Part shown: in pieces, positions 1 to 64,000 of the stretch
How positions within the stretch are numbered: position 1 is the first letter of the stretch
Layout of the letters: every line of letters begins with the position of its first letter
Source of the DNA: an uncultured Pirellulaceae bacterium
GTDB lineage: Bacteria; Planctomycetota; Planctomycetia; Pirellulales; Pirellulaceae
Length of the DNA: 64,000 bases
NCBI GenBank assembly: GCA_938091115.1
Contig: CALKNI010000147.1
Coordinates: 1 to 64,000, forward strand
Reading direction: 5' to 3'
Notes under the pieces: generated by a model
Databases searched by the model: none
What the model saw: only the letters and a program-made list of their open reading frames with translations
Told to the model about the DNA's origin: nothing
Made by a program: the position numbers and the translations under genes

Positions 1-1
1 T

Positions 2-475
2 GAAACGAATGAAGCACTGGAAGAGCTAATCTTTTTTGGTAGTCAAACTAGGCGTCAGATCAATGAAAATGGATTTGGGAATTTAAATGCTAGTTGGGCT
101 GGCTTTTTGAGTGAGCAGCTTACTTGTTCTCACGCCAAAATTTCGATTCGAGTTACCGACGAAAACGGGGGCGTGAGAACATGGGTCGAACCGACTCTGG
201 TTCCGTTTGATCGTCGTCATGTTTTTAAAATGAAAACGAATTCTCTGCAGTCATTAGTCACAAGTGGCACGGTTAAACGAGTTGGATTGAACCATGCTTG
301 GATTCGATTGTGACTCGAAGGTGTGCACTTTGTTGCAGGGCCGTGGTTCGCGGTTCATCGAGATGGAGAAGGTTGGCAGACACTCGGGCAGGTATGGATT
401 AGTGACGGAGCACAGGACTGCCAGGGGAAAATTGAAGTAAAAGTCGAATTAGAGCGATTGGCTGCCGAGTCTTAG
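2..475 (+). pseudogene. TGA-interrupted reading frame, unrecognised protein, 5' end outside window
   Basis: One frame is open from base 2 to the TAG at 473-475 except for a single TGA at 311-313. The ORF track shows only the piece 107-313. Both sides read like real protein: upstream SWAGFLSEQL and VEPTLVPFDRRHVF, downstream EGVHFVAGPWFAVHRDGEGW. The frame enters from the left edge, so the true start is not visible. TGA is one transition away from both TGG (Trp) and CGA (Arg), so a nonsense mutation or a base-call error is the simplest reading. The residue context has no CxxU/UxxC redox motif and I see no convincing SECIS hairpin after it. I do not recognise the family. The next gene begins 88 bp downstream on the same strand. 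Confidence 0.5.
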
Positions 476-563
476 AACAGCTAATCGTTAAAGTTATGAT
501 TGAGTTTTGATAAAAGTGCATCAAGCGTAAACAAATGATTTATTATTTTCAGCAGGTTCAGTA

Positions 564-3119
564 ATGAATAAACGAGATATATTTACAATCTTATTTTCAG
601 TAGTCGCGGGTTTGGTGATCCTTACTCAAGTGAAAGCTGATCCCTGTGGAATGGTACCTCCAATTTTTATTGGCAATCAATCACCAATCACACGCATTGG
701 GTTACAGAAAACATATGTTTTTCATAAAGACGGGGTGGAGACGTTTGTGATTCGCCCTGGATTTTCTGGAAAGGTTGATAATTTTGGAATGTTAATTCCG
801 TTTCCTAATCCGCCTGAGTTAAGGAAAGTTGCGGATGATACGTTTGAACAAATTGCCAACGCAATTGACCCGCCGGAAGTGGTGGTTGATTTGAGGTTAA
901 GGAAGATGATGATGCGGAGGGGAGGAGCGGTGCCAGAGGCGGCGATGTCCGCCGATACACCACTGATGATAAAAAAGAGTTCAGTTCAGGTATTAAAAGA
1001 GGAAGCCGTTGGAATGTATGAAGTCGCAGTTCTCTCAGCGGGTTCAGCGGAAGCTCTTAAAAAATGGATGGATAAAAATAGTTATAAATACCCGGAAGGG
1101 ATGGACGATGTCACCGCCGATTACATTTCTGAAGGTTGGTGTTTTGTTGCGGTCAAAACAAAAGTCGGAGATCGTGGGGCGGTTAATCCGCAACCTGGAC
1201 AACGTCGAGTAAAACCTGATCTTCCCGACGGTAGTGTTTTCGACGGAAATGTTCAGGGAATGGGGTTTCGTTTCAAATCCGAAGAGTTAGTTGTACCAAT
1301 GAGATTGTCCGCATTTAACAAAGGTGAATTGCGAAATGTTGTTTATCTGTTGACCGATGGCCCGCGAAAGATCCGGGCAATTCCCGAGGAATATGTCGTT
1401 CGGCAGGTCAGCGGAAGCGATTTGTTTAACAACGTTACGCGTCCGTTGCCACTTCGTATTATTGGTGGAACGGAGAAAGATATTCCTGAGTATCGTCGAA
1501 CGCAACTTGTAAAGGAACGGAATCCAGAGCCAAAAAATGGAATGGCCAAAGAGTTGTTTGCGTCTGATCTTCTTGCAGTTGCCGATGGCACGCTTGCTCT
1601 TGGCCATGAAGAACAAGAGAAAGAGTTGTTAAACATCGGGGAGTATTTTGGGCTCCGCGGTCCTGAAATCGATCGCAAGAATGCCATGGCTTTAAAGGGT
1701 GATCGCGAGAAGACGGTTGCGTCGGGACTCGAATTATTAAAATCAATGACTCTCACGGTTGTGGACGGTGATTTCCCAAGGGAGGTTCTCGCGAAAGAGA
1801 ATTTGACGTTTGCCAATTATCAGATGCCTCGCAACCGAAATAACACTCTGAACTATGATGCCAATCGTTTTGGCCCCGGTTCCAAGAAAGAGGGTGTGCT
1901 GAAAGTTGGTTCGATTGATTGGAGCAAGGTTGATGCTCAAGTCGCCGATACACAAAACGCAGGGGTTGGTGGGGCTGCTGCTGTGGACGGCTTAGGTGCT
2001 AATTCCTACACGACGGTTGTTTTTGTTTTTGGATTTTTGGGGATATTGGTTTTGCGTCGTTCTCGAGCGACGATGGTCGTGGTTTTGTTGATGCTGGGAG
2101 CGTTTGCCATTCCGGCATTTGCTGCTGAGCCGAATGCTCTCGAATCACAAGAGGAGATGGTCGCGCAACTTGAAACATCAAAAACAGCACAGTCGGCGAT
2201 CAAGTCAATTGTTGCCAATGCGAACGAGAGTGACGCCAATCGCGAGATCATGATTAAAAAACTCTTGGTGGTCATTGACGAAGATAAGAGTATTCCTAAA
2301 CGAGGATGGGCGATTGCAGCTTTGGCAGAGATTGGGGGGCAGGATGTTGATGAATATCTTCTGAATGTTCATGCGAACGATTCACAAAACACAGTCGTTC
2401 GAACTTGGGCTGCTGCTGCGAGAGTTACGATGACGAAGACGACCAATGGACTAATTGAAAAAGCAAATTTGATCCCTCAATTTCCAAGTTTAGGGCGACC
2501 GATCGGAATGCGGATCGTCGAAGAAATGGAAGCAAATTCGGGGAATGTTAAGGCGAACCAGGTTCTGGAAGTTGCTTTTAAGGTACCTCAAATCGCAGCC
2601 GCGTTGGCACCAATTATCATAGCCTATACACCACAAGAACTGACCGAAGTGATGGTGGACGGGAATGTTCCCCAAGTTCGGCGGATGGCGGCTGGGTATT
2701 TAGGAGCCATTGCCGGCCAAGGAAAGCGTGAGGAAGTTGCAACATCGGTTGTTGAGTCGCTTGCGTTTGATGCTATGGCAAAGGATGTTCCCTGGAAAGG
2801 TGGAGCTTTGTTTCTACCGGCAATTTCTTGGCAGAAGCCCGAGGCGACAAAGCTGGTCGGGGAATTGGTGCGATGGATGCTATGGTGTGACGCCAACAAC
2901 AGGCAGGAAGAGAAGAGCCAACTTCATAATAATTTGCGTAGTTTGGCTTTGGCCAGAGTCGCAGGCTACAAGTCTCCTGGGTGGCAGAATGTTGATACGA
3001 ATGAGTGGTTGTTAGCCTGGGGAAGCGTCGTAGGGCGGAAAGGTATCGAAGAAATTTTGAAAGAGCAGGATCTCAGTATGCGTGGCAAATATGGCGAGGT
3101 ATTAAATCGGCTAAAATAG
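564..3119 (+). CDS. DUF2330 domain protein fused to HEAT-like repeat domain, exported
   Basis: 851 aa. Residues 1-25 form a signal peptide (hydrophobic core, LTQVKA then DPCG). The following DPCGMVPPIFIG and the roughly 300 residues after it resemble the DUF2330 family of secreted proteins of unknown function. Around residues 481-500 there is a hydrophobic segment followed by LRRSRA, like a C-terminal membrane anchor. Immediately after, from Met504, comes a second signal-peptide-like stretch (MVVVLLMLGAFAIPAFA followed by AEPN). Residues about 560-840 contain helical, HEAT-like repeats such as KRGWAIAALAEIGGQDVDEYLL. So it looks like two exported proteins joined in frame without a stop. No recognisable enzyme motif. 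It stands alone, with 227 bp before the protease gene downstream. Start chosen because it gives the full signal peptide. Family calls are from memory of motif patterns. Confidence 0.7.
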   Translation: MNKRDIFTILFSVVAGLVILTQVKADPCGMVPPIFIGNQSPITRIGLQKTYVFHKDGVETFVIRPGFSGKVDNFGMLIPFPNPPELRKVADDTFEQIANAIDPPEVVVDLRLRKMMMRRGGAVPEAAMSADTPLMIKKSSVQVLKEEAVGMYEVAVLSAGSAEALKKWMDKNSYKYPEGMDDVTADYISEGWCFVAVKTKVGDRGAVNPQPGQRRVKPDLPDGSVFDGNVQGMGFRFKSEELVVPMRLSAFNKGELRNVVYLLTDGPRKIRAIPEEYVVRQVSGSDLFNNVTRPLPLRIIGGTEKDIPEYRRTQLVKERNPEPKNGMAKELFASDLLAVADGTLALGHEEQEKELLNIGEYFGLRGPEIDRKNAMALKGDREKTVASGLELLKSMTLTVVDGDFPREVLAKENLTFANYQMPRNRNNTLNYDANRFGPGSKKEGVLKVGSIDWSKVDAQVADTQNAGVGGAAAVDGLGANSYTTVVFVFGFLGILVLRRSRATMVVVLLMLGAFAIPAFAAEPNALESQEEMVAQLETSKTAQSAIKSIVANANESDANREIMIKKLLVVIDEDKSIPKRGWAIAALAEIGGQDVDEYLLNVHANDSQNTVVRTWAAAARVTMTKTTNGLIEKANLIPQFPSLGRPIGMRIVEEMEANSGNVKANQVLEVAFKVPQIAAALAPIIIAYTPQELTEVMVDGNVPQVRRMAAGYLGAIAGQGKREEVATSVVESLAFDAMAKDVPWKGGALFLPAISWQKPEATKLVGELVRWMLWCDANNRQEEKSQLHNNLRSLALARVAGYKSPGWQNVDTNEWLLAWGSVVGRKGIEEILKEQDLSMRGKYGEVLNRLK

Positions 3120-3276
3120 AATCCTGCTGAAGAGAGCCTTGTTAGTGTATCTGTCGGGGTGTCTTTTCAGCCTTTTGAGACTCATTTTAAATGTGGTTTG
3201 TCGCGTGGCTTGAAATATATTTTTTGGCTTTTTGCCCGTGAAACAAGTTGTTATCGCGGGTGGTGTTAAATTCTGT

Positions 3277-3305
3277 AAACCGAACACCTTTTTTGCCGGT
3301 ATACT
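3277..3305 (+). promoter_or_regulatory. Possible promoter of the HtrA-like gene
   Basis: A good -10 hexamer TATACT lies at 3300-3305, 41 bp before the protease start. The sequence 17 bp upstream (around 3277-3282) is a poor match to TTGACA, so this is a weak call based on the -10 only. The rest of the 227-bp gap (3120-3346) shows nothing else. Confidence 0.3.
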
Positions 3306-3346
3306 GTAAGTAGTAGTTGTTACTCTCTACGGGGAACCGGATTTAA

Positions 3347-4726
3347 ATGGACTCACCTTCTGAATTTGAGCCTTCTGAATTTGAGCCTTCTAGTTCAGAG
3401 GGCTCGCCTGCGGATCATCAGCACAGTCGTTTGCCTGATCCGGAGCGGCCGAGAGTCGTCTTCACAAAGGGATCAGGCGGAATCGACCAGTCGCGTCCAT
3501 CCGAGCCAATTCCTCATCTATCATCGGGGCAACCAGCTCGAAGTGAACCCTTTCCTGTCAGCGAAAGCGCTCAGGCCAGTGCCGGGGTGGAGCACCAGCA
3601 AAGACGGGAGCGATCTGCCGTTGGCAATGCCTCAAGTTCCAGTAATTCTGGAATCGGTTTTTTTGTTTTTAGTATCGTGTTTGTGCTGGGAATGTTTTTT
3701 CTCGGGCCAGAAATGGTAGAGAGATATCAGTATTCTTTCACTCGCGGTAGAATGCTGGCTGAATACGAGTTTGCTGTTGAGAATCTTGGTAAGCAACCGC
3801 TGACAGATGTGTCTAATGCCTATCAAATGGTTGCACTTAGCGTACGCCCAAGTGTGGTTAGCATTAATGCAATCAAGGATGGAAGCGGAAGGGTTGAAGA
3901 AAACGGCATGGGTTCTGGGGTGATCATGTCGACGGACGGATTTATTCTCACGAATCAACATGTCGTTCGCGGAGCCAATTCTATTTTGATTCAATTGCAC
4001 GATCGTCGTCAATTTGTAGGGACGTTAGTTGGAGAGGACGTGTCAAGTGATTTGGCATTGTTAAAGATCGAAGCTCCAGATTTGATACCTGCAACCTGGG
4101 GCGACAGCGAGCAGGTCAATGTTGGTTCGATTGTTTGGGCGATTGGAAGTCCGTATGGTTTTCAGCACACCGTTACCTCGGGAATTATTAGTGGAAAGAA
4201 TCGGCCCGGGGACATTAACCATCCAACTCAAAGCTTGCTGCAAACGGATGCGGCGGTAAATCCTGGGAACAGTGGCGGTCCTTTAGTTGATGCTCGAGGT
4301 CGTGTAATTGGAATTAATACCTCGATTTTCGGAGACTCTTTTCAGGGAATTAGCTTCGCGGTTCCAAGTGAAACGGCCAAGTTTATTTACCGGGAACTAA
4401 GCAGCAAAGGCACCGTGACGCGCGGGTACCTAGGCGTGAAACCCGTTGAGGTAAAACATCGAGATGCGATGAGGTTACAGTTACCAGATCTCGACGGGGC
4501 GATGCTATCGCAAGTGGTTGAGGGGTCTCCCGCTTTTGCTGCGGGGATCCGATCTTTTGATATCATTCGCCAGTGGAATGAGGTTGAGGTAAAAAATTTC
4601 AAACACCTTTATCGCTTAGCTGAAATGACGCGTCCTGAAACACTCGTTCAAGTCAAATTGATTCGGGACGGGAAAGAGCAGTTAACTCAAATTGTTGTCG
4701 GAAGGCGACCCGAAAGTATGCGTTAG
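3347..4726 (+). CDS. HtrA/DegP-like trypsin-type serine protease with PDZ domain
   Basis: 459 aa. The first about 100 residues are polar and low-complexity, starting with an EFEPS tandem repeat, so they are probably cytoplasmic and disordered. A single membrane segment (about 103-120, GIGFFVFSIVFVLGMFFLG) anchors it. The protease domain shows the catalytic triad: His205 in LTNQHVV, Asp235 in SSDLALLK and Ser309 in NPGNSGGPL. A single PDZ-like domain fills about residues 360-455 (AAGIRSFDIIRQWN). This organisation, one TM then protease then one PDZ domain, fits envelope quality-control proteases of the DegS/HtrA type acting outside the membrane. The number of PDZ domains (one) resembles DegS rather than DegP. 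It lies alone between the DUF2330 gene and a decayed region. Confidence 0.9.
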   Translation: MDSPSEFEPSEFEPSSSEGSPADHQHSRLPDPERPRVVFTKGSGGIDQSRPSEPIPHLSSGQPARSEPFPVSESAQASAGVEHQQRRERSAVGNASSSSNSGIGFFVFSIVFVLGMFFLGPEMVERYQYSFTRGRMLAEYEFAVENLGKQPLTDVSNAYQMVALSVRPSVVSINAIKDGSGRVEENGMGSGVIMSTDGFILTNQHVVRGANSILIQLHDRRQFVGTLVGEDVSSDLALLKIEAPDLIPATWGDSEQVNVGSIVWAIGSPYGFQHTVTSGIISGKNRPGDINHPTQSLLQTDAAVNPGNSGGPLVDARGRVIGINTSIFGDSFQGISFAVPSETAKFIYRELSSKGTVTRGYLGVKPVEVKHRDAMRLQLPDLDGAMLSQVVEGSPAFAAGIRSFDIIRQWNEVEVKNFKHLYRLAEMTRPETLVQVKLIRDGKEQLTQIVVGRRPESMR

Positions 4727-5045
4727 GCTGTTACCCGTTAATATAAATTCGGTTTGTTCGTATGTATTTTCCTGGATCATCTCAAACGAACGTTGCCTTA
4801 GCGGTGCTTTCGACGAGGTCACTCTAGCTGTTCGGGTTTGTGGTGGTGACATCTTTTTGCAGACCCAATTCGTCGCCCTCGTTGCGCTAAGGAAATGGAT
4901 TGATTCGATAATTCCTATAGGTCGAGAGTAGGGCCGGTTCGATAAATATACGTACAGGACGGCAGGGAAACGAATTTCTTTGGCAACCAGCGTCCCCGTT
5001 CAAATTGACTTTAAAGTGAAGTAACGTCTTCCATGCCCAGGCTGA
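4727..5045. other. Gene-free stretch after the HtrA gene
   Basis: No supported gene. The ORF track entry 4692-4931 overlaps the end of the protease gene in another frame and has no recognisable motif or ribosome-binding site. A short open frame near 5020-5100 (containing FHAQAEFFFRKSKTD in frame terms) may belong to the decayed frame that follows, in a different register, which would fit a degraded gene with frameshifts. Confidence 0.4.
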
Positions 5046-5435
5046 ATTCTTCTTTCGAAAATCAAAAACCGACAGGGAATTTTCCGCCAATGTGAAAAAC
5101 TGGCCAATGCGCATTGGGGGTGGTATAAACGTTTGAAAGCTTTTGGTAATAACCTCGTCACGGTCCAACCACTGGTTGATTGTGGGATGTTAGACGATCC
5201 TGACGAAGGTGCCATGAATCATCTTTGCCAAGTCTTTGATTATCAAAATGGCGGGTATTTGGACGCAGGGACTAGGGAGTTGGCATTCCATTGAGGTTTG
5301 TATGTGCCTTACGGTTCGGTTAACCCCAAGGCTCTAGGGGTGAACCCTTACATGGCCATTGGTGCGATTTCTAAGCGCATTGCCAATCATATTGTTAACA
5401 ATCTCGGGCATTTCCATTTGTTTTCAGCGTCTTGA
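5046..5435 (+). pseudogene. Probable gene remnant with internal TGA
   Basis: A frame runs from a stop at 5043-5045 to TGA at 5433-5435, interrupted once by TGA at 5292-5294. Protein-like text is present on both sides: ANAHWGWYKRLKAFGNNLV before it, and GLYVPYGSVNPKALGVNPYM after it. There is no in-frame start codon upstream of the conserved-looking part and the frame upstream is closed, so a decayed gene is most likely. About 23 nt after the internal TGA there is a strong hairpin (GGTT/AACC plus ACCCC/GGGGT arms, loop AAGGCTCTA). Given the selenocysteine candidate elsewhere in this window, recoding was considered, but lack of a start and of a redox motif argues against it. Family not recognised. 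Confidence 0.4.
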
Positions 5436-5538
5436 GAGTCGGTGGGAAAAACTGCGGGGATACAAAGGGATGCGTCTGTTTTAGGTCTCCCGGGGTGGCT
5501 AAATAAGACTCGCTGGCCAAGGAAATCTGTTTTACGGT

Positions 5539-5567
5539 TTGACGAAACCTCACGGTGTGAGTAAAAA
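5539..5567 (+). promoter_or_regulatory. Promoter of SRP RNA
   Basis: TTGACG at 5539-5544, a 17-bp spacer, then TAAAAA at 5562-5567. This is a good sigma-70-type match, and the predicted start near 5574-5580 coincides with the 5' side of the SRP RNA stem. Confidence 0.55.
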
Positions 5568-5579
5568 ATAGGTAAATCT

Positions 5580-5682
5580 GTTGGTGAGTGAGCTCCGCGA
5601 GGGGGAGCCGTGAATTGGGTCAGGCCTGAAATATGGAGCAGCCCTAAGCGGGGTACTCTTGTGCGGAGCTCTCTCATCCGCA
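5580..5682 (+). ncRNA. ffs: Signal recognition particle RNA (4.5S-like, small bacterial type)
   Basis: The core GGGTCAGGCC...GGAGCAGCCC matches the conserved Ffh-binding helix 8 of bacterial SRP RNA (E. coli has GGTCAGG...AGCAGCC). The ends pair perfectly: GAGCTCCGC (5590-5598) with GCGGAGCTC (5663-5671), and the stem can extend a few bases outward with one mismatch. The gene sits just before dnaX-ybaB-recR, the same neighbourhood as in Bacillus (scr-dnaX-yaaK-recR), which strongly supports the call. The RNA binds Ffh and targets ribosomes making membrane and secreted proteins. Oddity: the apical loop is CCTGAAATATGG instead of the usual CC-GGAA-GG tetraloop. Exact ends are estimated. Confidence 0.85.
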
Positions 5683-5691
5683 GATTTTTTT
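5662..5691 (+). terminator. Rho-independent terminator of SRP RNA
   Basis: TGCGGA (5662-5667) pairs with TCCGCA (5677-5682), followed by GA and seven T (5685-5691). The left arm is shared with the closing stem of the SRP RNA, so the terminator hairpin and the mature fold are alternatives. Bases 5692-5855 before dnaX hold nothing else I can support. Confidence 0.6.
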
Positions 5692-5855
5692 GTAGATAGT
5701 GTTACGAATTTGAAATTTGGGCAATTTTTCTGCGATACAAGCATGTTTTTTTCGGCAGTACCGGAAAGAGGGGCTTTTCAGCTGAGGCGGGACCTACTCG
5801 TTGACTTGGTGTATCGGTTAGAATCGGTAGTCGCCAATGATGCGCGTTCAATTCT

Positions 5856-7790
5856 ATGGCCAATGGTTTTGTGATGAATTCACCTTCGCCCACCGATGAC
5901 GGACAATACAAAGTTGTCGCACTCAAATACCGCCCCCAATTGTTTGGGGAGTTGGTGGGGCAGAGCCACATTGCGACTGCATTATCTAATGCAATTGATA
6001 AAAATCGTGTCGGTCACGCGTATCTGTTTACCGGGGCACGAGGAGTTGGGAAGACTTCGTCAGCGCGTATTTTCGCCAAGTGTCTGAATTGCGTAGAGGG
6101 CCCAACAAAAACGCCTTGCGGGAAATGTGGTATTTGCGAAGCCGTTTCAGCCGGTGACGACGTCGATGTTTTAGAAATTGACGGCGCCAGTAATCGAGGA
6201 ATCGATGAGATTCGTTTGTTGCGATCCAATGCGTCAGTCCGTCCAAGTCGTTGTAAGTACAAGATATATATCATCGACGAAGTGCACATGTTAACGATGC
6301 AGGCTTTTAATGCACTGTTAAAGACGCTGGAAGAACCGCCGCCGCATGTCAAATTTATTTTTTGCACAACCGATCCGCAGAAAATACCGATTACAGTTTT
6401 GTCGCGTTGTCAGCGATTTGACTTTTCGCCTGTTCAGACAAATGAGATTTCCCAACGCCTTGCAGAGATTGCAGCGAATGAAGGTGTGACTGCTGACGAA
6501 CAGGCGTTAGCTTTGTTGGCTCGACGCGCAAACGGGTCAATGCGAGACAGTCAGTCTTTACTTGAGCAACTTTTTTCGTTTTGTGGAAACTCGATTTCCG
6601 TTCAGGAAGTCCATGAGTTACTTGGGACTGCGGACATGGGCAGAATTGCCGATATCTCAACTGCAATGGTAAACGCTGACCCCATGACGGCCCTGAATTT
6701 AATTCATCACGGAATCAAAGATGGGGTTGATTCAGGGCAAATGGCAGATCAATTGCTCGGGTATTTTAGAGACATGATGATCGCTAGTGTCGATTGCAGT
6801 CCCGACACTTTTTTGAATTGCAGCGAAGGCGACCTCGAACACTTAAAAGTACTTTCCAATGCCATTGGTTTGGAAACAATTCTCACGATCGTGCAGCTGT
6901 TGGATTCGGCAGTGGTTCGAATGCAATCAAGTTTACACGGCAGAACATTGTTGGAAGCAGCTGTTGTTCGAGTTTGTAATCTTGAGAAATTGGAAACGAT
7001 TTCTGAATTGGTTGCCCAGTTGTCAGATCCCAAAGCCCCGAAGGCATTGGGAAACGCTGCGCCGCGTCAGCGTGTTGAGATGAGGCAAGTCCATAGTTCT
7101 GCAGCCGATCAGGAAGCTTTAAAAAAAAAGGAAATAGCACCTAGTCAAACACCGCCGCGATCTGCAACAGGCGTGGCGATAGCGACTGATACGCAAGTAC
7201 CTTCTATCACAGGGCGAGACGAGGCTTCCGGGGAAGCTCAACGTAGTTCGGAAGTTGTTTCCGCCGGCGGTTCGCTCGAATCAATGATTGCGGCTACTCC
7301 AGAATTGCCTGCCAGAAGTCAGACAGCCATAACTGGAGAACCGGCGGAAGCCGATAGTGGAGCTAGTTCTCGATCAGATACTCGTTCGACGAGTGCAGAT
7401 GCCAGTTCGATCGAAGCACACTGGAAAACGGTACTCGAAACGATGGGCGATATGACCGCTGAAATGGCTTCCAATTATGAATCGGTTGAACTTCGGGGAT
7501 CGGATCAATTATTCGTTACTTTGCGAGATAAGGTGAGTCGAGATCTTTGTATTAAGCCCGAACGCCGCGCTCGTTTTGAGGAGGCGTTTGAGAAGGTAGC
7601 TCAGCACAAGGTTCGTGTTGAGTTTTTGGTCTCCCCAAAGGCAATAGGGAGCGCGGCACCGAAGCCTAAACTTACCCGTGCACAACAGATGAGGAAATTG
7701 CAGGATGTGGCATTGGTCAAGCAGGCGATGGAGTTGTTTGACGGTGAGATTACTGGTTTTCGTGAGCCAGTACCTTCGAAACAGCGTTGA
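5856..7790 (+). CDS. dnaX: DNA polymerase III subunit gamma/tau
   Basis: 644 aa. Clamp-loader ATPase of the replisome. Residues 24-36 carry KYRPQLFGELVGQ; the Walker A motif is GARGVGKTSSA (about 60-70); zinc-binding cysteines 79, 88, 91 and 94 follow (CGKCGIC); DEVHMLT is the Walker B/DExH; EEPPPHVKFIFCTT and SRCQRFDF are the sensor and arginine-finger regions. Domains I-III end near residue 370. A low-complexity linker (about 385-530) leads to a C-terminal tau-like region that would contact the polymerase and helicase. At codons 422-425 the gene has a TTAAAAAAAAAGG run with stops just downstream in both other frames, suggesting that a short gamma form is also made (see separate entry). Start could also be ATG 5874. 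It begins the dnaX-ybaB-recR run. Confidence 0.95.
   Translation: MANGFVMNSPSPTDDGQYKVVALKYRPQLFGELVGQSHIATALSNAIDKNRVGHAYLFTGARGVGKTSSARIFAKCLNCVEGPTKTPCGKCGICEAVSAGDDVDVLEIDGASNRGIDEIRLLRSNASVRPSRCKYKIYIIDEVHMLTMQAFNALLKTLEEPPPHVKFIFCTTDPQKIPITVLSRCQRFDFSPVQTNEISQRLAEIAANEGVTADEQALALLARRANGSMRDSQSLLEQLFSFCGNSISVQEVHELLGTADMGRIADISTAMVNADPMTALNLIHHGIKDGVDSGQMADQLLGYFRDMMIASVDCSPDTFLNCSEGDLEHLKVLSNAIGLETILTIVQLLDSAVVRMQSSLHGRTLLEAAVVRVCNLEKLETISELVAQLSDPKAPKALGNAAPRQRVEMRQVHSSAADQEALKKKEIAPSQTPPRSATGVAIATDTQVPSITGRDEASGEAQRSSEVVSAGGSLESMIAATPELPARSQTAITGEPAEADSGASSRSDTRSTSADASSIEAHWKTVLETMGDMTAEMASNYESVELRGSDQLFVTLRDKVSRDLCIKPERRARFEEAFEKVAQHKVRVEFLVSPKAIGSAAPKPKLTRAQQMRKLQDVALVKQAMELFDGEITGFREPVPSKQR
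7111..7144 (+). promoter_or_regulatory. Candidate dnaX programmed slippage site
   Basis: SD-like AGGAAG (7111-7116) is followed after 7 nt by the heptamer A AAA AAG (7124-7130), within a run of nine A. A -1 shift gives GGA AAT AGC ACC TAG, stopping at 7142-7144 and making about 429 aa. A +1 shift, or loss of one A, stops at TAG 7135-7137. E. coli dnaX uses the same heptamer with an upstream SD-like element, and Thermus dnaX slips on an A9 run. A possible stem GCCGCG/CGTGGC at 7154-7177 is further downstream than the E. coli one. Confidence 0.65.
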
Positions 7791-7855
7791 GTTGACTCGA
7801 GTAAAGCGGTTTAGCTATGGAATCGCAGTTGTTTATATTTTGTTTGGAGATTGAG

Positions 7856-8251
7856 ATGTTAAAAGGACTCGGAAACATCGCTGCCTTGATGAAGCAGGCG
7901 CGTACGATGGGCCCCCGAATGCAGGAGCAAATGGAGGAACTCAAATCGAAAACGGTTCACGGTGCTTCGGGTGGCGGCATGATCAGGGTTCAGGCAAATG
8001 GTATTGGGCAGATATTGAGCGTTTTAATTGATCCTGCTCTTTCCGAGCAAAGCGATGTAGAGATGATTCAAGACCTTCTACCGGCGGCAATTAATGACGC
8101 GTTGGAGAAGCATCAGCAATTGAGAATGGAAGTAATGCAGTCGGTAACCGAAGATCTGCCTCTCCCCGGAAACATGGAAGACATGTTGAAGCAATTTATG
8201 GGTGGAGACGAGGGAGACGACTCCTCAGGATTGACTTCACCAATAGTTTGA
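7856..8251 (+). CDS. YbaB/EbfC family nucleoid-associated protein
   Basis: 131 aa from the internal start at 7856. The ORF track start (7817) adds 13 residues with no family counterpart; the YbaB family begins with a short Met-x-x-Gly-(Leu)-Gly-Asn stretch, here MLKGLGNIAALMKQA, and GGAG precedes this ATG by about 9 nt. Small dimeric DNA-binding protein, expected to be cytoplasmic; visible family features are the N-terminal helix, the central VHGASGGGMIRVQANG strand region and DLLPAAINDALEK near the C-terminus. The C-terminus is acidic (GGDEGDD). Located between dnaX and recR, as in most bacteria. Confidence 0.9.
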   Translation: MLKGLGNIAALMKQARTMGPRMQEQMEELKSKTVHGASGGGMIRVQANGIGQILSVLIDPALSEQSDVEMIQDLLPAAINDALEKHQQLRMEVMQSVTEDLPLPGNMEDMLKQFMGGDEGDDSSGLTSPIV

Positions 8252-8371
8252 TTGCTTAAGTATCGAGTATCGCACATTTTAGCTGCAGAGATTTTTACAT
8301 TTGCCGGGATGGATGTTGGCAATCGGCAGGCGTTTCAAAGGTAAATCAGGGAAGGTAGAGAACACGAGATC

Positions 8372-8971
8372 ATGGCCGAACTATCTGATTCAGTCTCAAA
8401 CATGATTGATCAACTCGCGCGGTTGCCGGGGATTGGCCGTAAGTCGGCCGAACGCCTGGCGTATCACATTTTGCGGGTTCCGGAATCGGAAGCCTTTGCT
8501 TTAGCCGATTCGATTCGTACGGTTCGCGAGAATGTCCGTTACTGTGGGATTTGCTTTAATCTGGCTGAGAGTGAGATGTGTAATATTTGCCGTGATCCGG
8601 CCCGCGATCAAAAATTAATTTGCGTCGTCCAGCAACCACGAGACTTGATGGCTCTGGAGCAGTCGGGGACTTATCGGGGACTGTATCATGTACTGCTTGG
8701 CCGTATTGCACCGCTAGAAAATATTGGCCCCGACCAACTAACGATCGATCAGTTAATGGGGCGGGTCTCCCAGGGTACTTTTGACGAAGTGATCATGGCG
8801 ACCAATCCGACGGTCGAAGGAGATGGCACAGCGCTTCATATTTCGAATTTACTTTCTGAATTCGACATTAGGCTGACAAGGCTTGCCCGCGGAATAACGA
8901 CCGGCAGTATTTTAGAATACACGAATAAAGAAATTTTGGCAGACGCCTTATCTGGGCGTCAGCCGTTATAG
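8372..8971 (+). CDS. recR: Recombination mediator protein RecR
   Basis: 199 aa, the usual length. The N-terminal helix-hairpin-helix (LARLPGIGRKSAERLAYH, residues 13-30) is followed by a zinc finger CGICFNLAESEMCNIC (about 56-71) and a Toprim domain with VVQQPRDLMALEQSG and TNPTVEGDGTA. RecR works with RecO (and RecF) to load RecA on gapped DNA. The start has an upstream GGAAGG about 20 nt away and is the only one that gives the complete HhH. It ends the SRP RNA-dnaX-ybaB-recR block; a terminator follows. Confidence 0.96.
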   Translation: MAELSDSVSNMIDQLARLPGIGRKSAERLAYHILRVPESEAFALADSIRTVRENVRYCGICFNLAESEMCNICRDPARDQKLICVVQQPRDLMALEQSGTYRGLYHVLLGRIAPLENIGPDQLTIDQLMGRVSQGTFDEVIMATNPTVEGDGTALHISNLLSEFDIRLTRLARGITTGSILEYTNKEILADALSGRQPL

Positions 8972-9033
8972 GGTGGCATTCTCTCAAGTGCAGCGCATTT
9001 TATAGATTTAGTTTTACCCGCTATTGCATAACA

Positions 9034-9062
9034 GGCTCGTTTAGGAGTGCGGACGAGCTTTT
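9034..9062 (+). terminator. Terminator after recR
   Basis: GCTCGT (9035-9040) pairs with ACGAGC (9053-9058), followed by TTTT. It would end the dnaX-recR transcript. The rest of the 366-bp gap to rpoN (8972-9337) shows no gene; the ORF track extension of rpoN to 9233 is not supported by the family. Confidence 0.55.
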
Positions 9063-9337
9063 ATCGAGCGGAGGGCGTCTTTCTTATAAAATGAATGGTT
9101 TTGCCGGTGGGGGATGCGCGAAAACGTTTTTTTTCGTGGGATCCTGCTTTCCGGGGTTTTTTGACGGTAAACTGGAGGGTCTGAGTCGGGGGGCTAAAAG
9201 CGTCCGCCTTTCGACCACTTTGATGGGGCATAATGGCGTTTCATCTGCACCGCTTTGAATACGTCTTAACGCGCGTCGGTAGATTCGGTAAAAGTAGGTC
9301 GAATGTTGACATCCGTTTGGTTCTTCAGAAAAGTTGT

Positions 9338-10843
9338 ATGAAAATATCGTTCGGTCAAAATCTATCGCAAAAGCAAACCCAAAAACTGGCTCCACGGATG
9401 ATCCAGTCGATGGAGATATTGCAGATGGCGCAAGCCGCGTTAGATGAAAAGATTGAACAGGAGTTAATTGAGAACCCAGCCCTCGAACGCACTGATGACT
9501 CGACGGCGGTCGAGGATCCATCCAAAAACACGTTGGATGTTGAAAAGGAAGCCAAGGATGTCGAACAGAAAGAATTGGTGGTCGATGAGGACAAAGGCGG
9601 CGAGGACGATTTCGAACGATTGTTGAATCTTGACAAGGAAATCCCTGACCACTTCGACGAAAGCACGCGGCCTTCTTCCAATCGAATTCAGGAGAGCGGA
9701 GATCGTCAGCATGATTTGATTGCGAACATCGTCGATCGGGGTGAGACGCTTCAAAATCATCTGAATTCGCAATTGCACGAGATGGACCTTGCCCCTGATT
9801 TACTCAAGATGTGCGAGCGGATAGTGTCCTCGCTTTCGGCCAAAGACGGTGGCTATTTGAAAGTCTCGCTCAATGATCTCTTGCCTCCTAATGCTGGTCC
9901 GGACGACCTTGAGTTGGCAGAAGAGGCATTGGCGCATGTGCAACAATTGGATCCAGCCGGTGTTGGGGCCAGAGACCTTTGCGAGTGTTTGTTGCTGCAG
10001 CTCTCGCCGGATATTACCAATCTGAAGAATGTTAGAACTCTAATCGTGAATCACCTTGAGGATTTGCAGCACAACCGCATGCCTCAAATCGAAAAAGCAA
10101 CTGGTTTGACGATCGAAGAGATAAAAGATGCGTGGAATGAATTAAAGAGACTTGACCCCAGGCCAGCGAGTCGCTTTGCTGATGATTTCGTGCCCACGGT
10201 AACGCCGGACATGTGGCTTGAGGTGGGTGAAAACGGCGAGTACATCGTCAAGATGGAAGAAGGGCCAACTCGCAATCTCTATATCAGTAATTATTACAAG
10301 CAGCGATTGTCTAATGGTCAGGCAACGTCGGAAGAAAAGGAATTTATCAAGCGGAAAGTGACGGCGGCGCATTGGTTGATTGAGTCAATTGAACAGCGTC
10401 GAAATACGTTAACCCGAGTTGCTCAAGAAATTGTAAATCATCAGAAGGCTTATTTTGATGACGGTCCTGAATTTTTGCGCCCCCTCAAGATGGAGCAAAT
10501 TGCTGAAAAAGTGGGCGTTGCAGTTACGACAGTCAGTCGTGCTGTGGATCAAAAGTGGATCGAGACTCATCGTGGTATCCTTCCGCTTCGAATGTTTTTT
10601 ATGGGCGGAACAACCACTGATGACGGTGAAGATGTCGCTTGGAACAAGGTCCGGATTGAGCTTCAGAAGTTGATCGACGGTGAGGATAAATCAAAGCCGT
10701 ACAGCGATGAAGAAATCATGCAGCTTTTGAAAAATCAGGGTTTCGCAGTCGCCCGACGAACAGTATCCAAATATCGGGAGAAGCTGTCGATTCCCAGTTC
10801 TCGTCAGCGGCGAGATTGGACCAAAAAGAATAAAGGGAAATAA
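9338..10843 (+). CDS. rpoN: RNA polymerase sigma-54 factor
   Basis: 501 aa from ATG 9338, chosen because the family starts with the glutamine/leucine-rich activator-binding region, here MKISFGQNLSQKQTQKLAP followed by QSMEILQMA. The ORF track start at 9233 adds 35 unrelated residues. Residues about 45-110 are acidic, typical of region II. The core-binding region contains LDPAGVGARDLCECLLLQL and LDPRPASRF. A helix-turn-helix (LKMEQIAEKVGVAVTTVSRAV, about residues 383-403) and the RpoN box (ARRTVSKYRE, close to the C-terminus) recognise -12 and -24 promoter elements. Directs transcription that needs AAA+ enhancer-binding activators. Alone in its transcription unit as far as visible. Confidence 0.96.
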   Translation: MKISFGQNLSQKQTQKLAPRMIQSMEILQMAQAALDEKIEQELIENPALERTDDSTAVEDPSKNTLDVEKEAKDVEQKELVVDEDKGGEDDFERLLNLDKEIPDHFDESTRPSSNRIQESGDRQHDLIANIVDRGETLQNHLNSQLHEMDLAPDLLKMCERIVSSLSAKDGGYLKVSLNDLLPPNAGPDDLELAEEALAHVQQLDPAGVGARDLCECLLLQLSPDITNLKNVRTLIVNHLEDLQHNRMPQIEKATGLTIEEIKDAWNELKRLDPRPASRFADDFVPTVTPDMWLEVGENGEYIVKMEEGPTRNLYISNYYKQRLSNGQATSEEKEFIKRKVTAAHWLIESIEQRRNTLTRVAQEIVNHQKAYFDDGPEFLRPLKMEQIAEKVGVAVTTVSRAVDQKWIETHRGILPLRMFFMGGTTTDDGEDVAWNKVRIELQKLIDGEDKSKPYSDEEIMQLLKNQGFAVARRTVSKYREKLSIPSSRQRRDWTKKNKGK

Positions 10844-11050
10844 TCTCGTCCCTAGTGTTTGTGTGGGTGCGTTCACACATCGACGCATCTGCCGTTTTTC
10901 GTGCCGCGAGGTTTTTAGTTATCCCAGTTTCCGGCCAAAGTTTTCGAAAAATTGATTGTAACTTGCTAATTGTTGGTTCCGAAGTGAGAATGGAAGGCAG
11001 ACCGGAATGGTCTTGATGCCTACACCAATCGAACATTTCGAAATTCTTGT

Positions 11051-12070
11051 ATGTCTTCTGATCGCAAATTTTCGGCCGCTGAAACTGATTCCATGGTTAG
11101 AGGAATTGGCGGAGTAAATAGCCCGCAAGCAAGCGATCAAAAGGGCGTCATCGACACAATGATGCTGGTGAAGACCCCAGAAAACATCTCGTTTCAATAT
11201 GAGATATCAGGGCCTTTCTATCGCTTTATTGCTTATCTTGCGGATCTGGTTTTCGCATTTGGTGGCTATGTTGCTGTGGTTGGGTTGCTTTACTTCTTTC
11301 TTGTCATGCTTGTTTTGTTAATTGGGAACTCGCTCGGCAATATACCAGGGCTTTCAAATTTGTTTGCTGGCGTTGTTTTTGGATTGGTGTTCGTCGGTTT
11401 CTTTGTGGTCTATTGGTTCTACGGGGCCTATATGGAAACTCGATTTAATGGCCAGACCTTAGGGAAACGTATGTGTGGGATTCGGGTGATTTCAGTTGAT
11501 GGTCATGCGATTGACGGGGTTCAGGCAACCTTACGGAACTTTTTTCGTTTTTTGGACATCATGCCAATCGTTCCATTGCAAATGCTCCTCGGCTTGGAGG
11601 CGCAAGTGCTATTCGCGATTCCAACCTTTCTGATTGGCCTCGTCGTGATGTCGCTAAGCCGCAAGTTTCAACGGGTCGGAGATTTGGTTGCGGGTACCGT
11701 TGTCATTTTTGAGGAAAAAAAATATCGTCCGGATCTCATCGAATTCGAAGATGAGCGTGTGCCAAAATTGGCGGAGTTAATCCCGGCGGACTTTGTGGCG
11801 TCACGAGGGTTAACACAGGTTGTTGCCGAATTTGCAGAAAATCGAAAGTATCTTGCGCCGCAACGTTCAGCGGATATCGCGAAACACCTTGCGGATCCAT
11901 TAATGGACAGATTTGGAATACTTGGAAACACTGATCCCGATTTGTTTATGTGTTCCTTATATCATCGGTTGTTTGTGACGCAGGAGGGTGGCGAGTCTCA
12001 GTTGGGGGCAGGAAAAAAGTCTGTTGGGTTGGGGGAGCTAATTTCGGGCGAGCGGAGGAGTGAGCAATGA
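11051..12070 (+). CDS. RDD family membrane protein
   Basis: 339 aa. The RDD fold is visible: YRFIAYLADLVFAFGG (residues about 57-72, with Arg and Asp of the RDD signature), several hydrophobic segments up to about residue 125, GQTLGKRMCGIRVISVDG, and a final RVGDLVAGTVVIFEE. The C-terminal 120 residues are soluble and charged. RDD proteins are poorly characterised membrane proteins. First gene of a seven-gene plus-strand run (RDD, SpoIIM-like, unknown, DUF4129, DUF4350, MoxR, DUF58). Its stop overlaps the start of the next gene (ATGA-type overlap), so they are likely cotranscribed. The 207-bp gap before it has no clear signal. Confidence 0.85.
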   Translation: MSSDRKFSAAETDSMVRGIGGVNSPQASDQKGVIDTMMLVKTPENISFQYEISGPFYRFIAYLADLVFAFGGYVAVVGLLYFFLVMLVLLIGNSLGNIPGLSNLFAGVVFGLVFVGFFVVYWFYGAYMETRFNGQTLGKRMCGIRVISVDGHAIDGVQATLRNFFRFLDIMPIVPLQMLLGLEAQVLFAIPTFLIGLVVMSLSRKFQRVGDLVAGTVVIFEEKKYRPDLIEFEDERVPKLAELIPADFVASRGLTQVVAEFAENRKYLAPQRSADIAKHLADPLMDRFGILGNTDPDLFMCSLYHRLFVTQEGGESQLGAGKKSVGLGELISGERRSEQ

Positions 12071-13062
12071 AAGTAGCGGAACTTATTAAACTGCGTTCCC
12101 CTTTTTGGGAGGAACTCGAAGACTTATCGATTCAAATGGGCGGGCGGTTGAAAAAAGCTGATCCCGAGCGTGTCAGTCGATTTGCGACCTTGTACCGCGC
12201 TGCCTGTGCGGATTTAGCTTTGGCTGAGTCGTATCAGCTTCCCCCTCAAACAGTGGAGTACCTCCATCGGCTTGTGGGAAGAGCTCACAATCAATTGTAT
12301 CGCAGTCAAAATTATCAATTCAAAAGCTGGAGAAAGCGTATTTTTAGCGATACGCCACGTTTGATATTCAATGACCCGTGTATCCATATCGCGACAGTCA
12401 TATTTTGGGGATTATTCTTGATTGCTGCTTTCTTGTCTTATGACACGGCAGTGTGGCCAGGGTTTTCTGAAGCTGTGGTGGGTGTGGATGGCCTTGACCG
12501 GTTGCGTGAAAATTACAATGGGTTTGGTGATAGCGGTATCGGTAGCGGAGCATTCATGATGGGATACTACATCCAAAACAATGCTACGATTGGATTGCAG
12601 TGTTTTGTAATGATGTTGTTGGTGATTCCTGGGGTTGTCGTACTCTCTTACAACGCGATTTATCTTGGTGCTGTTTTTGGGTTTATGTTTCGACATGACT
12701 CCGGATCGGCGAGCGAAAATTTTCAAAACTTTGTAACCGCACACGGTCCGTTTGAGTTGACTGCGATTATTTTGGCAGCTGGTGCGGGGCTGAAAATTGG
12801 CCTTAGTTGGATGATGTCCGATGGCCTCAATCGGAAAGATTCGCTATTAAAAACAGCCCGAGAATCATTGCCAATTGTCATGTGTGCAGTCGTGTTGTTT
12901 ATCCTAGCAGCGGTGATTGAGGGCTTTATTTCACCGGTTGGTGGTTTTCCATGGTGGGGCAAAGGGACCGTAGCGGTTGGATCAAGCTGTTTATTGATGA
13001 TTTATTTTGTGGTGTTGGGGTATCCTGCGGCGTGGCCTGGAGGTGAAGAAGATGGATTTTAG
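12067..13062 (+). CDS. SpoIIM/DUF95-like integral membrane protein
   Basis: 331 aa. About 100 soluble helical residues precede multiple membrane segments (AFLSYDTAVWP, LQCFVMMLLVIPGVVVLSYN, and others). The family motif region AHGPFELTAIILAAGAGLKIG near residues 229-249 matches the stage II sporulation protein M (DUF95) family. Planctomycetes do not form spores, so the role is unknown here; in many bacteria this family is found next to RDD, MoxR and DUF58 genes. It overlaps the upstream gene by 4 bp and the downstream one by 11 bp, implying translational coupling. Confidence 0.8.
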   Translation: MKVAELIKLRSPFWEELEDLSIQMGGRLKKADPERVSRFATLYRAACADLALAESYQLPPQTVEYLHRLVGRAHNQLYRSQNYQFKSWRKRIFSDTPRLIFNDPCIHIATVIFWGLFLIAAFLSYDTAVWPGFSEAVVGVDGLDRLRENYNGFGDSGIGSGAFMMGYYIQNNATIGLQCFVMMLLVIPGVVVLSYNAIYLGAVFGFMFRHDSGSASENFQNFVTAHGPFELTAIILAAGAGLKIGLSWMMSDGLNRKDSLLKTARESLPIVMCAVVLFILAAVIEGFISPVGGFPWWGKGTVAVGSSCLLMIYFVVLGYPAAWPGGEEDGF

Positions 13063-13948
13063 CAAGACCTTTATCTCCATTCGCACCCGTAGTGCATTTC
13101 AGATTTACGACCTAGCTGTTTTGGTATGTGTGGAATATTTCAAGCCATTGGTTGGGTTGTTAGCCATTGGCGCGTTCCCATTTGTTTTGCTCGACTGCTG
13201 GCTCATCGGCTGGCTTGCGACGGACTACCAAAATTTTAGATATTTTTACTGGGTGATGTTTTTGTTAGTCGTAAGCCAGGCTCAAATTGCAACGACATTC
13301 ATGACTCATTATTTAGGGCAAGCGATGTTTTTTGGCCGCCCAAAGATTTCAACTACAATCAAAGACGTGCTGCGGATCGGGTTCTATTTTCATTGGCTCC
13401 ATGGAGGCGTGCGGATGGTATTGCCGGTTTTAATTTGTTGTTTTTTTCTATCCCAATCGATGGAGTTGGGGTCCGAGGAGCAGTACTTTTACTTGTTCTT
13501 TTTTCTTCCGGCTTTAGTGCTGTTGGGTTTGGCCTTTCGGATGTTTCGACCATTCGTAAGCGAAATTTTGCTGCTTGAGAAAACTCCGCTAAGATCAAAA
13601 GACGAAAATGTTGTTTGTTTCAATCGCCGTTCGAAGTCGCTTCATTACAGGCGAGGTGCTGGCGATGGTTTTATAGGGCAGGGCTTGTCTAGTTTTCTGT
13701 TGGGGCTTTTCTTAGTTCTGGCAATTGATGCCGGTCTACTGCAACTAGATAAGATCTTGAATATTCAGGCGAATTCTGAATGGAGCTATGCCTCTGGGTA
13801 CTGGCTCGTTGCTCTTTGGCTGAGCGTTGGGTTTCTGTGTGTTGCTCGATTTTTGTTTTATATCGACACGCGTATTCGGCAGGAGGGCTGGGGAGTCGAA
13901 TTGCGAATGAGATCGGAGAGTCGGCGAATTAAAGAGTTGGTGATCTGA
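13052..13948 (+). CDS. Uncharacterised multi-pass membrane protein
   Basis: 298 aa from ATG 13052; the ORF track start at 13007 lies deep inside the previous gene. GGAGGTGAAG lies just ahead of ATG 13052, a strong ribosome-binding site. I do not recognise a family. There are about five hydrophobic segments (LLAIGAFPFVLLDCWLIGWL; YFYWVMFLLVV; MVLPVLICCFFL; FFFLPALVLLGLAF; FLLGLFLVLAIDAG) and a basic loop in between. The C-terminus is charged. Position between the SpoIIM-like and DUF4129 genes suggests it is part of the same membrane assembly. Confidence 0.75.
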   Translation: MDFSKTFISIRTRSAFQIYDLAVLVCVEYFKPLVGLLAIGAFPFVLLDCWLIGWLATDYQNFRYFYWVMFLLVVSQAQIATTFMTHYLGQAMFFGRPKISTTIKDVLRIGFYFHWLHGGVRMVLPVLICCFFLSQSMELGSEEQYFYLFFFLPALVLLGLAFRMFRPFVSEILLLEKTPLRSKDENVVCFNRRSKSLHYRRGAGDGFIGQGLSSFLLGLFLVLAIDAGLLQLDKILNIQANSEWSYASGYWLVALWLSVGFLCVARFLFYIDTRIRQEGWGVELRMRSESRRIKELVI

Positions 13949-13963
13949 GAGTAAAGCATTTTA

Positions 13964-14800
13964 ATGATGATGTTGTTACAAAAATACGATTTCGTGCCAT
14001 TGGAATGGGTTGTCCTTGCGATCAGGGGTCGATTTTTGTTCCTGGCGTTTTGTGTTGGCTGCTGTTTTTGTTTTGGCTTGAGTGGCGTTCTGTGTGCTCA
14101 AGGCAATTCAAAATTGTCCCCTTATGATGCGGTGTGGTTGGATGCAGAGGCTGGAGAGGTTTTGCCAATATATTTTGGTGACCGCCCGTCGGCACGGTCT
14201 GTGTCAAGAGCGGAGATCCCAAAAGCTACAGTGCCGGCTCAGAGGAGCGCGCCGTTTGGGAATTGGACTTGGGATTGGATATGGAATCTAGATTTCTTTA
14301 AATTTGTTTTTTACATCTTTCTTGCATTGGCTATCGGCTTAGGGGGTTACCTCGGTTATCGCTATATCTATCGGTGGCGAAAGCTGAATTCAGAAGGCGA
14401 GTATGACGAGAGGCTGGCAACGAGAACGGTCGAGCAGAGCATGCGGGAATTGTCATTTAACGTGGACTTTTCCGGAGGGGATTTTTGTGCCGAGGCTGAG
14501 AAAGCCTATCGGAGCGGGGATTTAAGAAATGCAATTATTTATTTGTTTAGCTACGTTTTGGTTTCCCTCGATCAGAAAGGGCATATTCGGTTGCGCAAGG
14601 GAAAGACCAACAGAGAGTACCTACGGGAAATTCGAGGACAAAGTGGGTTGGCAAAATTCTATCAACGAGTGATGGTTCCATTTGAGGAGACCTTCTTTGG
14701 AGATTATCAACTTGAGCAAAAGGAATTTGAAAGTTGTTGGAGCCAACTGGGGCAATTTCAAAAAGACGTCGTTCAAACATCACGGGTGACGCATGGATGA
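13964..14800 (+). CDS. DUF4129 domain membrane protein
   Basis: 278 aa. N-terminal hydrophobic segment (about 23-45, probably signal or anchor), a second membrane segment at about 108-127 (FFKFVFYIFLALAIGLGGYLG), then a soluble domain. The C-terminal 100 residues resemble DUF4129: AYRSGDLRNAIIYLFSYVL, KGKTNREYLREIRG and PFEETFFGDYQL. These domains are usually found in genes beside MoxR/DUF58 operons. It overlaps the next gene by 8 bp (GCATGGATGA). Function unknown. Confidence 0.75.
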   Translation: MMMLLQKYDFVPLEWVVLAIRGRFLFLAFCVGCCFCFGLSGVLCAQGNSKLSPYDAVWLDAEAGEVLPIYFGDRPSARSVSRAEIPKATVPAQRSAPFGNWTWDWIWNLDFFKFVFYIFLALAIGLGGYLGYRYIYRWRKLNSEGEYDERLATRTVEQSMRELSFNVDFSGGDFCAEAEKAYRSGDLRNAIIYLFSYVLVSLDQKGHIRLRKGKTNREYLREIRGQSGLAKFYQRVMVPFEETFFGDYQLEQKEFESCWSQLGQFQKDVVQTSRVTHG

Positions 14801-15953
14801 ATTTATTAAGAGGGTTCGGCCAGGTATATTAATTGTCCTTTTTTTCGCCGTAATGTTCGTGTTGGGCTGCGAGCAATCAAACTCACTCAACACGGAATAT
14901 GGAACGATTCTTGGACCTCGAGGCTCTGACAGCCTAAACGGCACCAAATATTTTTCGGAGTTGTTCGAAGCCCAGGGCGCGACGGTTAATCGAAGTTCAG
15001 TTATCGATCCCAAGCTTGATCAGTATAACACGCTGGTTTGGTTTCCGGATGATGATTCTCCACCCTCGGATGTAGCGGTTCTCCGCCTCAATGAATGGCT
15101 TGAAAGTGGGTACAGGAGGACATTGATTTATGTTGCTGGGGGAAACAGAACGACGGAGGACTATCTAAGAGCAGCGATTGAAAAAATTTCTGCGGATCAA
15201 AAGGAAGAGTATTTGCGAAGAATTTCGGAAGAAATGATTAGGGATCAGAAATTCAGGGCCAGAGATAGGCAGACTTTCTTAAAACCAATTGAGTGCGACC
15301 ACTGGTATGAGGTGACTGAGAGGCGGGTAGGTAAGAAGAAGGCTGTTTCTGGTAAGTTGTTGCCAAGTGGCAAAACTTATCCAGACATGGAACTTGATTT
15401 TGCTTATGAAGTGCAACCTCTCAAGGAATGGGACCCCGAGGTTCTTCTTCAGGCGGCTGATGAGGCGTTTGTTTATAAATTGAGTAATCGAGCTGCTCGG
15501 GAAAATCAAAGTGAGTTGATTCTGGTAAGCCAAGGAGCCATTTTGTTAAATTATTCTTTGGTTGATGAAGATAAACAAGCTTTAGCTTCGGCGCTGGTCA
15601 GGCGTTGTGAAACTAGTCGGGGAGTGTTGTTCTTGGAGAGTGGTTCTGACGGAATCGAAGTGCGAGAATCCGTAGTCTCAAACCACAGCAGTTGGAGTTG
15701 GATCGCCCAGCCCCCACTGTGTTATATCGTGCCACACGTTTTGTTTCTCGGGGTCTTGTTTTGTTTCGCTTATTTTCCAATTTTTGGAAGACCGAAGCGA
15801 GTGAAGCTAAGAAATACTTCGACTTTCAGGAGTCATATCAACGCGACAGCGGAGTTGTTGTCGCGAAGTAATCAGCCGAACCGAGCAGTTAATACTATTA
15901 GGGATTACCAACGGGCGGTTGCCAGTGATGCAAATCGAAACAAGACCGATTGA
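14793..15953 (+). CDS. DUF4350 domain lipoprotein-like membrane protein
   Basis: 386 aa. Basic N-terminus and hydrophobic core end in a lipobox-like FVLG-Cys26, so it may be lipid-modified. A domain follows that resembles DUF4350 (GPRGSDSLNGTKYFSELFEAQ; DDDSPPSDVAVLRLNEWL; RTLIYVAGGN), a Rossmann-like domain found beside MoxR genes. Near the C-terminus is a membrane segment (CYIVPHVLFLGVLFCFAYFPIF) followed by basic residues. Function unknown; presence in the MoxR/DUF58 operon links it to that system. Confidence 0.75.
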   Translation: MDEFIKRVRPGILIVLFFAVMFVLGCEQSNSLNTEYGTILGPRGSDSLNGTKYFSELFEAQGATVNRSSVIDPKLDQYNTLVWFPDDDSPPSDVAVLRLNEWLESGYRRTLIYVAGGNRTTEDYLRAAIEKISADQKEEYLRRISEEMIRDQKFRARDRQTFLKPIECDHWYEVTERRVGKKKAVSGKLLPSGKTYPDMELDFAYEVQPLKEWDPEVLLQAADEAFVYKLSNRAARENQSELILVSQGAILLNYSLVDEDKQALASALVRRCETSRGVLFLESGSDGIEVRESVVSNHSSWSWIAQPPLCYIVPHVLFLGVLFCFAYFPIFGRPKRVKLRNTSTFRSHINATAELLSRSNQPNRAVNTIRDYQRAVASDANRNKTD

Positions 15954-15991
15954 GCATCGTTCGTAAGCCGTGATCAAGTAAAGAAATAAAT

Positions 15992-17200
15992 ATGAGTACA
16001 TCAAATGAACCAGATGGGGCACTCGTCAAATTCCGATGCGGAAAGTGCGATAAAGTCCTTAAAGTCAAGATGGAGTCGAGCGGCGGTAAGGCCAAGTGCC
16101 CCAGTTGCGGTGAAATTATTCAAGTGCCGGACGCTCCATCTATGGACGCAGCGTCGGGCCGCGTACAGGTTGTTGAATCGGCGTCAGTTGTGTCACCGCC
16201 CGATCCAATGAAAAAGGGAGTCTCCTTAAAGAACGAGAAGGGTGGTACTTTGGCTCAGGGGCTCTATCGTCGAATTACTACGGAAATTGAGAAGGTTTTT
16301 ATTGGTCAGGACGAACTGGTGCAGGGAGCGTTAGTAGCCCTGTTTTCAAATGGCCACGTTTTGATTGAAAGTGTACCGGGGCTCGGCAAGACGTTGTTTG
16401 TAAGAACGCTTGGTAAAGTGTTGGGGTGTGATTTTGGACGCATTCAATTCACTGCTGATTTGATGCCCTCAGATATTACGGGCGCCCCTGTGTTTAATAT
16501 GAAATCGCAGGAATTTGAATTTCGACCCGGGCCTGTTTTTACACAACTACTTCTAGCGGATGAGATCAATCGCTCGCCCGCCAAGACGCACGCGGCACTT
16601 TTGGAAATTATGCAAGAGCGACGGGTGACAGTTGATGGCAACACCTACTCATTGGAGTTGCCGTTTCTTGTAGTTGCGACCCAGAATCCAATTGAATCTG
16701 AAGGAACCTACAATTTGCCTGAAGCACAACTCGACCGTTTCATGTTTAAGCTCTCCGCCACGTATCCAAGCGAAGAGCAAGAGGCTGAAATCCTTACTCG
16801 GCATGGCGGACAGGAAGATCTGACTCGGCAGTTGGCTGAAAACATTAATCAGGTGACGTCCCCCGAAGAAATCTTAAGTTTGACCGATGAAAGCGGAACT
16901 GTGCGGGTAGATAAATTGTTGGTGGATTATATCAATAAGATTGTTCGGTTGACGAGAACTTGGCCGCAATTTTATTTAGGTGCCTCACCGAGAGCGGGGA
17001 TCAGTTTGATGCAGGGTGCACGAACCCTTGCCCTGTTTCGCGGTCGTGACTATGCCGTGCCTGATGATGTGATCGAAATTGCATTACCGGTTCTCCGTCA
17101 CCGAGTTCAATTGACGGCAGAGGCGGAAGTGGAAGGGCAGAGTGTTGACCAACTTCTGAGTGATTTGATCCGCACAATCGAAGTGCCCCGGCTTAAATAG
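15992..17200 (+). CDS. MoxR-family AAA+ ATPase with N-terminal zinc ribbon
   Basis: 402 aa. Residues 14-45 form a zinc ribbon (FRCGKCDKVLKV ... KCPSCGEIIQVP), seen in planctomycete MoxR proteins. The ATPase core has Walker A ESVPGLGKTLFVRTLG (about 129-144), LLADEINRSPAKT (Walker B), VVATQNPIESEGTYNLPEAQLDRF (sensor 1 and beyond) and GASPRAGISLMQ (sensor 2). MoxR ATPases act as chaperones that help assemble or activate partner complexes, usually via a von Willebrand-type or DUF58 protein. The DUF58 gene follows 49 bp downstream, so the pair should work together. Confidence 0.9.
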   Translation: MSTSNEPDGALVKFRCGKCDKVLKVKMESSGGKAKCPSCGEIIQVPDAPSMDAASGRVQVVESASVVSPPDPMKKGVSLKNEKGGTLAQGLYRRITTEIEKVFIGQDELVQGALVALFSNGHVLIESVPGLGKTLFVRTLGKVLGCDFGRIQFTADLMPSDITGAPVFNMKSQEFEFRPGPVFTQLLLADEINRSPAKTHAALLEIMQERRVTVDGNTYSLELPFLVVATQNPIESEGTYNLPEAQLDRFMFKLSATYPSEEQEAEILTRHGGQEDLTRQLAENINQVTSPEEILSLTDESGTVRVDKLLVDYINKIVRLTRTWPQFYLGASPRAGISLMQGARTLALFRGRDYAVPDDVIEIALPVLRHRVQLTAEAEVEGQSVDQLLSDLIRTIEVPRLK

Positions 17201-17249
17201 ATCTATCAATGCTCGGCGATGGGGTCGCCTCCGAAGGTAAGTAAAGCCT

Positions 17250-18698
17250 GTGTTAGAAACTCTCCAATTCGCGTGTGAATACCTGATTAACAGCCCAATT
17301 TTGCTGTTGTTAATCATGTCATTTCCATTGTGGTTGCTCGCGCGGAAATCGGGAGTTTTTCCCAGTAAACGGATGATGTTTCTGTTTTTAATACCTGTCC
17401 TGATGTCGTTTTTCCTAATCACCGTGAAAGACGGAGGTGGGCTGCGACGGGTCTTGCTGTTTTCAATCGTGTTGATTGATTTGGCATTTTTAGGAATTGC
17501 CTTTGTTGATCTGATGATGATTGTTCCGCCTTCTGTATTTTCTGGAACGAGAACGGTCCAGAGAATTGCGTCGCAGGGGAAAAGGCAGAAAGTCGAGATC
17601 GAAATTATTAATCATTCAAGCAGGTCTTGTGTGGTTGCCTTGCGAGATGATTTGCCCGAGTCTTTTGTCGCGGAGCCAGATCGCTTTGATATGTCAATTA
17701 GCAGTCGTAGTCGGCTGCAGTTTGTTTATGAGCTGACTGGTCAGCGTCGAGGGCGAGTGGTGTTGGAGTGCATTCATTTAATGGTCGGCAGTCCTCTCAA
17801 GTTATGGAATGGATTCTATCGCTTACCCATTGAATCCATCGTGGATGTTTATCCTGACATGAAGCAAATTGCTGAATATGATTTACTGGCGCGAACGAAT
17901 CGCTTGAATCTAATGGGTCTGCGTCGAACGCGAAAAATTGGACAGGATAATGAGTTCGAACGATTGCGTGATTACACGCAGGACGACAACTACAAGCACA
18001 TCGATTGGCGGACAACCGCTCGACGGAATAAGTTGACGGTTCGCGATTTCCAAGCGAATCAAAGCCAACGATTATTGTTCATGGTTGACTGCGGGCGGAT
18101 GATGACAGGAACTGCTGGAGAAATTAGCCTATTGGATCATTCGCTTAATGCCATGCTGATGCTCAGTTACATTGCATTACGGCAAGGGGATTCAGTTGGC
18201 ATGCTGAGTTTTAGTGACCGGGTTCATAATTTTACGCCAGCGAAGAACGGCGTAAAACATATCAACCGTCTGCTGAATGCTTCTTACGATCAGCGAGCTA
18301 GGTATGTTGAGTCGCGGTACGATGATGCGTTTCTTTATTTGCGGTCACACTGCTCGAAGCGATCACTGGTAATATTAGTGACCAATGTGATCGATGAAAT
18401 AAATTCGCACCAGATAAACCAATATTTGACTTCTTTGACAGGGCGACACTTGCCTTTAGGGGTGTTTCTTCGTGACCGAGCAATGTTTTCTGCCGTGGAT
18501 GAATATGAGTCGCGTGATGATCCTAGTAAAAAACAAATATATGAAGCTGCCGCCGCCGTAGATGTTTTGAATTGGCGAAGGCAGGTGGTTCGCGATATTC
18601 GGCATCAGGGGGCGCTCGCGATGGACTTGTTTCCTGAGGACCTCACTTCTGAATTGATTAACCAGTACTTGCAAATCAAAGCGAGGCACTTACTCTAA
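17250..18698 (+). CDS. DUF58 domain protein
   Basis: 482 aa, start GTG 17250 with AAGG about 10 nt upstream. Two membrane segments in the first 100 residues (LINSPILLLLIMSFPLWLL; LFSIVLIDLAFLGIAFVDL) are followed by a soluble part. The DUF58 core is clear: GLRRTRKIGQDNEFERLRDY and HIDWRTTARRNKL. Downstream, FMVDCGRMM and the DSVGMLSFSD region look like a vWA-like fold, common in this family. Last gene of the seven-gene run; it converges with the mnmE-like gene. Confidence 0.88.
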   Translation: MLETLQFACEYLINSPILLLLIMSFPLWLLARKSGVFPSKRMMFLFLIPVLMSFFLITVKDGGGLRRVLLFSIVLIDLAFLGIAFVDLMMIVPPSVFSGTRTVQRIASQGKRQKVEIEIINHSSRSCVVALRDDLPESFVAEPDRFDMSISSRSRLQFVYELTGQRRGRVVLECIHLMVGSPLKLWNGFYRLPIESIVDVYPDMKQIAEYDLLARTNRLNLMGLRRTRKIGQDNEFERLRDYTQDDNYKHIDWRTTARRNKLTVRDFQANQSQRLLFMVDCGRMMTGTAGEISLLDHSLNAMLMLSYIALRQGDSVGMLSFSDRVHNFTPAKNGVKHINRLLNASYDQRARYVESRYDDAFLYLRSHCSKRSLVILVTNVIDEINSHQINQYLTSLTGRHLPLGVFLRDRAMFSAVDEYESRDDPSKKQIYEAAAAVDVLNWRRQVVRDIRHQGALAMDLFPEDLTSELINQYLQIKARHLL

Positions 18699-18738
18699 GC
18701 TGCGCAATCGAGGCTTTTCAATCCAACTGAGTTGTCGA

Positions 18739-19884
18739 TCAGCCTAATCGTTCCAGTGCCTGATTTAGCGTAGCGGGTGATTTTTGATTGATGCAATCGA
18801 GAGCTTCCTTGAGTCGTTGATGCTGATCCGCAGTGACGGGATAAGCTTGTGATTTACCCGGGAGTTCCGGCACCAATTGAGTGCCAATCATTTTTATTAA
18901 CTCCCGAATTCCCTTTTTGGTTATTACGGAAGTCTGGACGGTAGGTAACTGACCGTTCGAAATGTCGTGAACCTGCCGGTTAGGGAAAAGCAAATCAATC
19001 TTGTTGAGAACAACTAAATCAGGTTTGGTTTGAGTAACGATTTCAGCCCTCTCGGACTGTCGGAGTTCATTTACATCAAAAACACAAATCGTCAAATCCG
19101 AATTTAGGATCTGCGCTTTTGCTTGAGCAATCCCCTGAATCTCGATTGGGTTATCAGAGTTTCTTAGTCCTGCGGTATCTTTCACGGTGACAGGCCAGCC
19201 GTCGATAGCGATTGCTTGTGAAACAACATCGCGGGTCGTTCCAGCAATGTCATGGACAATTGCCCGTTGAAAGCCCGACATGGCATTTACGAGACTGCTT
19301 TTCCCAACGTTCGGCTGACCGCAAAGAACAACAGTTCGGGGGGTAGTGAGGTGCTTCCCAAACTTAGACCAATTGAGCATGGATTGGATGTGGGCAGCGG
19401 CGACACTCAGTTCGTGGGAGGTCAGTAGGTTTCGTATTTGTTGAATTTGGTTAGGCAGTTGCGTAACTAGCCGTAATAAGAACGAAGCGGTTTGGGGTGT
19501 GGTTGCCTGAGTCAGCGCCAGTTGAGTACTAACATTCCAGAAATCTTGAAATTGAGCTGAAAATTCTGCTGCTGGAATTTCAGTGAATCCTCTGGCATTG
19601 AGCGACCCGATGATAGCTTGACTTGCCGTGGTTCCGCCATGACAGTGGATTTCGAAATGTTTTTCACCTCTTTTAGAAACAACGAGATCTTCACCTGTGG
19701 ACTTCCAAATGCCGTAGGCGATGTCTTGGTTTTTCCGGGAAGAGAGGGGGTTTCCGCTTGGCGTTTGTAAGCATTCGTCAATTGTGACTCCTGCTAAATC
19801 GCCATGAATAGCAATTACGGCAACGGCACCGCGCCCGCTCGGAGTAATTTGGCTGCAAACATTAAAGGAAGGTGAGGCGTTCAA
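18739..19884 (-). CDS. Short MnmE/TrmE-like GTPase
   Basis: 381 aa. The N-terminus shows the TrmE-N fold: ITPSGRGAVAVIAIHG and the EIHCHGG motif. The G domain has G1 GQPNVGKSSL, G2 GTTRDVV, G3 DTAG and G4 NKID. MnmE, with MnmG, modifies the wobble uridine of tRNAs. Full-length MnmE is about 450 aa and ends in Cys-x-Gly-Lys, which carries the essential cysteine. This protein ends LNQALERLG with a TAG stop, so the C-terminal helical segment and that cysteine are absent. It may be a divergent paralogue with a different role. Last gene of the rpmA-obgE-coaX run, 33 bp after coaX. Confidence 0.8.
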   Translation of the reverse strand: MNASPSFNVCSQITPSGRGAVAVIAIHGDLAGVTIDECLQTPSGNPLSSRKNQDIAYGIWKSTGEDLVVSKRGEKHFEIHCHGGTTASQAIIGSLNARGFTEIPAAEFSAQFQDFWNVSTQLALTQATTPQTASFLLRLVTQLPNQIQQIRNLLTSHELSVAAAHIQSMLNWSKFGKHLTTPRTVVLCGQPNVGKSSLVNAMSGFQRAIVHDIAGTTRDVVSQAIAIDGWPVTVKDTAGLRNSDNPIEIQGIAQAKAQILNSDLTICVFDVNELRQSERAEIVTQTKPDLVVLNKIDLLFPNRQVHDISNGQLPTVQTSVITKKGIRELIKMIGTQLVPELPGKSQAYPVTADQHQRLKEALDCINQKSPATLNQALERLG

Positions 19885-19917
19885 TGGAATGTTACGTTGC
19901 GGATATGAAAGTATGGG

Positions 19918-20706
19918 TTAGACGCCAATCAGATTTTTTCCGATGGCACGTGCACCTTGCAATACTAAATCAGGTACATAGTGCCAATTTTGATTCAGTT
20001 GTTCAGAAACATCCTTCAGTCCACCACCCGTTAGGAAAGTAGATGCCTTTTGTGTGGAGAGCTTTGACATTTGATTGACAATTTCTCGGATGGCATGCTT
20101 TTGTGAGTGGTAAACGCCTTTACGAATTGCGTCGGTAGTCGACTTCCCAATGATGGAGTCGAAGACTTGAGCGGGTGCCATGTTGTCGGTAATCACGCCC
20201 AGATCTGGTAGGGCATCGGTAAAAGCACTGAGTCGTTTGAAGTTAGATTCAGCGCCTGGAAAGATGACGCCGCCTTGAAAAATACCTTGAGGGTCTACCC
20301 AGTCGATGGTCACTGCAGTGCCTGCGTCGACAATGATCACTGGGCCTCCTGTGTTATTTAGTTGCCATGCCATCCAGGCAGAAATTAAGCGATCTCTCCC
20401 CAAAAGCTTCCGGGATTCGATATTAGTTGGAAGTGCGACATCACTCTCGTCAATGAGATGGAGGTGGTCACTAGGTCTGTGTTGCTTAACCCAGTCTATT
20501 AGCTTCGATTCTTTTTGCCGGTGGACGCTCGACACGGACCAAAAGAAGACGTCGTTTTTTAGAGGTAGCTCGGAGAGTTTTTGATTCAGGGTTTCGGCAT
20601 TAACCGCCAGTTGAGTCTCCCAGTTGTCGGTCATGTCGGGGCTGTCGGGGCTGTCGATCGCAATCTTGATCGAGCTGTTACCGATATCGACTGCAATCAA
20701 TCGCAT
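19918..20706 (-). CDS. coaX: Type III pantothenate kinase
   Basis: 262 aa. ASKHA-fold kinase that phosphorylates pantothenate in the first step of coenzyme A synthesis. Motifs of the type III (CoaX) class are visible: VDIGNSSIK at residues 5-13 (phosphate-1 region), GRDRLISAWMA, and PVIIVDAGTAVTIDWV with GGVIFPG. Length is typical (about 255). Start codon at 20704-20706 overlaps the end of obgE, so the two are probably translationally coupled. Confidence 0.93.
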   Translation of the reverse strand: MRLIAVDIGNSSIKIAIDSPDSPDMTDNWETQLAVNAETLNQKLSELPLKNDVFFWSVSSVHRQKESKLIDWVKQHRPSDHLHLIDESDVALPTNIESRKLLGRDRLISAWMAWQLNNTGGPVIIVDAGTAVTIDWVDPQGIFQGGVIFPGAESNFKRLSAFTDALPDLGVITDNMAPAQVFDSIIGKSTTDAIRKGVYHSQKHAIREIVNQMSKLSTQKASTFLTGGGLKDVSEQLNQNWHYVPDLVLQGARAIGKNLIGV

Positions 20707-21698
20707 GAGGAATGCTGCTCCAAAACTTGATCGATTCGATTCATCAGCTGTGGCAGGCCATCACCAGTAACTGCCGAAATTAAAAATACGTCGTTTTCCG
20801 TTTCGCTTCGGAGTGTTGCAGCAACCTCCTGGGCGGGAGGCAATTCGGATTTGGTGACCACAATAATTTCCGGTCGTGTTTTCAATTGAGGGTTGTATTC
20901 CTCAAGTTCGCGTCGGATCGCCCAGTAATTTTCTGTGGCGTCGGTTTGATCGAGCGGCATGGGCTCGACCAAATGGACGAGGATTCCCGCCCGTTCGATG
21001 TGTTTTAGAAAGTCGTGCCCGAGGCCAACCCCTTCCGATGCTCCTTCGATCAACCCTGGGATATCTGCCAGAATAAAGGACCGGTCAGCATCGATTTGTA
21101 CTTGTCCGAGGTTGGGGAACTTGGTTGTGAAAGGGTAGTCAGCAATTTCAGGCTTTGCGCTTGAGAGTCGACTTAGCAGGGTACTTTTGCCCGCATTGGG
21201 TTTTCCAATCAAGCCAACATCCGCAATCACTTTCAGTTCAAGTTTAAGGACCCTTGATTCACCGGGTCCGCCCTGCGTTGCTTGCCGGGGTGCTTGATTG
21301 GTGGAAGACTTAAAGCGGGTATTGCCTCTGCCTCCACGCCCTCCGCGGGCGGCGATTACCGAATCGCCATCGACAGCGAGGTCTTTGATGATCAAATCCG
21401 TTTCGGCATCGATAACGATGGTACCTGCCGGCACCAAAACCGTTATGTCGTCAGCGCACGCACCGTGTCGGTTTGCGCCTTCGCCGTTGTTACCATTTTT
21501 CCCTCGCACGTGATGGCGGTTGGCAAGGGCGACCAGACTGTTGACTCCATGCTTTGCGATGAGGATGACGCTTCCCCCGTTGCCGCCGTCACCACCATTA
21601 GGCCCTCCGCGAGGGACATATTTTTCTCGGCGAAAACTCATGCATCCGTGTCCACCCCGTCCTCCAGTTACTTCGATTTGAACTTGGTCGACGAACAT
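20697..21698 (-). CDS. obgE: GTPase ObgE/CgtA
   Basis: 333 aa from the internal ATG (CAT at 21696-21698). The ORF track start at 21860 would add 54 residues and cross a terminator hairpin; Obg proteins begin with FVDQ at the N-terminus. The glycine-rich Obg domain is clear (VTGGRGGHGCMSFRREKYVP, GGPNGGDGGNGG). The GTPase domain has GKPNAGKSTLL, DIPGLIEGASEG and KSELPP. ObgE binds the 50S subunit and is involved in ribosome assembly and stress control. Downstream of rpmA, as in most bacteria. Confidence 0.95.
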   Translation of the reverse strand: MFVDQVQIEVTGGRGGHGCMSFRREKYVPRGGPNGGDGGNGGSVILIAKHGVNSLVALANRHHVRGKNGNNGEGANRHGACADDITVLVPAGTIVIDAETDLIIKDLAVDGDSVIAARGGRGGRGNTRFKSSTNQAPRQATQGGPGESRVLKLELKVIADVGLIGKPNAGKSTLLSRLSSAKPEIADYPFTTKFPNLGQVQIDADRSFILADIPGLIEGASEGVGLGHDFLKHIERAGILVHLVEPMPLDQTDATENYWAIRRELEEYNPQLKTRPEIIVVTKSELPPAQEVAATLRSETENDVFLISAVTGDGLPQLMNRIDQVLEQHSSCD

Positions 21699-21764
21699 GG
21701 TATTCCAGACAAAATTGAATGCGGCGGTGCGATGGAGGGGGCAGGCTTCGAAATTGCAAAAATA

Positions 21765-21789
21765 AAGGATGCCATGATCTGGCATCCTT
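21765..21789 (-). terminator. Terminator/attenuator between rpmA and obgE
   Basis: Perfect stem AAGGATGCCA/TGGCATCCTT with a 5-nt loop, followed on the minus strand by TTATTTTT. It lies between rpmA and obgE, so it would reduce or end transcription after rpmA. Confidence 0.65.
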
Positions 21790-21869
21790 ATTCTTAATTC
21801 ATAATGGAAGGGGGTGACGTACGGAGGTCGGTCGTATGTTTTTACCTCCGCCTCTGGCAACCACTGTCC

Positions 21870-22121
21870 TTAGTTGGTTTCGGCAACGACGTTGATTCGA
21901 CGTCCGTTACGATCAAACATGACGTTTCCATCAACAAGCGCAAAAAGTGTGTAGTCATTTCCTTGGCCAACACCCTTTCCAGGATGCCATTTATTACCAA
22001 CTTGTCGAATTAGGATGTTCCCTGCAACGACGCGTTCTCCGCCAAACTTTTTGACCCCTCGACGTTGGGCGTTGGAATCGCGCCCGTTTCGGCTGGAGCC
22101 TTGTCCCTTTTTGTGGGCCAT
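21870..22121 (-). CDS. rpmA: 50S ribosomal protein L27
   Basis: 83 aa. Matches L27 throughout: [19 protein letters not shown] at the N-terminus (the mobile tail reaching the peptidyl-transferase centre), [19 protein letters not shown] and [16 protein letters not shown]. Ends NVVAETN. L21 (rplU), which normally precedes L27, is not found within the roughly 1.5 kb upstream; the next upstream gene on this strand is unrelated (a secreted unknown). Followed by a terminator, then obgE and coaX. Confidence 0.96.
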
Positions 22122-22237
22122 TAAACTGCTTTCTTTGTTCTCAAATACTCGTGGTAATTCTCGGTAATTCGCTCACCGAGCGGCTCGAATCCAGAAAACT
22201 TCAGTGGTCCGGATCCGACAAAATCGGAAGCGAGATT

Positions 22238-23515
22238 TTAGCGGTAAATCCACATATGATCAAGGCTTTTAATGAAGCGGATTCCGTCAAAGTCTTTTTC
22301 CCAGAACTGAGGTTCCAGAACGAGGGTGTAGCTGTCTTTTCCCTCTTTAAATGACCACTTTTTGCCGGTAATCAACGTGGTAAGGGCGGTGTTAGCGTCT
22401 AGCGTAATTCCTGCATTTTCGAAAGATTTCAAGATGGAAGGTGGCATTTTACCCTGATCGAGCATTGGCGCGATGGTGGAGTTGAAGTCCTTGAGGCTAA
22501 TCTGTGCATCAGTTTCTGTGACTAACACGTCCCGTTTGGCTTCTTCGTTTTTGAAATAACCTCTCAAGATTGGTCCAGGCAAGTTGTAACGAGTGGTGAC
22601 CAACGCCTGCATCGCCGGATCGTCAATCAACGGGATACCGAATTTTACAAAGTCGGAGGTTTCGTCAACTGAATCACCTGGCCGCCAAAAGTTAAGTTGT
22701 AGCGTTTTCAGTTTAGACGGAGCGGAAACTGGATCAGAAAGTCGGAAAGCGTTTGTTAACCCCTGGACAAAAACACTTACAAAGTCAATTCGAGGATCGA
22801 CGTTCTCCCAAATCGCAACTCCCCAAATTCCTCGATCGGTAGCGTTTTTGGCTGCCGGAATTTTGGCTTGTGACATCTGGTGGCTATCGAATAAGACTTG
22901 GTTAGGATCTTCCTTTTGACGAATTTGTTCTAAGGCAATGGGAGAGATCGTGTCTCGATAAGAAACTTTTTGGTATCCCTTGTTCACGGGAACCCAGCCT
23001 TCAAGAGTGAAACGGGGAAGGAACTTTTTGGCTTGCGAGTCAATTGATTTATCGAAGTCGACTTCTTTGGTGATGTGGTCAAATTTTGGATTCTGTTTTA
23101 CGTCGCTGATGGTCATGTTTTGGCCAGTGTCTCGAATTCGGTAGACCATGTACCAGTAATTTCGCGTGGCTGCCTTTCCGTTCCCGGTTGGGATTCGGAG
23201 TTTGGCTTGCCGAAGTCCAGTAAAAGAGAATTCGTACTGCCAGACATTATTTCGGAACATTACGACGCTACGAGATTGTCCGAATAATGTTTTTTTCTGG
23301 GCGATTGTTTTGGGATCAAATTTGGTTGCGTTTAAGTCCGGCATTACCATTGGAAGCGAGAACATGTCGCGGGGATCCAGATTTTCCGGAATCGTTTTGA
23401 GCACGCCTTTGGCCAGCGGGCGAGGCGCGTCGGTTTGCGCGTCGGTATAGTTGGTCAATGAGGCAAGAGCCACAAGAGACATTACGAATCCAAAAATTAA
23501 GCGGTGACTCTGCAT
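22238..23515 (-). CDS. Secreted protein of unknown function
   Basis: 425 aa from ATG at 23513-23515, which gives a good signal peptide (MQSHRLIFGFVMSLVALA ... TDA before QTDAP). The ORF track start at 23608 lies 31 residues upstream of it and is not needed. The mature part has no enzymatic motif I recognise. A tryptophan/tyrosine-rich central part (RNYWYMVYRIRD; GIWGVAIWENVDPRIDFVSV) and the overall style are common in planctomycete-only families. Gene-free 448 bp follow upstream on the chromosome. Downstream, 116 bp separate it from rpmA. Confidence 0.7.
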   Translation of the reverse strand: MQSHRLIFGFVMSLVALASLTNYTDAQTDAPRPLAKGVLKTIPENLDPRDMFSLPMVMPDLNATKFDPKTIAQKKTLFGQSRSVVMFRNNVWQYEFSFTGLRQAKLRIPTGNGKAATRNYWYMVYRIRDTGQNMTISDVKQNPKFDHITKEVDFDKSIDSQAKKFLPRFTLEGWVPVNKGYQKVSYRDTISPIALEQIRQKEDPNQVLFDSHQMSQAKIPAAKNATDRGIWGVAIWENVDPRIDFVSVFVQGLTNAFRLSDPVSAPSKLKTLQLNFWRPGDSVDETSDFVKFGIPLIDDPAMQALVTTRYNLPGPILRGYFKNEEAKRDVLVTETDAQISLKDFNSTIAPMLDQGKMPPSILKSFENAGITLDANTALTTLITGKKWSFKEGKDSYTLVLEPQFWEKDFDGIRFIKSLDHMWIYR

Positions 23516-23963
23516 AATAAGTTGCCAGTCAAAGGGGGTTAATAATGTTTGCAAGGGTTGGGCAAGACTTGTCTTGCTCCCACCAAAACAGGATGAAATT
23601 GCCGTCAAATTCTACGTTTTTAGTATAGTTGCCCGTTTTTCACAGGGTCAAGTTTAAGATGAATTGATGACCTTAAAAGTCCATAATCAACTGTTGCGGT
23701 TGTGACGATTAGCCCAATGTTTTGAGTTGCAAGGTCGATTGGCCGCTCGATTTTTGTTGCCATTTTCTGAATTCACAGGAATTGGACATCGAAGATCGAT
23801 AGCTGGATGTAAGTCTTTTTAATGCGAAACCGAGACGAATGTCCCAAAAACCACGCTTTTATTGGGATTTCTTAAGGGAAATCACCTCAAAGTGAAGCTT
23901 GACCAGGCGATTGTTGCCGGCTTCTCCGTCGAACTATTTTTCGACAAAAACAGGTAGGATCAA
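23516..23963. other. Intergenic stretch, no gene
   Basis: 448 bp between the secreted unknown and the SpoVG-like gene. Only the upstream region of the unknown is expected here (minus strand). No ORF, repeat or hairpin could be supported. Confidence 0.5.
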
Positions 23964-24563
23964 TCAGTCAAAAATTCCTTTGCCGAATTCTCCGGGAGAA
24001 CCACCGGCCGATTCTTGTCGTGTATTTTTTGCCTGGTTGTGCGGAGTAGGCGGAATATCGGTTCCTTCGTCCTGACGGAGGTCTTCAACGTGGGGATTCG
24101 TATTGTCCTGATGACTATTGCGGTGAGGGGGGGCGGCTACGGTTTCCTCGTTAAAGTCTTCATCGTAGCGGGAGCGATAGCCCGGCTGTGATGCGAGTTT
24201 CGTTTCATGGTTTAGTTCTTTGATGACCCGTTTTTGGATCATCTCTCGGCATCTCGCGTTTACCGGATGGGCGATGTCGGCGTAAAGTTTTGCTCTTCCG
24301 CCAGAATCATGTTCGATATGGTCCGACTTTAATTGGCTTCCGCAATGATTGCAGAAGCTCGCTCTAAGGTGATTTTTAGTTCTACACTTATAGCAATTCG
24401 ATGTAAGCTTTCTGCTTGGCATGGCGACGAAAGGCCCATTATTACCTTCGATGATTTTCAAATCTCGAACGACGAAACAATCGTCAAACGTGACACTGCA
24501 AAATCCTCTTAAGCGATCTTCGGCGCTCTCAATTAATTTAATTCTGACTTCCGTAATCTCCAT
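23964..24563 (-). CDS. SpoVG-family protein with zinc-ribbon insertion
   Basis: 199 aa. The first 52 residues match SpoVG closely (MEITEVRIKL; VTFDDCFVVRDLKIIEGNNG; FVAMPSRKL). SpoVG then normally continues straight to the DIAHPVN motif, but here about 35 residues intervene with four cysteines (C57, C60, C71, C74: CYKC ... CNHC), a zinc ribbon. The SpoVG motif ADIAHPVN then resumes. The C-terminal 80 residues are polar and probably disordered. SpoVG proteins are small RNA/DNA-binding regulators. It lies 39 bp downstream of ispE, a pairing also seen in Firmicutes. Confidence 0.8.
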   Translation of the reverse strand: MEITEVRIKLIESAEDRLRGFCSVTFDDCFVVRDLKIIEGNNGPFVAMPSRKLTSNCYKCRTKNHLRASFCNHCGSQLKSDHIEHDSGGRAKLYADIAHPVNARCREMIQKRVIKELNHETKLASQPGYRSRYDEDFNEETVAAPPHRNSHQDNTNPHVEDLRQDEGTDIPPTPHNQAKNTRQESAGGSPGEFGKGIFD

Positions 24564-24602
24564 TACGTGCTCCTTCGCGCGTTCCTCGTGTTGTTGGTTT
24601 AA

Positions 24603-25553
24603 TCAGGAGGCGATTTGTGTCAGTGTTTGAGTGAAAAAGACTCTGGTGTCAGGAAATCGCGCAGCAAGATATTGGGTCGCATGCCGTGCTACGCGAGAGG
24701 TTGAAAAAACGCCGAAGTAACTCGATCCACTTCCACTCATTTGGTGGCCGAGGCAATTCAAACGTGAAAACTCTTTTTTTAAATTTAGAAAAGTCTGGGT
24801 GATCGCAGGGTTAATTGGTTCTGCAAATTCTTGCAGTCGATTAAACATGTTGGTTCCCAAAGTGTGTGGGTCAACTTGCTGGAAACTACTTATAAATTTA
24901 TTAATTTGGATAGGATATGTTGGGACAGTCACTCGATTGAAAATGGAGGCGGTCGGGATTCCAAAATCAGGTTTAGCGATGACAACTGGAATTCCACAGG
25001 TGGCTTGAATCGGTTCAATTTTCTCGCCGCGCCCACGGCAAATCGCCGTTCCCCCGTGTAGGAAAAATGGAATGTCGCTGCCTAGTTGGGCAGCGATCTT
25101 CGACAATTTGTCTCGATTCCAATTGAGTTGCCAAAGCTGATTACCGGCAATAAGTGCTGCTGCCGCGTTACTGGATGCTCCTCCCAGACCTGCTGCCGAT
25201 GGGATTTGTTTGTCCAATTGAATCTTGAAACCGTCCCGGCAGCAATTAGCGGTCTGTTGTTCACGAGCTGTCTCTCGAAGCAACTGCAGTGATCGAATGA
25301 TCAGATTCCGATCATCGCCGGGAATTGAGTCTTTTTCTTGCGGAAGGTTACCACGCCCGGGCGTGCGAATGGTAAGAGTTAAGTCCTCGTCATTATGTCG
25401 TGTAAATCTCATTCGATCAAAAATAGATACAGTGGACATCACGGTTTCAAGTTCATGAAACCCATCTGCTCGGCGATTCAGGAGCTCTAAGAACCAATTA
25501 ATTTTGGCAGGAGCGGCAATTTCAATTTCGTTAATACTAGAACGCAAGAGCAT
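24603..25553 (-). CDS. ispE: 4-diphosphocytidyl-2-C-methyl-D-erythritol kinase
   Basis: 316 aa from ATG at 25551-25553; the ORF track start at 25637 adds 28 residues not part of the family. GHMP kinase of the MEP isoprenoid pathway, phosphorylating CDP-methylerythritol. Motif 1 is APAKINWFLELL (about residues 13-24, with the catalytic Lys), the glycine-rich motif 2 is IPSAAGLGGASSNAA, and motif 3 is GHQMSGSGSSYFG near the C-terminus. No strong ribosome-binding site is visible. Upstream gene of the ispE-SpoVG pair. Confidence 0.92.
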   Translation of the reverse strand: MLLRSSINEIEIAAPAKINWFLELLNRRADGFHELETVMSTVSIFDRMRFTRHNDEDLTLTIRTPGRGNLPQEKDSIPGDDRNLIIRSLQLLRETAREQQTANCCRDGFKIQLDKQIPSAAGLGGASSNAAAALIAGNQLWQLNWNRDKLSKIAAQLGSDIPFFLHGGTAICRGRGEKIEPIQATCGIPVVIAKPDFGIPTASIFNRVTVPTYPIQINKFISSFQQVDPHTLGTNMFNRLQEFAEPINPAITQTFLNLKKEFSRLNCLGHQMSGSGSSYFGVFSTSRVARHATQYLAARFPDTRVFFTQTLTQIAS

Positions 25554-25926
25554 GGTTGTTTTGAACAAGCAGGTGTTAACTTGATGTGCAATTGGTGAAT
25601 GACCATAGCCAGGCGAAAGCATTGTGAGGCCGGTCACGACGTGAATCCGAAAGAGTTGTTCTCAAGGGCGAGGTAAGTGATTTGATGATTTCCCGAAGTC
25701 TTCTAAATCGTTTATAAAGGGTTGAATGAGCATAACCAAGATACTTGAGGAACTTTATTGACATATCTTCTGCTATTCTATTTAGCTATTGCTAATAGTT
25801 AAATTTGCCTTTGTCGCTCAGTGTTACTGGGTAAACCTTGTGACCTTGAAAAGGTTGATTTAATATCGAGTTTACCTGTCGATGAAATGTAAGTTGCGGG
25901 GACCGGGTAAACCACGTTGTGTTGTC

Positions 25927-25958
25927 GGCGACGGTTTGTCGCCCTAAGTCGTTAGGGC
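25927..25958 (+). promoter_or_regulatory. Two overlapping hairpins in the leader of the DUF368 gene
   Basis: GGCGAC (25927-25932) pairs with GTCGCC (25938-25943), and GCCCTAA (25941-25947) pairs with TTAGGGC (25952-25958). They share GCC at 25941-25943, so both cannot form fully at once. They end 28 bp before the start codon. Could be a leader switch or a bipartite binding site; no known riboswitch class recognised. The rest of the 25554-25985 gap shows a TTGACA at 25758-25763 without a well-placed -10. Confidence 0.4.
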
Positions 25959-25985
25959 ATGTTCTAATCGAGTGGAATTTAGGAT

Positions 25986-27029
25986 TTGATGCAAGATAAG
26001 AAAAATACGGTTCCCGATGCTCGAGGGCAGGTTTCGCGGAACGTGTTGCTGTTGCGTGCCATTTTCGGTGGATTTTTGATGGGGCTTGCCAACCTCGTTC
26101 CAGGAATCAGTGGCGGCACGATGCTGCTGGCCTCTGGTATTTACCCTGCCTTTATTGACGCCTTGGCTGATTTGACTCGTTTTCGGTTCCGAGTGCGTTC
26201 CATTATTGTGATTGGCGCTGTGGTTGCGTCGGCGGGAATCGGGATCCTGCTGCTTGCCGGAACATTAAAGGAGTTGGTCGTTCATCAACGGTGGGTAATG
26301 TACAGCATTTTTATCGGGTTGACTTTAGGCGGAATCCCAATCGTTTGGAAACTGGCACGCCCGGTCTCTCCGGCGTTATTTGGGTCGGTGTTGCTTTCTT
26401 TTTTAGCGATGGTCGTCTTGGCAATTTTGCAGTCAAACGGTACTGTCGGCCAAGGCAGTTCTAGTAGCTTGATGCTATTCATTGCCGGATTAGCTGGTGC
26501 AAGCGCGATGATTTTACCGGGATTATCGGGAGGTTATTTGCTGCTTTTGCTGGGACAGTATGTGCCGATTCTAGGAGCAATTGATCAATTTAAAGATGCG
26601 TTGTCGAGTCGAGATTTGACCGCTGCGGTTGCCCCGGGGGTAACGGTTTTATTACCGGTTGGGTTGGGTGTCGTCGCGGGGGTGCTGATAGTTGGGAATT
26701 TATTAGCGTGGTTGCTGCGAAAATATCAGAAGGCGACGTTGGGGATGTTACTCGGTTTGTTATTGGGCTCAACCGTGGGCTTATGGCCTTTTCAGGAAGG
26801 CGTGCCGCCAGTTCCAGGAGAAATGATCAAAGGCGTGGTGGTAACCATGGATAATCAAGCAGAGATTGATCCAGAGGACTGGAGCATGGATTGGGTGCGG
26901 CCAAGTTTGGGACAGGTCGCCGTATCGCTGCTGCTGATCGGTGGCAGTGTGGCGACGACGTTAGGCGTCGCCAAAGTAGGGGTCTACCTTGATTCGAGCG
27001 CCATTAGAGACCAAGCCTCCCGTCAATAA
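25986..27029 (+). CDS. DUF368 family membrane protein (PopT-type undecaprenyl-phosphate translocase)
   Basis: 347 aa, about nine to ten hydrophobic segments. The family motifs are FGGFLMGLANLVPGISGGTM near residue 30-50 and GLAGASAMILPGLSGGYLLLLLGQY near residues 170-190. DUF368 proteins (PopT) were identified as undecaprenyl-phosphate translocases that return the lipid carrier to the cytoplasmic face for cell envelope synthesis; the transport role is family knowledge, not shown here. Start could also be ATG 25989 (MM). The C-terminal part contains a soluble loop of about 50 residues (GEMIKGVVVTMDNQAEIDPE). Confidence 0.85.
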   Translation: MMQDKKNTVPDARGQVSRNVLLLRAIFGGFLMGLANLVPGISGGTMLLASGIYPAFIDALADLTRFRFRVRSIIVIGAVVASAGIGILLLAGTLKELVVHQRWVMYSIFIGLTLGGIPIVWKLARPVSPALFGSVLLSFLAMVVLAILQSNGTVGQGSSSSLMLFIAGLAGASAMILPGLSGGYLLLLLGQYVPILGAIDQFKDALSSRDLTAAVAPGVTVLLPVGLGVVAGVLIVGNLLAWLLRKYQKATLGMLLGLLLGSTVGLWPFQEGVPPVPGEMIKGVVVTMDNQAEIDPEDWSMDWVRPSLGQVAVSLLLIGGSVATTLGVAKVGVYLDSSAIRDQASRQ

Positions 27030-27102
27030 ACGGAAGGAGTCGTTTCTGCTGGAGTCAGCTTAAGGAACCGCCAATTCTCGCGGAGAAATTTGGTAAGCTA
27101 AC

Positions 27103-27552
27103 TTACTTTTTGATTTTCTTGATCGAGGTCTCTTCATTTTTATCAATGTCGAAAACCTTGTTCAGACGCATCAGTTTGAAGACTTCTTCGACGTTCTCAC
27201 CGATGGTGCAGAGCCGCAATTTTACTTTTGCTTCTTTGCATTTTTTGCCAAACAGGACCAGCTTTCCAATCATTGCCGAAGACATAAAGCCAACGTTTTG
27301 GAAATTTAATATGATGCGAGAGTTGCTGGTGTTGTTGATCAGTTCACCGAGCTCTTGTCCGAGGCTACTGATTCTCGAATCATCGATGATTCTAACATCC
27401 TGAAAGTAAACGATAAGGACGTCGTCGCCTTCGAAGCGGTTGATCAATGTCACGATTTCTTCCTTCTTTGTAGTCAGGCCGTTTGTAATTTCGAGCTGAT
27501 TTAAATTGATACCGCATTGTACGGTTTTTAAGTGGGTTGTAAAGCAAATCAA
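27103..27552 (-). CDS. STAS domain protein (anti-anti-sigma factor-like)
   Basis: 149 aa. STAS domain: DDVLIVYFQDVRIIDDSRI, GQELGELI, and RIILNFQNVGFMSSAMIGKLV. In RsbV/SpoIIAA the phosphorylated serine sits in a D-S-T or S-S-A context; here it is MSSAM, fitting the planctomycete variant. A C-terminal lysine-rich tail (SIKKIKK) follows. The N-terminal 37 residues are not conserved. No partner kinase or sigma factor is adjacent. Acts, if like the family, in a partner-switching regulatory step. Confidence 0.75.
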   Translation of the reverse strand: MICFTTHLKTVQCGINLNQLEITNGLTTKKEEIVTLINRFEGDDVLIVYFQDVRIIDDSRISSLGQELGELINNTSNSRIILNFQNVGFMSSAMIGKLVLFGKKCKEAKVKLRLCTIGENVEEVFKLMRLNKVFDIDKNEETSIKKIKK

Positions 27553-27598
27553 AAACCACTGAAGTATATAGCTTCGAAATTTAAGTTAGGCAAGTTAA

Positions 27599-28555
27599 AT
27601 GCAAATTCTAATATTTGAATGGTTGACGGGAGGTGGGCTCTGGATAGATGGGGTTTCCCTCCATTGCGGGGCTGCCATTCGGTTACAGGGGAAGCGAATG
27701 TTGCAGGCAATTGCTCATGATTTCCTTATTGCAGGGGTCGAAGTGGTTTTGCCGATTGATGAACGGGTGGTCGTTGATTTCCCAGAGACAGACGGGCTAA
27801 CGGTATTCCCGATTACTGATCGTATGGACCTCCAGACTTCGTTAGTAAGATTGGCAAAAGAAGTTGATCGAATTTTACTGATTGCTCCGGAAACAGGCGG
27901 CCGTCTTTTAAATTGTGTCCAGTGGCTAGAATCGTCTCGTGAAAAGTTTGTAAGCCCTGCTGAGGAGTTTGTCAGTATAACTTCGAGCAAGCGGGCTTCG
28001 TTTGAATTTCTAGAAGCTGAAGGATTCCATGGAGTTTCGAGGGGAATGGAATTTATTGATTTTTGGAAAGGTCCCTTGGACAATTTGGAGTTTCCGGTGG
28101 TTCTTAAGCCCACCGATGGCGTTGGGGGAGAAGGATTGCGGCTGATTAACAATTACGTAGAGCTAGAGCAATTGGAGCATCCGCGGTCTGGCGTGGGGTA
28201 CTGGTTAGAGCCGTTTTATCAGGGGTTGCCCGTAAGCGTGTCTGTGATCTGCCATGGTGATGAATTCACTTTTCTCCCTGCGACAGAGCAAGTTTTTGAT
28301 GGCGAGCCGTTCGGTGAATTTGTTGGTTCGCGGTTTCCCATCAGCAAGGATTTGGAATGCAGGGCGCGTAGGCTGGCCGAAAAAACGATTCGATTGCTGC
28401 CGCCAACACAAGGATACGTGGGGCTAGACATGGTGCTTGGCCCTCAGGCGGATCAGTTGATAGAAATCAATCCACGACTGACCATGTCCTATTTAAAGTT
28501 AAGGAATGTATGTTCCTTCAATCTGGCCATGCGGATGTTGGATACCGATGTCTAA
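27599..28555 (+). CDS. ATP-grasp ligase
   Basis: 318 aa. Starts MQILIFEWLTGGGL, followed by the pre-ATP-grasp domain. ATP-grasp elements: FPVVLKPTDGVGGEGLRL (glycine-rich and lysine motif), and the metal-binding C-terminal end LIEINPRLTMSYLKLR with conserved Glu/Asn. The N-terminal EWLTGGG pattern and size resemble the tyramine-glutamate ligase (MfnD) and related proteins found with the tetrahydromethanopterin C1 pathway in planctomycetes. That is a guess from overall resemblance; the substrate is not determined. It is divergent from the STAS gene by 46 bp and has no C1 genes nearby. Confidence 0.75.
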   Translation: MQILIFEWLTGGGLWIDGVSLHCGAAIRLQGKRMLQAIAHDFLIAGVEVVLPIDERVVVDFPETDGLTVFPITDRMDLQTSLVRLAKEVDRILLIAPETGGRLLNCVQWLESSREKFVSPAEEFVSITSSKRASFEFLEAEGFHGVSRGMEFIDFWKGPLDNLEFPVVLKPTDGVGGEGLRLINNYVELEQLEHPRSGVGYWLEPFYQGLPVSVSVICHGDEFTFLPATEQVFDGEPFGEFVGSRFPISKDLECRARRLAEKTIRLLPPTQGYVGLDMVLGPQADQLIEINPRLTMSYLKLRNVCSFNLAMRMLDTDV

Positions 28556-28619
28556 ATCGCTGTCGCAAACTTAGTTGGGGTAGGCTCTGATTATTGGCGG
28601 CAAGATTGTCGGTGTCTAA

Positions 28620-31600
28620 TTAGTTACCCGCTTTTTCAAGTGCGATTTCTTTGATGCCACGAAGGTCGAGTTTCCCAGTACCAAGAATTGGTAGTTGGTC
28701 GACTTGAATAAATCCTGAGGTCATCGGAATGAAAATATTTGGCAACCCTGCGTCTTTAAGTGACTGTTGCATCTCTTCTACTGTCTTCGCTGTCTTTGTA
28801 TAGAGAACAATTAAGCGCTCGCCCTTCTTTTCATCGGGAACGGCAGTTACTGCGACAAGCAAATGGTCGTCGGAGTCATCAGAAGGCGTCGAGTCCAGGA
28901 ATTCGGAGAGGACTTCCTCGATCTTCAGGTGGGGCACCATCTCACCGCCAATTTTCGAAAAGCGGCTCATTCGGCCGGTGATTTTGATGAAGCCGTCGTC
29001 GTCGATGATGGCAACATCACCGGTTTTGTACCATTTTCCATCGATTACTTCGGCAGTTGCTTCGGGTTTGTTGAGGTAACCCTTCATCACGCTGGGGCCG
29101 CAGATCCACAACATTCCTGGTTGATTTGGCCCCAAGACTTCACCTGAATCCAGATCAGTTACTCGAGCTGCCATGTTGGGCATTGGCCTACCGACAGTAC
29201 CTTCTTTGGCGTCAATTTGAAAATCTTTTTTGGTCTGTCGTGAGTAGGGGATATTAACGGCGGCGACGGGGGAGAGTTCGGTCGTGCCGTATCCTTCTAC
29301 TGGTCGAACGCCAAATTTGTTTTCAAACTCTTCACACAATTCAGGTGGAAGGCGTTCCGCTCCCGCAATGACCATGTTTAGCGAGCTAAATTGGTCCGGC
29401 GTACAACGTCTCATGTAAGAGCGAAGGAAGGTTGGGGTGGCGACGATGATGGTAGCCGAAAATTTCTTTGCAATTTTACCAACAATTTTAGAGTCGAGTG
29501 GATTGAAATGATAAACTCCCCGTGAGTCAGTCGTCATGGGGACCCAAAGGGTTACCGTGTAGCCCATCGAGTGGAAAAATGGCAAGACACCAATCAAGGT
29601 ATCATCCGGGACGAGCGAGCCAACACGTTCGATTCCATGAACGTTGCTCATTATATTTTTTTGAGTGAGCATCACTCCTTTAGGAACTCCAGTGGATCCT
29701 GAAGTAAACACGACGGTTAAAGTATCGTCCGGTTTGATTTGATTGAGCCCAAGGCTCGAGTCGAGAAGGGTGCCGGGCACCAGGAAGCTCTGGAATGCAC
29801 CAATGAGTTTGTCTAATCCACTGACTTTGTCTTTGAGGTCATCGAGATAAAAAATATTGCAGTCAAAGTCAAAGTTGAATTTTTCAGCAACCTTTCGAGT
29901 TGTCAAAACGGTTTTTATTTCCGCTTCTTTGACGCAATGATTAATAAGGTCATTTGAAAGCGAGTAATTTAGGTTGATCGCGACTCGTTTGTCGAGCGCC
30001 AACGCGAGATTGACTATCGCGCCACCCACGGATGGTGGAATGAGGACGCCCACATTTTCTTCTTGATTGTTGAGTACGTGTTTTTTCAACAGGCGTCTCA
30101 GGATCAACGCCCGGGTGAGCAGTTTCCCCCCAGTTTCCTCCTGATTGGTGGAATCACCAATTTTCGAGCGAAACTTGTTGCGTTTACAGGCTTTGATAAA
30201 TGCCGACGGGGCAGAGACGAATTTTCCAGCGGGATTGTCCATGGTAGTTGCGCTAAGCTCTTGAACAGATTGACGAATTGCAAACATCGTATCAGCTTTT
30301 TCGATCGGTTTGCCAATGTGGATCGAAAGCGGGCGACGAAACGAACGAGGCCACTTTTTTATACTCTTTCCCTGAGAGAAACTAAATATGCTTCCCCAGA
30401 GCTGATCAAAGTAAACGGGAATGACAGGGATTTTGTTTTCTTTTAAGTTAATAATTTTGGTGAGTCCAGGCTTGAAATTTTTTATTTGACAATCCCGGGA
30501 GATTCCGCCTTCGGGGAATAAACCAACAACCTCTCCTTGATCGATCGTTTGTCTTGCGATTTTCAAACCATTGCGAATTGATTTTGGACCACCGGCGATC
30601 AGAATAATCCCACAAAATGCAGCCCATTTTTGAAGAGCCCAATGCGAAAAATTACCCGCCCAGGCAATAATGCGAGGGAGACGAGGGACTAAGACGAGAA
30701 GAATTGCTCCGTCGAGCCATGAGGAATGATTGGCGACAACCACGGCACCGCCTCGTTTCGGCATATTTTCAATTCCGTTGATTCGGACACGGTAAATTAT
30801 TTGGAACGCTAGGAAGAACAGGAGGCGGACAGTTTGTTTAATTAAAAAGTAGAGTGAATATGCGATTACGGGGATCGTTAAAATGCACATCACCAAAAAT
30901 ATTTGGCGGGAGTCGAGTAGCGGAAGTGGGCGGATTTGTCGCTGGACTTTGAGGATTTGACGCTGAAAGCTGGTCGCCTCCTGCTCGTTGAAGTTAGAGT
31001 TTTCCGGGCTAAATTCAGCGACATACGCTTCGAGTCTAAGTGGTTTTGAAACGGCGGTTCGGCGTTCGGCATCTTTGGCGATTAAGTGTGTCAGTGTTGC
31101 AGGGCGTAGTTTTACAGGGGTTTGGCTAACGAATTTCTCGATTCCAGAATGATCGCCAATTGGCGAGTTTTCAAAGCGAACTATGGTTTCCTCAATCTCT
31201 TGTTGCTCTGCTTTGCTCAAGCTCTCTTTTGTCAGTTTGACGGGCAATTGAGCAATCGTCCCCGGTTCGGTTGCTTGCGTGCAAAATAACATCACGCCAA
31301 AGAAAAGAAGGATGCTGCCGAAGGCTAGGCAGTTTGTAGCAGCGAGTAAGGAGCCACGTTTCTCGATGGGGCTGTTATGCTGCAGGTAAGATGCCAAGGG
31401 GACATCAAAAACACCGGCGCTAAATCCGAGACCAGCAAGAAAGATGAAAGTCATGATCTTATCGAAGTTATACGGTTCTCCATTGATGAAATCTGGAGGC
31501 GTTAACCACAACAGAAATGAAAATATTGCAACTCCTGCCGCACCAATGGGGACTAGGCCTAATTCGATTCTGCCGGCGGAAATTAATCCAGCGACGACAC

Positions 31601-32483
31601 TGCCAAATCCAATGCCTAAAACGACTGCGATTAAGAGAGGCGTTCGGTCAGATTCAATTATGCCGCCACTCTCGGTAGCAAAAACGTCGATGTTGAGTTG
31701 AGCTAAAGCGGCGACTGCCCAGAAAAAAGAAATGCCCAGAGCAATTCTAAAAAGTGTACGGTAGGAGAATAGCTGGTAAAGGTCTTTGATGGTCTCACCA
31801 ATCAACGTGATTGGGAATTTAGCTTTTGAGTTTGCAGCGGGTAGAGACCAAACCAAAAAGCTCAAGATTGTTCCAACGACGGCAATTCCAATTAGAACGC
31901 CGGCTGCTAAACCAATGTTGTCTTGTCCTCGATTGGTAATATCTGAAAGTGCCCCACCAATCGCCATGCCGATGACGGTTGCGGAGAGGGTTGCTAAATT
32001 GAAAACTCCGTTACCGGCGGCAATTGTTTTTTCATTCAATAATTCAGGGATGGTGCCAACCTTAGCCGGTGAAAAGAGTGCACTCTGGAGCCCCATCAAA
32101 AATACAGCGGCAAGCAATATCCAAAAAAAGGGGTCGATCCCGGAAGCAGGGTCAGGCTCTCCCAGTAGGCTTACTGCGATGACCCCAATGGTCATGATTG
32201 CAATTTCTGCAATCTTGCAGCCAATGATGACAGTTCGTTTCTTAAATCTGTCAGCCAGCCAACCAGCGACTGAAGCAAACAGAATATAGGGAATAATGAA
32301 AAATGAAGAGCCAATAATCAGAAGCGTTCCCTGATCTTCAGGGGCAAACTGATTTTTACCGACACCAATCACAAACCAGCGAAAAACATTGTCGTTGATC
32401 GAAGTTAGCCACTGAGTCCATAGCAGCCCTTGAAAGCTGGAAGACCAAATTCCGTGCGATGAGGGTTCGGCAGATTGACTCAT
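28620..32483 (-). CDS. Fusion: MFS lysophospholipid transporter (LplT-like), PlsC acyltransferase, acyl-ACP synthetase
   Basis: 1287 aa from ATG at 32481-32483; the ORF track start adds 47 upstream residues. Three parts in order: (1) residues about 10-420, an MFS transporter (WTQWLTSINDNVFRWFV; NGVFNLATLSATVIGMAIGG); (2) a short linker, a membrane segment and a PlsC acyltransferase (NHSSWLDGAILL with the HxxxxD motif, FPEGGIS) at about 600-760; (3) an AMP-binding domain (VVFTSGSTGVPKGVMLTQ; GYGTTELSP) from about 790. E. coli has LplT and Aas as separate proteins that import lysophospholipid and reacylate it with acyl-ACP. Here both are joined in one chain. Divergent from the small membrane protein gene. 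Confidence 0.85.
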   Translation of the reverse strand: MSQSAEPSSHGIWSSSFQGLLWTQWLTSINDNVFRWFVIGVGKNQFAPEDQGTLLIIGSSFFIIPYILFASVAGWLADRFKKRTVIIGCKIAEIAIMTIGVIAVSLLGEPDPASGIDPFFWILLAAVFLMGLQSALFSPAKVGTIPELLNEKTIAAGNGVFNLATLSATVIGMAIGGALSDITNRGQDNIGLAAGVLIGIAVVGTILSFLVWSLPAANSKAKFPITLIGETIKDLYQLFSYRTLFRIALGISFFWAVAALAQLNIDVFATESGGIIESDRTPLLIAVVLGIGFGSVVAGLISAGRIELGLVPIGAAGVAIFSFLLWLTPPDFINGEPYNFDKIMTFIFLAGLGFSAGVFDVPLASYLQHNSPIEKRGSLLAATNCLAFGSILLFFGVMLFCTQATEPGTIAQLPVKLTKESLSKAEQQEIEETIVRFENSPIGDHSGIEKFVSQTPVKLRPATLTHLIAKDAERRTAVSKPLRLEAYVAEFSPENSNFNEQEATSFQRQILKVQRQIRPLPLLDSRQIFLVMCILTIPVIAYSLYFLIKQTVRLLFFLAFQIIYRVRINGIENMPKRGGAVVVANHSSWLDGAILLVLVPRLPRIIAWAGNFSHWALQKWAAFCGIILIAGGPKSIRNGLKIARQTIDQGEVVGLFPEGGISRDCQIKNFKPGLTKIINLKENKIPVIPVYFDQLWGSIFSFSQGKSIKKWPRSFRRPLSIHIGKPIEKADTMFAIRQSVQELSATTMDNPAGKFVSAPSAFIKACKRNKFRSKIGDSTNQEETGGKLLTRALILRRLLKKHVLNNQEENVGVLIPPSVGGAIVNLALALDKRVAINLNYSLSNDLINHCVKEAEIKTVLTTRKVAEKFNFDFDCNIFYLDDLKDKVSGLDKLIGAFQSFLVPGTLLDSSLGLNQIKPDDTLTVVFTSGSTGVPKGVMLTQKNIMSNVHGIERVGSLVPDDTLIGVLPFFHSMGYTVTLWVPMTTDSRGVYHFNPLDSKIVGKIAKKFSATIIVATPTFLRSYMRRCTPDQFSSLNMVIAGAERLPPELCEEFENKFGVRPVEGYGTTELSPVAAVNIPYSRQTKKDFQIDAKEGTVGRPMPNMAARVTDLDSGEVLGPNQPGMLWICGPSVMKGYLNKPEATAEVIDGKWYKTGDVAIIDDDGFIKITGRMSRFSKIGGEMVPHLKIEEVLSEFLDSTPSDDSDDHLLVAVTAVPDEKKGERLIVLYTKTAKTVEEMQQSLKDAGLPNIFIPMTSGFIQVDQLPILGTGKLDLRGIKEIALEKAGN

Positions 32484-32879
32484 GGATTTACCGGTTTTTC
32501 GTCTTAATTGTTTCCGCAATCGGTCAGGAAAAAATCCTGAACTAGTCAAATGTAAGTACTTAACAATCAATTTAAAAGATGGTTTTGCGGCTTGATACCG
32601 GAATCGTTGGAAATGTTGAACCAATCCTTAGATGTGGGATAACTCATGTTTTCTTCCAAAGTTCGCAGACGCGGCAGCGGTTGTTTTCAATAGAACCCAA
32701 AAAAACGGAACCAATTCTTTTCAGCGTCGATATTTGTGAATCCCTAGTTCAAGAAGAAAACGTTAGAAAAACGATAGGATAACAAGGTTTAATTGCTTTT
32801 GTTGGACACAGCGTTTGTCCATGAAACGGTATTTCATGGGGATAGATGTTGGCGAAGCGCAATTCGATTCCAACTTTGA
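32484..32879. other. Divergent intergenic region
   Basis: 396 bp between the LplT-Aas fusion (minus strand) and the small membrane protein (plus strand). It must hold both promoters, but I see no confident -35/-10 pair. ORF 32579-32782 has no supporting features. Confidence 0.4.
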
Positions 32880-33233
32880 ATGGAAAAAATAATGCGACGT
32901 ACTTCAATCATGACGTTAGGGCTAGTACTGATATTCATTGGAATTCAGTTGAACTTGGTTGATACCTACGTTTTGACTCCCCGATTTTCAAATCTTCTCG
33001 CGGATCATGCGACGGAAGAGCGAGAAGTGGCATCGGTAAGTCTAGAACCGGAAGTCCGTTCTAGTAACTATTATCGAGCTTCCTATCCGAATAATAATCG
33101 CACCGCTACAAAGCCTGCAAAATCCGGCTTGGGCGTTCAAAAAAAGATTACCACGCCAACGTGGCTTTGTTGGCCCATTTTATTTTTAGGAACGGTTGTG
33201 TTTCTGAATGGATTTTCGATTAGAAGAGAATAA
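32880..33233 (+). CDS. Small membrane protein of unknown function
   Basis: 117 aa. Two hydrophobic segments, residues about 10-30 (TLGLVLIFIGIQLNLV) and about 93-110 (WLCWPILFLGTVVFLNGF), with a polar, Ser/Asn-rich loop between (SSNYYRASYPNNNRT). Ends RRE. No family recognised. The ATG at 32892 (MRRTS) is an alternative start. The ORF is supported by its membrane topology and the terminator after it; coding confidence is moderate. Confidence 0.55.
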   Translation: MEKIMRRTSIMTLGLVLIFIGIQLNLVDTYVLTPRFSNLLADHATEEREVASVSLEPEVRSSNYYRASYPNNNRTATKPAKSGLGVQKKITTPTWLCWPILFLGTVVFLNGFSIRRE

Positions 33234-33256
33234 TCGTTTTAAAATTCATTAAGAGT

Positions 33257-33289
33257 AAACCAGGCTTTGACTACCGCGTTGGCTGGTTT
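33257..33289 (+). terminator. Possible terminator after the small membrane protein
   Basis: AAACCAG (33257-33263) pairs with CTGGTTT (33283-33289) across a 19-nt loop, 24 bp after the gene. The T-run is only three bases, so confidence is low. The remainder of the gap 33290-33610 shows no gene. Confidence 0.35.
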
Positions 33290-33610
33290 GGATTAGCTTG
33301 AGATTGGATAGGCGGGCCGGCAGATTGGAAACAAAAACACTAGTTTGATGCGTAGACGGATGAGATTCTGGTCGATCATTCGGGGACGTATCAGCTAGTG
33401 TTTTTTATTTTAAAACTGAAGCAGAAGTTGCTTTTGAGGAAATAATGCTGATTCTTTCTGGCTAAATTTAGCTAGAAAGTTTCGCAGGGTTACGGGTAAG
33501 ATTACCCCAAAATGGTGCTGATTTGTTTTTGACGCGTTAGATTGGCAAGGTATGATGAAATAACCAAACCGACTGTGTTTTTTGTTGTTTTTGCTTTTTG
33601 AGAACATGTG

Positions 33611-33964
33611 ATGTCAGAATTTGAATGCATTACCACAGAAGCTCTCGAAGGCGCGACGATTGTCAAGTTCGTCGATCAGCGAGTGATGAATCCTGCTCGG
33701 ATTGAAGCCCTAGGCGGAGAGTTGCTCTCACTGTTGGACGGGACGCATGCGACGGGAATTGTCTTGAATTTTGACGGTGTGAGTTTTTTTTCCAGTGCTG
33801 CGATCAACAAATTGATCAAGCTGGAGAGTGAGAGTAAAAAAAATGGACTGCAATTAAGATTGAGTAATTTGCGTCCTGAGGTGCGAGATTTGTTTAGCTA
33901 CACAAACCTCGATTCATTGTTTCAAATAAAAGATAATCAATTCGATGCAATTGAGTCACTTTAG
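33611..33964 (+). CDS. STAS domain protein (anti-anti-sigma factor)
   Basis: 117 aa from ATG 33611 (the ORF track start is the GTG just before it). STAS fold: GATIVKFVDQRVMNPARIEA, GIVLNFDGVSFFSSAAINKLI (phosphorylatable serine in SSA), and LRLSNLRPEVRDLFSYTNLD. RsbV/SpoIIAA-type antagonists release a sigma factor by binding the kinase that sequesters it. The kinase-like gene 73 bp downstream is the natural partner. A run of eight A near codon 78 (AGT AAA AAA AAT GGA) is noted but no alternate stop context was analysed. Confidence 0.85.
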   Translation: MSEFECITTEALEGATIVKFVDQRVMNPARIEALGGELLSLLDGTHATGIVLNFDGVSFFSSAAINKLIKLESESKKNGLQLRLSNLRPEVRDLFSYTNLDSLFQIKDNQFDAIESL

Positions 33965-34036
33965 ATTGAGTGGCCATTGGGTGTGGGCCTGAGAGCTCAG
34001 ACGAGTTTTTGAATAGATTGAAGATTCAGGTTAATC

Positions 34037-34468
34037 ATGGAAAGTACAACTCAGCATTGGCGGTACGATGATCACATTCCAAGTGAGCCGGATTGCTGCG
34101 CAACGATAGTTGGTATGGTTCTTGAGCAGTTGGAGAAAAATGGTTGGGGTAACAAAGATACCTTCGGTATTCATATGGCCATGGAAGAGGCGGTAATGAA
34201 TGCAATCGACCACGGAAATAACCGAAGTCCTGACAAGACGGTCCACCTGGTGATTGAGATTTGCGGGAATCGATTTTATTCGAAAATTACTGATCAGGGC
34301 GAAGGTTTTGATCCGTCAGCAGTCCCCGATCCAACCGACGAGGAGAATCTTGAAAAGGATTGCGGCCGCGGCGTGATGCTCATTCGAAATTTTGTTGATG
34401 TTGTGCTTTACAATGACAAAGGTAATTCACTTGAGTTGACAAAGCAGAACTCAGAGGCCGAGGCGTAA
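34037..34468 (+). CDS. Anti-sigma factor kinase (RsbW-type HATPase)
   Basis: 143 aa. HATPase fold of the SpoIIAB/RsbW type: the N-box is MAMEEAVMNAIDHGN (about residues 46-60), the G1 box is ITDQGEGFDPS, and the G2 region is DCGRGVMLIRNFVD. These serine kinases hold a sigma factor and are switched off by the unphosphorylated STAS partner. The partner is the STAS gene just upstream. No sigma factor gene is in the window near it, so the target is elsewhere. Converges with the esterase gene, 68 bp away. Confidence 0.85.
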   Translation: MESTTQHWRYDDHIPSEPDCCATIVGMVLEQLEKNGWGNKDTFGIHMAMEEAVMNAIDHGNNRSPDKTVHLVIEICGNRFYSKITDQGEGFDPSAVPDPTDEENLEKDCGRGVMLIRNFVDVVLYNDKGNSLELTKQNSEAEA

Positions 34469-34536
34469 CAATCATCGCGTCAGTTGATGCGTGAATGCCG
34501 TCACAAGCAAGTTTCAAGTTGTTTTCCGGATAAAAT

Positions 34537-36123
34537 TTAGTTGCTGCTGGTTGAAAAGATCGACGCGGGTAGGTTTTCCGAGTTAACTAAATTTGCACCC
34601 GCTGGATTCGCGGCCCAAGCGTATCGTACTGCTGTCGGTTTCGACACTTCTTTACAACTCACAACGATTGTATTGTTGTTTATTTTTGCATCGGCCCAAT
34701 GCCAGGTTTGATTGTCTCCAGTGATCTCAAAACGTTGGAGGGGCTTTCCATCGCTGGTTTTTAATCCGGCTCCAGTGTGAGTAAATTCGATGATCATCTT
34801 TTCCGCTTCTACCCGGGAAGCCTTGTAAAGTGGGCCGCTAACCGTAACTGGTTTCTGGTAATCGTTGTTTAGCGCCCAGCGAGCTAGTCTTAAGCCAACG
34901 GTCTTTTTGTTTTTCGGATGAATGTCCTTAGCATCTCCAACATCGTTGATGGTCGCCATGCCAGTGCCAGCGAGTGCCAGGGTTTTTCTTTGCTGATTCT
35001 GGACGGTTGCCCAATCACTTTGCTGCCCGGGATCGGTTGTGACTGATTTGAAATTTGCCAATTGGGCGAAATAAAACGGGAATTCATCGTCCCAGCGTTC
35101 TCGCCAATCTTGAATCATCAGGGTAAACATTTCCTGATAGATTCCAGCTAACCCTGCCTTTGCGTTCGCTTCCCCTTGATACCAAATCGCTCCCCTCATA
35201 GTGTAGCCAACGAAGGGATGGATCATGCCATTGTAAAGGACCGTTGGATTTCGCTCGTTCTCATAGGTTGGTTTTTCGCTTTGGGGGCGTCTAGGAAGGC
35301 GAGCTCTTTCGGAAGCTGGTTTGTTCTTGTTTTGGGTGCGTATATTAGCGGCTTTCTTTTCCCAATTGGCCATCGCTGCGTCATACTTTTTCTTTGCCGT
35401 TTCGGGGTCAAACGATTTAGCCGCGCGGTCAAGTTCTGCGATCATCTTTTTTCCATGCGAGTTAGAGAGCATCGCTTCCCTGCTCGTATAGCATTCAGAC
35501 CTTTTTCCGCCCCAACAGGATTGGATAATACCGACAGGTATCCCTGTTTCTTGATGAATCTTTTTGGCAAAGTAATAGGCAACCGCCGAAAAATTTCCTG
35601 ATGTTTCGGGAGATGAAAGGTTCCAAGTTCCTTCGATATTGTTTTGGGGTTGGGCAGCCGGGGTGTTGGTGGCGAGGAAAAATCGAATTGTCGAGTTTTT
35701 GGATTTTGGTAAATCGGCTTTGGCATCAAGGGAGTTTTGTAGCTTAAATGCCATGTTGGATTGCCCGCTCGCAAACCAAACTTCACCGATGAGAATGTTT
35801 TTAATTTCAACTCTATCATCGCCATTTTCAATCACCATGTTCATGCCCTTTCGACTGGCCTTCATCGCGGGCAGCGTGATTTTCCAATTTCCTTCATCGG
35901 TGGATTTTGTTGAAACCGTATTTCCGTTGAATGCGATGTCGACCTGTGTATTGGCGTCCGCCCACCCCCATATGGACACGGGTTTGCCTCGTTGAAGCAC
36001 CATTTGATTACTGAAGAATGATGGTAATTTCAAATCTGCCAGTAGTTGAGTACTTGGCAAAGTGAACCAAATTAAAGTGGCGATGATGGTGAAAAAATGG
36101 TGTGGTCGCATGGATAGCCTCAA
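34537..36123 (-). CDS. Sialate O-acetylesterase-like SGNH hydrolase, exported
   Basis: 528 aa with signal peptide (first 30 residues, ATLIWFTLPSTQLLADLKLP). An N-terminal beta domain (FFSNQMVLQRGKPVSIWGWA) leads to the SASA/SGNH catalytic domain: GEVWFASGQSNMAFKLQN holds the catalytic serine, GAIWYQGEANAKAG the block III-like region, and IHPKNKKTVGLRLARWAL the catalytic His/Asp at the end. Planctomycetes carry many such esterases for de-acetylating polysaccharides. Start could also be the ATG at residue 6. Downstream of xthA by 30 bp on the same strand. Confidence 0.87.
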   Translation of the reverse strand: MRLSMRPHHFFTIIATLIWFTLPSTQLLADLKLPSFFSNQMVLQRGKPVSIWGWADANTQVDIAFNGNTVSTKSTDEGNWKITLPAMKASRKGMNMVIENGDDRVEIKNILIGEVWFASGQSNMAFKLQNSLDAKADLPKSKNSTIRFFLATNTPAAQPQNNIEGTWNLSSPETSGNFSAVAYYFAKKIHQETGIPVGIIQSCWGGKRSECYTSREAMLSNSHGKKMIAELDRAAKSFDPETAKKKYDAAMANWEKKAANIRTQNKNKPASERARLPRRPQSEKPTYENERNPTVLYNGMIHPFVGYTMRGAIWYQGEANAKAGLAGIYQEMFTLMIQDWRERWDDEFPFYFAQLANFKSVTTDPGQQSDWATVQNQQRKTLALAGTGMATINDVGDAKDIHPKNKKTVGLRLARWALNNDYQKPVTVSGPLYKASRVEAEKMIIEFTHTGAGLKTSDGKPLQRFEITGDNQTWHWADAKINNNTIVVSCKEVSKPTAVRYAWAANPAGANLVNSENLPASIFSTSSN

Positions 36124-36153
36124 TCGGAGATTAGTGATCCTGTTATTTTGGCG

Positions 36154-36927
36154 TTAATTGTCATCAATTTCAAGCAAAACAGGGCAGTGGTCCGAATAGT
36201 ATATGTTTTTTAAGTGGGAAACGTTTTGAATTGACGATTGAAGAGGGGCGTTGACGAATTGGTAATCAATTCGCCAAGCACCTCGGTCGGTTCTGGTTGG
36301 ATTAGTGGGGGGCCACCAGGTATAGCTTCGTCCTTCAGGTATTTGATTTCGGAATGAATCGATAAAGCCATCTTCCAGCCACTGTTGAAGCCATCGACGT
36401 TCGTCTGCTCGAAAGCCGGAAGGGTTCGCAGTCGCTTGATCCGGGGGGACATCCAGAAGCGTACGCGCGATGTTGAAGTCTCCAACCACGATAACGCGAG
36501 GTTGTTCCTCTCTTATTTTAGTTAACCACTTGGAGAAGTCTTTTAGGAAATCTAATTTGAAATCGTGGCGAATTTGACTTGCAGATCCATTGGGAATATA
36601 GCAATTAATTACTGTCAAGTTTTCAAAATCAGTGCGAAGGATTCGGCCTTCAGCGTCATATTTTTCGAGACCCATTCCGCACTCGATGTGGCGAGGTTTT
36701 ATTCTGGAAAACGTGGCAACACCACTGTAGCCTTTTCGCTTAGCTGAATGCCAACAGTGATGGTAGCCAATGCTGTTGAGCAATAAGACCGGGACACTGC
36801 CGGAGTGAGCTTTGGTTTCTTGTAAGCAAATCACATCGTAGTCGTGGTCTTCAATCCAATCGAATAGCCCTTTTTTGATCGCCGAGCGAATGCCGTTGAT
36901 GTTGTACGTAATGATCTTCATGTTCAA
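36154..36927 (-). CDS. xthA: Exodeoxyribonuclease III
   Basis: 257 aa. Members of the ExoIII/AP endonuclease family repair abasic sites. Motifs: ITYNINGIRSAIKKGLFDWI (Asn for metal binding), VICLQETKAH (catalytic Glu), VVGDFNIART (the GDFN motif), and YSDHCPVLLEID (SDH, catalytic His) at the C-terminus. Length is standard (about 260). Start is the double MNM; either Met is possible. The gene lies 21 bp after dprA on the same strand, so both are likely cotranscribed. Confidence 0.94.
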   Translation of the reverse strand: MNMKIITYNINGIRSAIKKGLFDWIEDHDYDVICLQETKAHSGSVPVLLLNSIGYHHCWHSAKRKGYSGVATFSRIKPRHIECGMGLEKYDAEGRILRTDFENLTVINCYIPNGSASQIRHDFKLDFLKDFSKWLTKIREEQPRVIVVGDFNIARTLLDVPPDQATANPSGFRADERRWLQQWLEDGFIDSFRNQIPEGRSYTWWPPTNPTRTDRGAWRIDYQFVNAPLQSSIQNVSHLKNIYYSDHCPVLLEIDDN

Positions 36928-36948
36928 AACAGGTGAGGGGAGATGTAT

Positions 36949-38076
36949 TTAGCGACGAACCACGGAGGTGCCTGAGACACGTTGGATTAATGACCGCATT
37001 TCGAGAATGCTAATAGTTGACATGACTCTCGCTGCAGGGACGTTCGTTTTTTCTATGATTGCGTCGATCAAAGTCGGAGTCGATTCAATCGTGTTTAGAA
37101 TGTCTCGTTCCTGCTCAGTCAGTTTAAGTTCAGCGGGATTGCGGATTTCTCCTGCTTGTTGGGTTTGAATGGGGGTAGCGAGAGGCCCAAGTTCATCGAG
37201 CACATCGTCGACAGAATTTACCAGTTTTGCCCCATCTTGAATTAACTTGTGACATCCTTGGGACATGCGGTTGTCGATTTGTCCGGGGACGGCAAAGACT
37301 TCCCTCCCCTGCTCCATTGCCAGTCTTGCTGAAATTAAAGCGCCGCTTCTTCGCGCGGCCTCAACAACGACAACTCCTAAACTCAACCCGGAAACGATTC
37401 GGTTGCGTCTTGGAAAAGAGCCACTGCGAGGCGGGGTGTCTGGCGGTGATTCCGAAATGACAGCGCCGCTGTGGGTGATTTCATTGGCGAGCGCAGTATG
37501 GTCGGTTGGATACAGTTTCAGATGACCGCCACCAAGGACGGCGATTGTTCTTCCTCCCGCTTCAAGCGTTGCTTGGTGAGCGGTCGCATCGATCCCTCTT
37601 GCTAATCCGGAGATGATCGTGATACCGGCCATTGATAACCCTCTAGCCAGTTGAGATGCAATTTTGATTCCATATCTCGTTGCATGGCGGGAGCCGACAA
37701 TGGCGATGCTTAGGTTGTCTTCCGGAACCAACCTGCCGCGAGAATAAAGAACGGAGGGAGGGTCGTAAATTTCTGAAAGGCGTTCAGGATAAGCACTTTC
37801 GAAACGTTCGATTACATCAATCTTGTGTGTCTGACATGTCTTAATGATTGAATCTACCGGTGCTAAATCGCGAGGATTTAAGATCGCGTCGACTAGTTTT
37901 GGCCCGATTCCTGGAAGCCGTTTAAGTTCAGCGGCGGTTGCTTTGAAAACGTTGGGAGCGGAGCCAAAATGTTGAACTAATTCTGAATAGACGACTGGGC
38001 CTACGCCGGAGATGCGAGTCAGGCGGAGCGCTGCATAGACGCTGTTCTGGTGGGAAGAGAGGGCGTTGTTTTCGAT
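36949..38076 (-). CDS. dprA: DNA processing protein DprA, with apparent AUC start
   Basis: 375 aa. RecA loader for transforming DNA. The ORF track shows only 260 aa from 37731 because its TTG start lies inside the protein. The open frame continues upstream without a stop: the N-terminal SAM-like domain (AALRLTRISGVGPVVYSELVQHFG) is encoded in the same frame. The Rossmann DprA domain follows: IAIVGSRHATRYG, SGLARGIDATAH, AVLGGG, SESPPDTPP, FPRRNRIVSGLS. A C-terminal winged helix ends in SVVRR. The frame begins after a TGA and contains no ATG, GTG or TTG before the SAM domain; ATC at 38074-38076 has GAGGAG 6 nt upstream and is the most plausible start. Confidence 0.85.
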   Translation of the reverse strand: MENNALSSHQNSVYAALRLTRISGVGPVVYSELVQHFGSAPNVFKATAAELKRLPGIGPKLVDAILNPRDLAPVDSIIKTCQTHKIDVIERFESAYPERLSEIYDPPSVLYSRGRLVPEDNLSIAIVGSRHATRYGIKIASQLARGLSMAGITIISGLARGIDATAHQATLEAGGRTIAVLGGGHLKLYPTDHTALANEITHSGAVISESPPDTPPRSGSFPRRNRIVSGLSLGVVVVEAARRSGALISARLAMEQGREVFAVPGQIDNRMSQGCHKLIQDGAKLVNSVDDVLDELGPLATPIQTQQAGEIRNPAELKLTEQERDILNTIESTPTLIDAIIEKTNVPAARVMSTISILEMRSLIQRVSGTSVVRR

Positions 38077-38249
38077 CGAAGTCTCCTCAGGTTTGAGTCA
38101 TTTCAGATCGGTGTCGAATTAGTAGTATTGCCTTGTGCCCGCTTCAGAACAAGGAGAGGGTGAAAATCAGATGGAATATCCACGAATTAATCGCGATTCT
38201 CTAGCTTGAAAGTGGTAGCGTTTTTGCGCGAGTGATAAAAGGTTCAGCT

Positions 38250-40328
38250 TCAGGCTCTGGCGACGTAAACTTTAAGTGACTTCTGTGACAGAGGGCATGT
38301 TTGCTGGCTTTCGAGGGCGGGGCCGTCCAGATTGGGGTAGATATCCTCAGGGGAATCGGCTGCTGTGTCAACAAAAAGGTGCCAGCGTTTAGGTTTGGCG
38401 ATTTCCGGAATTGAATACTGTGCCGGCTCGTGGCCTGAATTAAGCATCAGTAGGACATCGCGTCCCAGTGGTTTTGAGTTCCGGTGTTCAAGCGGGGCGG
38501 CGAGCAGACATAGGATAGGCAGCGCATCGACGCTCCAGTCGATGGCTGTACCTTGTGGGTTATACCAACTGACATCGGGCCAGCAGTCTTGACTGTCAGG
38601 GACTCCAGTCAGGAAATGGTGTCGTCGAACCGTTGGCTGTTGGCGTCGAAATTCGATTAACGACCTGCAAAACCTAACCAGTTCTGCGTTTTCACGAACT
38701 AAATCCCAGTCCAGCCAAGAGATTTCATTATCTTGGCAGTAGGCGTTATTGTTTCCCTGTTGGGTACGCCGGAATTCATCTCCGGCGACCAACATGGGCA
38801 CACCCTGACTAAGCATTAGTGTGGTCAGCATGTTTTTAATTTGGCGAAGTCGAAGCTGATTGACTTGAGGTTCTTCGGTGGGGCCTTCAATTCCGAAGTT
38901 TTCACTATAGTTATTATTATCGCCGTCTTGGTTGTTTTCACCGTTCGCAAGGTTTTGTTTCTCGCGGTAACTTACAAGATCATTTAGTGTGAAACCATCG
39001 TGCGATGTCACGAAGTTGATACTGCAGCAGGGAGGTCGGCCTCCGGGCTGGTAAAGGTCGGCTGAACCCGCCAATCGAGTAGCAAGCGGTCCCCGTGTTC
39101 CTTGGTCGCCTCGCCAGTATCCACGAATATCGTCCCGGTATCGGCCATTCCACTCTGCCCAGCGATCGTCGCCAAAAGAGCCGACTTGGTAGGCGCCCGC
39201 CGCATCCCAAGCTTCCGCAATGATCTTGGTGTCAGCCAGAAGGGGGTCTTCGCCAATCGCTTCGACCAGCGGGGGGTTGGGCACTAGTTCACCATTGCGA
39301 TCGCGGCTGAGGATTGATGCCAAGTCGAACCGAAATCCATCGACATGATAATTGTGAACCCAGTGTCGGAGGCAATGGAAGATCATCTCCCTAACGATGG
39401 GGTGGTTGCCATTAATCGTATTTCCACACCCTGAATAATTTTTATAGTTCCGTTTGTCGTTTTCCAGCATGTAGTAGACTGGGTTCTCAAGCCCTTTGAA
39501 GCTTAAAACTGGTCCGCGGTTATTGCCTTCGCAGGTATGGTTAAAGACCACGTCGAGAATGACTTCTATCCCTGCTTCATGCAAAGACTTTACCATTTGT
39601 TTAAATTCGACTACTTGGGAGCCTGGTGCGGAGCTGGCAGCGTAACCACGATGGGGGGCGAAGAAGGCGAGCGGGTCATAACCCCAGTAATTCGGTTGAC
39701 CTGAAGCAGAACCGTCCATTGCGAGGATGGGGAATTCGTGAACCGGCATAAGTTCGACGGCTGTGACTCCTAGCGATTGCAGGTAGGGTATTTTTTCGAT
39801 GACGCCCAGATAGGTTCCAGGGTGAGCAACACCACTGGAGGGGTGTTGAGTAAAGCCTTTTACATGCATTTCATAAATAATGGATTCGGACATGTCCCGG
39901 CGGAGATGGCGATCTCCTCCCCAGTCAAAATGGTCATCGACAACGACACATTTGGGTGGGCGGATTATTCCGTCATGGCTATGCTGAAAGGTTCCTGCGA
40001 GCGCTTTGGCATAGGGGTCGATTAACCGGGCATTAGGCTTAAATCGATGGCCGCAGTCGGGATCGTTGGGGCCGTTTGCTTGGAAATGATAGAGTTGGCC
40101 TATCGAGATTTGAGGAACAAAAATACTCCAAATATCACCCCACCGGTCGCTAGCGGGGTCAAAGGTAATGACCTCAGCTGGTTCGGTATCTTCGACTGAC
40201 TGATACAGAAGTAATCTCATTTCACTGGCGTGGCGACTAAAGATTACAAATTGAACCCCATCATCGTGAACGACCGCACCGTAGGGTAGTTGGTGAGTGA
40301 ATTGAAATTTTGGTAGTGGGCGGCGCAT
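38250..40328 (-). CDS. glgX: Glycogen debranching enzyme (isoamylase type)
   Basis: 692 aa from ATG at 40326-40328; the ORF track start adds 70 residues of basic low-quality sequence. GH13 alpha-1,6-glucosidase. The N-terminal CBM48-like domain (YGAVVHDDGVQFVIFSRHA) precedes the catalytic barrel: VILDVVFNHT, GFRFDLASILSRD (nucleophile), IAEAWDAAG (acid) and FVTSHDGFTLNDLV (conserved His-Asp). Cleaves branches of glycogen or limit dextrins. It ends YVARA. It is divergent from purM and upstream of dprA by 173 bp. Confidence 0.9.
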   Translation of the reverse strand: MRRPLPKFQFTHQLPYGAVVHDDGVQFVIFSRHASEMRLLLYQSVEDTEPAEVITFDPASDRWGDIWSIFVPQISIGQLYHFQANGPNDPDCGHRFKPNARLIDPYAKALAGTFQHSHDGIIRPPKCVVVDDHFDWGGDRHLRRDMSESIIYEMHVKGFTQHPSSGVAHPGTYLGVIEKIPYLQSLGVTAVELMPVHEFPILAMDGSASGQPNYWGYDPLAFFAPHRGYAASSAPGSQVVEFKQMVKSLHEAGIEVILDVVFNHTCEGNNRGPVLSFKGLENPVYYMLENDKRNYKNYSGCGNTINGNHPIVREMIFHCLRHWVHNYHVDGFRFDLASILSRDRNGELVPNPPLVEAIGEDPLLADTKIIAEAWDAAGAYQVGSFGDDRWAEWNGRYRDDIRGYWRGDQGTRGPLATRLAGSADLYQPGGRPPCCSINFVTSHDGFTLNDLVSYREKQNLANGENNQDGDNNNYSENFGIEGPTEEPQVNQLRLRQIKNMLTTLMLSQGVPMLVAGDEFRRTQQGNNNAYCQDNEISWLDWDLVRENAELVRFCRSLIEFRRQQPTVRRHHFLTGVPDSQDCWPDVSWYNPQGTAIDWSVDALPILCLLAAPLEHRNSKPLGRDVLLMLNSGHEPAQYSIPEIAKPKRWHLFVDTAADSPEDIYPNLDGPALESQQTCPLSQKSLKVYVARA

Positions 40329-40644
40329 GGAATAAAAATAGATCGATTTTGACCTGCGTTGCAATCCCCTCCGTTTTTTTGATTTGTTTCTTGTGCCCGG
40401 TAGAGCGCTTAAGGGAGTAATAAACGCGCCGTCGATGGTTACATGGGAAGAATTTTTTCCGCGATTTCGTGTAAATATTTCGTTGGATTTTTGAAAATGC
40501 CCTTTAGATTCACTCTGCCAGTGGTTTCCGTTGCTCATTTCGGCATGGTTGCCGGAATCGGGCCAATCGACGAAACTAGAGCTCAGTTTATTAATCCGAA
40601 AAACAATCCAACTCGCTGAGTTGGCCAGACTGATCCGCGAGCTA
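40329..40644. other. Divergent intergenic region between glgX and purM
   Basis: 316 bp. The ORF track extends both genes into this region, but the extensions have no family similarity. No clear promoter could be assigned. Confidence 0.4.
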
Positions 40645-41718
40645 ATGACAGGCGTTTCCTATAAAGATTCCGGCGTTGATCTCGAAGTTTACAACGAGGC
40701 GATGAAGCGACTCCCAAAGTTGATGCATCGGACCTTCTCACCCCGTGTTCGGCAGCTTGATGGCGGGTTCGCCGGGCTGTTCCAACTGGACTTTGAGAGT
40801 AAACTTTTTCGACGAAATTATCAGGACCCAATGTTGGTTGCGTGCACCGACGGTGTGGGGACCAAGTTGAAATTGGCGCAGATGCTTAACAGTCATCGAA
40901 CGGTGGGAATCGATTTGGTGGCGATGTGCGTTAATGACGCGATTTGCTGCGGTGCGGAGCCACTGTTTTTCTTAGATTATGTGGCGATGTCCCACGATGA
41001 CCCGGTTGCTCTGGAGCAAATCGTAAGCGGGATCAGTGACGGCTGTCTGGCTGCCGACTGTGCGCTGCTAGGGGGAGAGACTGCAATTATGCCTGATCTT
41101 TATCAGCCCGGGGATTATGATCTGGCTGGTTTTTGCGTAGGAGTGGTTGAGCGAAACCATGTAATTGACGGCCACGCAATTGCCGATGGAGACGTTGTGA
41201 TTGGCGTTGCCTCGAGTGGCGTGCATTCCAATGGTTTCAGCCTCGTTCGCAAAATTGCATTTGATGTTGGAAACAAAAAACCAGAAGATTTAATGGAGGG
41301 TACGGATCGCTCAATCGGAGATGTGTTAATTGAGCCGACCTTGATTTATACCAAAGCGATTCGAGATGTGTTGAGTCACTACAAAGTCAAAAACGTTGTC
41401 CATGGAATCGCGCACATTACCGGAGGTGGTCTCGAAGAGAACATCGAGCGGATCACGCCTGAAGGGCTGGCGATTGATATTGATGGCCAAGCCTGGGAAC
41501 GTCCTCCTGTTTTTGACTGGCTTCAAAAACTTGGAAAAGTAGAGACCGAAGAAATGTTCCGTGTGTTCAATATGGGCGTTGGTTTGGCAATGATCGTAAG
41601 TCCCTATTATGCCGAATCAATTCAGCGATCATTGAGCAAGCACGGCCACGAAAATTGGTTGATCGGCACGGTGAAGACGGGCGAAAAGCGAGTTACCGTT
41701 CACGATAAAGCGTTGTAG
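40645..41718 (+). CDS. purM: Phosphoribosylformylglycinamidine cyclo-ligase (AIR synthetase)
   Basis: 357 aa from ATG 40645; the ORF track start at 40531 adds 38 residues that do not belong to the family. Fifth step of purine synthesis, ATP-dependent ring closure of FGAM to AIR. Visible motifs: [17 protein letters not shown] (residues 4-20), [74 protein letters not shown] and [14 protein letters not shown]. Length is typical (about 345). No neighbouring purine genes. Confidence 0.95.
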
Positions 41719-41813
41719 CGGAATTTCGATACGACAAGACAACTTTCAGCCGTTCTAAATAGGTGCTATGCACTGTGGTCGACTTGGTGGTCGGGCCGTC
41801 ATTTCCAGCTTGA

Positions 41814-44402
41814 TTAATTAGAAGCTTGGATAACTTCTTGAATTCTATCGAGAATTTTCAATGCCTCGTCTGGACCGAAGAGAGTATCGATCATGATCGC
41901 TGGCTCTTCCGGGTAGTTCGGTGGGTAGATCAAGTTAACGGGAATAATAGAGCGATTAACCCGCAACAAATCCAAGGCTATATCAGGTCTTCGTTTGGTA
42001 TCGTCAACTGAAATGAATTCAAAGTTTAGTTCTTTTAATTTTGCGAGAACCCGATCGTTCGAAAAGACACGCTTTTCGTTTACTTTACAAGTCGGTCACC
42101 AATCGGCTGTGTAGTCGACCCAAATGGGACGGCCATTATTCTTTAACGCGTATTCGACTTTGCCCGGGTTCCATTCTTGCCAACCTAATCCAGCTAAGTT
42201 GTGGGCTCCTATCGAAGTCAGGTTTTTAGATTCCTTGACGGCTCCGTTACACATCCAAATACCAATCGAAGCAATTATCAGAGGCATGAGGTAGCCGAAG
42301 GTCAATCGCTTTGAGAGCTTGACACTCGCCTCCCCCCATTGTCCGTAGCAGTAGGCGGCAAGCGCGATGACTACGAGTGCCATGACAAGCCAGCTTAGGC
42401 CGCCAACTCCGGTCTGTCCGCCAAAAGCCCGCATAAAAAATGCGACCGTTGCAAAAAGGGTAAACGCCATCGTGGCCTTGAAGGTCTCCATCCAAGGCCC
42501 CGGTTTGGGGAGTTTGTAAATGAGGGCGGGAAAGAATGAAAGCACGAGGTAGGGGGATGAAATTCCTAACGCGAAAACGGTGAAAAGGAACATCGAAGGA
42601 AGCGGGTCCTGAGCAAGCGTGTAGCTCATAGCAGCGCCTAAAAATGGACCAGAACAAGGTGTGGCAATTAAAGTGGTGAGCACTCCGGAAAAAAAGGATC
42701 CGGTGTAACCTTTTTTCTGGCCACCGTCGACGCCGGAAAGAGATGTTCCAATTTCAAAAACACCTGCCATGTTTAATCCGAGAAGGAAGAGCAGGACGAT
42801 AATGCCACATACAAAATAAGGGTTGCCCATCTGGGCTCCCCAGTTAATTGCCTCGCCAAACGATAGTTTGACGAACAGAACGGCGCCGCCGAGGATCCAC
42901 ATGGAAACGACCAGTCCAAACGCGAAGGCGATACCGTGTTTTCGGATTTTTGCAGGTTCGCTACCAGCCTGCATCACAAAGCCCATCACTTTTAATCCGA
43001 GGACCGGGAAGACGCAAGGCATTAGATTGAGCAGCATCCCACCAAAAAACGCTCCCAAAAGTGCGGTAATGAAGGTTGTTTTTTCAAGTGAGCTACTGCC
43101 TCCTGACCCGACGGGGAATTCATCGAGATCATCAAACAGGATGATTTTTTGTTTTTCGTTTGGGTCATAGAGGCCCTTCATGATTTCAATTTGTTCCGGC
43201 GAATCGGCAAGCAGAGCAATGGCTTCCTCTTCCCCTTTATTTTCATCATCCACACCATTATCAAGCGGGACTGAGCCACCTGAGATTCCATGCGGTTTGT
43301 TCGCGTTTTCTGCGGATTCGTAGGTTGAGTCACTCCAGATGAGTGGAGCCGCGGCGGCTTTGCCAAGATTGATCAAAGCGGAGAATGCGATCCCAGTTGG
43401 CGGATCACAATGAGTTTCGTCACAGGTTTGGAGGCCGATGATTCCATTAAATTGAAAAGGTTGATTTTTCTTGGCATCCCGGGGAATACTAACAAAGAAA
43501 TCAAGCGTGACAGGTTCGTAATAAGCAAAAACCGGTTCTCCAAACGCTTCTCCAGCTTCCGGCTCTGCTGATAGTTTAGGCCCCACAACGTTCCAGCTAT
43601 TGGTTTGGGTGAGGCCAAGGATCGTTGATTTTATTTGTGTTTTTTCGAGAGAGTATGAATAGACGTGCCAGTCGATCTCTGGTGTTATTGTAATTTCTAA
43701 GCGGGCAACATCGCCTGGTCGGAGCGGTTTGTCGGTGCCTGAATTTCGAATGATCTGCCCGCGAATCTCCGCATGCGCCCCGCGAACTTTTTGATCTTCA
43801 ATTTTCAGTTTCGGCTGTATGAAATCGGGTGTAATGGCGAGAGCATCGCTAACGCCGCCGAACTTGCTTTCAAGGTTGTATTCGAAAGGTTTGCAACTGC
43901 CATTTGTTTCACAGGCTTGCCCATTGATAACCAAATTAATTACTAATTTGTCCGGGTTGATTTCAGATGCGATCTCAAATGGAGCAGACCAGGACACGCT
44001 GTTTTCAAATTCTTCACAAGGATCGTCGAATCCTTCCTCAGTGACGATGTGAGGTTCTCTATCCGGACGGAATTTCCCCAGTAATTTGAAGTCAGCAGAT
44101 TCACCCACATTAATATTCGTGGGAATGGGGCCGTTAGTGTCTTTCATTGAAAAGACATGCCAATTCGGAATGATATTGGCAGTGACTTTTACAATTCCCT
44201 GACGAGTTCCCGTCAGTATTTGAAAGCTGGTGGTGACTGAAACTGGGTCGCCTGACTGGATGTCGCCAAATTGATCGAGTTGATCTTGCAGGAATAGGCC
44301 TTGTTCTTGCCCTTGGCAGGAGAGAGGCTTTCCGAAATCTCCCAGGGCAAGTGCAAAAAGTGCGAAGCAAAGAATGTAGTGACGGTTCAATAGTGACTGC
44401 AT
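41814..44402 (-). CDS. dsbD: Selenocysteine-containing thiol:disulfide interchange protein (DsbD)
   Basis: The ORF track ends this at TGA 42096-42098 (768 aa), but the frame continues to TAA 41814-41816, giving 862 aa with the TGA read as Sec769. The signal peptide and two DsbC-corrector-like alpha domains (cysteine pairs 164/170 and 327/332) come first, then an eight-helix electron-transfer domain with the two conserved cysteines in NLMPCVFPV (463) and ATPCSGPF (583), then a thioredoxin domain. In the thioredoxin active site W-C-x-x-C-K, the first Cys is the TGA: DYTADW-U-PTCKVNEK. The remaining thioredoxin fold is intact downstream, with RSIIPVNLIYP as the cis-proline segment. DsbD carries electrons from cytoplasmic thioredoxin to periplasmic partners. 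Recoding is inferred from sequence, not shown. Confidence 0.85.
42051..42098 (-). promoter_or_regulatory. Candidate bacterial SECIS element of dsbD
   Basis: Starting at the TGA, the mRNA reads UGA CCG ACU UGU AAA ... CGAAAAG CGUGU CUUUUCG. The perfect 7-bp stem CGAAAAG/CUUUUCG (42072-42078 and 42060-42066) has a 5-nt loop containing GU, starting 25 nt after the UGA. Bacterial SECIS elements have a small stem with a GU-containing loop 16-37 nt after the UGA, so position and loop fit. CCGA just after the UGA could pair with UCGG further on (lower stem). Confidence 0.6.
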
Positions 44403-44693
44403 TGAAAAGTGTCTTCCCGGGTTCTAAGCTTTAAACAAAGGTTTGCAAGTCTTAAGTAGTCTACGTCTGATCGTCTGAAACAAGCCAATTATTCAAAATC
44501 AAGGATTAGGTTTTATCTACAACGGCGAATTGGTCGTGAGAATGATGGTGTCTCTTTCGCAGGCTATCGTACCAAAAATCGCTGGAACGCTCCATCTATT
44601 CCGCGTTGCAATGGGCCAATTAATCACCTTGAAAGCGTTGTGTTGAGAACTTGTGTGACGAAGGACACAAATTCTTTCGGGGAATGCCCAGCC

Positions 44694-45371
44694 TCAATTT
44701 TTCTTAGGTGTCGCCTTTTTTGGAACACCAGTTTTTTTGTCGGTCGGATCAAAAAAGCCAGCGAATTTCGCCGTTGTTTTTTCACGGGAAATTGGCAGGC
44801 ACGTCGTCTCGTCACATATTTGTCCGTCGATCTCGATCTTGATCAATAGCTCGTTGGCAGCGATTGTCTCGTTTACTTTTATGGGCACAAAAAACTGAAC
44901 GACGCCAGAGTGTTTCTCAAGTCTCTTGCCAAAATCAGGGTCACTCTCAATGATCTTCGGATTTCTATCTGGAGTGAAAGAGCGTTTGCCAGTTAGTGAA
45001 AAGTGTGGGGAATTGGCAACGGTAATCTTTGTTTTCGAAAATGGCTGGGGTTGCGTCAGTGAATAGATATAGCTCTTGTCCGGCAGTTCGAACTTAACAA
45101 TCAAATACCCCTGATTCGTTCCTTTTTTCAAATGAAATCGAGATGAAAGTCGGAAAGGTTTTTTGGCTTCGTCAGTCGCCTTTTCTTGGCTCTGAAGGAC
45201 TGGACTATCCTGAGTTTTCAATGGCAGTGTGACTGTTGTGTATTGAGTTTCAATTGTTTTCGAACGAAGTGATTTGGCAGAACTGGGGTCACTATTAGCA
45301 GTTTGCAAATTGAACAAGACGATCGCAGTTAACGCGAAAGCTGTGGGGGATATCAATGATTGAAACCGCAT
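44694..45371 (-). CDS. DsbD alpha-domain-only protein, exported
   Basis: 225 aa with signal peptide (ALTAIVLFNLQTANS). The body matches the N-terminal disulfide-corrector domain of DsbD: GYLIVKFELPDKSYIYSLTQ, PDRNPKIIESDPDFG, EIDGQICDETTCLPISRE, which parallels the corresponding part of the dsbD product next door (QACETNGSCKPFE). The cysteine pair C-D-E-T-T-C is probably the redox or docking site. There is no membrane domain. It lies 291 bp upstream of dsbD on the same strand. Probable substrate or adapter for DsbD, or a lone corrector domain; inference. Confidence 0.75.
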   Translation of the reverse strand: MRFQSLISPTAFALTAIVLFNLQTANSDPSSAKSLRSKTIETQYTTVTLPLKTQDSPVLQSQEKATDEAKKPFRLSSRFHLKKGTNQGYLIVKFELPDKSYIYSLTQPQPFSKTKITVANSPHFSLTGKRSFTPDRNPKIIESDPDFGKRLEKHSGVVQFFVPIKVNETIAANELLIKIEIDGQICDETTCLPISREKTTAKFAGFFDPTDKKTGVPKKATPKKN

Positions 45372-45745
45372 TAGATCATCCTTGACCGTGTCAAAAGCCG
45401 CCCTTTACGCATAAATAGAATTGCCATTTCTGGCGGCGGAGAGTACCAAGGAGCAAGTTGTTGTCTCAATGGCATTTCTGAACGAATCTAAAATTTCTTG
45501 AAAATGGGTGCGGTAAATTGAGTTTTGCTATCACCTCTTCCTCTGTTTTCTTCGTTAATAAGACTGATTTACTTTTCGCTCCCTTTTTCCAAGGGAAAAA
45601 GTCCCCCTATATTACCATGGCATATTTGCCAGTCGTCTATGAAGCTGGTGAGTCTTGTGTGTAGAGTATTGAAAACGGATTGGCTCAACTTGAAAGCGGT
45701 ACCAAGAGAGCCACTGGTAAGTGAATTGAAGTCATCGAGGGGCAC
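45372..45745. other. Divergent intergenic region
   Basis: 374 bp between the DsbD alpha-domain gene and the receiver-like gene. A short hairpin CTTTTTCC/GGAAAAAG (45583-45601, 3-nt loop) is present, without a clear terminator tail. No promoter assigned. Confidence 0.35.
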
Positions 45746-46099
45746 ATGGTTATTTTTCTTACAGCAGATCTAATGATGACTTCCACGGCGAGTTCGCATG
45801 CTCGGCAAAACAGTGTCACTTTGAAAACCGCTACAAATGCGGAGTCTGCAATCACCTTGGTGAAGGAAGTTCGCCCCCATTTGTTTTTAGTGGACCTGCA
45901 GACTCCGGGATTGGAAATCGCCGCGCTGGGCGACGCGGTGCGAGGATTACCAGATGCCGTTTGCCCAATGACAATTGGTTATGCTCAACATGTCAATTTG
46001 GAGTCGCTGGACGAGGCTCGGCGAGCGGGTTTTGATCAGGTGTTGACCCGAGGTCAATTCAATCAGCAGGTTAGTGCGATCATTGCTGAAGCAAAATAA
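45746..46099 (+). CDS. Degenerate response-regulator receiver domain protein
   Basis: 117 aa, the size of a single receiver domain. RPHLFLVDLQTPGLE keeps an Asp where phosphorylation would occur, but the N-terminal acidic pair is reduced to TAD and the conserved lysine near the end is Arg (QVLTRGQF). So it is probably a pseudo-receiver that works by binding. GAGGGG sits 4 nt before the ATG. No sensor kinase is nearby. It converges with lpxI. Confidence 0.6.
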   Translation: MVIFLTADLMMTSTASSHARQNSVTLKTATNAESAITLVKEVRPHLFLVDLQTPGLEIAALGDAVRGLPDAVCPMTIGYAQHVNLESLDEARRAGFDQVLTRGQFNQQVSAIIAEAK

Positions 46100-46127
46100 C
46101 GTTGGTTGAATGACTGCGTTGGTGCGA

Positions 46128-47030
46128 TTAGTCGTTTTGGTCAAAGAGTCTGTCATGGTAAGCGAATACTGCGACGCCAAGTTTTTCGGCGATACGAATC
46201 GTCTCACTTTCCTCAAGTATGATTGTGCGGTCTGCTTCAATCGCGAGCACCCGTCCCCCTTCGCGTGCGATTGTTTCAATGGTTCCCACTCCGATGGTGG
46301 GTACATCGAATCGCATGTCCTGATTAGGTTTTGAAACTTTAACAACTGTAAACCCACCCGCACAAAGTTGGCCTGCACGGGCGATGCACTGGTCAGTGCC
46401 CTCGATAGCCTCGACTGCGAGCACTGCTTGATTTTTTACCACGACAGTTTGCCCAATATCTAAACCTCCCATGGCCTTGGCCATTTGCCAGCCGAATCGA
46501 ATGTCTTTTAATTGACTTTTGTTCGGTTGGTTCTTTGTCAGTGGCCCTGCTTTCACCAGTAACTCCGGAGCAAAATCAGTTGCGGGGGCGAATGTAATTC
46601 CCTCTGATTTATACAACTCAACGACCGTGTTGAGGAGGGTGTCGTCCCGCCGATCATTCGATTTTAAAAGAAGAAATGGATAGAAATGTCGCCAGAATAC
46701 TAAATCGGGAAAGTGTGTTAACAAGTTAATTTTTTTTTGGAAAAGCAGAGTTTTAAATATCTTACCAGCCATAGTTGCGTGTTCTACACCGGCGTTGCGG
46801 AGGAATCTGCATTGGGCTCCCATGCGCGCCATTCCAAACACGCGATAAGAAGTGCAAATTTCTTTTAGTGCGGGGTCTGCATGGTCTTTTATTCCTGTGC
46901 AGTGAACTTCGTAGCCCTGGGCGATCAGTTTTCGTGCGATGCAGACAGGGAAGTGTCCCCAGCCGGCAACCAGACCAATTTTTTTGCTGTTGAGACTGGC
47001 TGGGTTTCGATCTTGAGTGACAGTGGCCAT
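46128..47030 (-). CDS. lpxI: UDP-2,3-diacylglucosamine pyrophosphatase LpxI
   Basis: 300 aa. LpxI (DUF1009 family) cleaves UDP-2,3-diacylglucosamine to lipid X and UMP in lipid A synthesis; it replaces LpxH in many bacteria. Motifs: KIGLVAGWGHFPVCIARKL near residue 17, DDTLLNTVVELY (about 130), DIRFGWQMAKAMGGLDIGQTVVVKN and AVEAIEGTDQCIARAG. It is 27 bp downstream of lpxD and so probably cotranscribed. This supports lipid A-type outer membrane biosynthesis in the organism. Confidence 0.92.
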   Translation of the reverse strand: MATVTQDRNPASLNSKKIGLVAGWGHFPVCIARKLIAQGYEVHCTGIKDHADPALKEICTSYRVFGMARMGAQCRFLRNAGVEHATMAGKIFKTLLFQKKINLLTHFPDLVFWRHFYPFLLLKSNDRRDDTLLNTVVELYKSEGITFAPATDFAPELLVKAGPLTKNQPNKSQLKDIRFGWQMAKAMGGLDIGQTVVVKNQAVLAVEAIEGTDQCIARAGQLCAGGFTVVKVSKPNQDMRFDVPTIGVGTIETIAREGGRVLAIEADRTIILEESETIRIAEKLGVAVFAYHDRLFDQND

Positions 47031-47057
47031 AGGGTTGTCTGTAGGCGGAGAATAGGG

Positions 47058-48104
47058 CTAGGCGGCACGCGAACCGTTGTCTTCAGAAACGTTTAGTTGA
47101 TCAAGTTGTTTGGATATTCTTTTGACCGTTCGCCGAAGTTCCGGAAGCTTGGAAGTAACTGCCTGAATTTGCATTTCTGTTCTTGCCGGTCTTGCTGGAA
47201 TTCCAAAAATCCGCTGGTTACTTTCAACATCGTGCATCAAGCCAGATTTCGCACCGATTGAAACATGTGAGCCAATATTTAGGTGGTCGGCCAAGCCAAC
47301 TTGCCCTCCCATGATGACATAGTCGCCTGTTGAGCAACTGCCCGCAATTCCAACTTGCGAACAAAGCAGGTTGTGTTCTCCAATCATACAATTGTGGCCC
47401 ACCATCACTAGGTTGTCGATTTTGGTTCCTGCGCCAATTGTTGTCGAGTCGTAGGTGCCTCGGTCGATTGTTGTGTTGGCACCAATTTCCACGTCTTCGG
47501 CAATGACTACATTTCCAAGTTGCGCGGAAAGAACATGGCGTCCGGTGTTGGATTGGTAGCCGAATCCGAATGCCCCTAACACCACGCCAGCGTGAAGGAT
47601 GGAGCGGTCACCTACGATGGTGTTTTCGTACAGGACTGAATTCGGAAAAACCTGAACGTCTTTACCTAAGCTACAGTTTTCCATGATCGTAACATTGGGG
47701 TAAACGACTGTTCCGGATCCAATTTGGACGTTGTCCATGATGACCGCCCCAGGATGGACGCAGGCCCCTTCGTCAATGACCGCACTGGGACTGACAATCG
47801 CTTGAGGGCTGACGCCCGATTGAGTTCGTTGGACGGTTGGCTTAAATCGTGCGGCAATCTCAACAAAGGCCTGCGTGACATCTTCGACAATCAGGCACGC
47901 CTTTTCCGGAGGGTCCACGTCGAAACCAATAACCGCTGCAATCGCAGGGCTATTGAGAAAGTCATCGTAGTACCTTGGGTTGGAGACAAAGGTGATGTCA
48001 CTTGCTGTTGCCCGAGAGATTGATGCTGCCCCGGAGATTTCGAGGTCTGGGTTCTTCGTTAATCGCCCACCAGTAATTTCGGTGAGCTCGCCTAAAAGCA
48101 TCAT
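47058..48104 (-). CDS. lpxD: UDP-3-O-acylglucosamine N-acyltransferase LpxD
   Basis: 348 aa. Left-handed beta-helix acyltransferase of lipid A synthesis that adds the second acyl chain. Hexapeptide repeats run through about residues 105-290 (for example SAVIDEGACVHPGAVIMDNV, IDRGTYDSTTIG). The catalytic His lies in MVGHNCMIGEHN. The C-terminal helical part (LRRTVKRISKQLDQL) is typical. Ends NGSRAA. The N-terminal Met-Met start gives either ATG. Confidence 0.93.
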   Translation of the reverse strand: MMLLGELTEITGGRLTKNPDLEISGAASISRATASDITFVSNPRYYDDFLNSPAIAAVIGFDVDPPEKACLIVEDVTQAFVEIAARFKPTVQRTQSGVSPQAIVSPSAVIDEGACVHPGAVIMDNVQIGSGTVVYPNVTIMENCSLGKDVQVFPNSVLYENTIVGDRSILHAGVVLGAFGFGYQSNTGRHVLSAQLGNVVIAEDVEIGANTTIDRGTYDSTTIGAGTKIDNLVMVGHNCMIGEHNLLCSQVGIAGSCSTGDYVIMGGQVGLADHLNIGSHVSIGAKSGLMHDVESNQRIFGIPARPARTEMQIQAVTSKLPELRRTVKRISKQLDQLNVSEDNGSRAA

Positions 48105-48310
48105 GATTCAGGCATCCTTTCCTTAGAATCCAGCACAAGTTTATAAACGAGAATGAAGTCTTAAATGTAAGTCAAAGGCGGCTTCCGTGGCTATACTGAT
48201 TTCTGATAGCAGCCGCTGAAAATGTCTTGAGCATTTTAAGGCCAGTTTACGAGGCTGAGTTTTATCTTTTGGAAGATGGTAGCTCCGCTTATTCGCGTGA
48301 AATTCCAATA

Positions 48311-48345
48311 AAAAAGCGAGCGCTTCGGGAATCGAAGGCTCGCTT
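48311..48345 (-). terminator. Terminator after the DUF1501 gene
   Basis: On the minus strand AAGCGAGC pairs with GCTCGCTT, with a further TTCG/CGAA, followed by TTTTTTA. It lies 39 bp past the DUF1501 stop, so it ends the DUF1549/DUF1501 transcript. Confidence 0.75.
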
Positions 48346-48383
48346 GTATCGCCTTATTGAGGCAATTTAAATTGCGTCTATTC

Positions 48384-49652
48384 CTAAGAAATCAGTTCCT
48401 TTATGACCTTGCCGCCATTGGCAATTTTCATTGGTCGACCACTTTGGCTAGTGAAAGTGGTTTCGAGTGAAATTCCCAGAGAATGGCACACTGTCGCCAT
48501 TAGATCTTCTGAAGATTGTGATGGCCCGACAACACTGGTTCCATCTTCGTTGGTCGCACCGACAGCGATTCCCGAGTTCATTCCGGCTCCACCAACAACA
48601 GCACTCCAGCTTCTGGCCCAGTGATCGCGTCCAGTGTTGCCATTAATTCTAGGGGTTCGGCTAAATTCTCCCATCCAGATCACGGCGACGTCATCCAGCA
48701 TGTCCCGTGCGGCTAAATCTTCCATCAAAGCACTCATTCCGCGATCGAGCTCAGGAAGTTTCGTATTTTCGAGAGTTTGGAAAATATTCTGGTGGTTGTC
48801 CCAACCGCCAAGGCCAACTTCTACGAATGGTACGCCCGACTCAACCAAACGGCGTGCCATTAAGCAGCCTCGTCCGAAATTGGTTCGTCCGTAACGTTCC
48901 TGAACGTCATCGGGTTCCTGCATGACCTTGAACGCCTTCATTTGCTCGCTCGTCATGAGACTCAAAGTCTTGCTCAATACCTTAGCGTGCTCGCCGGCGG
49001 CGATTCCACGATTGGAATCGATGAAGCCAGATTCCATCATTTTGAGAGCCTGCATTCGCTGAGTCAGGCGGTCTGGTTCGATTCCCATGTCCAAGTTGCG
49101 AACCTGTCCGTTCGAATTGACGGAAAAGGGAGCCCAAGCCATGCCCAAAAATCCAGGCCCTTCGCTGTTACCGCCGACGGAAACAAATGGTGGGATTTCA
49201 AGATCTTCACGCGTTGCGGAAAGTTCGTGGGCAATCACAGAACCGTAACTTGGGTGTTTTACGTTCGGGTTGGGAACGTAGCCGGTGTGCATGTAGTACC
49301 GGCCTCGCATGTGGTCGGCTTCTCGGGTGCTCATGGAGCGCACGATCGAGAGTTTGTCCATGTTCTTTGCCATCATCGGCATGTGCTCACAAATTTGCAC
49401 ATCTCCGGCAGTTGAAATGGGTCGAAACGGGCCGCCATTGTTTGATCCCGGCTTAAGATCCCAAATATCCATGGTCGACGGTCCGCCACCCATCCAAAGT
49501 AAAATCGCAGCCTTCTTATTTTTCTTAAGCTGTTTAGTACTTGCCTTGAGAGTGTTGCCCAACGCGAGTGCCGTACCGGTCATGGCGGAAGCACCAGCGA
49601 GGTGACGCATGAAATGGCGTCGGTTCATGCCCTGAGGGGTTTTAAAATTCAT
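48384..49652 (-). CDS. DUF1501 domain protein with twin-arginine leader
   Basis: 422 aa. The leader is a Tat-type motif (MNRRHFMRHLAGASAM), so it is exported folded. The body matches DUF1501, a planctomycete-enriched family of unknown function related to sulfatase/alkaline phosphatase folds: LWMGGGPSTMDIWDLKPGS, GRYYMHTGYVPNPNVKHPSYGS, VEVGLGGWDNHQNIF, WMGEFSRTPRINGNTGRDHW. It lies 102 bp downstream of the DUF1549/DUF1553 gene on the same strand; this pair is one of the most common modules in planctomycetes. Start could also be the second Met at residue 9. Confidence 0.92.
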   Translation of the reverse strand: MNFKTPQGMNRRHFMRHLAGASAMTGTALALGNTLKASTKQLKKNKKAAILLWMGGGPSTMDIWDLKPGSNNGGPFRPISTAGDVQICEHMPMMAKNMDKLSIVRSMSTREADHMRGRYYMHTGYVPNPNVKHPSYGSVIAHELSATREDLEIPPFVSVGGNSEGPGFLGMAWAPFSVNSNGQVRNLDMGIEPDRLTQRMQALKMMESGFIDSNRGIAAGEHAKVLSKTLSLMTSEQMKAFKVMQEPDDVQERYGRTNFGRGCLMARRLVESGVPFVEVGLGGWDNHQNIFQTLENTKLPELDRGMSALMEDLAARDMLDDVAVIWMGEFSRTPRINGNTGRDHWARSWSAVVGGAGMNSGIAVGATNEDGTSVVGPSQSSEDLMATVCHSLGISLETTFTSQSGRPMKIANGGKVIKELIS

Positions 49653-49754
49653 GGCGTCGTCCTTTGTGAAAAAATCAGTTGCTGTTTTATTTTAATCGAA
49701 TTGAAAGGCGTTGGGTGAGCCCAGAGAAAATTCTCCCGGTTTGTTGGGAGAAAT

Positions 49755-51461
49755 TTAGTGGTTAAAGATAAATTCATTGGTGTTGAGGATTACCCACCAA
49801 ACGTCGCGTAGCGCCTCTTTGGGGTCTCCATTTCTGGCTTTCAGGAATTGCTTAGCCAGATTCTTTTCGTCGCTTTTCGGTTTTCTCGCAAGTCCAGCGA
49901 CGAACAGTTGTTCAACGCACTGCGAGTAGTTTTTGCCTGATTTTGCAAGGTTATCGATTAGACTTCCTTTTTTGGTGTCGATTGCCTGTTTGACCATGTC
50001 ACCGTTGAAGAGCATCAAGACCTGGGGAATCGTGCCGTTGAAACTGGTCGATTCTTGTCCTTCGTCGGTGCCAAAAGCTTGATTAAACTGGCCAAGCCAA
50101 GTGTTTTTCTTTCGCTCTCGCTCTTCGTAGCTACCTTGAAGTTCAATTGCTTCGGTCGCAACCATCATCGATTCGTAGAGTTGTTCGGCTTCCATTTGGC
50201 GAAGATAGAAATGCGAGAACTTTGGTGACTCACCAAGTAGCGGATCATCGCTTTGATTACCGGATGAACGCTTGCTAGAAAGACTGTAAGGTTTGCTTAA
50301 GGCAACCCAGGAGATCAGTTTTCTGAGATCAAATTCTGCGCGGCGAAATTCTTCTGAAAGAAACTCAAGCAACTCTGGGTTGGAAGGAATGTTGTGTGGC
50401 CCAAGGTCATCGACCGGTGCTGTAAAACCATATCCCAGAAAGTGCGCCCACATACGGTTCACGATCGATCGTGTCATGAACGGAGACGCGACCATCATCT
50501 TGGCGAGTTCTTCGCGGCGGTTGACGACATTCACCAACCCACTCCGTTCGATCTCGCTGCCATCGACAAAGACGGGGTAGGCAACCTTGCTCAGGCCATT
50601 TCGCATTTCGAAAAAGATCTCTGATTTACCTTGGCTTTCGCCTCGGAAATCTTGATCGGCGAGTTGGGCCACTCCGCCGTCCCTTGGTCGGGCTCCACCT
50701 GGGAAGGCTCGCACCTGCCGAAAGAACGCATTCATTTCCCAGTACTTCTGCTGTTTCCAATCGTTGAATGGGTGGTTGTGGCACTGAGTGCATTGCACTT
50801 GCAGACCTAGGAAAATTTTTGTTGTCGCCGCCGTTGCGAGCGAAGCTTTTTCCTCATTGACTTTGTCAATTAAGAAGTTGGTCGCTCCATTGAATTTTTC
50901 ATCTCCTGGTGTCGTGGACCCGGTAGCAGTGACCAATTCGTAAACCATTTTGTCATACGACTTCTCTCGAGCGAACGAGTCCCGCAAATACTTTTGCATT
51001 CCAGGGCGACTAATCATCGAGTCGTTATCGTTCCCGCCCGTTCGACCGATTAGTAAATTGGTCCACACGGTTGTCCAGTTTCTCGCAAATTCTTCTGTAT
51101 AGCTGTCATCGTAAAGTAGTTTTTCAACCAGCTTTTTCTTTTTGTCGGAGTCGCGAGACTCCATAAACTCAGTCGCTTCAGCGTATGAGGGTACCCGCCC
51201 GATAATGTCGAGATAAACTCGCCGGCACCATTCGCCATCGGTTGCCTCTTTCGAGGGCTTTAATTCATAGTCAGTCCAAAGTTGTTCCACTAGCTTGTTA
51301 ATTTGCAAGACAGTGGAATCCGCATCCGAGGCGGAGGTTGTCCTGAATGAAACTGGAGAAGTCTGAGCGGACGAGGTTGCTGCAAAGCCGAGAATCAAAA
51401 TGGCCGAACAAAGATAGTTTGCTGCGTTTAACAAAGTGTTCGTCTTGAACTGCTGGCCCAT
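49755..51461 (-). CDS. DUF1549/DUF1553 domain protein, secreted
   Basis: 568 aa. Signal peptide (residues 1-33, YLCSAILILGFAATSSAQ). DUF1549: WCRRVYLDIIGRVPSYAEA near residue 82, GLQVQCTQCHNHPFNDWKQQ with a CxxCH motif that could bind haem. DUF1553 follows: VNRMWAHFLGYGFTAPVDDL, SNPELLEFLSEEF and QMEAEQLYESMM. Function unknown; often thought to be part of an envelope oxidative system. It precedes DUF1501 on the same strand, and its own stop (TGG... FNH then TAA) is 102 bp from it. Length is shorter than the roughly 800-1000 aa versions with an added N-terminal cytochrome domain. Confidence 0.9.
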   Translation of the reverse strand: MGQQFKTNTLLNAANYLCSAILILGFAATSSAQTSPVSFRTTSASDADSTVLQINKLVEQLWTDYELKPSKEATDGEWCRRVYLDIIGRVPSYAEATEFMESRDSDKKKKLVEKLLYDDSYTEEFARNWTTVWTNLLIGRTGGNDNDSMISRPGMQKYLRDSFAREKSYDKMVYELVTATGSTTPGDEKFNGATNFLIDKVNEEKASLATAATTKIFLGLQVQCTQCHNHPFNDWKQQKYWEMNAFFRQVRAFPGGARPRDGGVAQLADQDFRGESQGKSEIFFEMRNGLSKVAYPVFVDGSEIERSGLVNVVNRREELAKMMVASPFMTRSIVNRMWAHFLGYGFTAPVDDLGPHNIPSNPELLEFLSEEFRRAEFDLRKLISWVALSKPYSLSSKRSSGNQSDDPLLGESPKFSHFYLRQMEAEQLYESMMVATEAIELQGSYEERERKKNTWLGQFNQAFGTDEGQESTSFNGTIPQVLMLFNGDMVKQAIDTKKGSLIDNLAKSGKNYSQCVEQLFVAGLARKPKSDEKNLAKQFLKARNGDPKEALRDVWWVILNTNEFIFNH

Positions 51462-52092
51462 TGATTGTCCCTGGTGGTGGATTTGAGTTGCACGGTCAGA
51501 AACAATCCGCTCGTCAGTGAGACGACATTGTCGCTGAAATTATTACAGTATTCTAGACTCGGCTCTGTTTATGATTCAACTCGATTGTCTTAAAATTGCA
51601 CAGGTGTATCATTTTGGTGTATCGAAATTGAACATCTTGGGGAGGTCCTCCCGCTTTTACTCACGCTGTTCAGTCTCGATTCCCGAGAAAAATGGCCTAG
51701 ACTGCTCTAAAAGTGAGCAGTCTAGGCACTGCCTCGTCTCTTTTCGCCAAAAGCAGGAGTTAAACAACTTCCAGCGAACCACTTCCAACTATTACTGAAG
51801 CAATCTGTGTGCCAAAAACGACGAGACTGATACGGTATTTCTTGGGGTGGCGAAAAACTCACTCTTTCGAAGGTTTCTTTGCTTAGCCAAAATGCCGTAT
51901 GTTTTGGTGGTTTTACGGCAAGCAACGTTTACGATCTAAATCATATTCTATTTGTGTTTCATGGAAAGATACTACATAAGATGCCTGTCAGCGCGTTGAA
52001 AATGAAAAATATGCGTTTGTAAACCCGAATTAAATGGGTTTGATGGCGATATCAACACGGGAATGCCTCGGTAAAAGGCTCATTGCGCAATT
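51462..52092. other. Gene-free stretch
   Basis: 631 bp between the DUF1549 gene and the GGQ protein gene. No ORF with a convincing start or motif (51571-51798 and 51722-51925 lack support). It holds an inverted repeat, listed next. Confidence 0.45.
51695..51727 (-). terminator. 13-bp perfect inverted repeat
   Basis: GCCTAGACTGCTC (51695-51707) and GAGCAGTCTAGGC (51715-51727), perfect, 7-nt loop. On the minus strand it is followed by CATTTTTC, so it could be a terminator for the GGQ protein gene 366 bp upstream of it. A binding site for a regulator is the alternative. Confidence 0.45.
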
Positions 52093-52641
52093 TTAGATGA
52101 TTTTTTTAAGGCCGAGTGACTTTCGGTGCGAGTTCACCATTGCAAAAGCTTGAGGGCTGTTTTTGATGAATTTGACCAACTGCGAGGTAGAGCAATCGAG
52201 ACGCTGCGCTGTTGCGGCTGGATTAAAGTCATGAAAATTCAGGAAATCAAGCGCTTCGGCAAGTAGTGCTGGGAAATCAGGGTGTTTCTGGCTGACTTTG
52301 ATTTTCCTTTTTTCGAGTCGAGATTTCCACCGTTCGCTTGGGGCAGATTCCAAGGATTTTTGAGTCCGAAAGCCAATTGCGAGGTTGGTTTTCAGTCTTC
52401 CGATTGCCACAGTTTTATTTTTGTTTTGACTTCTTGCTTCGCTTGCCTGGCCGGATATCCCAGTGGGGAGGTGGGTTATTACGATTGCGGTTTCAACTTT
52501 GTTTCGATGTTGCCCGCCCGGGCCGCTTCCGCGCGTGCGTTTCACCGAGCAATTTTTGAGCAGCGATAGATCGGATTGGCTTGCCGGATGTTGGGACACT
52601 TTGTTTATTAGCTCGATATCTAAATTGGCTGGTAAATTCAA
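52093..52641 (-). CDS. Class I release factor-like GGQ protein
   Basis: 182 aa. The GGQ peptidyl-tRNA hydrolysis motif is RGSGPGGQHRNKVETAIVI (GGQ at 42-44). It lacks codon-recognition domains of RF1/RF2 and has a basic region (WKSRLEKRKIKVSQKH) followed by a C-terminal helix-turn-helix-like end (TAQRLDCSTSQLVKFIKN). This resembles the rescue-type factors (ArfB/PrfH-like) that free stalled ribosomes. The exact subfamily is unclear. Stands alone with 631 bp after it and 253 bp before the kinase gene on the other strand. Confidence 0.8.
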   Translation of the reverse strand: MNLPANLDIELINKVSQHPASQSDLSLLKNCSVKRTRGSGPGGQHRNKVETAIVITHLPTGISGQASEARSQNKNKTVAIGRLKTNLAIGFRTQKSLESAPSERWKSRLEKRKIKVSQKHPDFPALLAEALDFLNFHDFNPAATAQRLDCSTSQLVKFIKNSPQAFAMVNSHRKSLGLKKII

Positions 52642-52894
52642 ATTTAACTGACTCGTAATGCCAATTGAAGAAAGCGCTGGAAGTTTACGAGCTGTGAAGG
52701 CAAGAGGGTGATTTTGAAAACTCTAGTTTGAAAGCCTGAATTTGATACAACCTGCATTCAACAGGCTAAAAATCAACATCCTAAATTAACAAACCTGAAT
52801 TCTAGCTTTAAACAGGTAGGGGTTGCAGAATTAAAAGTTTACAATAATTCTCGTAATCTGGTTTGATTAGTCAGCACGAAAGACTGAGCTCGAC
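52642..52894. promoter_or_regulatory. Kinase upstream region with degenerate direct repeats
   Basis: Similar words recur: TCTAGTTTGAAAGCCTGAATT near 52722, CCTGCATTCAACAGG near 52751, and ACCTGAATTCTAGCTTTAAACAGG near 52793. They look like a partly conserved repeated site ahead of the kinase gene, possibly operator copies. The evidence is by eye only. No clear promoter elements. Confidence 0.3.
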
Positions 52895-54700
52895 ATGGCA
52901 CTTGAAGAAATTGGCCCTTACGAAATCAAAGGTGTATTAGGCCGTGGTGGCATGGGTTCGGTTTTTCGTGGGGTTCACAAAGATACGGGTGAAGTACATG
53001 CGGTCAAAGTCTTGGCTCCCAATTATGCGAACGACGACCATTTTCGCGGTAGGTTTGAAGCCGAAATTGAATCGCTTCTGAAGCTAAACCACCGCAACAT
53101 TGTCCGTATCTTGAGTTTTGGGCAAGAGGACGGAATGTTATTCTTTTCCATGGAACTGGTGGAGGGGAATAGCCTTTTTCAAATGCAAAAAAGTGGCTAT
53201 CGATTTGACTGGCGAGCCGTGTTGCAAATCGCTAAGGATGTCATTGCTGGCTTGAGGCACGCTCATGATCGAGGGATTATCCACCGCGATCTTAAGCCGG
53301 GTAATTTGTTAATGACCTATGACGAAAATTCTAAACCTGACTTTGTAAAGATCACCGATTTTGGCATTGCCAAACGGTTTGGTTCATCGCAGAACACTGG
53401 GCAAAATGTCCTGGGAACGATGGATTTCATGAGTCCAGAACAGGCAAATGGTGGGTTGGTCACGATACGGAGTGATCTCTACAGCCTTGGTTCGGTGATG
53501 TACGCACTCCTGTCGGGCAAGCCTCCGTTTCGAACCAATTCGGTGGAAGGTTCGTTGAGCAATTTGCTGCGGGCTCCAGCGCCGAGTATTTCAGCTTCGT
53601 TTCCGGAGGTTCCGGCTGAGATCGATCTTTTGATCCGGCGACTGATGGCGAAGCGACCCGAGGATCGGATTCCAACTTCGCTGTCCTTACTTCATCAAAT
53701 CGAGGAAGTCGAATCGGCTCTGCGCGAGAGCAGCGAAGCAAGGACGACTCATCGTCCAGAAGGTCAAGAGCGTGTCGATACATTTGACGTCGGAGATCCA
53801 GTGACACGTGAAAATACTGGGCGAGCTGACGCGAAGAAGGCAGCCCGGAAAGTCAGCGTTGTAAATACTGACAGGCAGACGGTTGAGTTTACGGATCACA
53901 AGAGCCAGCAGATTGATACGATGCCGGTGCGAGAGGATTACTTTGAAACCGTGACGGACAAGGTGAGGGAGCAGCCATATGTCGCTGATTTTGAGCCTCG
54001 GGAAAGCAAAGGTGCTTGGCGACTTCTCTTCGCTTTTTTGTTTGTGGTTGTGATCGGTGTCTATGGCGTGTGGCAGGCCTATAAACCGCCTAGTGCTGAG
54101 GAATTGTACGCGGCGATAGAGACAGGTTCGAGTAAGCCTGATTCGGTGGTTCTTGAAATCAGCCAGTTTTTAGAGCTTTACCCGGACGATGAACGGGCTG
54201 ATCAAGTTTTAGAATTGGGGCGTGTCGGAGACGCGATCAAGCTCTATAAAAGCCGTAGGAAATTTCTGACTGCCAAAGGTTCATCAAGGTTGAGTGACAT
54301 TGAACAGCGTTTCCTGCGTATTGTCGAAAGCGCGGATAAAAATCCAATCAAGGCAAGCAAAGAAATGGATGTTTTCGTTAATTTTCTTAGTGGCGTGGAA
54401 TTGGAGCCGCGGGACCAAGCCTGTTTCGAGGCGGCCGTTGCCTATCGAATTAAAATCAAGCACGATGCGTTGAGTGAGTTGCGAGGTAACCTGAATCGCA
54501 TTAGGTCGGTGCTCGATACTGCCTTGAAGACAACGGATGTTGACGAGCAAGTCAGGTTATACAAATCAATTATCAGTTACTCAAAAGATATTGATTGGGG
54601 GCGGTTTCCAGATTCACGTCGAGGAAGCGACATGGTTCAAAAAGCTCAGAGGATGTTGTTGCAACTTGAGTCGGCCCATCCTGAATCCTTCCAGAAATGA
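52895..54700 (+). CDS. Membrane-anchored Ser/Thr protein kinase
   Basis: 601 aa. PASTA-less Pkn2-type kinase. Catalytic domain residues about 8-270: glycine loop GRGGMGSVFRG, Lys38 in AVKVL, catalytic Asp132 in HRDLKPGN, Asp155 in DFG, and SPEQANGG. A linker (about 271-375) precedes one membrane segment (376-395, WRLLFAFLFVVVIGVYGVW). The extracytoplasmic C-terminal 200 residues are helical and contain tetratricopeptide-like stretches (AIKLYKSRRKFL; QVRLYKSIISY). The kinase faces the cytoplasm and could report an envelope signal. Many planctomycete kinases have this layout. No obvious partner nearby. Confidence 0.93.
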   Translation: MALEEIGPYEIKGVLGRGGMGSVFRGVHKDTGEVHAVKVLAPNYANDDHFRGRFEAEIESLLKLNHRNIVRILSFGQEDGMLFFSMELVEGNSLFQMQKSGYRFDWRAVLQIAKDVIAGLRHAHDRGIIHRDLKPGNLLMTYDENSKPDFVKITDFGIAKRFGSSQNTGQNVLGTMDFMSPEQANGGLVTIRSDLYSLGSVMYALLSGKPPFRTNSVEGSLSNLLRAPAPSISASFPEVPAEIDLLIRRLMAKRPEDRIPTSLSLLHQIEEVESALRESSEARTTHRPEGQERVDTFDVGDPVTRENTGRADAKKAARKVSVVNTDRQTVEFTDHKSQQIDTMPVREDYFETVTDKVREQPYVADFEPRESKGAWRLLFAFLFVVVIGVYGVWQAYKPPSAEELYAAIETGSSKPDSVVLEISQFLELYPDDERADQVLELGRVGDAIKLYKSRRKFLTAKGSSRLSDIEQRFLRIVESADKNPIKASKEMDVFVNFLSGVELEPRDQACFEAAVAYRIKIKHDALSELRGNLNRIRSVLDTALKTTDVDEQVRLYKSIISYSKDIDWGRFPDSRRGSDMVQKAQRMLLQLESAHPESFQK

Positions 54701-54984
54701 CCAATTCCTGTTTAAAGCAATCGCATTTCGCGTAGATCAACTCCTCACCCCAAGGGTGCGAGGGACGGTGCGTCCAAGTGACGAACTGGAATAAACGAGC
54801 GAATCGAGATGATGATTTTTATGAGTAATTTTTTTACACAAAGACACCGTTATTATGCAATCCTATGAACTCTGTTTGGAATATCATACGTTCGTGTAAT
54901 TTATCATTCTGATCTGCGAGTGCTTCGTCACCCGTTTGTAATATAGAGTATCTAATGTTTCGTAGTTGAGCCAAGTGAAATTCA

Positions 54985-55860
54985 ATGAGCATCGAGGACC
55001 TGTCGGAGATACATCGTCCGATTACTTCTTTATTTCCAAGCTTGAAGGACGATGATTTCGATCGTTATTGCCTTTCCAGTGATGACGTCGATTTCTTTCA
55101 CGAGCAAGGTTACCTTGCGGGCATCCAATTGCTGGATGCCGCACAAATCGAAGTATTAAAACGAGAACTGGCGGAGTTCTTTGATCCTGAACATGCTGGC
55201 CAAAACCTGTGGCATGAGTATCATACCAACGAGTCAAATGACCCGGACCGAGTGCTTTTTCATGCGTTGGGTGCGTGGCGACTGCGACCTGGTTTTCACG
55301 ACTTGCTTTGGAACCCGGCATTTTTGATTCCCGCGTGTCAGTTGCTCGGTGGCGGAGTGCGATTTTGGCATGATCAATTATTTTGTAAACCTGCGAAGCA
55401 CGGTGGAAATGTTGCGTGGCATCAAGATTATTCTTATTGGACGCGGACTCAACCGATGGCTCATTTGACTTGCTGGACGGGATTAGACCGTGCGACTCAA
55501 GAGAATGGTTGTTTACAATATATTCCCCAGAGTCATCGCTGGGACTTACTTCCAATCACTGGCTTGGCGGGTGATATGACAGCGATTCAAAGTGTACTGA
55601 CCGACGCGCAGTGGGAGACCTTTCAAAATCCTGTTTCAATTGAACTCGAGCCCGGGCAGTGTGCGTTCCACCATCCGTTGATGGTACACGGTTCATTTGA
55701 TAATCGAACGGAGCAACCGCGTCGGGCGGTCGTGCTGAATTTAATACGTGATGGAGTCGAGTCATTTACCGATGATGAGTTGTTGCCGGGGGTGCCGGTC
55801 ATTCCCAGCGGCCAAAAAATGGAAGGGCAGTTTTTTCCACTGCTCTATTCTGCGCCATGA
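54985..55860 (+). CDS. Phytanoyl-CoA dioxygenase family protein (PhyH)
   Basis: 291 aa. Fe(II)/2-oxoglutarate oxygenase. The metal triad is visible: His146 and Asp148 in AWHQDYSYW, and His235 in [10 protein letters not shown]; Arg246/Arg247 (EQPRRAV) binds 2-oxoglutarate. The family hydroxylates very different substrates, so the substrate cannot be named. ATG 54985 is the only good start. 26 bp before aroB; cotranscription is possible. The 284-bp gap after the kinase (54701-54984) shows no gene. Confidence 0.88.
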
Positions 55861-55886
55861 GAGGTTCTTTGCCGGAATCCATATAA

Positions 55887-57023
55887 GTGATTTTTAAAAT
55901 GCAACGCGAGGCGAAACAGTTGAACGATAATTTTTCCGATACCGAAGATCAGGTTGCTGTAAATCTAGCAAGTCGGAGCTATGCGATTGAAATTAAGCCT
56001 GGTTTGATGAGTCGACTTGCGGAGAGACTGGGTCGTTTTGTTTCGGATGAGCATGTAATTTTAGTCACAGATAACAACGTCGCTGAGTTGTATCTCGAAT
56101 CCGTTGTTTCACAGGTTTCAGAGATTGCTCAACGAGTGGATGTCATTTGTGTAAATTCTGGCGAAGAGTCAAAATCAATTTCCGTATGTAACGAGCTGTG
56201 GCAGAAGATGGTCGATTTTAATACCGATCGTCAGTCTGTAGTTGTTGCGTTGGGTGGAGGCGTCGTCGGTGATCTGGCTGGGTTTCTGGCTGCTTCGTTT
56301 GCCCGTGGAATACGATTTATTCAAATTCCGACAACGCTGCTTGCCCAGGTTGACAGTAGCGTCGGTGGGAAGGTTGGAGTCAATTTGCCCAGCGCGAAAA
56401 ACATGGTTGGCGCTTTTTGGCAACCGGAAGTGGTTTTGATAGATCCCCTCGTTTTAGAGACTTTGGACGAATCCAATTTCCGTGGGGGACTCGCCGAGGT
56501 AATTAAATACGGATTGATCATGGACGTCGATTTCTTTGCCTCTCTTGAGGCTTCGGTTGATCTGATCGGGCGACGGGAAGCAGAAGCACTTACCAAGTGT
56601 ATCGCTCGCTGTTGCCAATGTAAGTCAGCGATCGTCGAAGAAGACGAACGAGAAACTTCTGGCCGTAGAGCGATTTTAAATTACGGGCATACTTACGGGC
56701 ATGCAATTGAAGCTGTGTTTGGTTACGGGCGTTTTCTCCATGGTGAGGCAATTGCAATTGGCATGACGTGTGCAGCCCGCTTGGCACGCGACCTCGGAAT
56801 GGTGCAGGACTCTTTTGTAGAGAGGCAAACCGAGTTGTTTCGAAAAATGAAGCTTCCAGTTGAGTGTCCTGCAGAGCGTCACGATGAGCTAATCGCATCG
56901 ATGAAACACGATAAGAAAGTCGCGAGGGGAAAGTTGAAGTTGATTCTTCCGGTTGGTATTGGCGAGGTCGTGGTCCTGGCAGCTCCCGATGATCAGCGGA
57001 TTCTGGACAGCCTAAAGAATTGA
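55887..57023 (+). CDS. aroB: 3-dehydroquinate synthase
   Basis: 378 aa from GTG 55887 (ATG 55899 is an alternative). NAD-dependent enzyme of the shikimate pathway. Motifs: VALGGGVVGDLAGFLAASFA, IQIPTTLLAQVDSSVGGKVG, NLPSAKNMVGAFWQP, LAEVIKYG (metal-binding Glu), ILNYGHTYGHAIE and FLHGEAIAIGM (metal-binding His). Length is typical (about 360). Follows the PhyH gene by 26 bp and is ended by a hairpin terminator. Confidence 0.94.
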   Translation: MIFKMQREAKQLNDNFSDTEDQVAVNLASRSYAIEIKPGLMSRLAERLGRFVSDEHVILVTDNNVAELYLESVVSQVSEIAQRVDVICVNSGEESKSISVCNELWQKMVDFNTDRQSVVVALGGGVVGDLAGFLAASFARGIRFIQIPTTLLAQVDSSVGGKVGVNLPSAKNMVGAFWQPEVVLIDPLVLETLDESNFRGGLAEVIKYGLIMDVDFFASLEASVDLIGRREAEALTKCIARCCQCKSAIVEEDERETSGRRAILNYGHTYGHAIEAVFGYGRFLHGEAIAIGMTCAARLARDLGMVQDSFVERQTELFRKMKLPVECPAERHDELIASMKHDKKVARGKLKLILPVGIGEVVVLAAPDDQRILDSLKN

Positions 57024-57030
57024 AGAACAA

Positions 57031-57057
57031 GTTGCCCGGCTCGGCAATTGCTTTTTT
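57031..57057 (+). terminator. Terminator after aroB
   Basis: TTGCC (57032-57036) and GGCAA (57043-57047) form a stem, followed by TTGCTTTTTTA. Also near the end of the minus-strand GT2 gene, so it may serve both. Confidence 0.6.
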
Positions 57058-57074
57058 AAACGCCCCAGCCCGTT

Positions 57075-58337
57075 TTAGATGGACTGGCTTGCGTTGCCTC
57101 GCCCTGAGATGAATGGCTGGTAGTTTAGCATTTTGAAATTGGGGGCGGAACTCAAATCGTATTCAATTTGACGCCAGCGAATTTGTCTGCAGAACAGTGA
57201 CTTGATCGAGGATGCACCATAGATTAGCTGGCATACAGGTACCAATAAAAACAGCTTGGTTATTCGCCAGAGAGTTGTGTTGCCCATCGTTTCGCCACGT
57301 AATTGGGCGCTTTTCGCAGCAACATTTCTGGAAACCGAATATGCCAATGTGGAGAGGACTCCGCTTAAAAGCAATGCCGTCGCACAAGCGATCAAAGCGG
57401 TTCCGTTTCCAATTATGACAGCCAGAATCAAAATGGTGAAATTGGTCAGCATGAGAACATTGCTGAAGCAAGCGTGGATAACAGAGAGAAAAAATGTGTT
57501 TTCGTAAAGTCGAGACCATGTCAGCATGCGAGTCACCCACCGATTCGCGTACGAGGCTGAGCAATGTTCGCGATTGATCATGATGAGAGATGGAGCAAAT
57601 TCAATCTTTAGTCCCTGATCCTGAATGGCTTTCTTAAGAGGCCCGTCGTCCACAATCGACTTCGACCAAATCGAAATTAAATTAGAGGATTCCAGTGTGG
57701 ATTTCCTCATTGCAAAACTACCGGCCCACGGGTTGGCAAAATATACTGAAAAGACAAGTGCACCAGCGTTCCAGACGCTTCGGATTAGTGAACCGGAGCC
57801 GGATGAAATGGGTGGCTCAAACCACTGACTGCCTGTGACTCCCCCGATTTCTTTGTCTTGAAGAGGTCCCGTTAATTCGGCTAGCCAGGTTTCGTGAGGC
57901 GCGACGTCGGCATCCAGAAACGCTACAAATTCTGTCTCTTGCGTCAAATGCTCAACGGCCTGGGTAATGGAATGGCATTTGAGGCTACAGGTGTCGCGAG
58001 GTGTATTCATGGCGTGAATCAACAGGCGATCGTCCGGGTCGAATTTCGACTTGATTTGATTTGCGACTTCCCATGCTGGGTCGTCCACGTGGTCGACCAC
58101 AAGATGGATTTGGAAGTGGGTATACTTTTGCTGGAGAACGCCGGTGAGGGAAGCTTCGAAAGTAGGGTCACAACCCCGCACGGACATAATGACGGCCGTC
58201 ATCGCTTGCTCGGATTGGCTGTCAGTTTTAAGAGTCTTCTTTGAGAACCAACGTCCGAATGAGATCGCGATTGAAAGCTGAATCAGCGCTGCCGCAAAAA
58301 TGACCTGACCTGCGAAGATTGCGGTAATGGTGAGCAT
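57075..58337 (-). CDS. Membrane glycosyltransferase, family 2
   Basis: 420 aa. N-terminal membrane segment (IFAGQVIFAAALIQLSIAISFG), then a GT2 catalytic domain: VIMSVRGCDPTFEASLTG, LVVDHVDDPAW and FLDADVAPHETWLAEL (D-x-D-like). Two or three more membrane segments (LMLTNFTILILAVIIGNG; ATALLLSGVLSTLAYSV) close the C-terminus. This arrangement resembles ceramide glucosyltransferase-like and hyaluronan-synthase-like enzymes that add sugar to a lipid. Start at 58337 is 3 bp after the end of the next upstream gene, so these two are cotranscribed. First of five glycosyltransferase-like genes in this cluster. Confidence 0.85.
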   Translation of the reverse strand: MLTITAIFAGQVIFAAALIQLSIAISFGRWFSKKTLKTDSQSEQAMTAVIMSVRGCDPTFEASLTGVLQQKYTHFQIHLVVDHVDDPAWEVANQIKSKFDPDDRLLIHAMNTPRDTCSLKCHSITQAVEHLTQETEFVAFLDADVAPHETWLAELTGPLQDKEIGGVTGSQWFEPPISSGSGSLIRSVWNAGALVFSVYFANPWAGSFAMRKSTLESSNLISIWSKSIVDDGPLKKAIQDQGLKIEFAPSLIMINREHCSASYANRWVTRMLTWSRLYENTFFLSVIHACFSNVLMLTNFTILILAVIIGNGTALIACATALLLSGVLSTLAYSVSRNVAAKSAQLRGETMGNTTLWRITKLFLLVPVCQLIYGASSIKSLFCRQIRWRQIEYDLSSAPNFKMLNYQPFISGRGNASQSI

Positions 58338-58340
58338 GGG

Positions 58341-59276
58341 TTATCTCGCCAATAGGTCGAATACTAATCGGATAAAACGCGGTGCGTCTGCCCAAAAACT
58401 AGGACTGATTAGCTTGGGGAGCTCTTTTTTAGGACCATCTTGCGTCATTCTCCAGGTTGCGGTTGAACCGGAAATAATATGGCTCCCTTCCGCAAGGCGT
58501 CGATTCTCTTTGGCCTCGGTACCGGAGACGTAGCATCCCCACCGATTTAGTGAAGCATGCGAGTAATCATGAATTTGGTGAATTGCAGTTACCATTTTTG
58601 ACAAATTAACGACTGGAACTTTAGTTTGTTTTGCCGAATGAATCATCCAGTTGTCCCAGTTGCCCCTCCCAACGGCAAACGGTGGAATGTTCTGGTAAAG
58701 TTGGCGATTGAAAATGAAATATTCTTTACAGACGTTGGAGGCACGCACTCCCTTGGTTTGGCATTCCTGCAAGAGACGTTGGATTTGAGTTGCCTGCTTA
58801 AAGTCAATTTTGCGATCTACATTTAAATCAGTGCGTTGGCCAAAAGCAACGAAATGGGGGAAGTGGGATTCGCGGGAAAGTTGATGGATAGCATTGGGAA
58901 AGTCTCTTGTCAAAATGACATCACAATTGCAATAGGCAAGGTAGTCGGTGGTAGTTTCCTGATGGGCAAGTTGAAAGGCCGAGTCGAGCAACGGCGTGCC
59001 ATGTTCATTGCATTGTAGGCCACTGATGTGACGGACACCAAACTCTTCTGCCGTTTCTTTGATACCAGCTTCATCGCCCAGAAGAAGCACTTCGACGTCT
59101 GGTTTCAATGCGGCCCAGGATTGAATCGCATTTCTTTGAATGAGATCGGCTTTTCCACCGAAGGGTTTGGGAAGGGCAAAAACAGTGACTGTGGGTAGAG
59201 GATGATTGTTGGTAAGCTCGCGGGCTTCGATACTGACGTCCTGCGGGACTGTAGCTTGGGGGTCGGGGTTGAGCAT
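58341..59276 (-). CDS. GT-A-fold glycosyltransferase-like protein
   Basis: 311 aa. Starts with a variable 30 residues, then PTVTVFALPKPFGGKADLIQ, VEVLLLGDEAGIKE and TTDYLAYCNCDVILTRDFPN (a C-N-C-D-V motif where D-x-D would be). Later, VGRGNWDNWMIHSAK and a histidine-rich TAIHQIHDYSHASLN. The fold and cluster context point to a glycosyltransferase, but I cannot name a family. Tight spacing (3 bp) with the GT2 gene. Confidence 0.7.
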   Translation of the reverse strand: MLNPDPQATVPQDVSIEARELTNNHPLPTVTVFALPKPFGGKADLIQRNAIQSWAALKPDVEVLLLGDEAGIKETAEEFGVRHISGLQCNEHGTPLLDSAFQLAHQETTTDYLAYCNCDVILTRDFPNAIHQLSRESHFPHFVAFGQRTDLNVDRKIDFKQATQIQRLLQECQTKGVRASNVCKEYFIFNRQLYQNIPPFAVGRGNWDNWMIHSAKQTKVPVVNLSKMVTAIHQIHDYSHASLNRWGCYVSGTEAKENRRLAEGSHIISGSTATWRMTQDGPKKELPKLISPSFWADAPRFIRLVFDLLAR

Positions 59277-59317
59277 GGATCAAATCGCGATAATACCGCT
59301 AAGCGAAAAGTTTAACG

Positions 59318-60373
59318 CTAAGCGAAAAGCAAACGCGCCTTTCGATAGTTAATAACCCATTTTCGAATCCAATAAACGGCGGTTAAATCCCACCAGCGCT
59401 TGAGGCTGAAATCAGGCCGCTCAGGCCGCCATCCCGCCCATGCTGTTTGGTCGAGACTCTCATAGAATTTTTCACGGAGTGGGTGGAAAGGGTGAAATTT
59501 CCACGGCTTAAATTCCGTTGTGAAGTGAATCAGTGCTGGGCGGTCTCGCATCTGAGAAAATTCTGCAGGATTGATTGGGCAATGGTCATTATTTGGGAAT
59601 TCAAAAACATGGGCTCCCTGATTCCATCTCGGTGGGAGTTGCCCCCACTGCCCTGCGAAGACCACGTTGAGTGCGTACTGATCCCAACACCAAACATAAT
59701 TTGAATTTTCACGGAGGCAGGTCAACAGTTTTTGGTCGATTGATTCTCTTCGCCAGCGGTTTAGATTGAGCACCATGACCCCACTATTAAAATAGGGCGC
59801 TGAGCCATCTAGATTCAGCTGTCGCCAGTTGGGAATTGGCGATATTGCAGCTAGGTGGGGGATGGCTTTTTTAAGCGTTCCGAGTTTCGCCTGTGCTTCG
59901 TAGGCGTCGACAAAGGGGCACGCAATATCAACGGCTGCCAGACAATAGTGTTCGCCTACGTCAAAATTCCAAAGTTCTGTTAGATCGCATTGGACAAGGA
60001 CGTCAGAGTCCAGATAGATCACTTTTTCAATCGTATCAGGTAGAAGTCGAGCTGCCAAAAGTCGAAAGTATGCTGCGTGAGTGATGTGGTGAGAGACTCC
60101 GAGGTCGCTGAATTCTCTGAGATTAGGTTTCAGGACGTGAATGGAAATTGGAAGGTCGACCAGTGTTTCCCGGAGGCCCATCCAGTTAGCTTCGGAGATG
60201 CCGCCATCCATCAGAATGACGTGAAGGTGATTCCCGTTTTTAAGCGATGAAGCGGCGGAGTGGAGGGTGACTGCAAGCGGCTTCACGTAATTGTCATCCG
60301 AAGCGCAAAGGACAATTGGATCCTCAACGGGAAGAGTTTGAAAGGGTTCAGATTGAAGGAGTTCTTGAATCAT
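59318..60373 (-). CDS. Glycosyltransferase family 8
   Basis: 351 aa. GT8 motifs: PIVLCASDDNYVKPLAVTLHSA (residues about 20-41), HVILMDGGISEANW, HAAYFRLLAARLLPD, and VIYLDSDVLVQCDLTELWN with the D-x-D. LGTLKKAIPH and LNVVFAGQWGQLPPRWNQGAHVF lie near the C-terminus, with IHFTTEFKPWKFH. GT8 enzymes include LPS galactosyl/glucosyltransferases (WaaJ/RfaJ type). Same strand as its neighbours, 42 bp from the next. Confidence 0.88.
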   Translation of the reverse strand: MIQELLQSEPFQTLPVEDPIVLCASDDNYVKPLAVTLHSAASSLKNGNHLHVILMDGGISEANWMGLRETLVDLPISIHVLKPNLREFSDLGVSHHITHAAYFRLLAARLLPDTIEKVIYLDSDVLVQCDLTELWNFDVGEHYCLAAVDIACPFVDAYEAQAKLGTLKKAIPHLAAISPIPNWRQLNLDGSAPYFNSGVMVLNLNRWRRESIDQKLLTCLRENSNYVWCWDQYALNVVFAGQWGQLPPRWNQGAHVFEFPNNDHCPINPAEFSQMRDRPALIHFTTEFKPWKFHPFHPLREKFYESLDQTAWAGWRPERPDFSLKRWWDLTAVYWIRKWVINYRKARLLFA

Positions 60374-60470
60374 TCAACGAGTCGATTTCAACTTTTTTCA
60401 GGCTTTACTTTGATGTAACAAACGGAGAAGTGTTGCTGGCTCTCAGCAGTCTATTATTGCACGAAATAGT

Positions 60471-61877
60471 CTAATTTGTATTATTCGTTGTGAAATCTGC
60501 ATTTGAATTTAGCGGTTCGGGTTCGATAATCGGGCAAGTTCCATCCAGTTTGTTTTTACGTTTGCCCATTTTTTCCATTAAACCAAGCATCTTCTGCCGA
60601 ACGCGAACAATCGGCCCTGCAATCGGGTGTTTCTCGATTTGTTCGAAAATTTGATGAGCTTCATCTAACTCAGCGCGGAGTTGAGCTTGCTCCGATTGAA
60701 GGTGAGCGATTTCTCTTCGGGAATGAGCAAGTTGTGCTTGAGTTTCGACCGGCTGTTCTTGTTGGAATTCAGCGGTATCAGGATAGAGCTGTCGATGGGA
60801 GAACAGTGGAGATGCCGTTTCGGCTGGCTCTAAGATTGCGTCAGGAAAAGCAAGTGAATTTTCATGCAGCTTTGGCTCCACCGCTAACTGTTTACTGGCG
60901 ATGGCAAGCATTTGTTCCACAAGGTCGACGAGCCGGTCAGTCGCATTCGCTGAATTTTGCAACGCGTCGCAAAGTTGGGTCTGTTGGTAGAAAAGATGCT
61001 CGGGTGTCGGCTGAGCTAGTTGCGCAACGACCGTTGGAATTTGATGGGCCGCTGAAATTGTCCAGCCAGCATTCACGTAGCGCGGACAGTTGTGGTAATC
61101 CAATAGTGCCGTGGGAATTCCCAGTCGCATGGTCTCAAGCATAGCCGTGGAGGCAGTTGTAATTACCGCATCAACTTGAGCTAGTGTTTGGTTCAATTCC
61201 TGGCCAGTGAGATCGTTTAATTCATTGGTGACACCGAGTTTGTCCGCCAAACCTCCAGTCAATCTCCAAACGACTCTAATATCGAGGGAGTCAGTTGAGG
61301 GAAGCCGGCTGGTCAAATTGAGTTGGGCATTTTCGTTGAGCCATTGCTTCAGGTCTTGAAGACTCTTTTCGACGGCGTCGATTTGGGTCGGAGTAAATCC
61401 GGGAGTTTTGGCCGTCATGACCAGAACTCGAAATTCTCGATCGTTACGGGGTGGGTGGGGTTGGGCAGGTATAGAATCTAGTCGCGGGATTCCGACGACT
61501 TCTGTTTTTCCTGAATTGCCCCACTGTTTGAGGACATGGGCCTGGGAAGCGCCAATGCAAGCAGCCTTATGAGCAAGGATGGGGCGCATGGTATAAGGGC
61601 AGGCCACTTCGTCGGGTAAATTATCCCACGCATTTCGCCATTCCAAGATACCATCGATTAAATACAGGGTCGCCACGTTGTTTCGTTTTAATTCAGTGCA
61701 GCAGTCTCGAAAGCGATCAAAATGCTCTGAGTAAAAGATTGCGAGATCGCCGGAATTGGCTTGTTGAACGACAGCAGCCGGAGAGGCGATTTTGACTTTC
61801 AGCCGCTCCCGGAAAGGGGCGGCATGGTGGGAGACCTCGGTGGGTTCGCCTACAAAATATACCGAGGGTTCATTCAT
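60471..61877 (-). CDS. Glycosyltransferase-like protein with C-terminal coiled coil
   Basis: 468 aa. The N-terminal 300 residues suggest a GT-B-like fold: VGIPRLDSIPA, VLVMTAKTPGFTPTQIDAV, DAVITTASTAMLETMRLGIPTALLDYHNC. The part about 350-430 is a coiled coil (QAQLAHSRREIAHLQSEQAQ). Found in the cluster, but no named family fits. Possibly binds a polysaccharide or lipid-linked substrate. Confidence 0.6.
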   Translation of the reverse strand: MNEPSVYFVGEPTEVSHHAAPFRERLKVKIASPAAVVQQANSGDLAIFYSEHFDRFRDCCTELKRNNVATLYLIDGILEWRNAWDNLPDEVACPYTMRPILAHKAACIGASQAHVLKQWGNSGKTEVVGIPRLDSIPAQPHPPRNDREFRVLVMTAKTPGFTPTQIDAVEKSLQDLKQWLNENAQLNLTSRLPSTDSLDIRVVWRLTGGLADKLGVTNELNDLTGQELNQTLAQVDAVITTASTAMLETMRLGIPTALLDYHNCPRYVNAGWTISAAHQIPTVVAQLAQPTPEHLFYQQTQLCDALQNSANATDRLVDLVEQMLAIASKQLAVEPKLHENSLAFPDAILEPAETASPLFSHRQLYPDTAEFQQEQPVETQAQLAHSRREIAHLQSEQAQLRAELDEAHQIFEQIEKHPIAGPIVRVRQKMLGLMEKMGKRKNKLDGTCPIIEPEPLNSNADFTTNNTN

Positions 61878-61925
61878 GATTTTTTAGAATCGATTAAGAA
61901 ATAAAATTGATGGAGTTCGACCGGC

Positions 61926-62870
61926 TTAATCGAGGTCTACAGAAAGGCCGTCCTTGCGAGAGCAGAGTCGAAAAAGAGATTCTTCGTCGGTGTTGATGGG
62001 AAGCGAGTGAACACTGCCATCTCCAAACGCAAAGTTAACGACCCCGACATGACCGCTACCAAAGATAGGATATTCGCCGGGTGACAAAACCAGTGTACGG
62101 CTCGTTGCTAGTCCCATCGCGAATCCTCCAATGCGCATAAATGTCTCGGGTTCGTCGCCATTGTAGATCGAACCGTCACCCCAGCCTTGTGATTTTAATT
62201 CACCGTAGGTGCTGACGTATTTTTCTCCAATGAAAATAGTATTCGACAATCCATCTGTGATTTCAGCGTGTCCATATCGTCCCCGTTCGGTTCCTTTTAG
62301 TCTTCCATTAACAACCGGGTTTTGACTTGCCAGGCCCGAGTTAAAAACACCATCGACGGGGTCTTGGAATTTTGCCCAGACATCGAAGGGGAAAAACCGA
62401 GGGGTTCCGGCATTTCCAGCGTAGTCGCCGATCGCTCCGATGGGCCCCTTGGATTCACTAATGCTGACATTGCTTCTTCGGGGCCGGGCTGAACAAAGCA
62501 TGACCGGCATGGTGTTTTGAACAACTGCCGGGTCTTGAACTTGGTATTTTTCTTGAATCTTGAATTGGTCGTAAAGGTTATTCATTTCGAGGAACGGCAT
62601 GAGATAAACCGGCCAGGTTACAAATTCATCCGCCGCCCGCGAGGGAGGGTAAAGTTGTTTAGCAGATTCGTAGTTGTGAATTGCCAAAACAATTTGGTGA
62701 AGATTGTTTTGACAGGCAGTTCGCCGAGCTGCTTCGCGTACCATTTGAACCGCGGGCAACAGCATTCCAATCAGCGTGCCGATGATTGCGATGACGACTA
62801 ATAATTCGACCAATGTGAAGCCGGATTTGCGGTTCATGCGTGGGCTCGGAGATAACGGTGATTCGCTCAT
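61926..62870 (-). CDS. DUF1559 protein with pseudopilin N-terminus
   Basis: 314 aa. Type IV pilin-like leader ([18 protein letters not shown]) with the cleavage site after Gly. DUF1559 follows: [43 protein letters not shown], and the terminal [19 protein letters not shown]. This family is greatly expanded in planctomycetes and its function is unknown. Start could also be Met at residue 12. Embedded in the glycosyltransferase cluster, which is unusual for the family. Confidence 0.92.
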
Positions 62871-62979
62871 GATCTATTATGACGCACATTAAGTAGGACT
62901 GTTCCCATAAGGATAGGAATTTGATCGAAATTCCAACCCCGCGAGGGTTCAGGTTTTCGACTCCAGCGAGGGTAGACCC

Positions 62980-64000
62980 CTATTTTTTATGGCGCAACGC
63001 GTTGTCTAGCTCGGAATAAACTTCTTGGTCCGAAAATCCCGTTTGGGACAGTTTTGCGGCAGCGTCTTGGAGTGAGTGTCGTTTGGACGGGCTTTGGGCA
63101 ATTTGTACAAGGCAGTCGATCCACTCTTCGGATGCGTTGCAAACCATCACAGACCCACCAGATTGAACCGCAAGGCCGTCCATTCCCATGCTTGTTGTGA
63201 CCAGCGGCTTTCCAAAAAAGATAGCCTCACAGTTTTTAATTTTAAGACCTGTGCCAAATTCTACTGGATTAATTACGACATCAATTTGATGGTAAAACTC
63301 TGCCAATTCACTAACGCAGCCAATGCTTGTGATGTTGTTGTGTTCCCGCAGGCGATTCGAAGAGTCGGCAGAAATTGCCTCACAAATTAGGCCGGCAATA
63401 ACCAAGCGAATATTGCATCGTTCAGAGATTTTTTTCCATGATTGGCTGATGAAATTATTCAATGACAAGAAGTTAGATTGGTTGGCGGAAGCGAGGTATC
63501 CAACGGTGAGAACTTCTTCAGTTCCTCTTGGTTTTTTCTGTGAAGAGAGTTGCGGGGGAGAATGACCGCAAACTAAGACGTTCTGTTCCGGGGCTAGATC
63601 GCGAAAGAGCTTGGCTTCTTCATCTTGTATCGCGATTACCGTGTCGAATCCTTGGATTGCCTCGGTTTCTTCCTCCGGGCTGATGTTGAGCCAGTGAACC
63701 AGTCCCCGTTCAAGAAACTGTCTGTTGCGAATATGGAGGATATCGTGAGTGTCGAGAAGGCAATGGATGCTGTTTCGTTGGCTCGCAGTTAAGGCTTCTA
63801 AAAGATAGCTGAGTTTAACGTATTCGATGATGATTGAATCGGGTGCGAAGGAACGAACTGAATCCTGAAAGGCATTGATCGCCCAGGGCCACCGATAATC
63901 ATCGAGTGTGGTTGTGTTTTTATTTGCAGACTGGGCAGGTGACGATTGATGTTTTTCAAAACGATGTTTTATCGCTTTTAGGTACCACGAAATTTTCTTA
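62980..64000 (-). CDS. Glycosyltransferase family 4-like protein, 5' end outside window
   Basis: The ORF track lists only the C-terminal 162 residues (start 63468, a TTG inside the protein). Reading on upstream, the same frame stays open to the window edge: VLTVGYLASANQSNFL, NVLVCGHSP, DTVIAIQDEEAKLFRDLAPE and DILHIRNRQFLERGLVHWL all appear. That gives at least 340 residues. Near the C-terminus: CVSELAEFYHQIDVVINP, FGTGLKIKNCEAIFFGKPLV (typical for GT4/group 1) and TTSMGMDGLAV. It is the first cluster gene on the right; its start lies beyond base 64000. Confidence 0.8.
   Translation of the reverse strand, partial: KKISWYLKAIKHRFEKHQSSPAQSANKNTTTLDDYRWPWAINAFQDSVRSFAPDSIIIEYVKLSYLLEALTASQRNSIHCLLDTHDILHIRNRQFLERGLVHWLNISPEEETEAIQGFDTVIAIQDEEAKLFRDLAPEQNVLVCGHSPPQLSSQKKPRGTEEVLTVGYLASANQSNFLSLNNFISQSWKKISERCNIRLVIAGLICEAISADSSNRLREHNNITSIGCVSELAEFYHQIDVVINPVEFGTGLKIKNCEAIFFGKPLVTTSMGMDGLAVQSGGSVMVCNASEEWIDCLVQIAQSPSKRHSLQDAAAKLSQTGFSDQEVYSELDNALRHKK

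Follow-up and report, generated by a model that had tools for sequence, protein, structure and literature searches.

In Escherichia coli, dnaX gives two products, tau of 643 aa and gamma of 431 aa. In the dnaX gene of Thermus thermophilus, where tau is encoded by one open reading frame with nine A and with near stops in both other frames, transcripts with an altered number of A yield gamma (Larsen et al. 2000, as related in PMC5009743 and PMC1088944). Slippage of bacterial RNA polymerase becomes efficient, and is selected against, at a run length of nine (PMC1088944); this length matches the RNA:DNA hybrid of 9-10 bp (PMC5009743, PMC5574713). Two-ORF dnaX genes with 7-10 A have also been reported from the GeneTack predictions; the main text of that paper names Chlorobi, and we found no mention of planctomycete dnaX in it (PMC3711429). 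Nor did we find a report of slippage in planctomycete dnaX in the open literature, most subscription papers being outside the scope of this search. The importance of slippage that truncates a protein is considered hard to judge by comparative analysis (PMC1088944). Hundreds of genomes now supply that comparison, and for a large class of bacteria they speak for slippage rather than ribosomal frameshifting.

The dnaX gene considered here lies in a window of 64,000 nucleotides (the whole stretch of DNA analysed) from an uncultured Pirellulaceae bacterium, and its features are collected in Table 1. It certainly belongs to the DnaX family, with matches to TIGR02397 (residues 18-374, E = 9e-131) and to PF13177, PF22608 and PF12169, domain III extending up to residue 389. 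The A-run follows about 35 residues past domain III, in the zero frame GCT TTA AAA AAA AAG GAA ATA, which holds CTTTAAA at 7117-7123 and, in frame and within A9, the heptamer A_AAA_AAG at 7124-7130. An earlier note had drawn attention to AGGAAG, to this heptamer within nine A and to TAG in both other frames, and direct reading finds all these bases as it described them. The product sizes that it predicted, 644 aa for tau and about 429 aa for gamma, agree with our reading of 644 and 426-429 aa. The predicted gamma has 429 aa and ends in KKKGNST when the -1 frame is entered (by one extra A or by a -1 ribosomal shift), whereas loss of one A or gain of two leads into the +1 frame and to a gamma of 426-427 aa, with KKRK or KKKRK at its end. 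Should translation start instead at the second ATG, at 5874, tau has 638 aa and the gamma lengths are likewise shorter by 6. The likeness to E. coli extends to the same gene, to nearly equal product sizes (644/429 versus 643/431 aa) and, in this species, to A_AAA_AAG. The run is also placed as in E. coli, two-thirds through the gene, unlike that of T. thermophilus at seven-eighths.

Table 1. Features of the dnaX locus, with positions in the window
Feature	Position	Strand	Basis or remark
dnaX, full-length product tau	5856..7790	+	644 aa; open reading frame with TIGR02397 and Pfam matches
Part common to gamma and tau: AAA ATPase, lid, domain III	5907..7022	+	residues 18-389, profile matches
AGGAAG, SD-like	7111..7116	+	not kept in nearest relatives and not clearly enriched; judged outside any conserved signal
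A9 run, proposed RNA-polymerase slippage site	7121..7129	+	direct reading; A9-A11 in relatives
TAG in +1 (= -2) frame	7135..7137	+	predicted gamma end after one A lost or two gained
TAG in -1 frame	7142..7144	+	predicted gamma end after one A gained or a -1 ribosomal shift
Folded C-terminal domain of tau only, lost in the predicted gamma	7398..7739	+	about residues 515-628; KH-like fold in AlphaFold model

The search for dnaX covered 28 genomes from the genus, 149 from the family, 99 from the order and 156 from the phylum; 266 planctomycete loci were compared, and the longest A-run in the linker of each was scored. A run of A9-A11 at the end of domain III is present in 26 of the 27 loci from the genus, the sole exception (L026) being truncated where its contig ends; the same holds for some loci of the family. 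Runs of the same length occur in the linker of 82/91 loci from the rest of the family, 52/62 from the rest of the order and all 13 from another family of the same class; in the rest of the phylum they are found in 15/73 only. Among class loci with enough sequence, 173 of 189 carry A9-A11 at the same place and 16 (about 8%) do not. Because of these, the production of two DnaX products by way of the run, as judged from the sequences, is not universal in the class. Run length is sharply bimodal, with A9-A11 in 188 of the 266 loci, A8 in four and A7 in eight. Named records include Aporhodopirellula aestuarii (A10), Gemmata sp. IIL30 (A9) and an uncultured Schlesneria (A10). In 161 of the 188 run-bearing loci, each of the two other frames has a stop within 40 nt of the run. 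Outside the phylum, A9 with both alternative stops nearby was seen in an Ignavibacteria bacterium, two Bacteroidetes and a Verrucomicrobia bacterium.

Genes other than dnaX have A9 runs too, and it is the conservation of the run that counts. The genome holds 99 overlapping A9 matches in 4.19 Mb (a pattern count), and 9 of 23 sampled sites were in sense orientation within an open reading frame. Besides the dnaX run, the window has a single A9 run, at 46730-46738 on the minus strand; it is likewise in sense orientation, within an open reading frame of 300 aa (46128-47030) that looks like an LpxI (DUF1009) homologue.

Without any recoding, the run would be a lysine-rich flexible linker or a product of drift, and the gene would give only tau, or gamma by proteolysis as in Caulobacter (PMC5009743). 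This precedent and the run-less 8% of class loci speak for such a reading, but the distribution of runs within the genes makes it barely credible. Runs of at least nine A number 192 in the 86.9 kb of dnaX linkers, whereas the 266 genes have none in their N-terminal coding parts (282.5 kb) or in their C-terminal ones past the run (91.7 kb). When the linkers were recoded with the synonymous codon usage of each gene itself, such runs were expected in 22.5 of 183 genes (maximum 33 in 200 trials), and they are observed in 167. Alternative-frame stops are enriched as well: both are found no more than 15 nt from the run in 58% of loci versus 4% at control positions (14-fold), and no more than 40 nt from it in 90% versus 14%. 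Moreover, the pure run of at least nine A persists while its phase and the encoded peptide vary, and some genes, described below, would lose tau if nothing were recoded. The earlier note had named relatives with an interrupted run and no alternative stops as evidence against two products; the class loci without the run are a minority of 16 in 189. The separate production of gamma and tau which that note proposed is strongly supported by the conservation of run and stops, while the E. coli-type mechanism that it implied fares poorly across the relatives.

According to that mechanism, tRNA-Lys would slip by -1 on A_AAA_AAG, helped by AGGAAG and a downstream stem, and translation would end at the stop at 7142. 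The window sequence is compatible with it in several respects. The heptamer is in the right frame and a downstream stem is possible (z -1.9 to -2.4). In the genus, apart from one copy in an array, UUU is the only core tRNA-Lys, and this, as in E. coli, would permit the shift. Among relatives, however, these elements are not kept. In-frame A_AAA_AAG is found in 30 of the 188 run-bearing loci (16%; 3/26 in the genus). A_AAA_AAC, which is a weaker shift site in E. coli (PMC5009743), is present in 74 of the 188. The end of the run falls at codon position 2 in 116 of these loci, at a codon boundary in 37 and after one base in 35, and the run encodes peptides as different as EKKN, AKKK, QKKT, LKKN, SKKN and KKK, among others; hence no single ribosomal heptamer is kept, and no single peptide. 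On a tree of the N-terminal part of DnaX, run-end phase has undergone at least 47 changes versus 21 for run presence, counts that are indicative only, given that the tree was a quick one and that phase has three states versus two for presence.

The proposed stimulators are not maintained either. The bases of AGGAAG are accounted for by the codons CAG GAA GC, the SD match upstream of the window run being 4 nt, and the nearest relative (L004, 91% identical) lacks the motif and has AAGCAGC instead. SD-like motifs upstream of the run were not clearly enriched in any group, their frequency being at or slightly above background (3/26 in the genus, with 0.13 as the background rate). In the window gene, the stem begins at least 12 nt past the run, and it differs already in close relatives; no conserved downstream structure was found in 108 loci (mean z -0.32), and the sequence past the run does not fold more strongly than other parts of the gene. 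Moreover, a ribosomal shift of this type needs 7 nt, yet runs of A7-A8 are almost absent, and it has no need of the stop in the +1 frame. We therefore consider it an unlikely source of the conserved pattern. SD-like enrichment, the in-frame heptamer and stem-loop conservation were all tried as signs of ribosomal frameshifting, and none held across relatives. The tRNA-Lys complement proved uninformative as a discriminator between mechanisms: this draft genome and pattern matches across the genus give UUU only, while one complete genome of the same genus (L429) has UUU plus one CUU copy within a tRNA array. The array (2656100-2658500) comprises 15 tRNA genes including tRNA-Lys-CUU, apparently duplicates core tRNAs and is possibly part of a mobile element.

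Kept among the compared loci are at least nine A without interruption and near stops in both other frames. Stops kept in both frames, a floor of nine A and indifference to phase are what slippage by RNA polymerase predicts; the polymerase does not read codons, and its slippage needs both stops. The Thermus-type sequence features are found here, with at least nine A between domain III and the tau-only part, stops in both frames, and phase and next base free. The Thermus type would further entail mRNAs that vary in their number of A, and gamma and tau in a ratio of about 1:1. The E. coli-type set, namely a conserved in-frame A_AAA_AAG, an upstream SD-like stimulator and a close downstream stem-loop, is not; unlike in E. 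coli, it is the longer run and both stops that are kept. Transcriptional slippage at the A9 run thus very probably yields tau and gamma, and the class-wide planctomycete case most likely joins the known Thermus-type slippage of dnaX. The case differs from T. thermophilus in that slippage is a prediction here, that relatives have A9 as often as A10, and that UUU is the only core tRNA-Lys.

The following course of events is proposed. RNA polymerase would slip on the A9 run and produce mRNAs with 9, 10, 11, 8 or more A. Those with 9 or 9+3n A would be translated through to tau, while other numbers of A would bring ribosomes into either alternative frame, where a TAG within 16 nt would end gamma. 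Gamma would then have the ATPase and domain III but not the C-terminal domain, and both subunits could join one clamp loader. For the present organism, we infer slippage, its efficiency and the use of gamma. In this species, -1 ribosomal frameshifting at A_AAA_AAG could add some gamma, although it would not be the conserved mechanism. A more general combination, with slippage as the conserved base and a ribosomal shift adding a -1 product wherever G follows the run, seems quite improbable to us. A9 followed by G does hold both signals in this species, and 30 loci are alike in this respect, but the base after the run varies and G is not preferred, C being the commonest overall.

Several relatives appear to have a dnaX gene of reversed polarity, in which the zero frame stops just past the run. 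Four of these were found close to the window species, L025 in the same genus and L039, L191 and L196 in the same family. In all four the C-terminal part of tau is encoded in another frame and is 50-80% identical to related tau proteins over 121-199 residues; one extra A would lead into the tau frame in three of them, and one fewer in L039 (A11). Weaker matches of the same kind were obtained for L281, L287 and L297 in the wider phylum. All seven split tau over two frames at A9-A11, and the two-ORF dnaX genes reported by GeneTack have the same shape. In any one of the seven loci the split might in principle stem from an assembly error in the homopolymer. The loci are scattered among relatives from their own genus or family in which dnaX is a single ORF. 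Slippage may be the ancestral, class-wide route to gamma in Planctomycetia, with a free run phase that lets the gene flip its polarity repeatedly, so that in some species tau would come only from slipped transcripts; we regard this wider proposal as evenly balanced between right and wrong. The reversed-polarity genes are natural variants, and the need for gamma becomes testable by evolution, the run being kept though otherwise avoided in dnaX genes while its frame drifted.

The part unique to tau contains a conserved C-terminal domain. The AlphaFold model has a mean pLDDT of 72 overall and about 90 over the domain. It resembles KH-like folds, and matches in Foldseek, below the strict threshold, included domain V of E. 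coli tau in 5fku_E (E = 6e-3, probability 0.98) and 2aya (E = 1e-2, probability 0.84). A sequence search of this part against the PDB gave only spurious weak matches. The modelled resemblance to domain V of E. coli tau is best taken as a lead. In E. coli, domain V binds the alpha subunit of the polymerase, and domain III, common with gamma, binds delta and delta' (PMC10850973). Because the predicted gamma would be without the conserved C-terminal domain, and by analogy with alpha binding by domain V, the likely role of the two products is to provide a clamp loader in which some DnaX subunits bind the polymerase and others do not.

A different arrangement is seen in L279, L280 and L286, relatives at the level of the phylum that belong to one family; they are without A9, and their zero frame stops at a common GGA AAA GCC TGA near residue 390. 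They contain G_GGA_AAA in frame; this may be a recoding signal of another kind, or else DnaX is short in them. In the window, the gene order over 5856-8971 is dnaX, a YbaB/EbfC-like gene (7817-8251) and a RecR-like gene (8372-8971), the last two labelled by sequence appearance.
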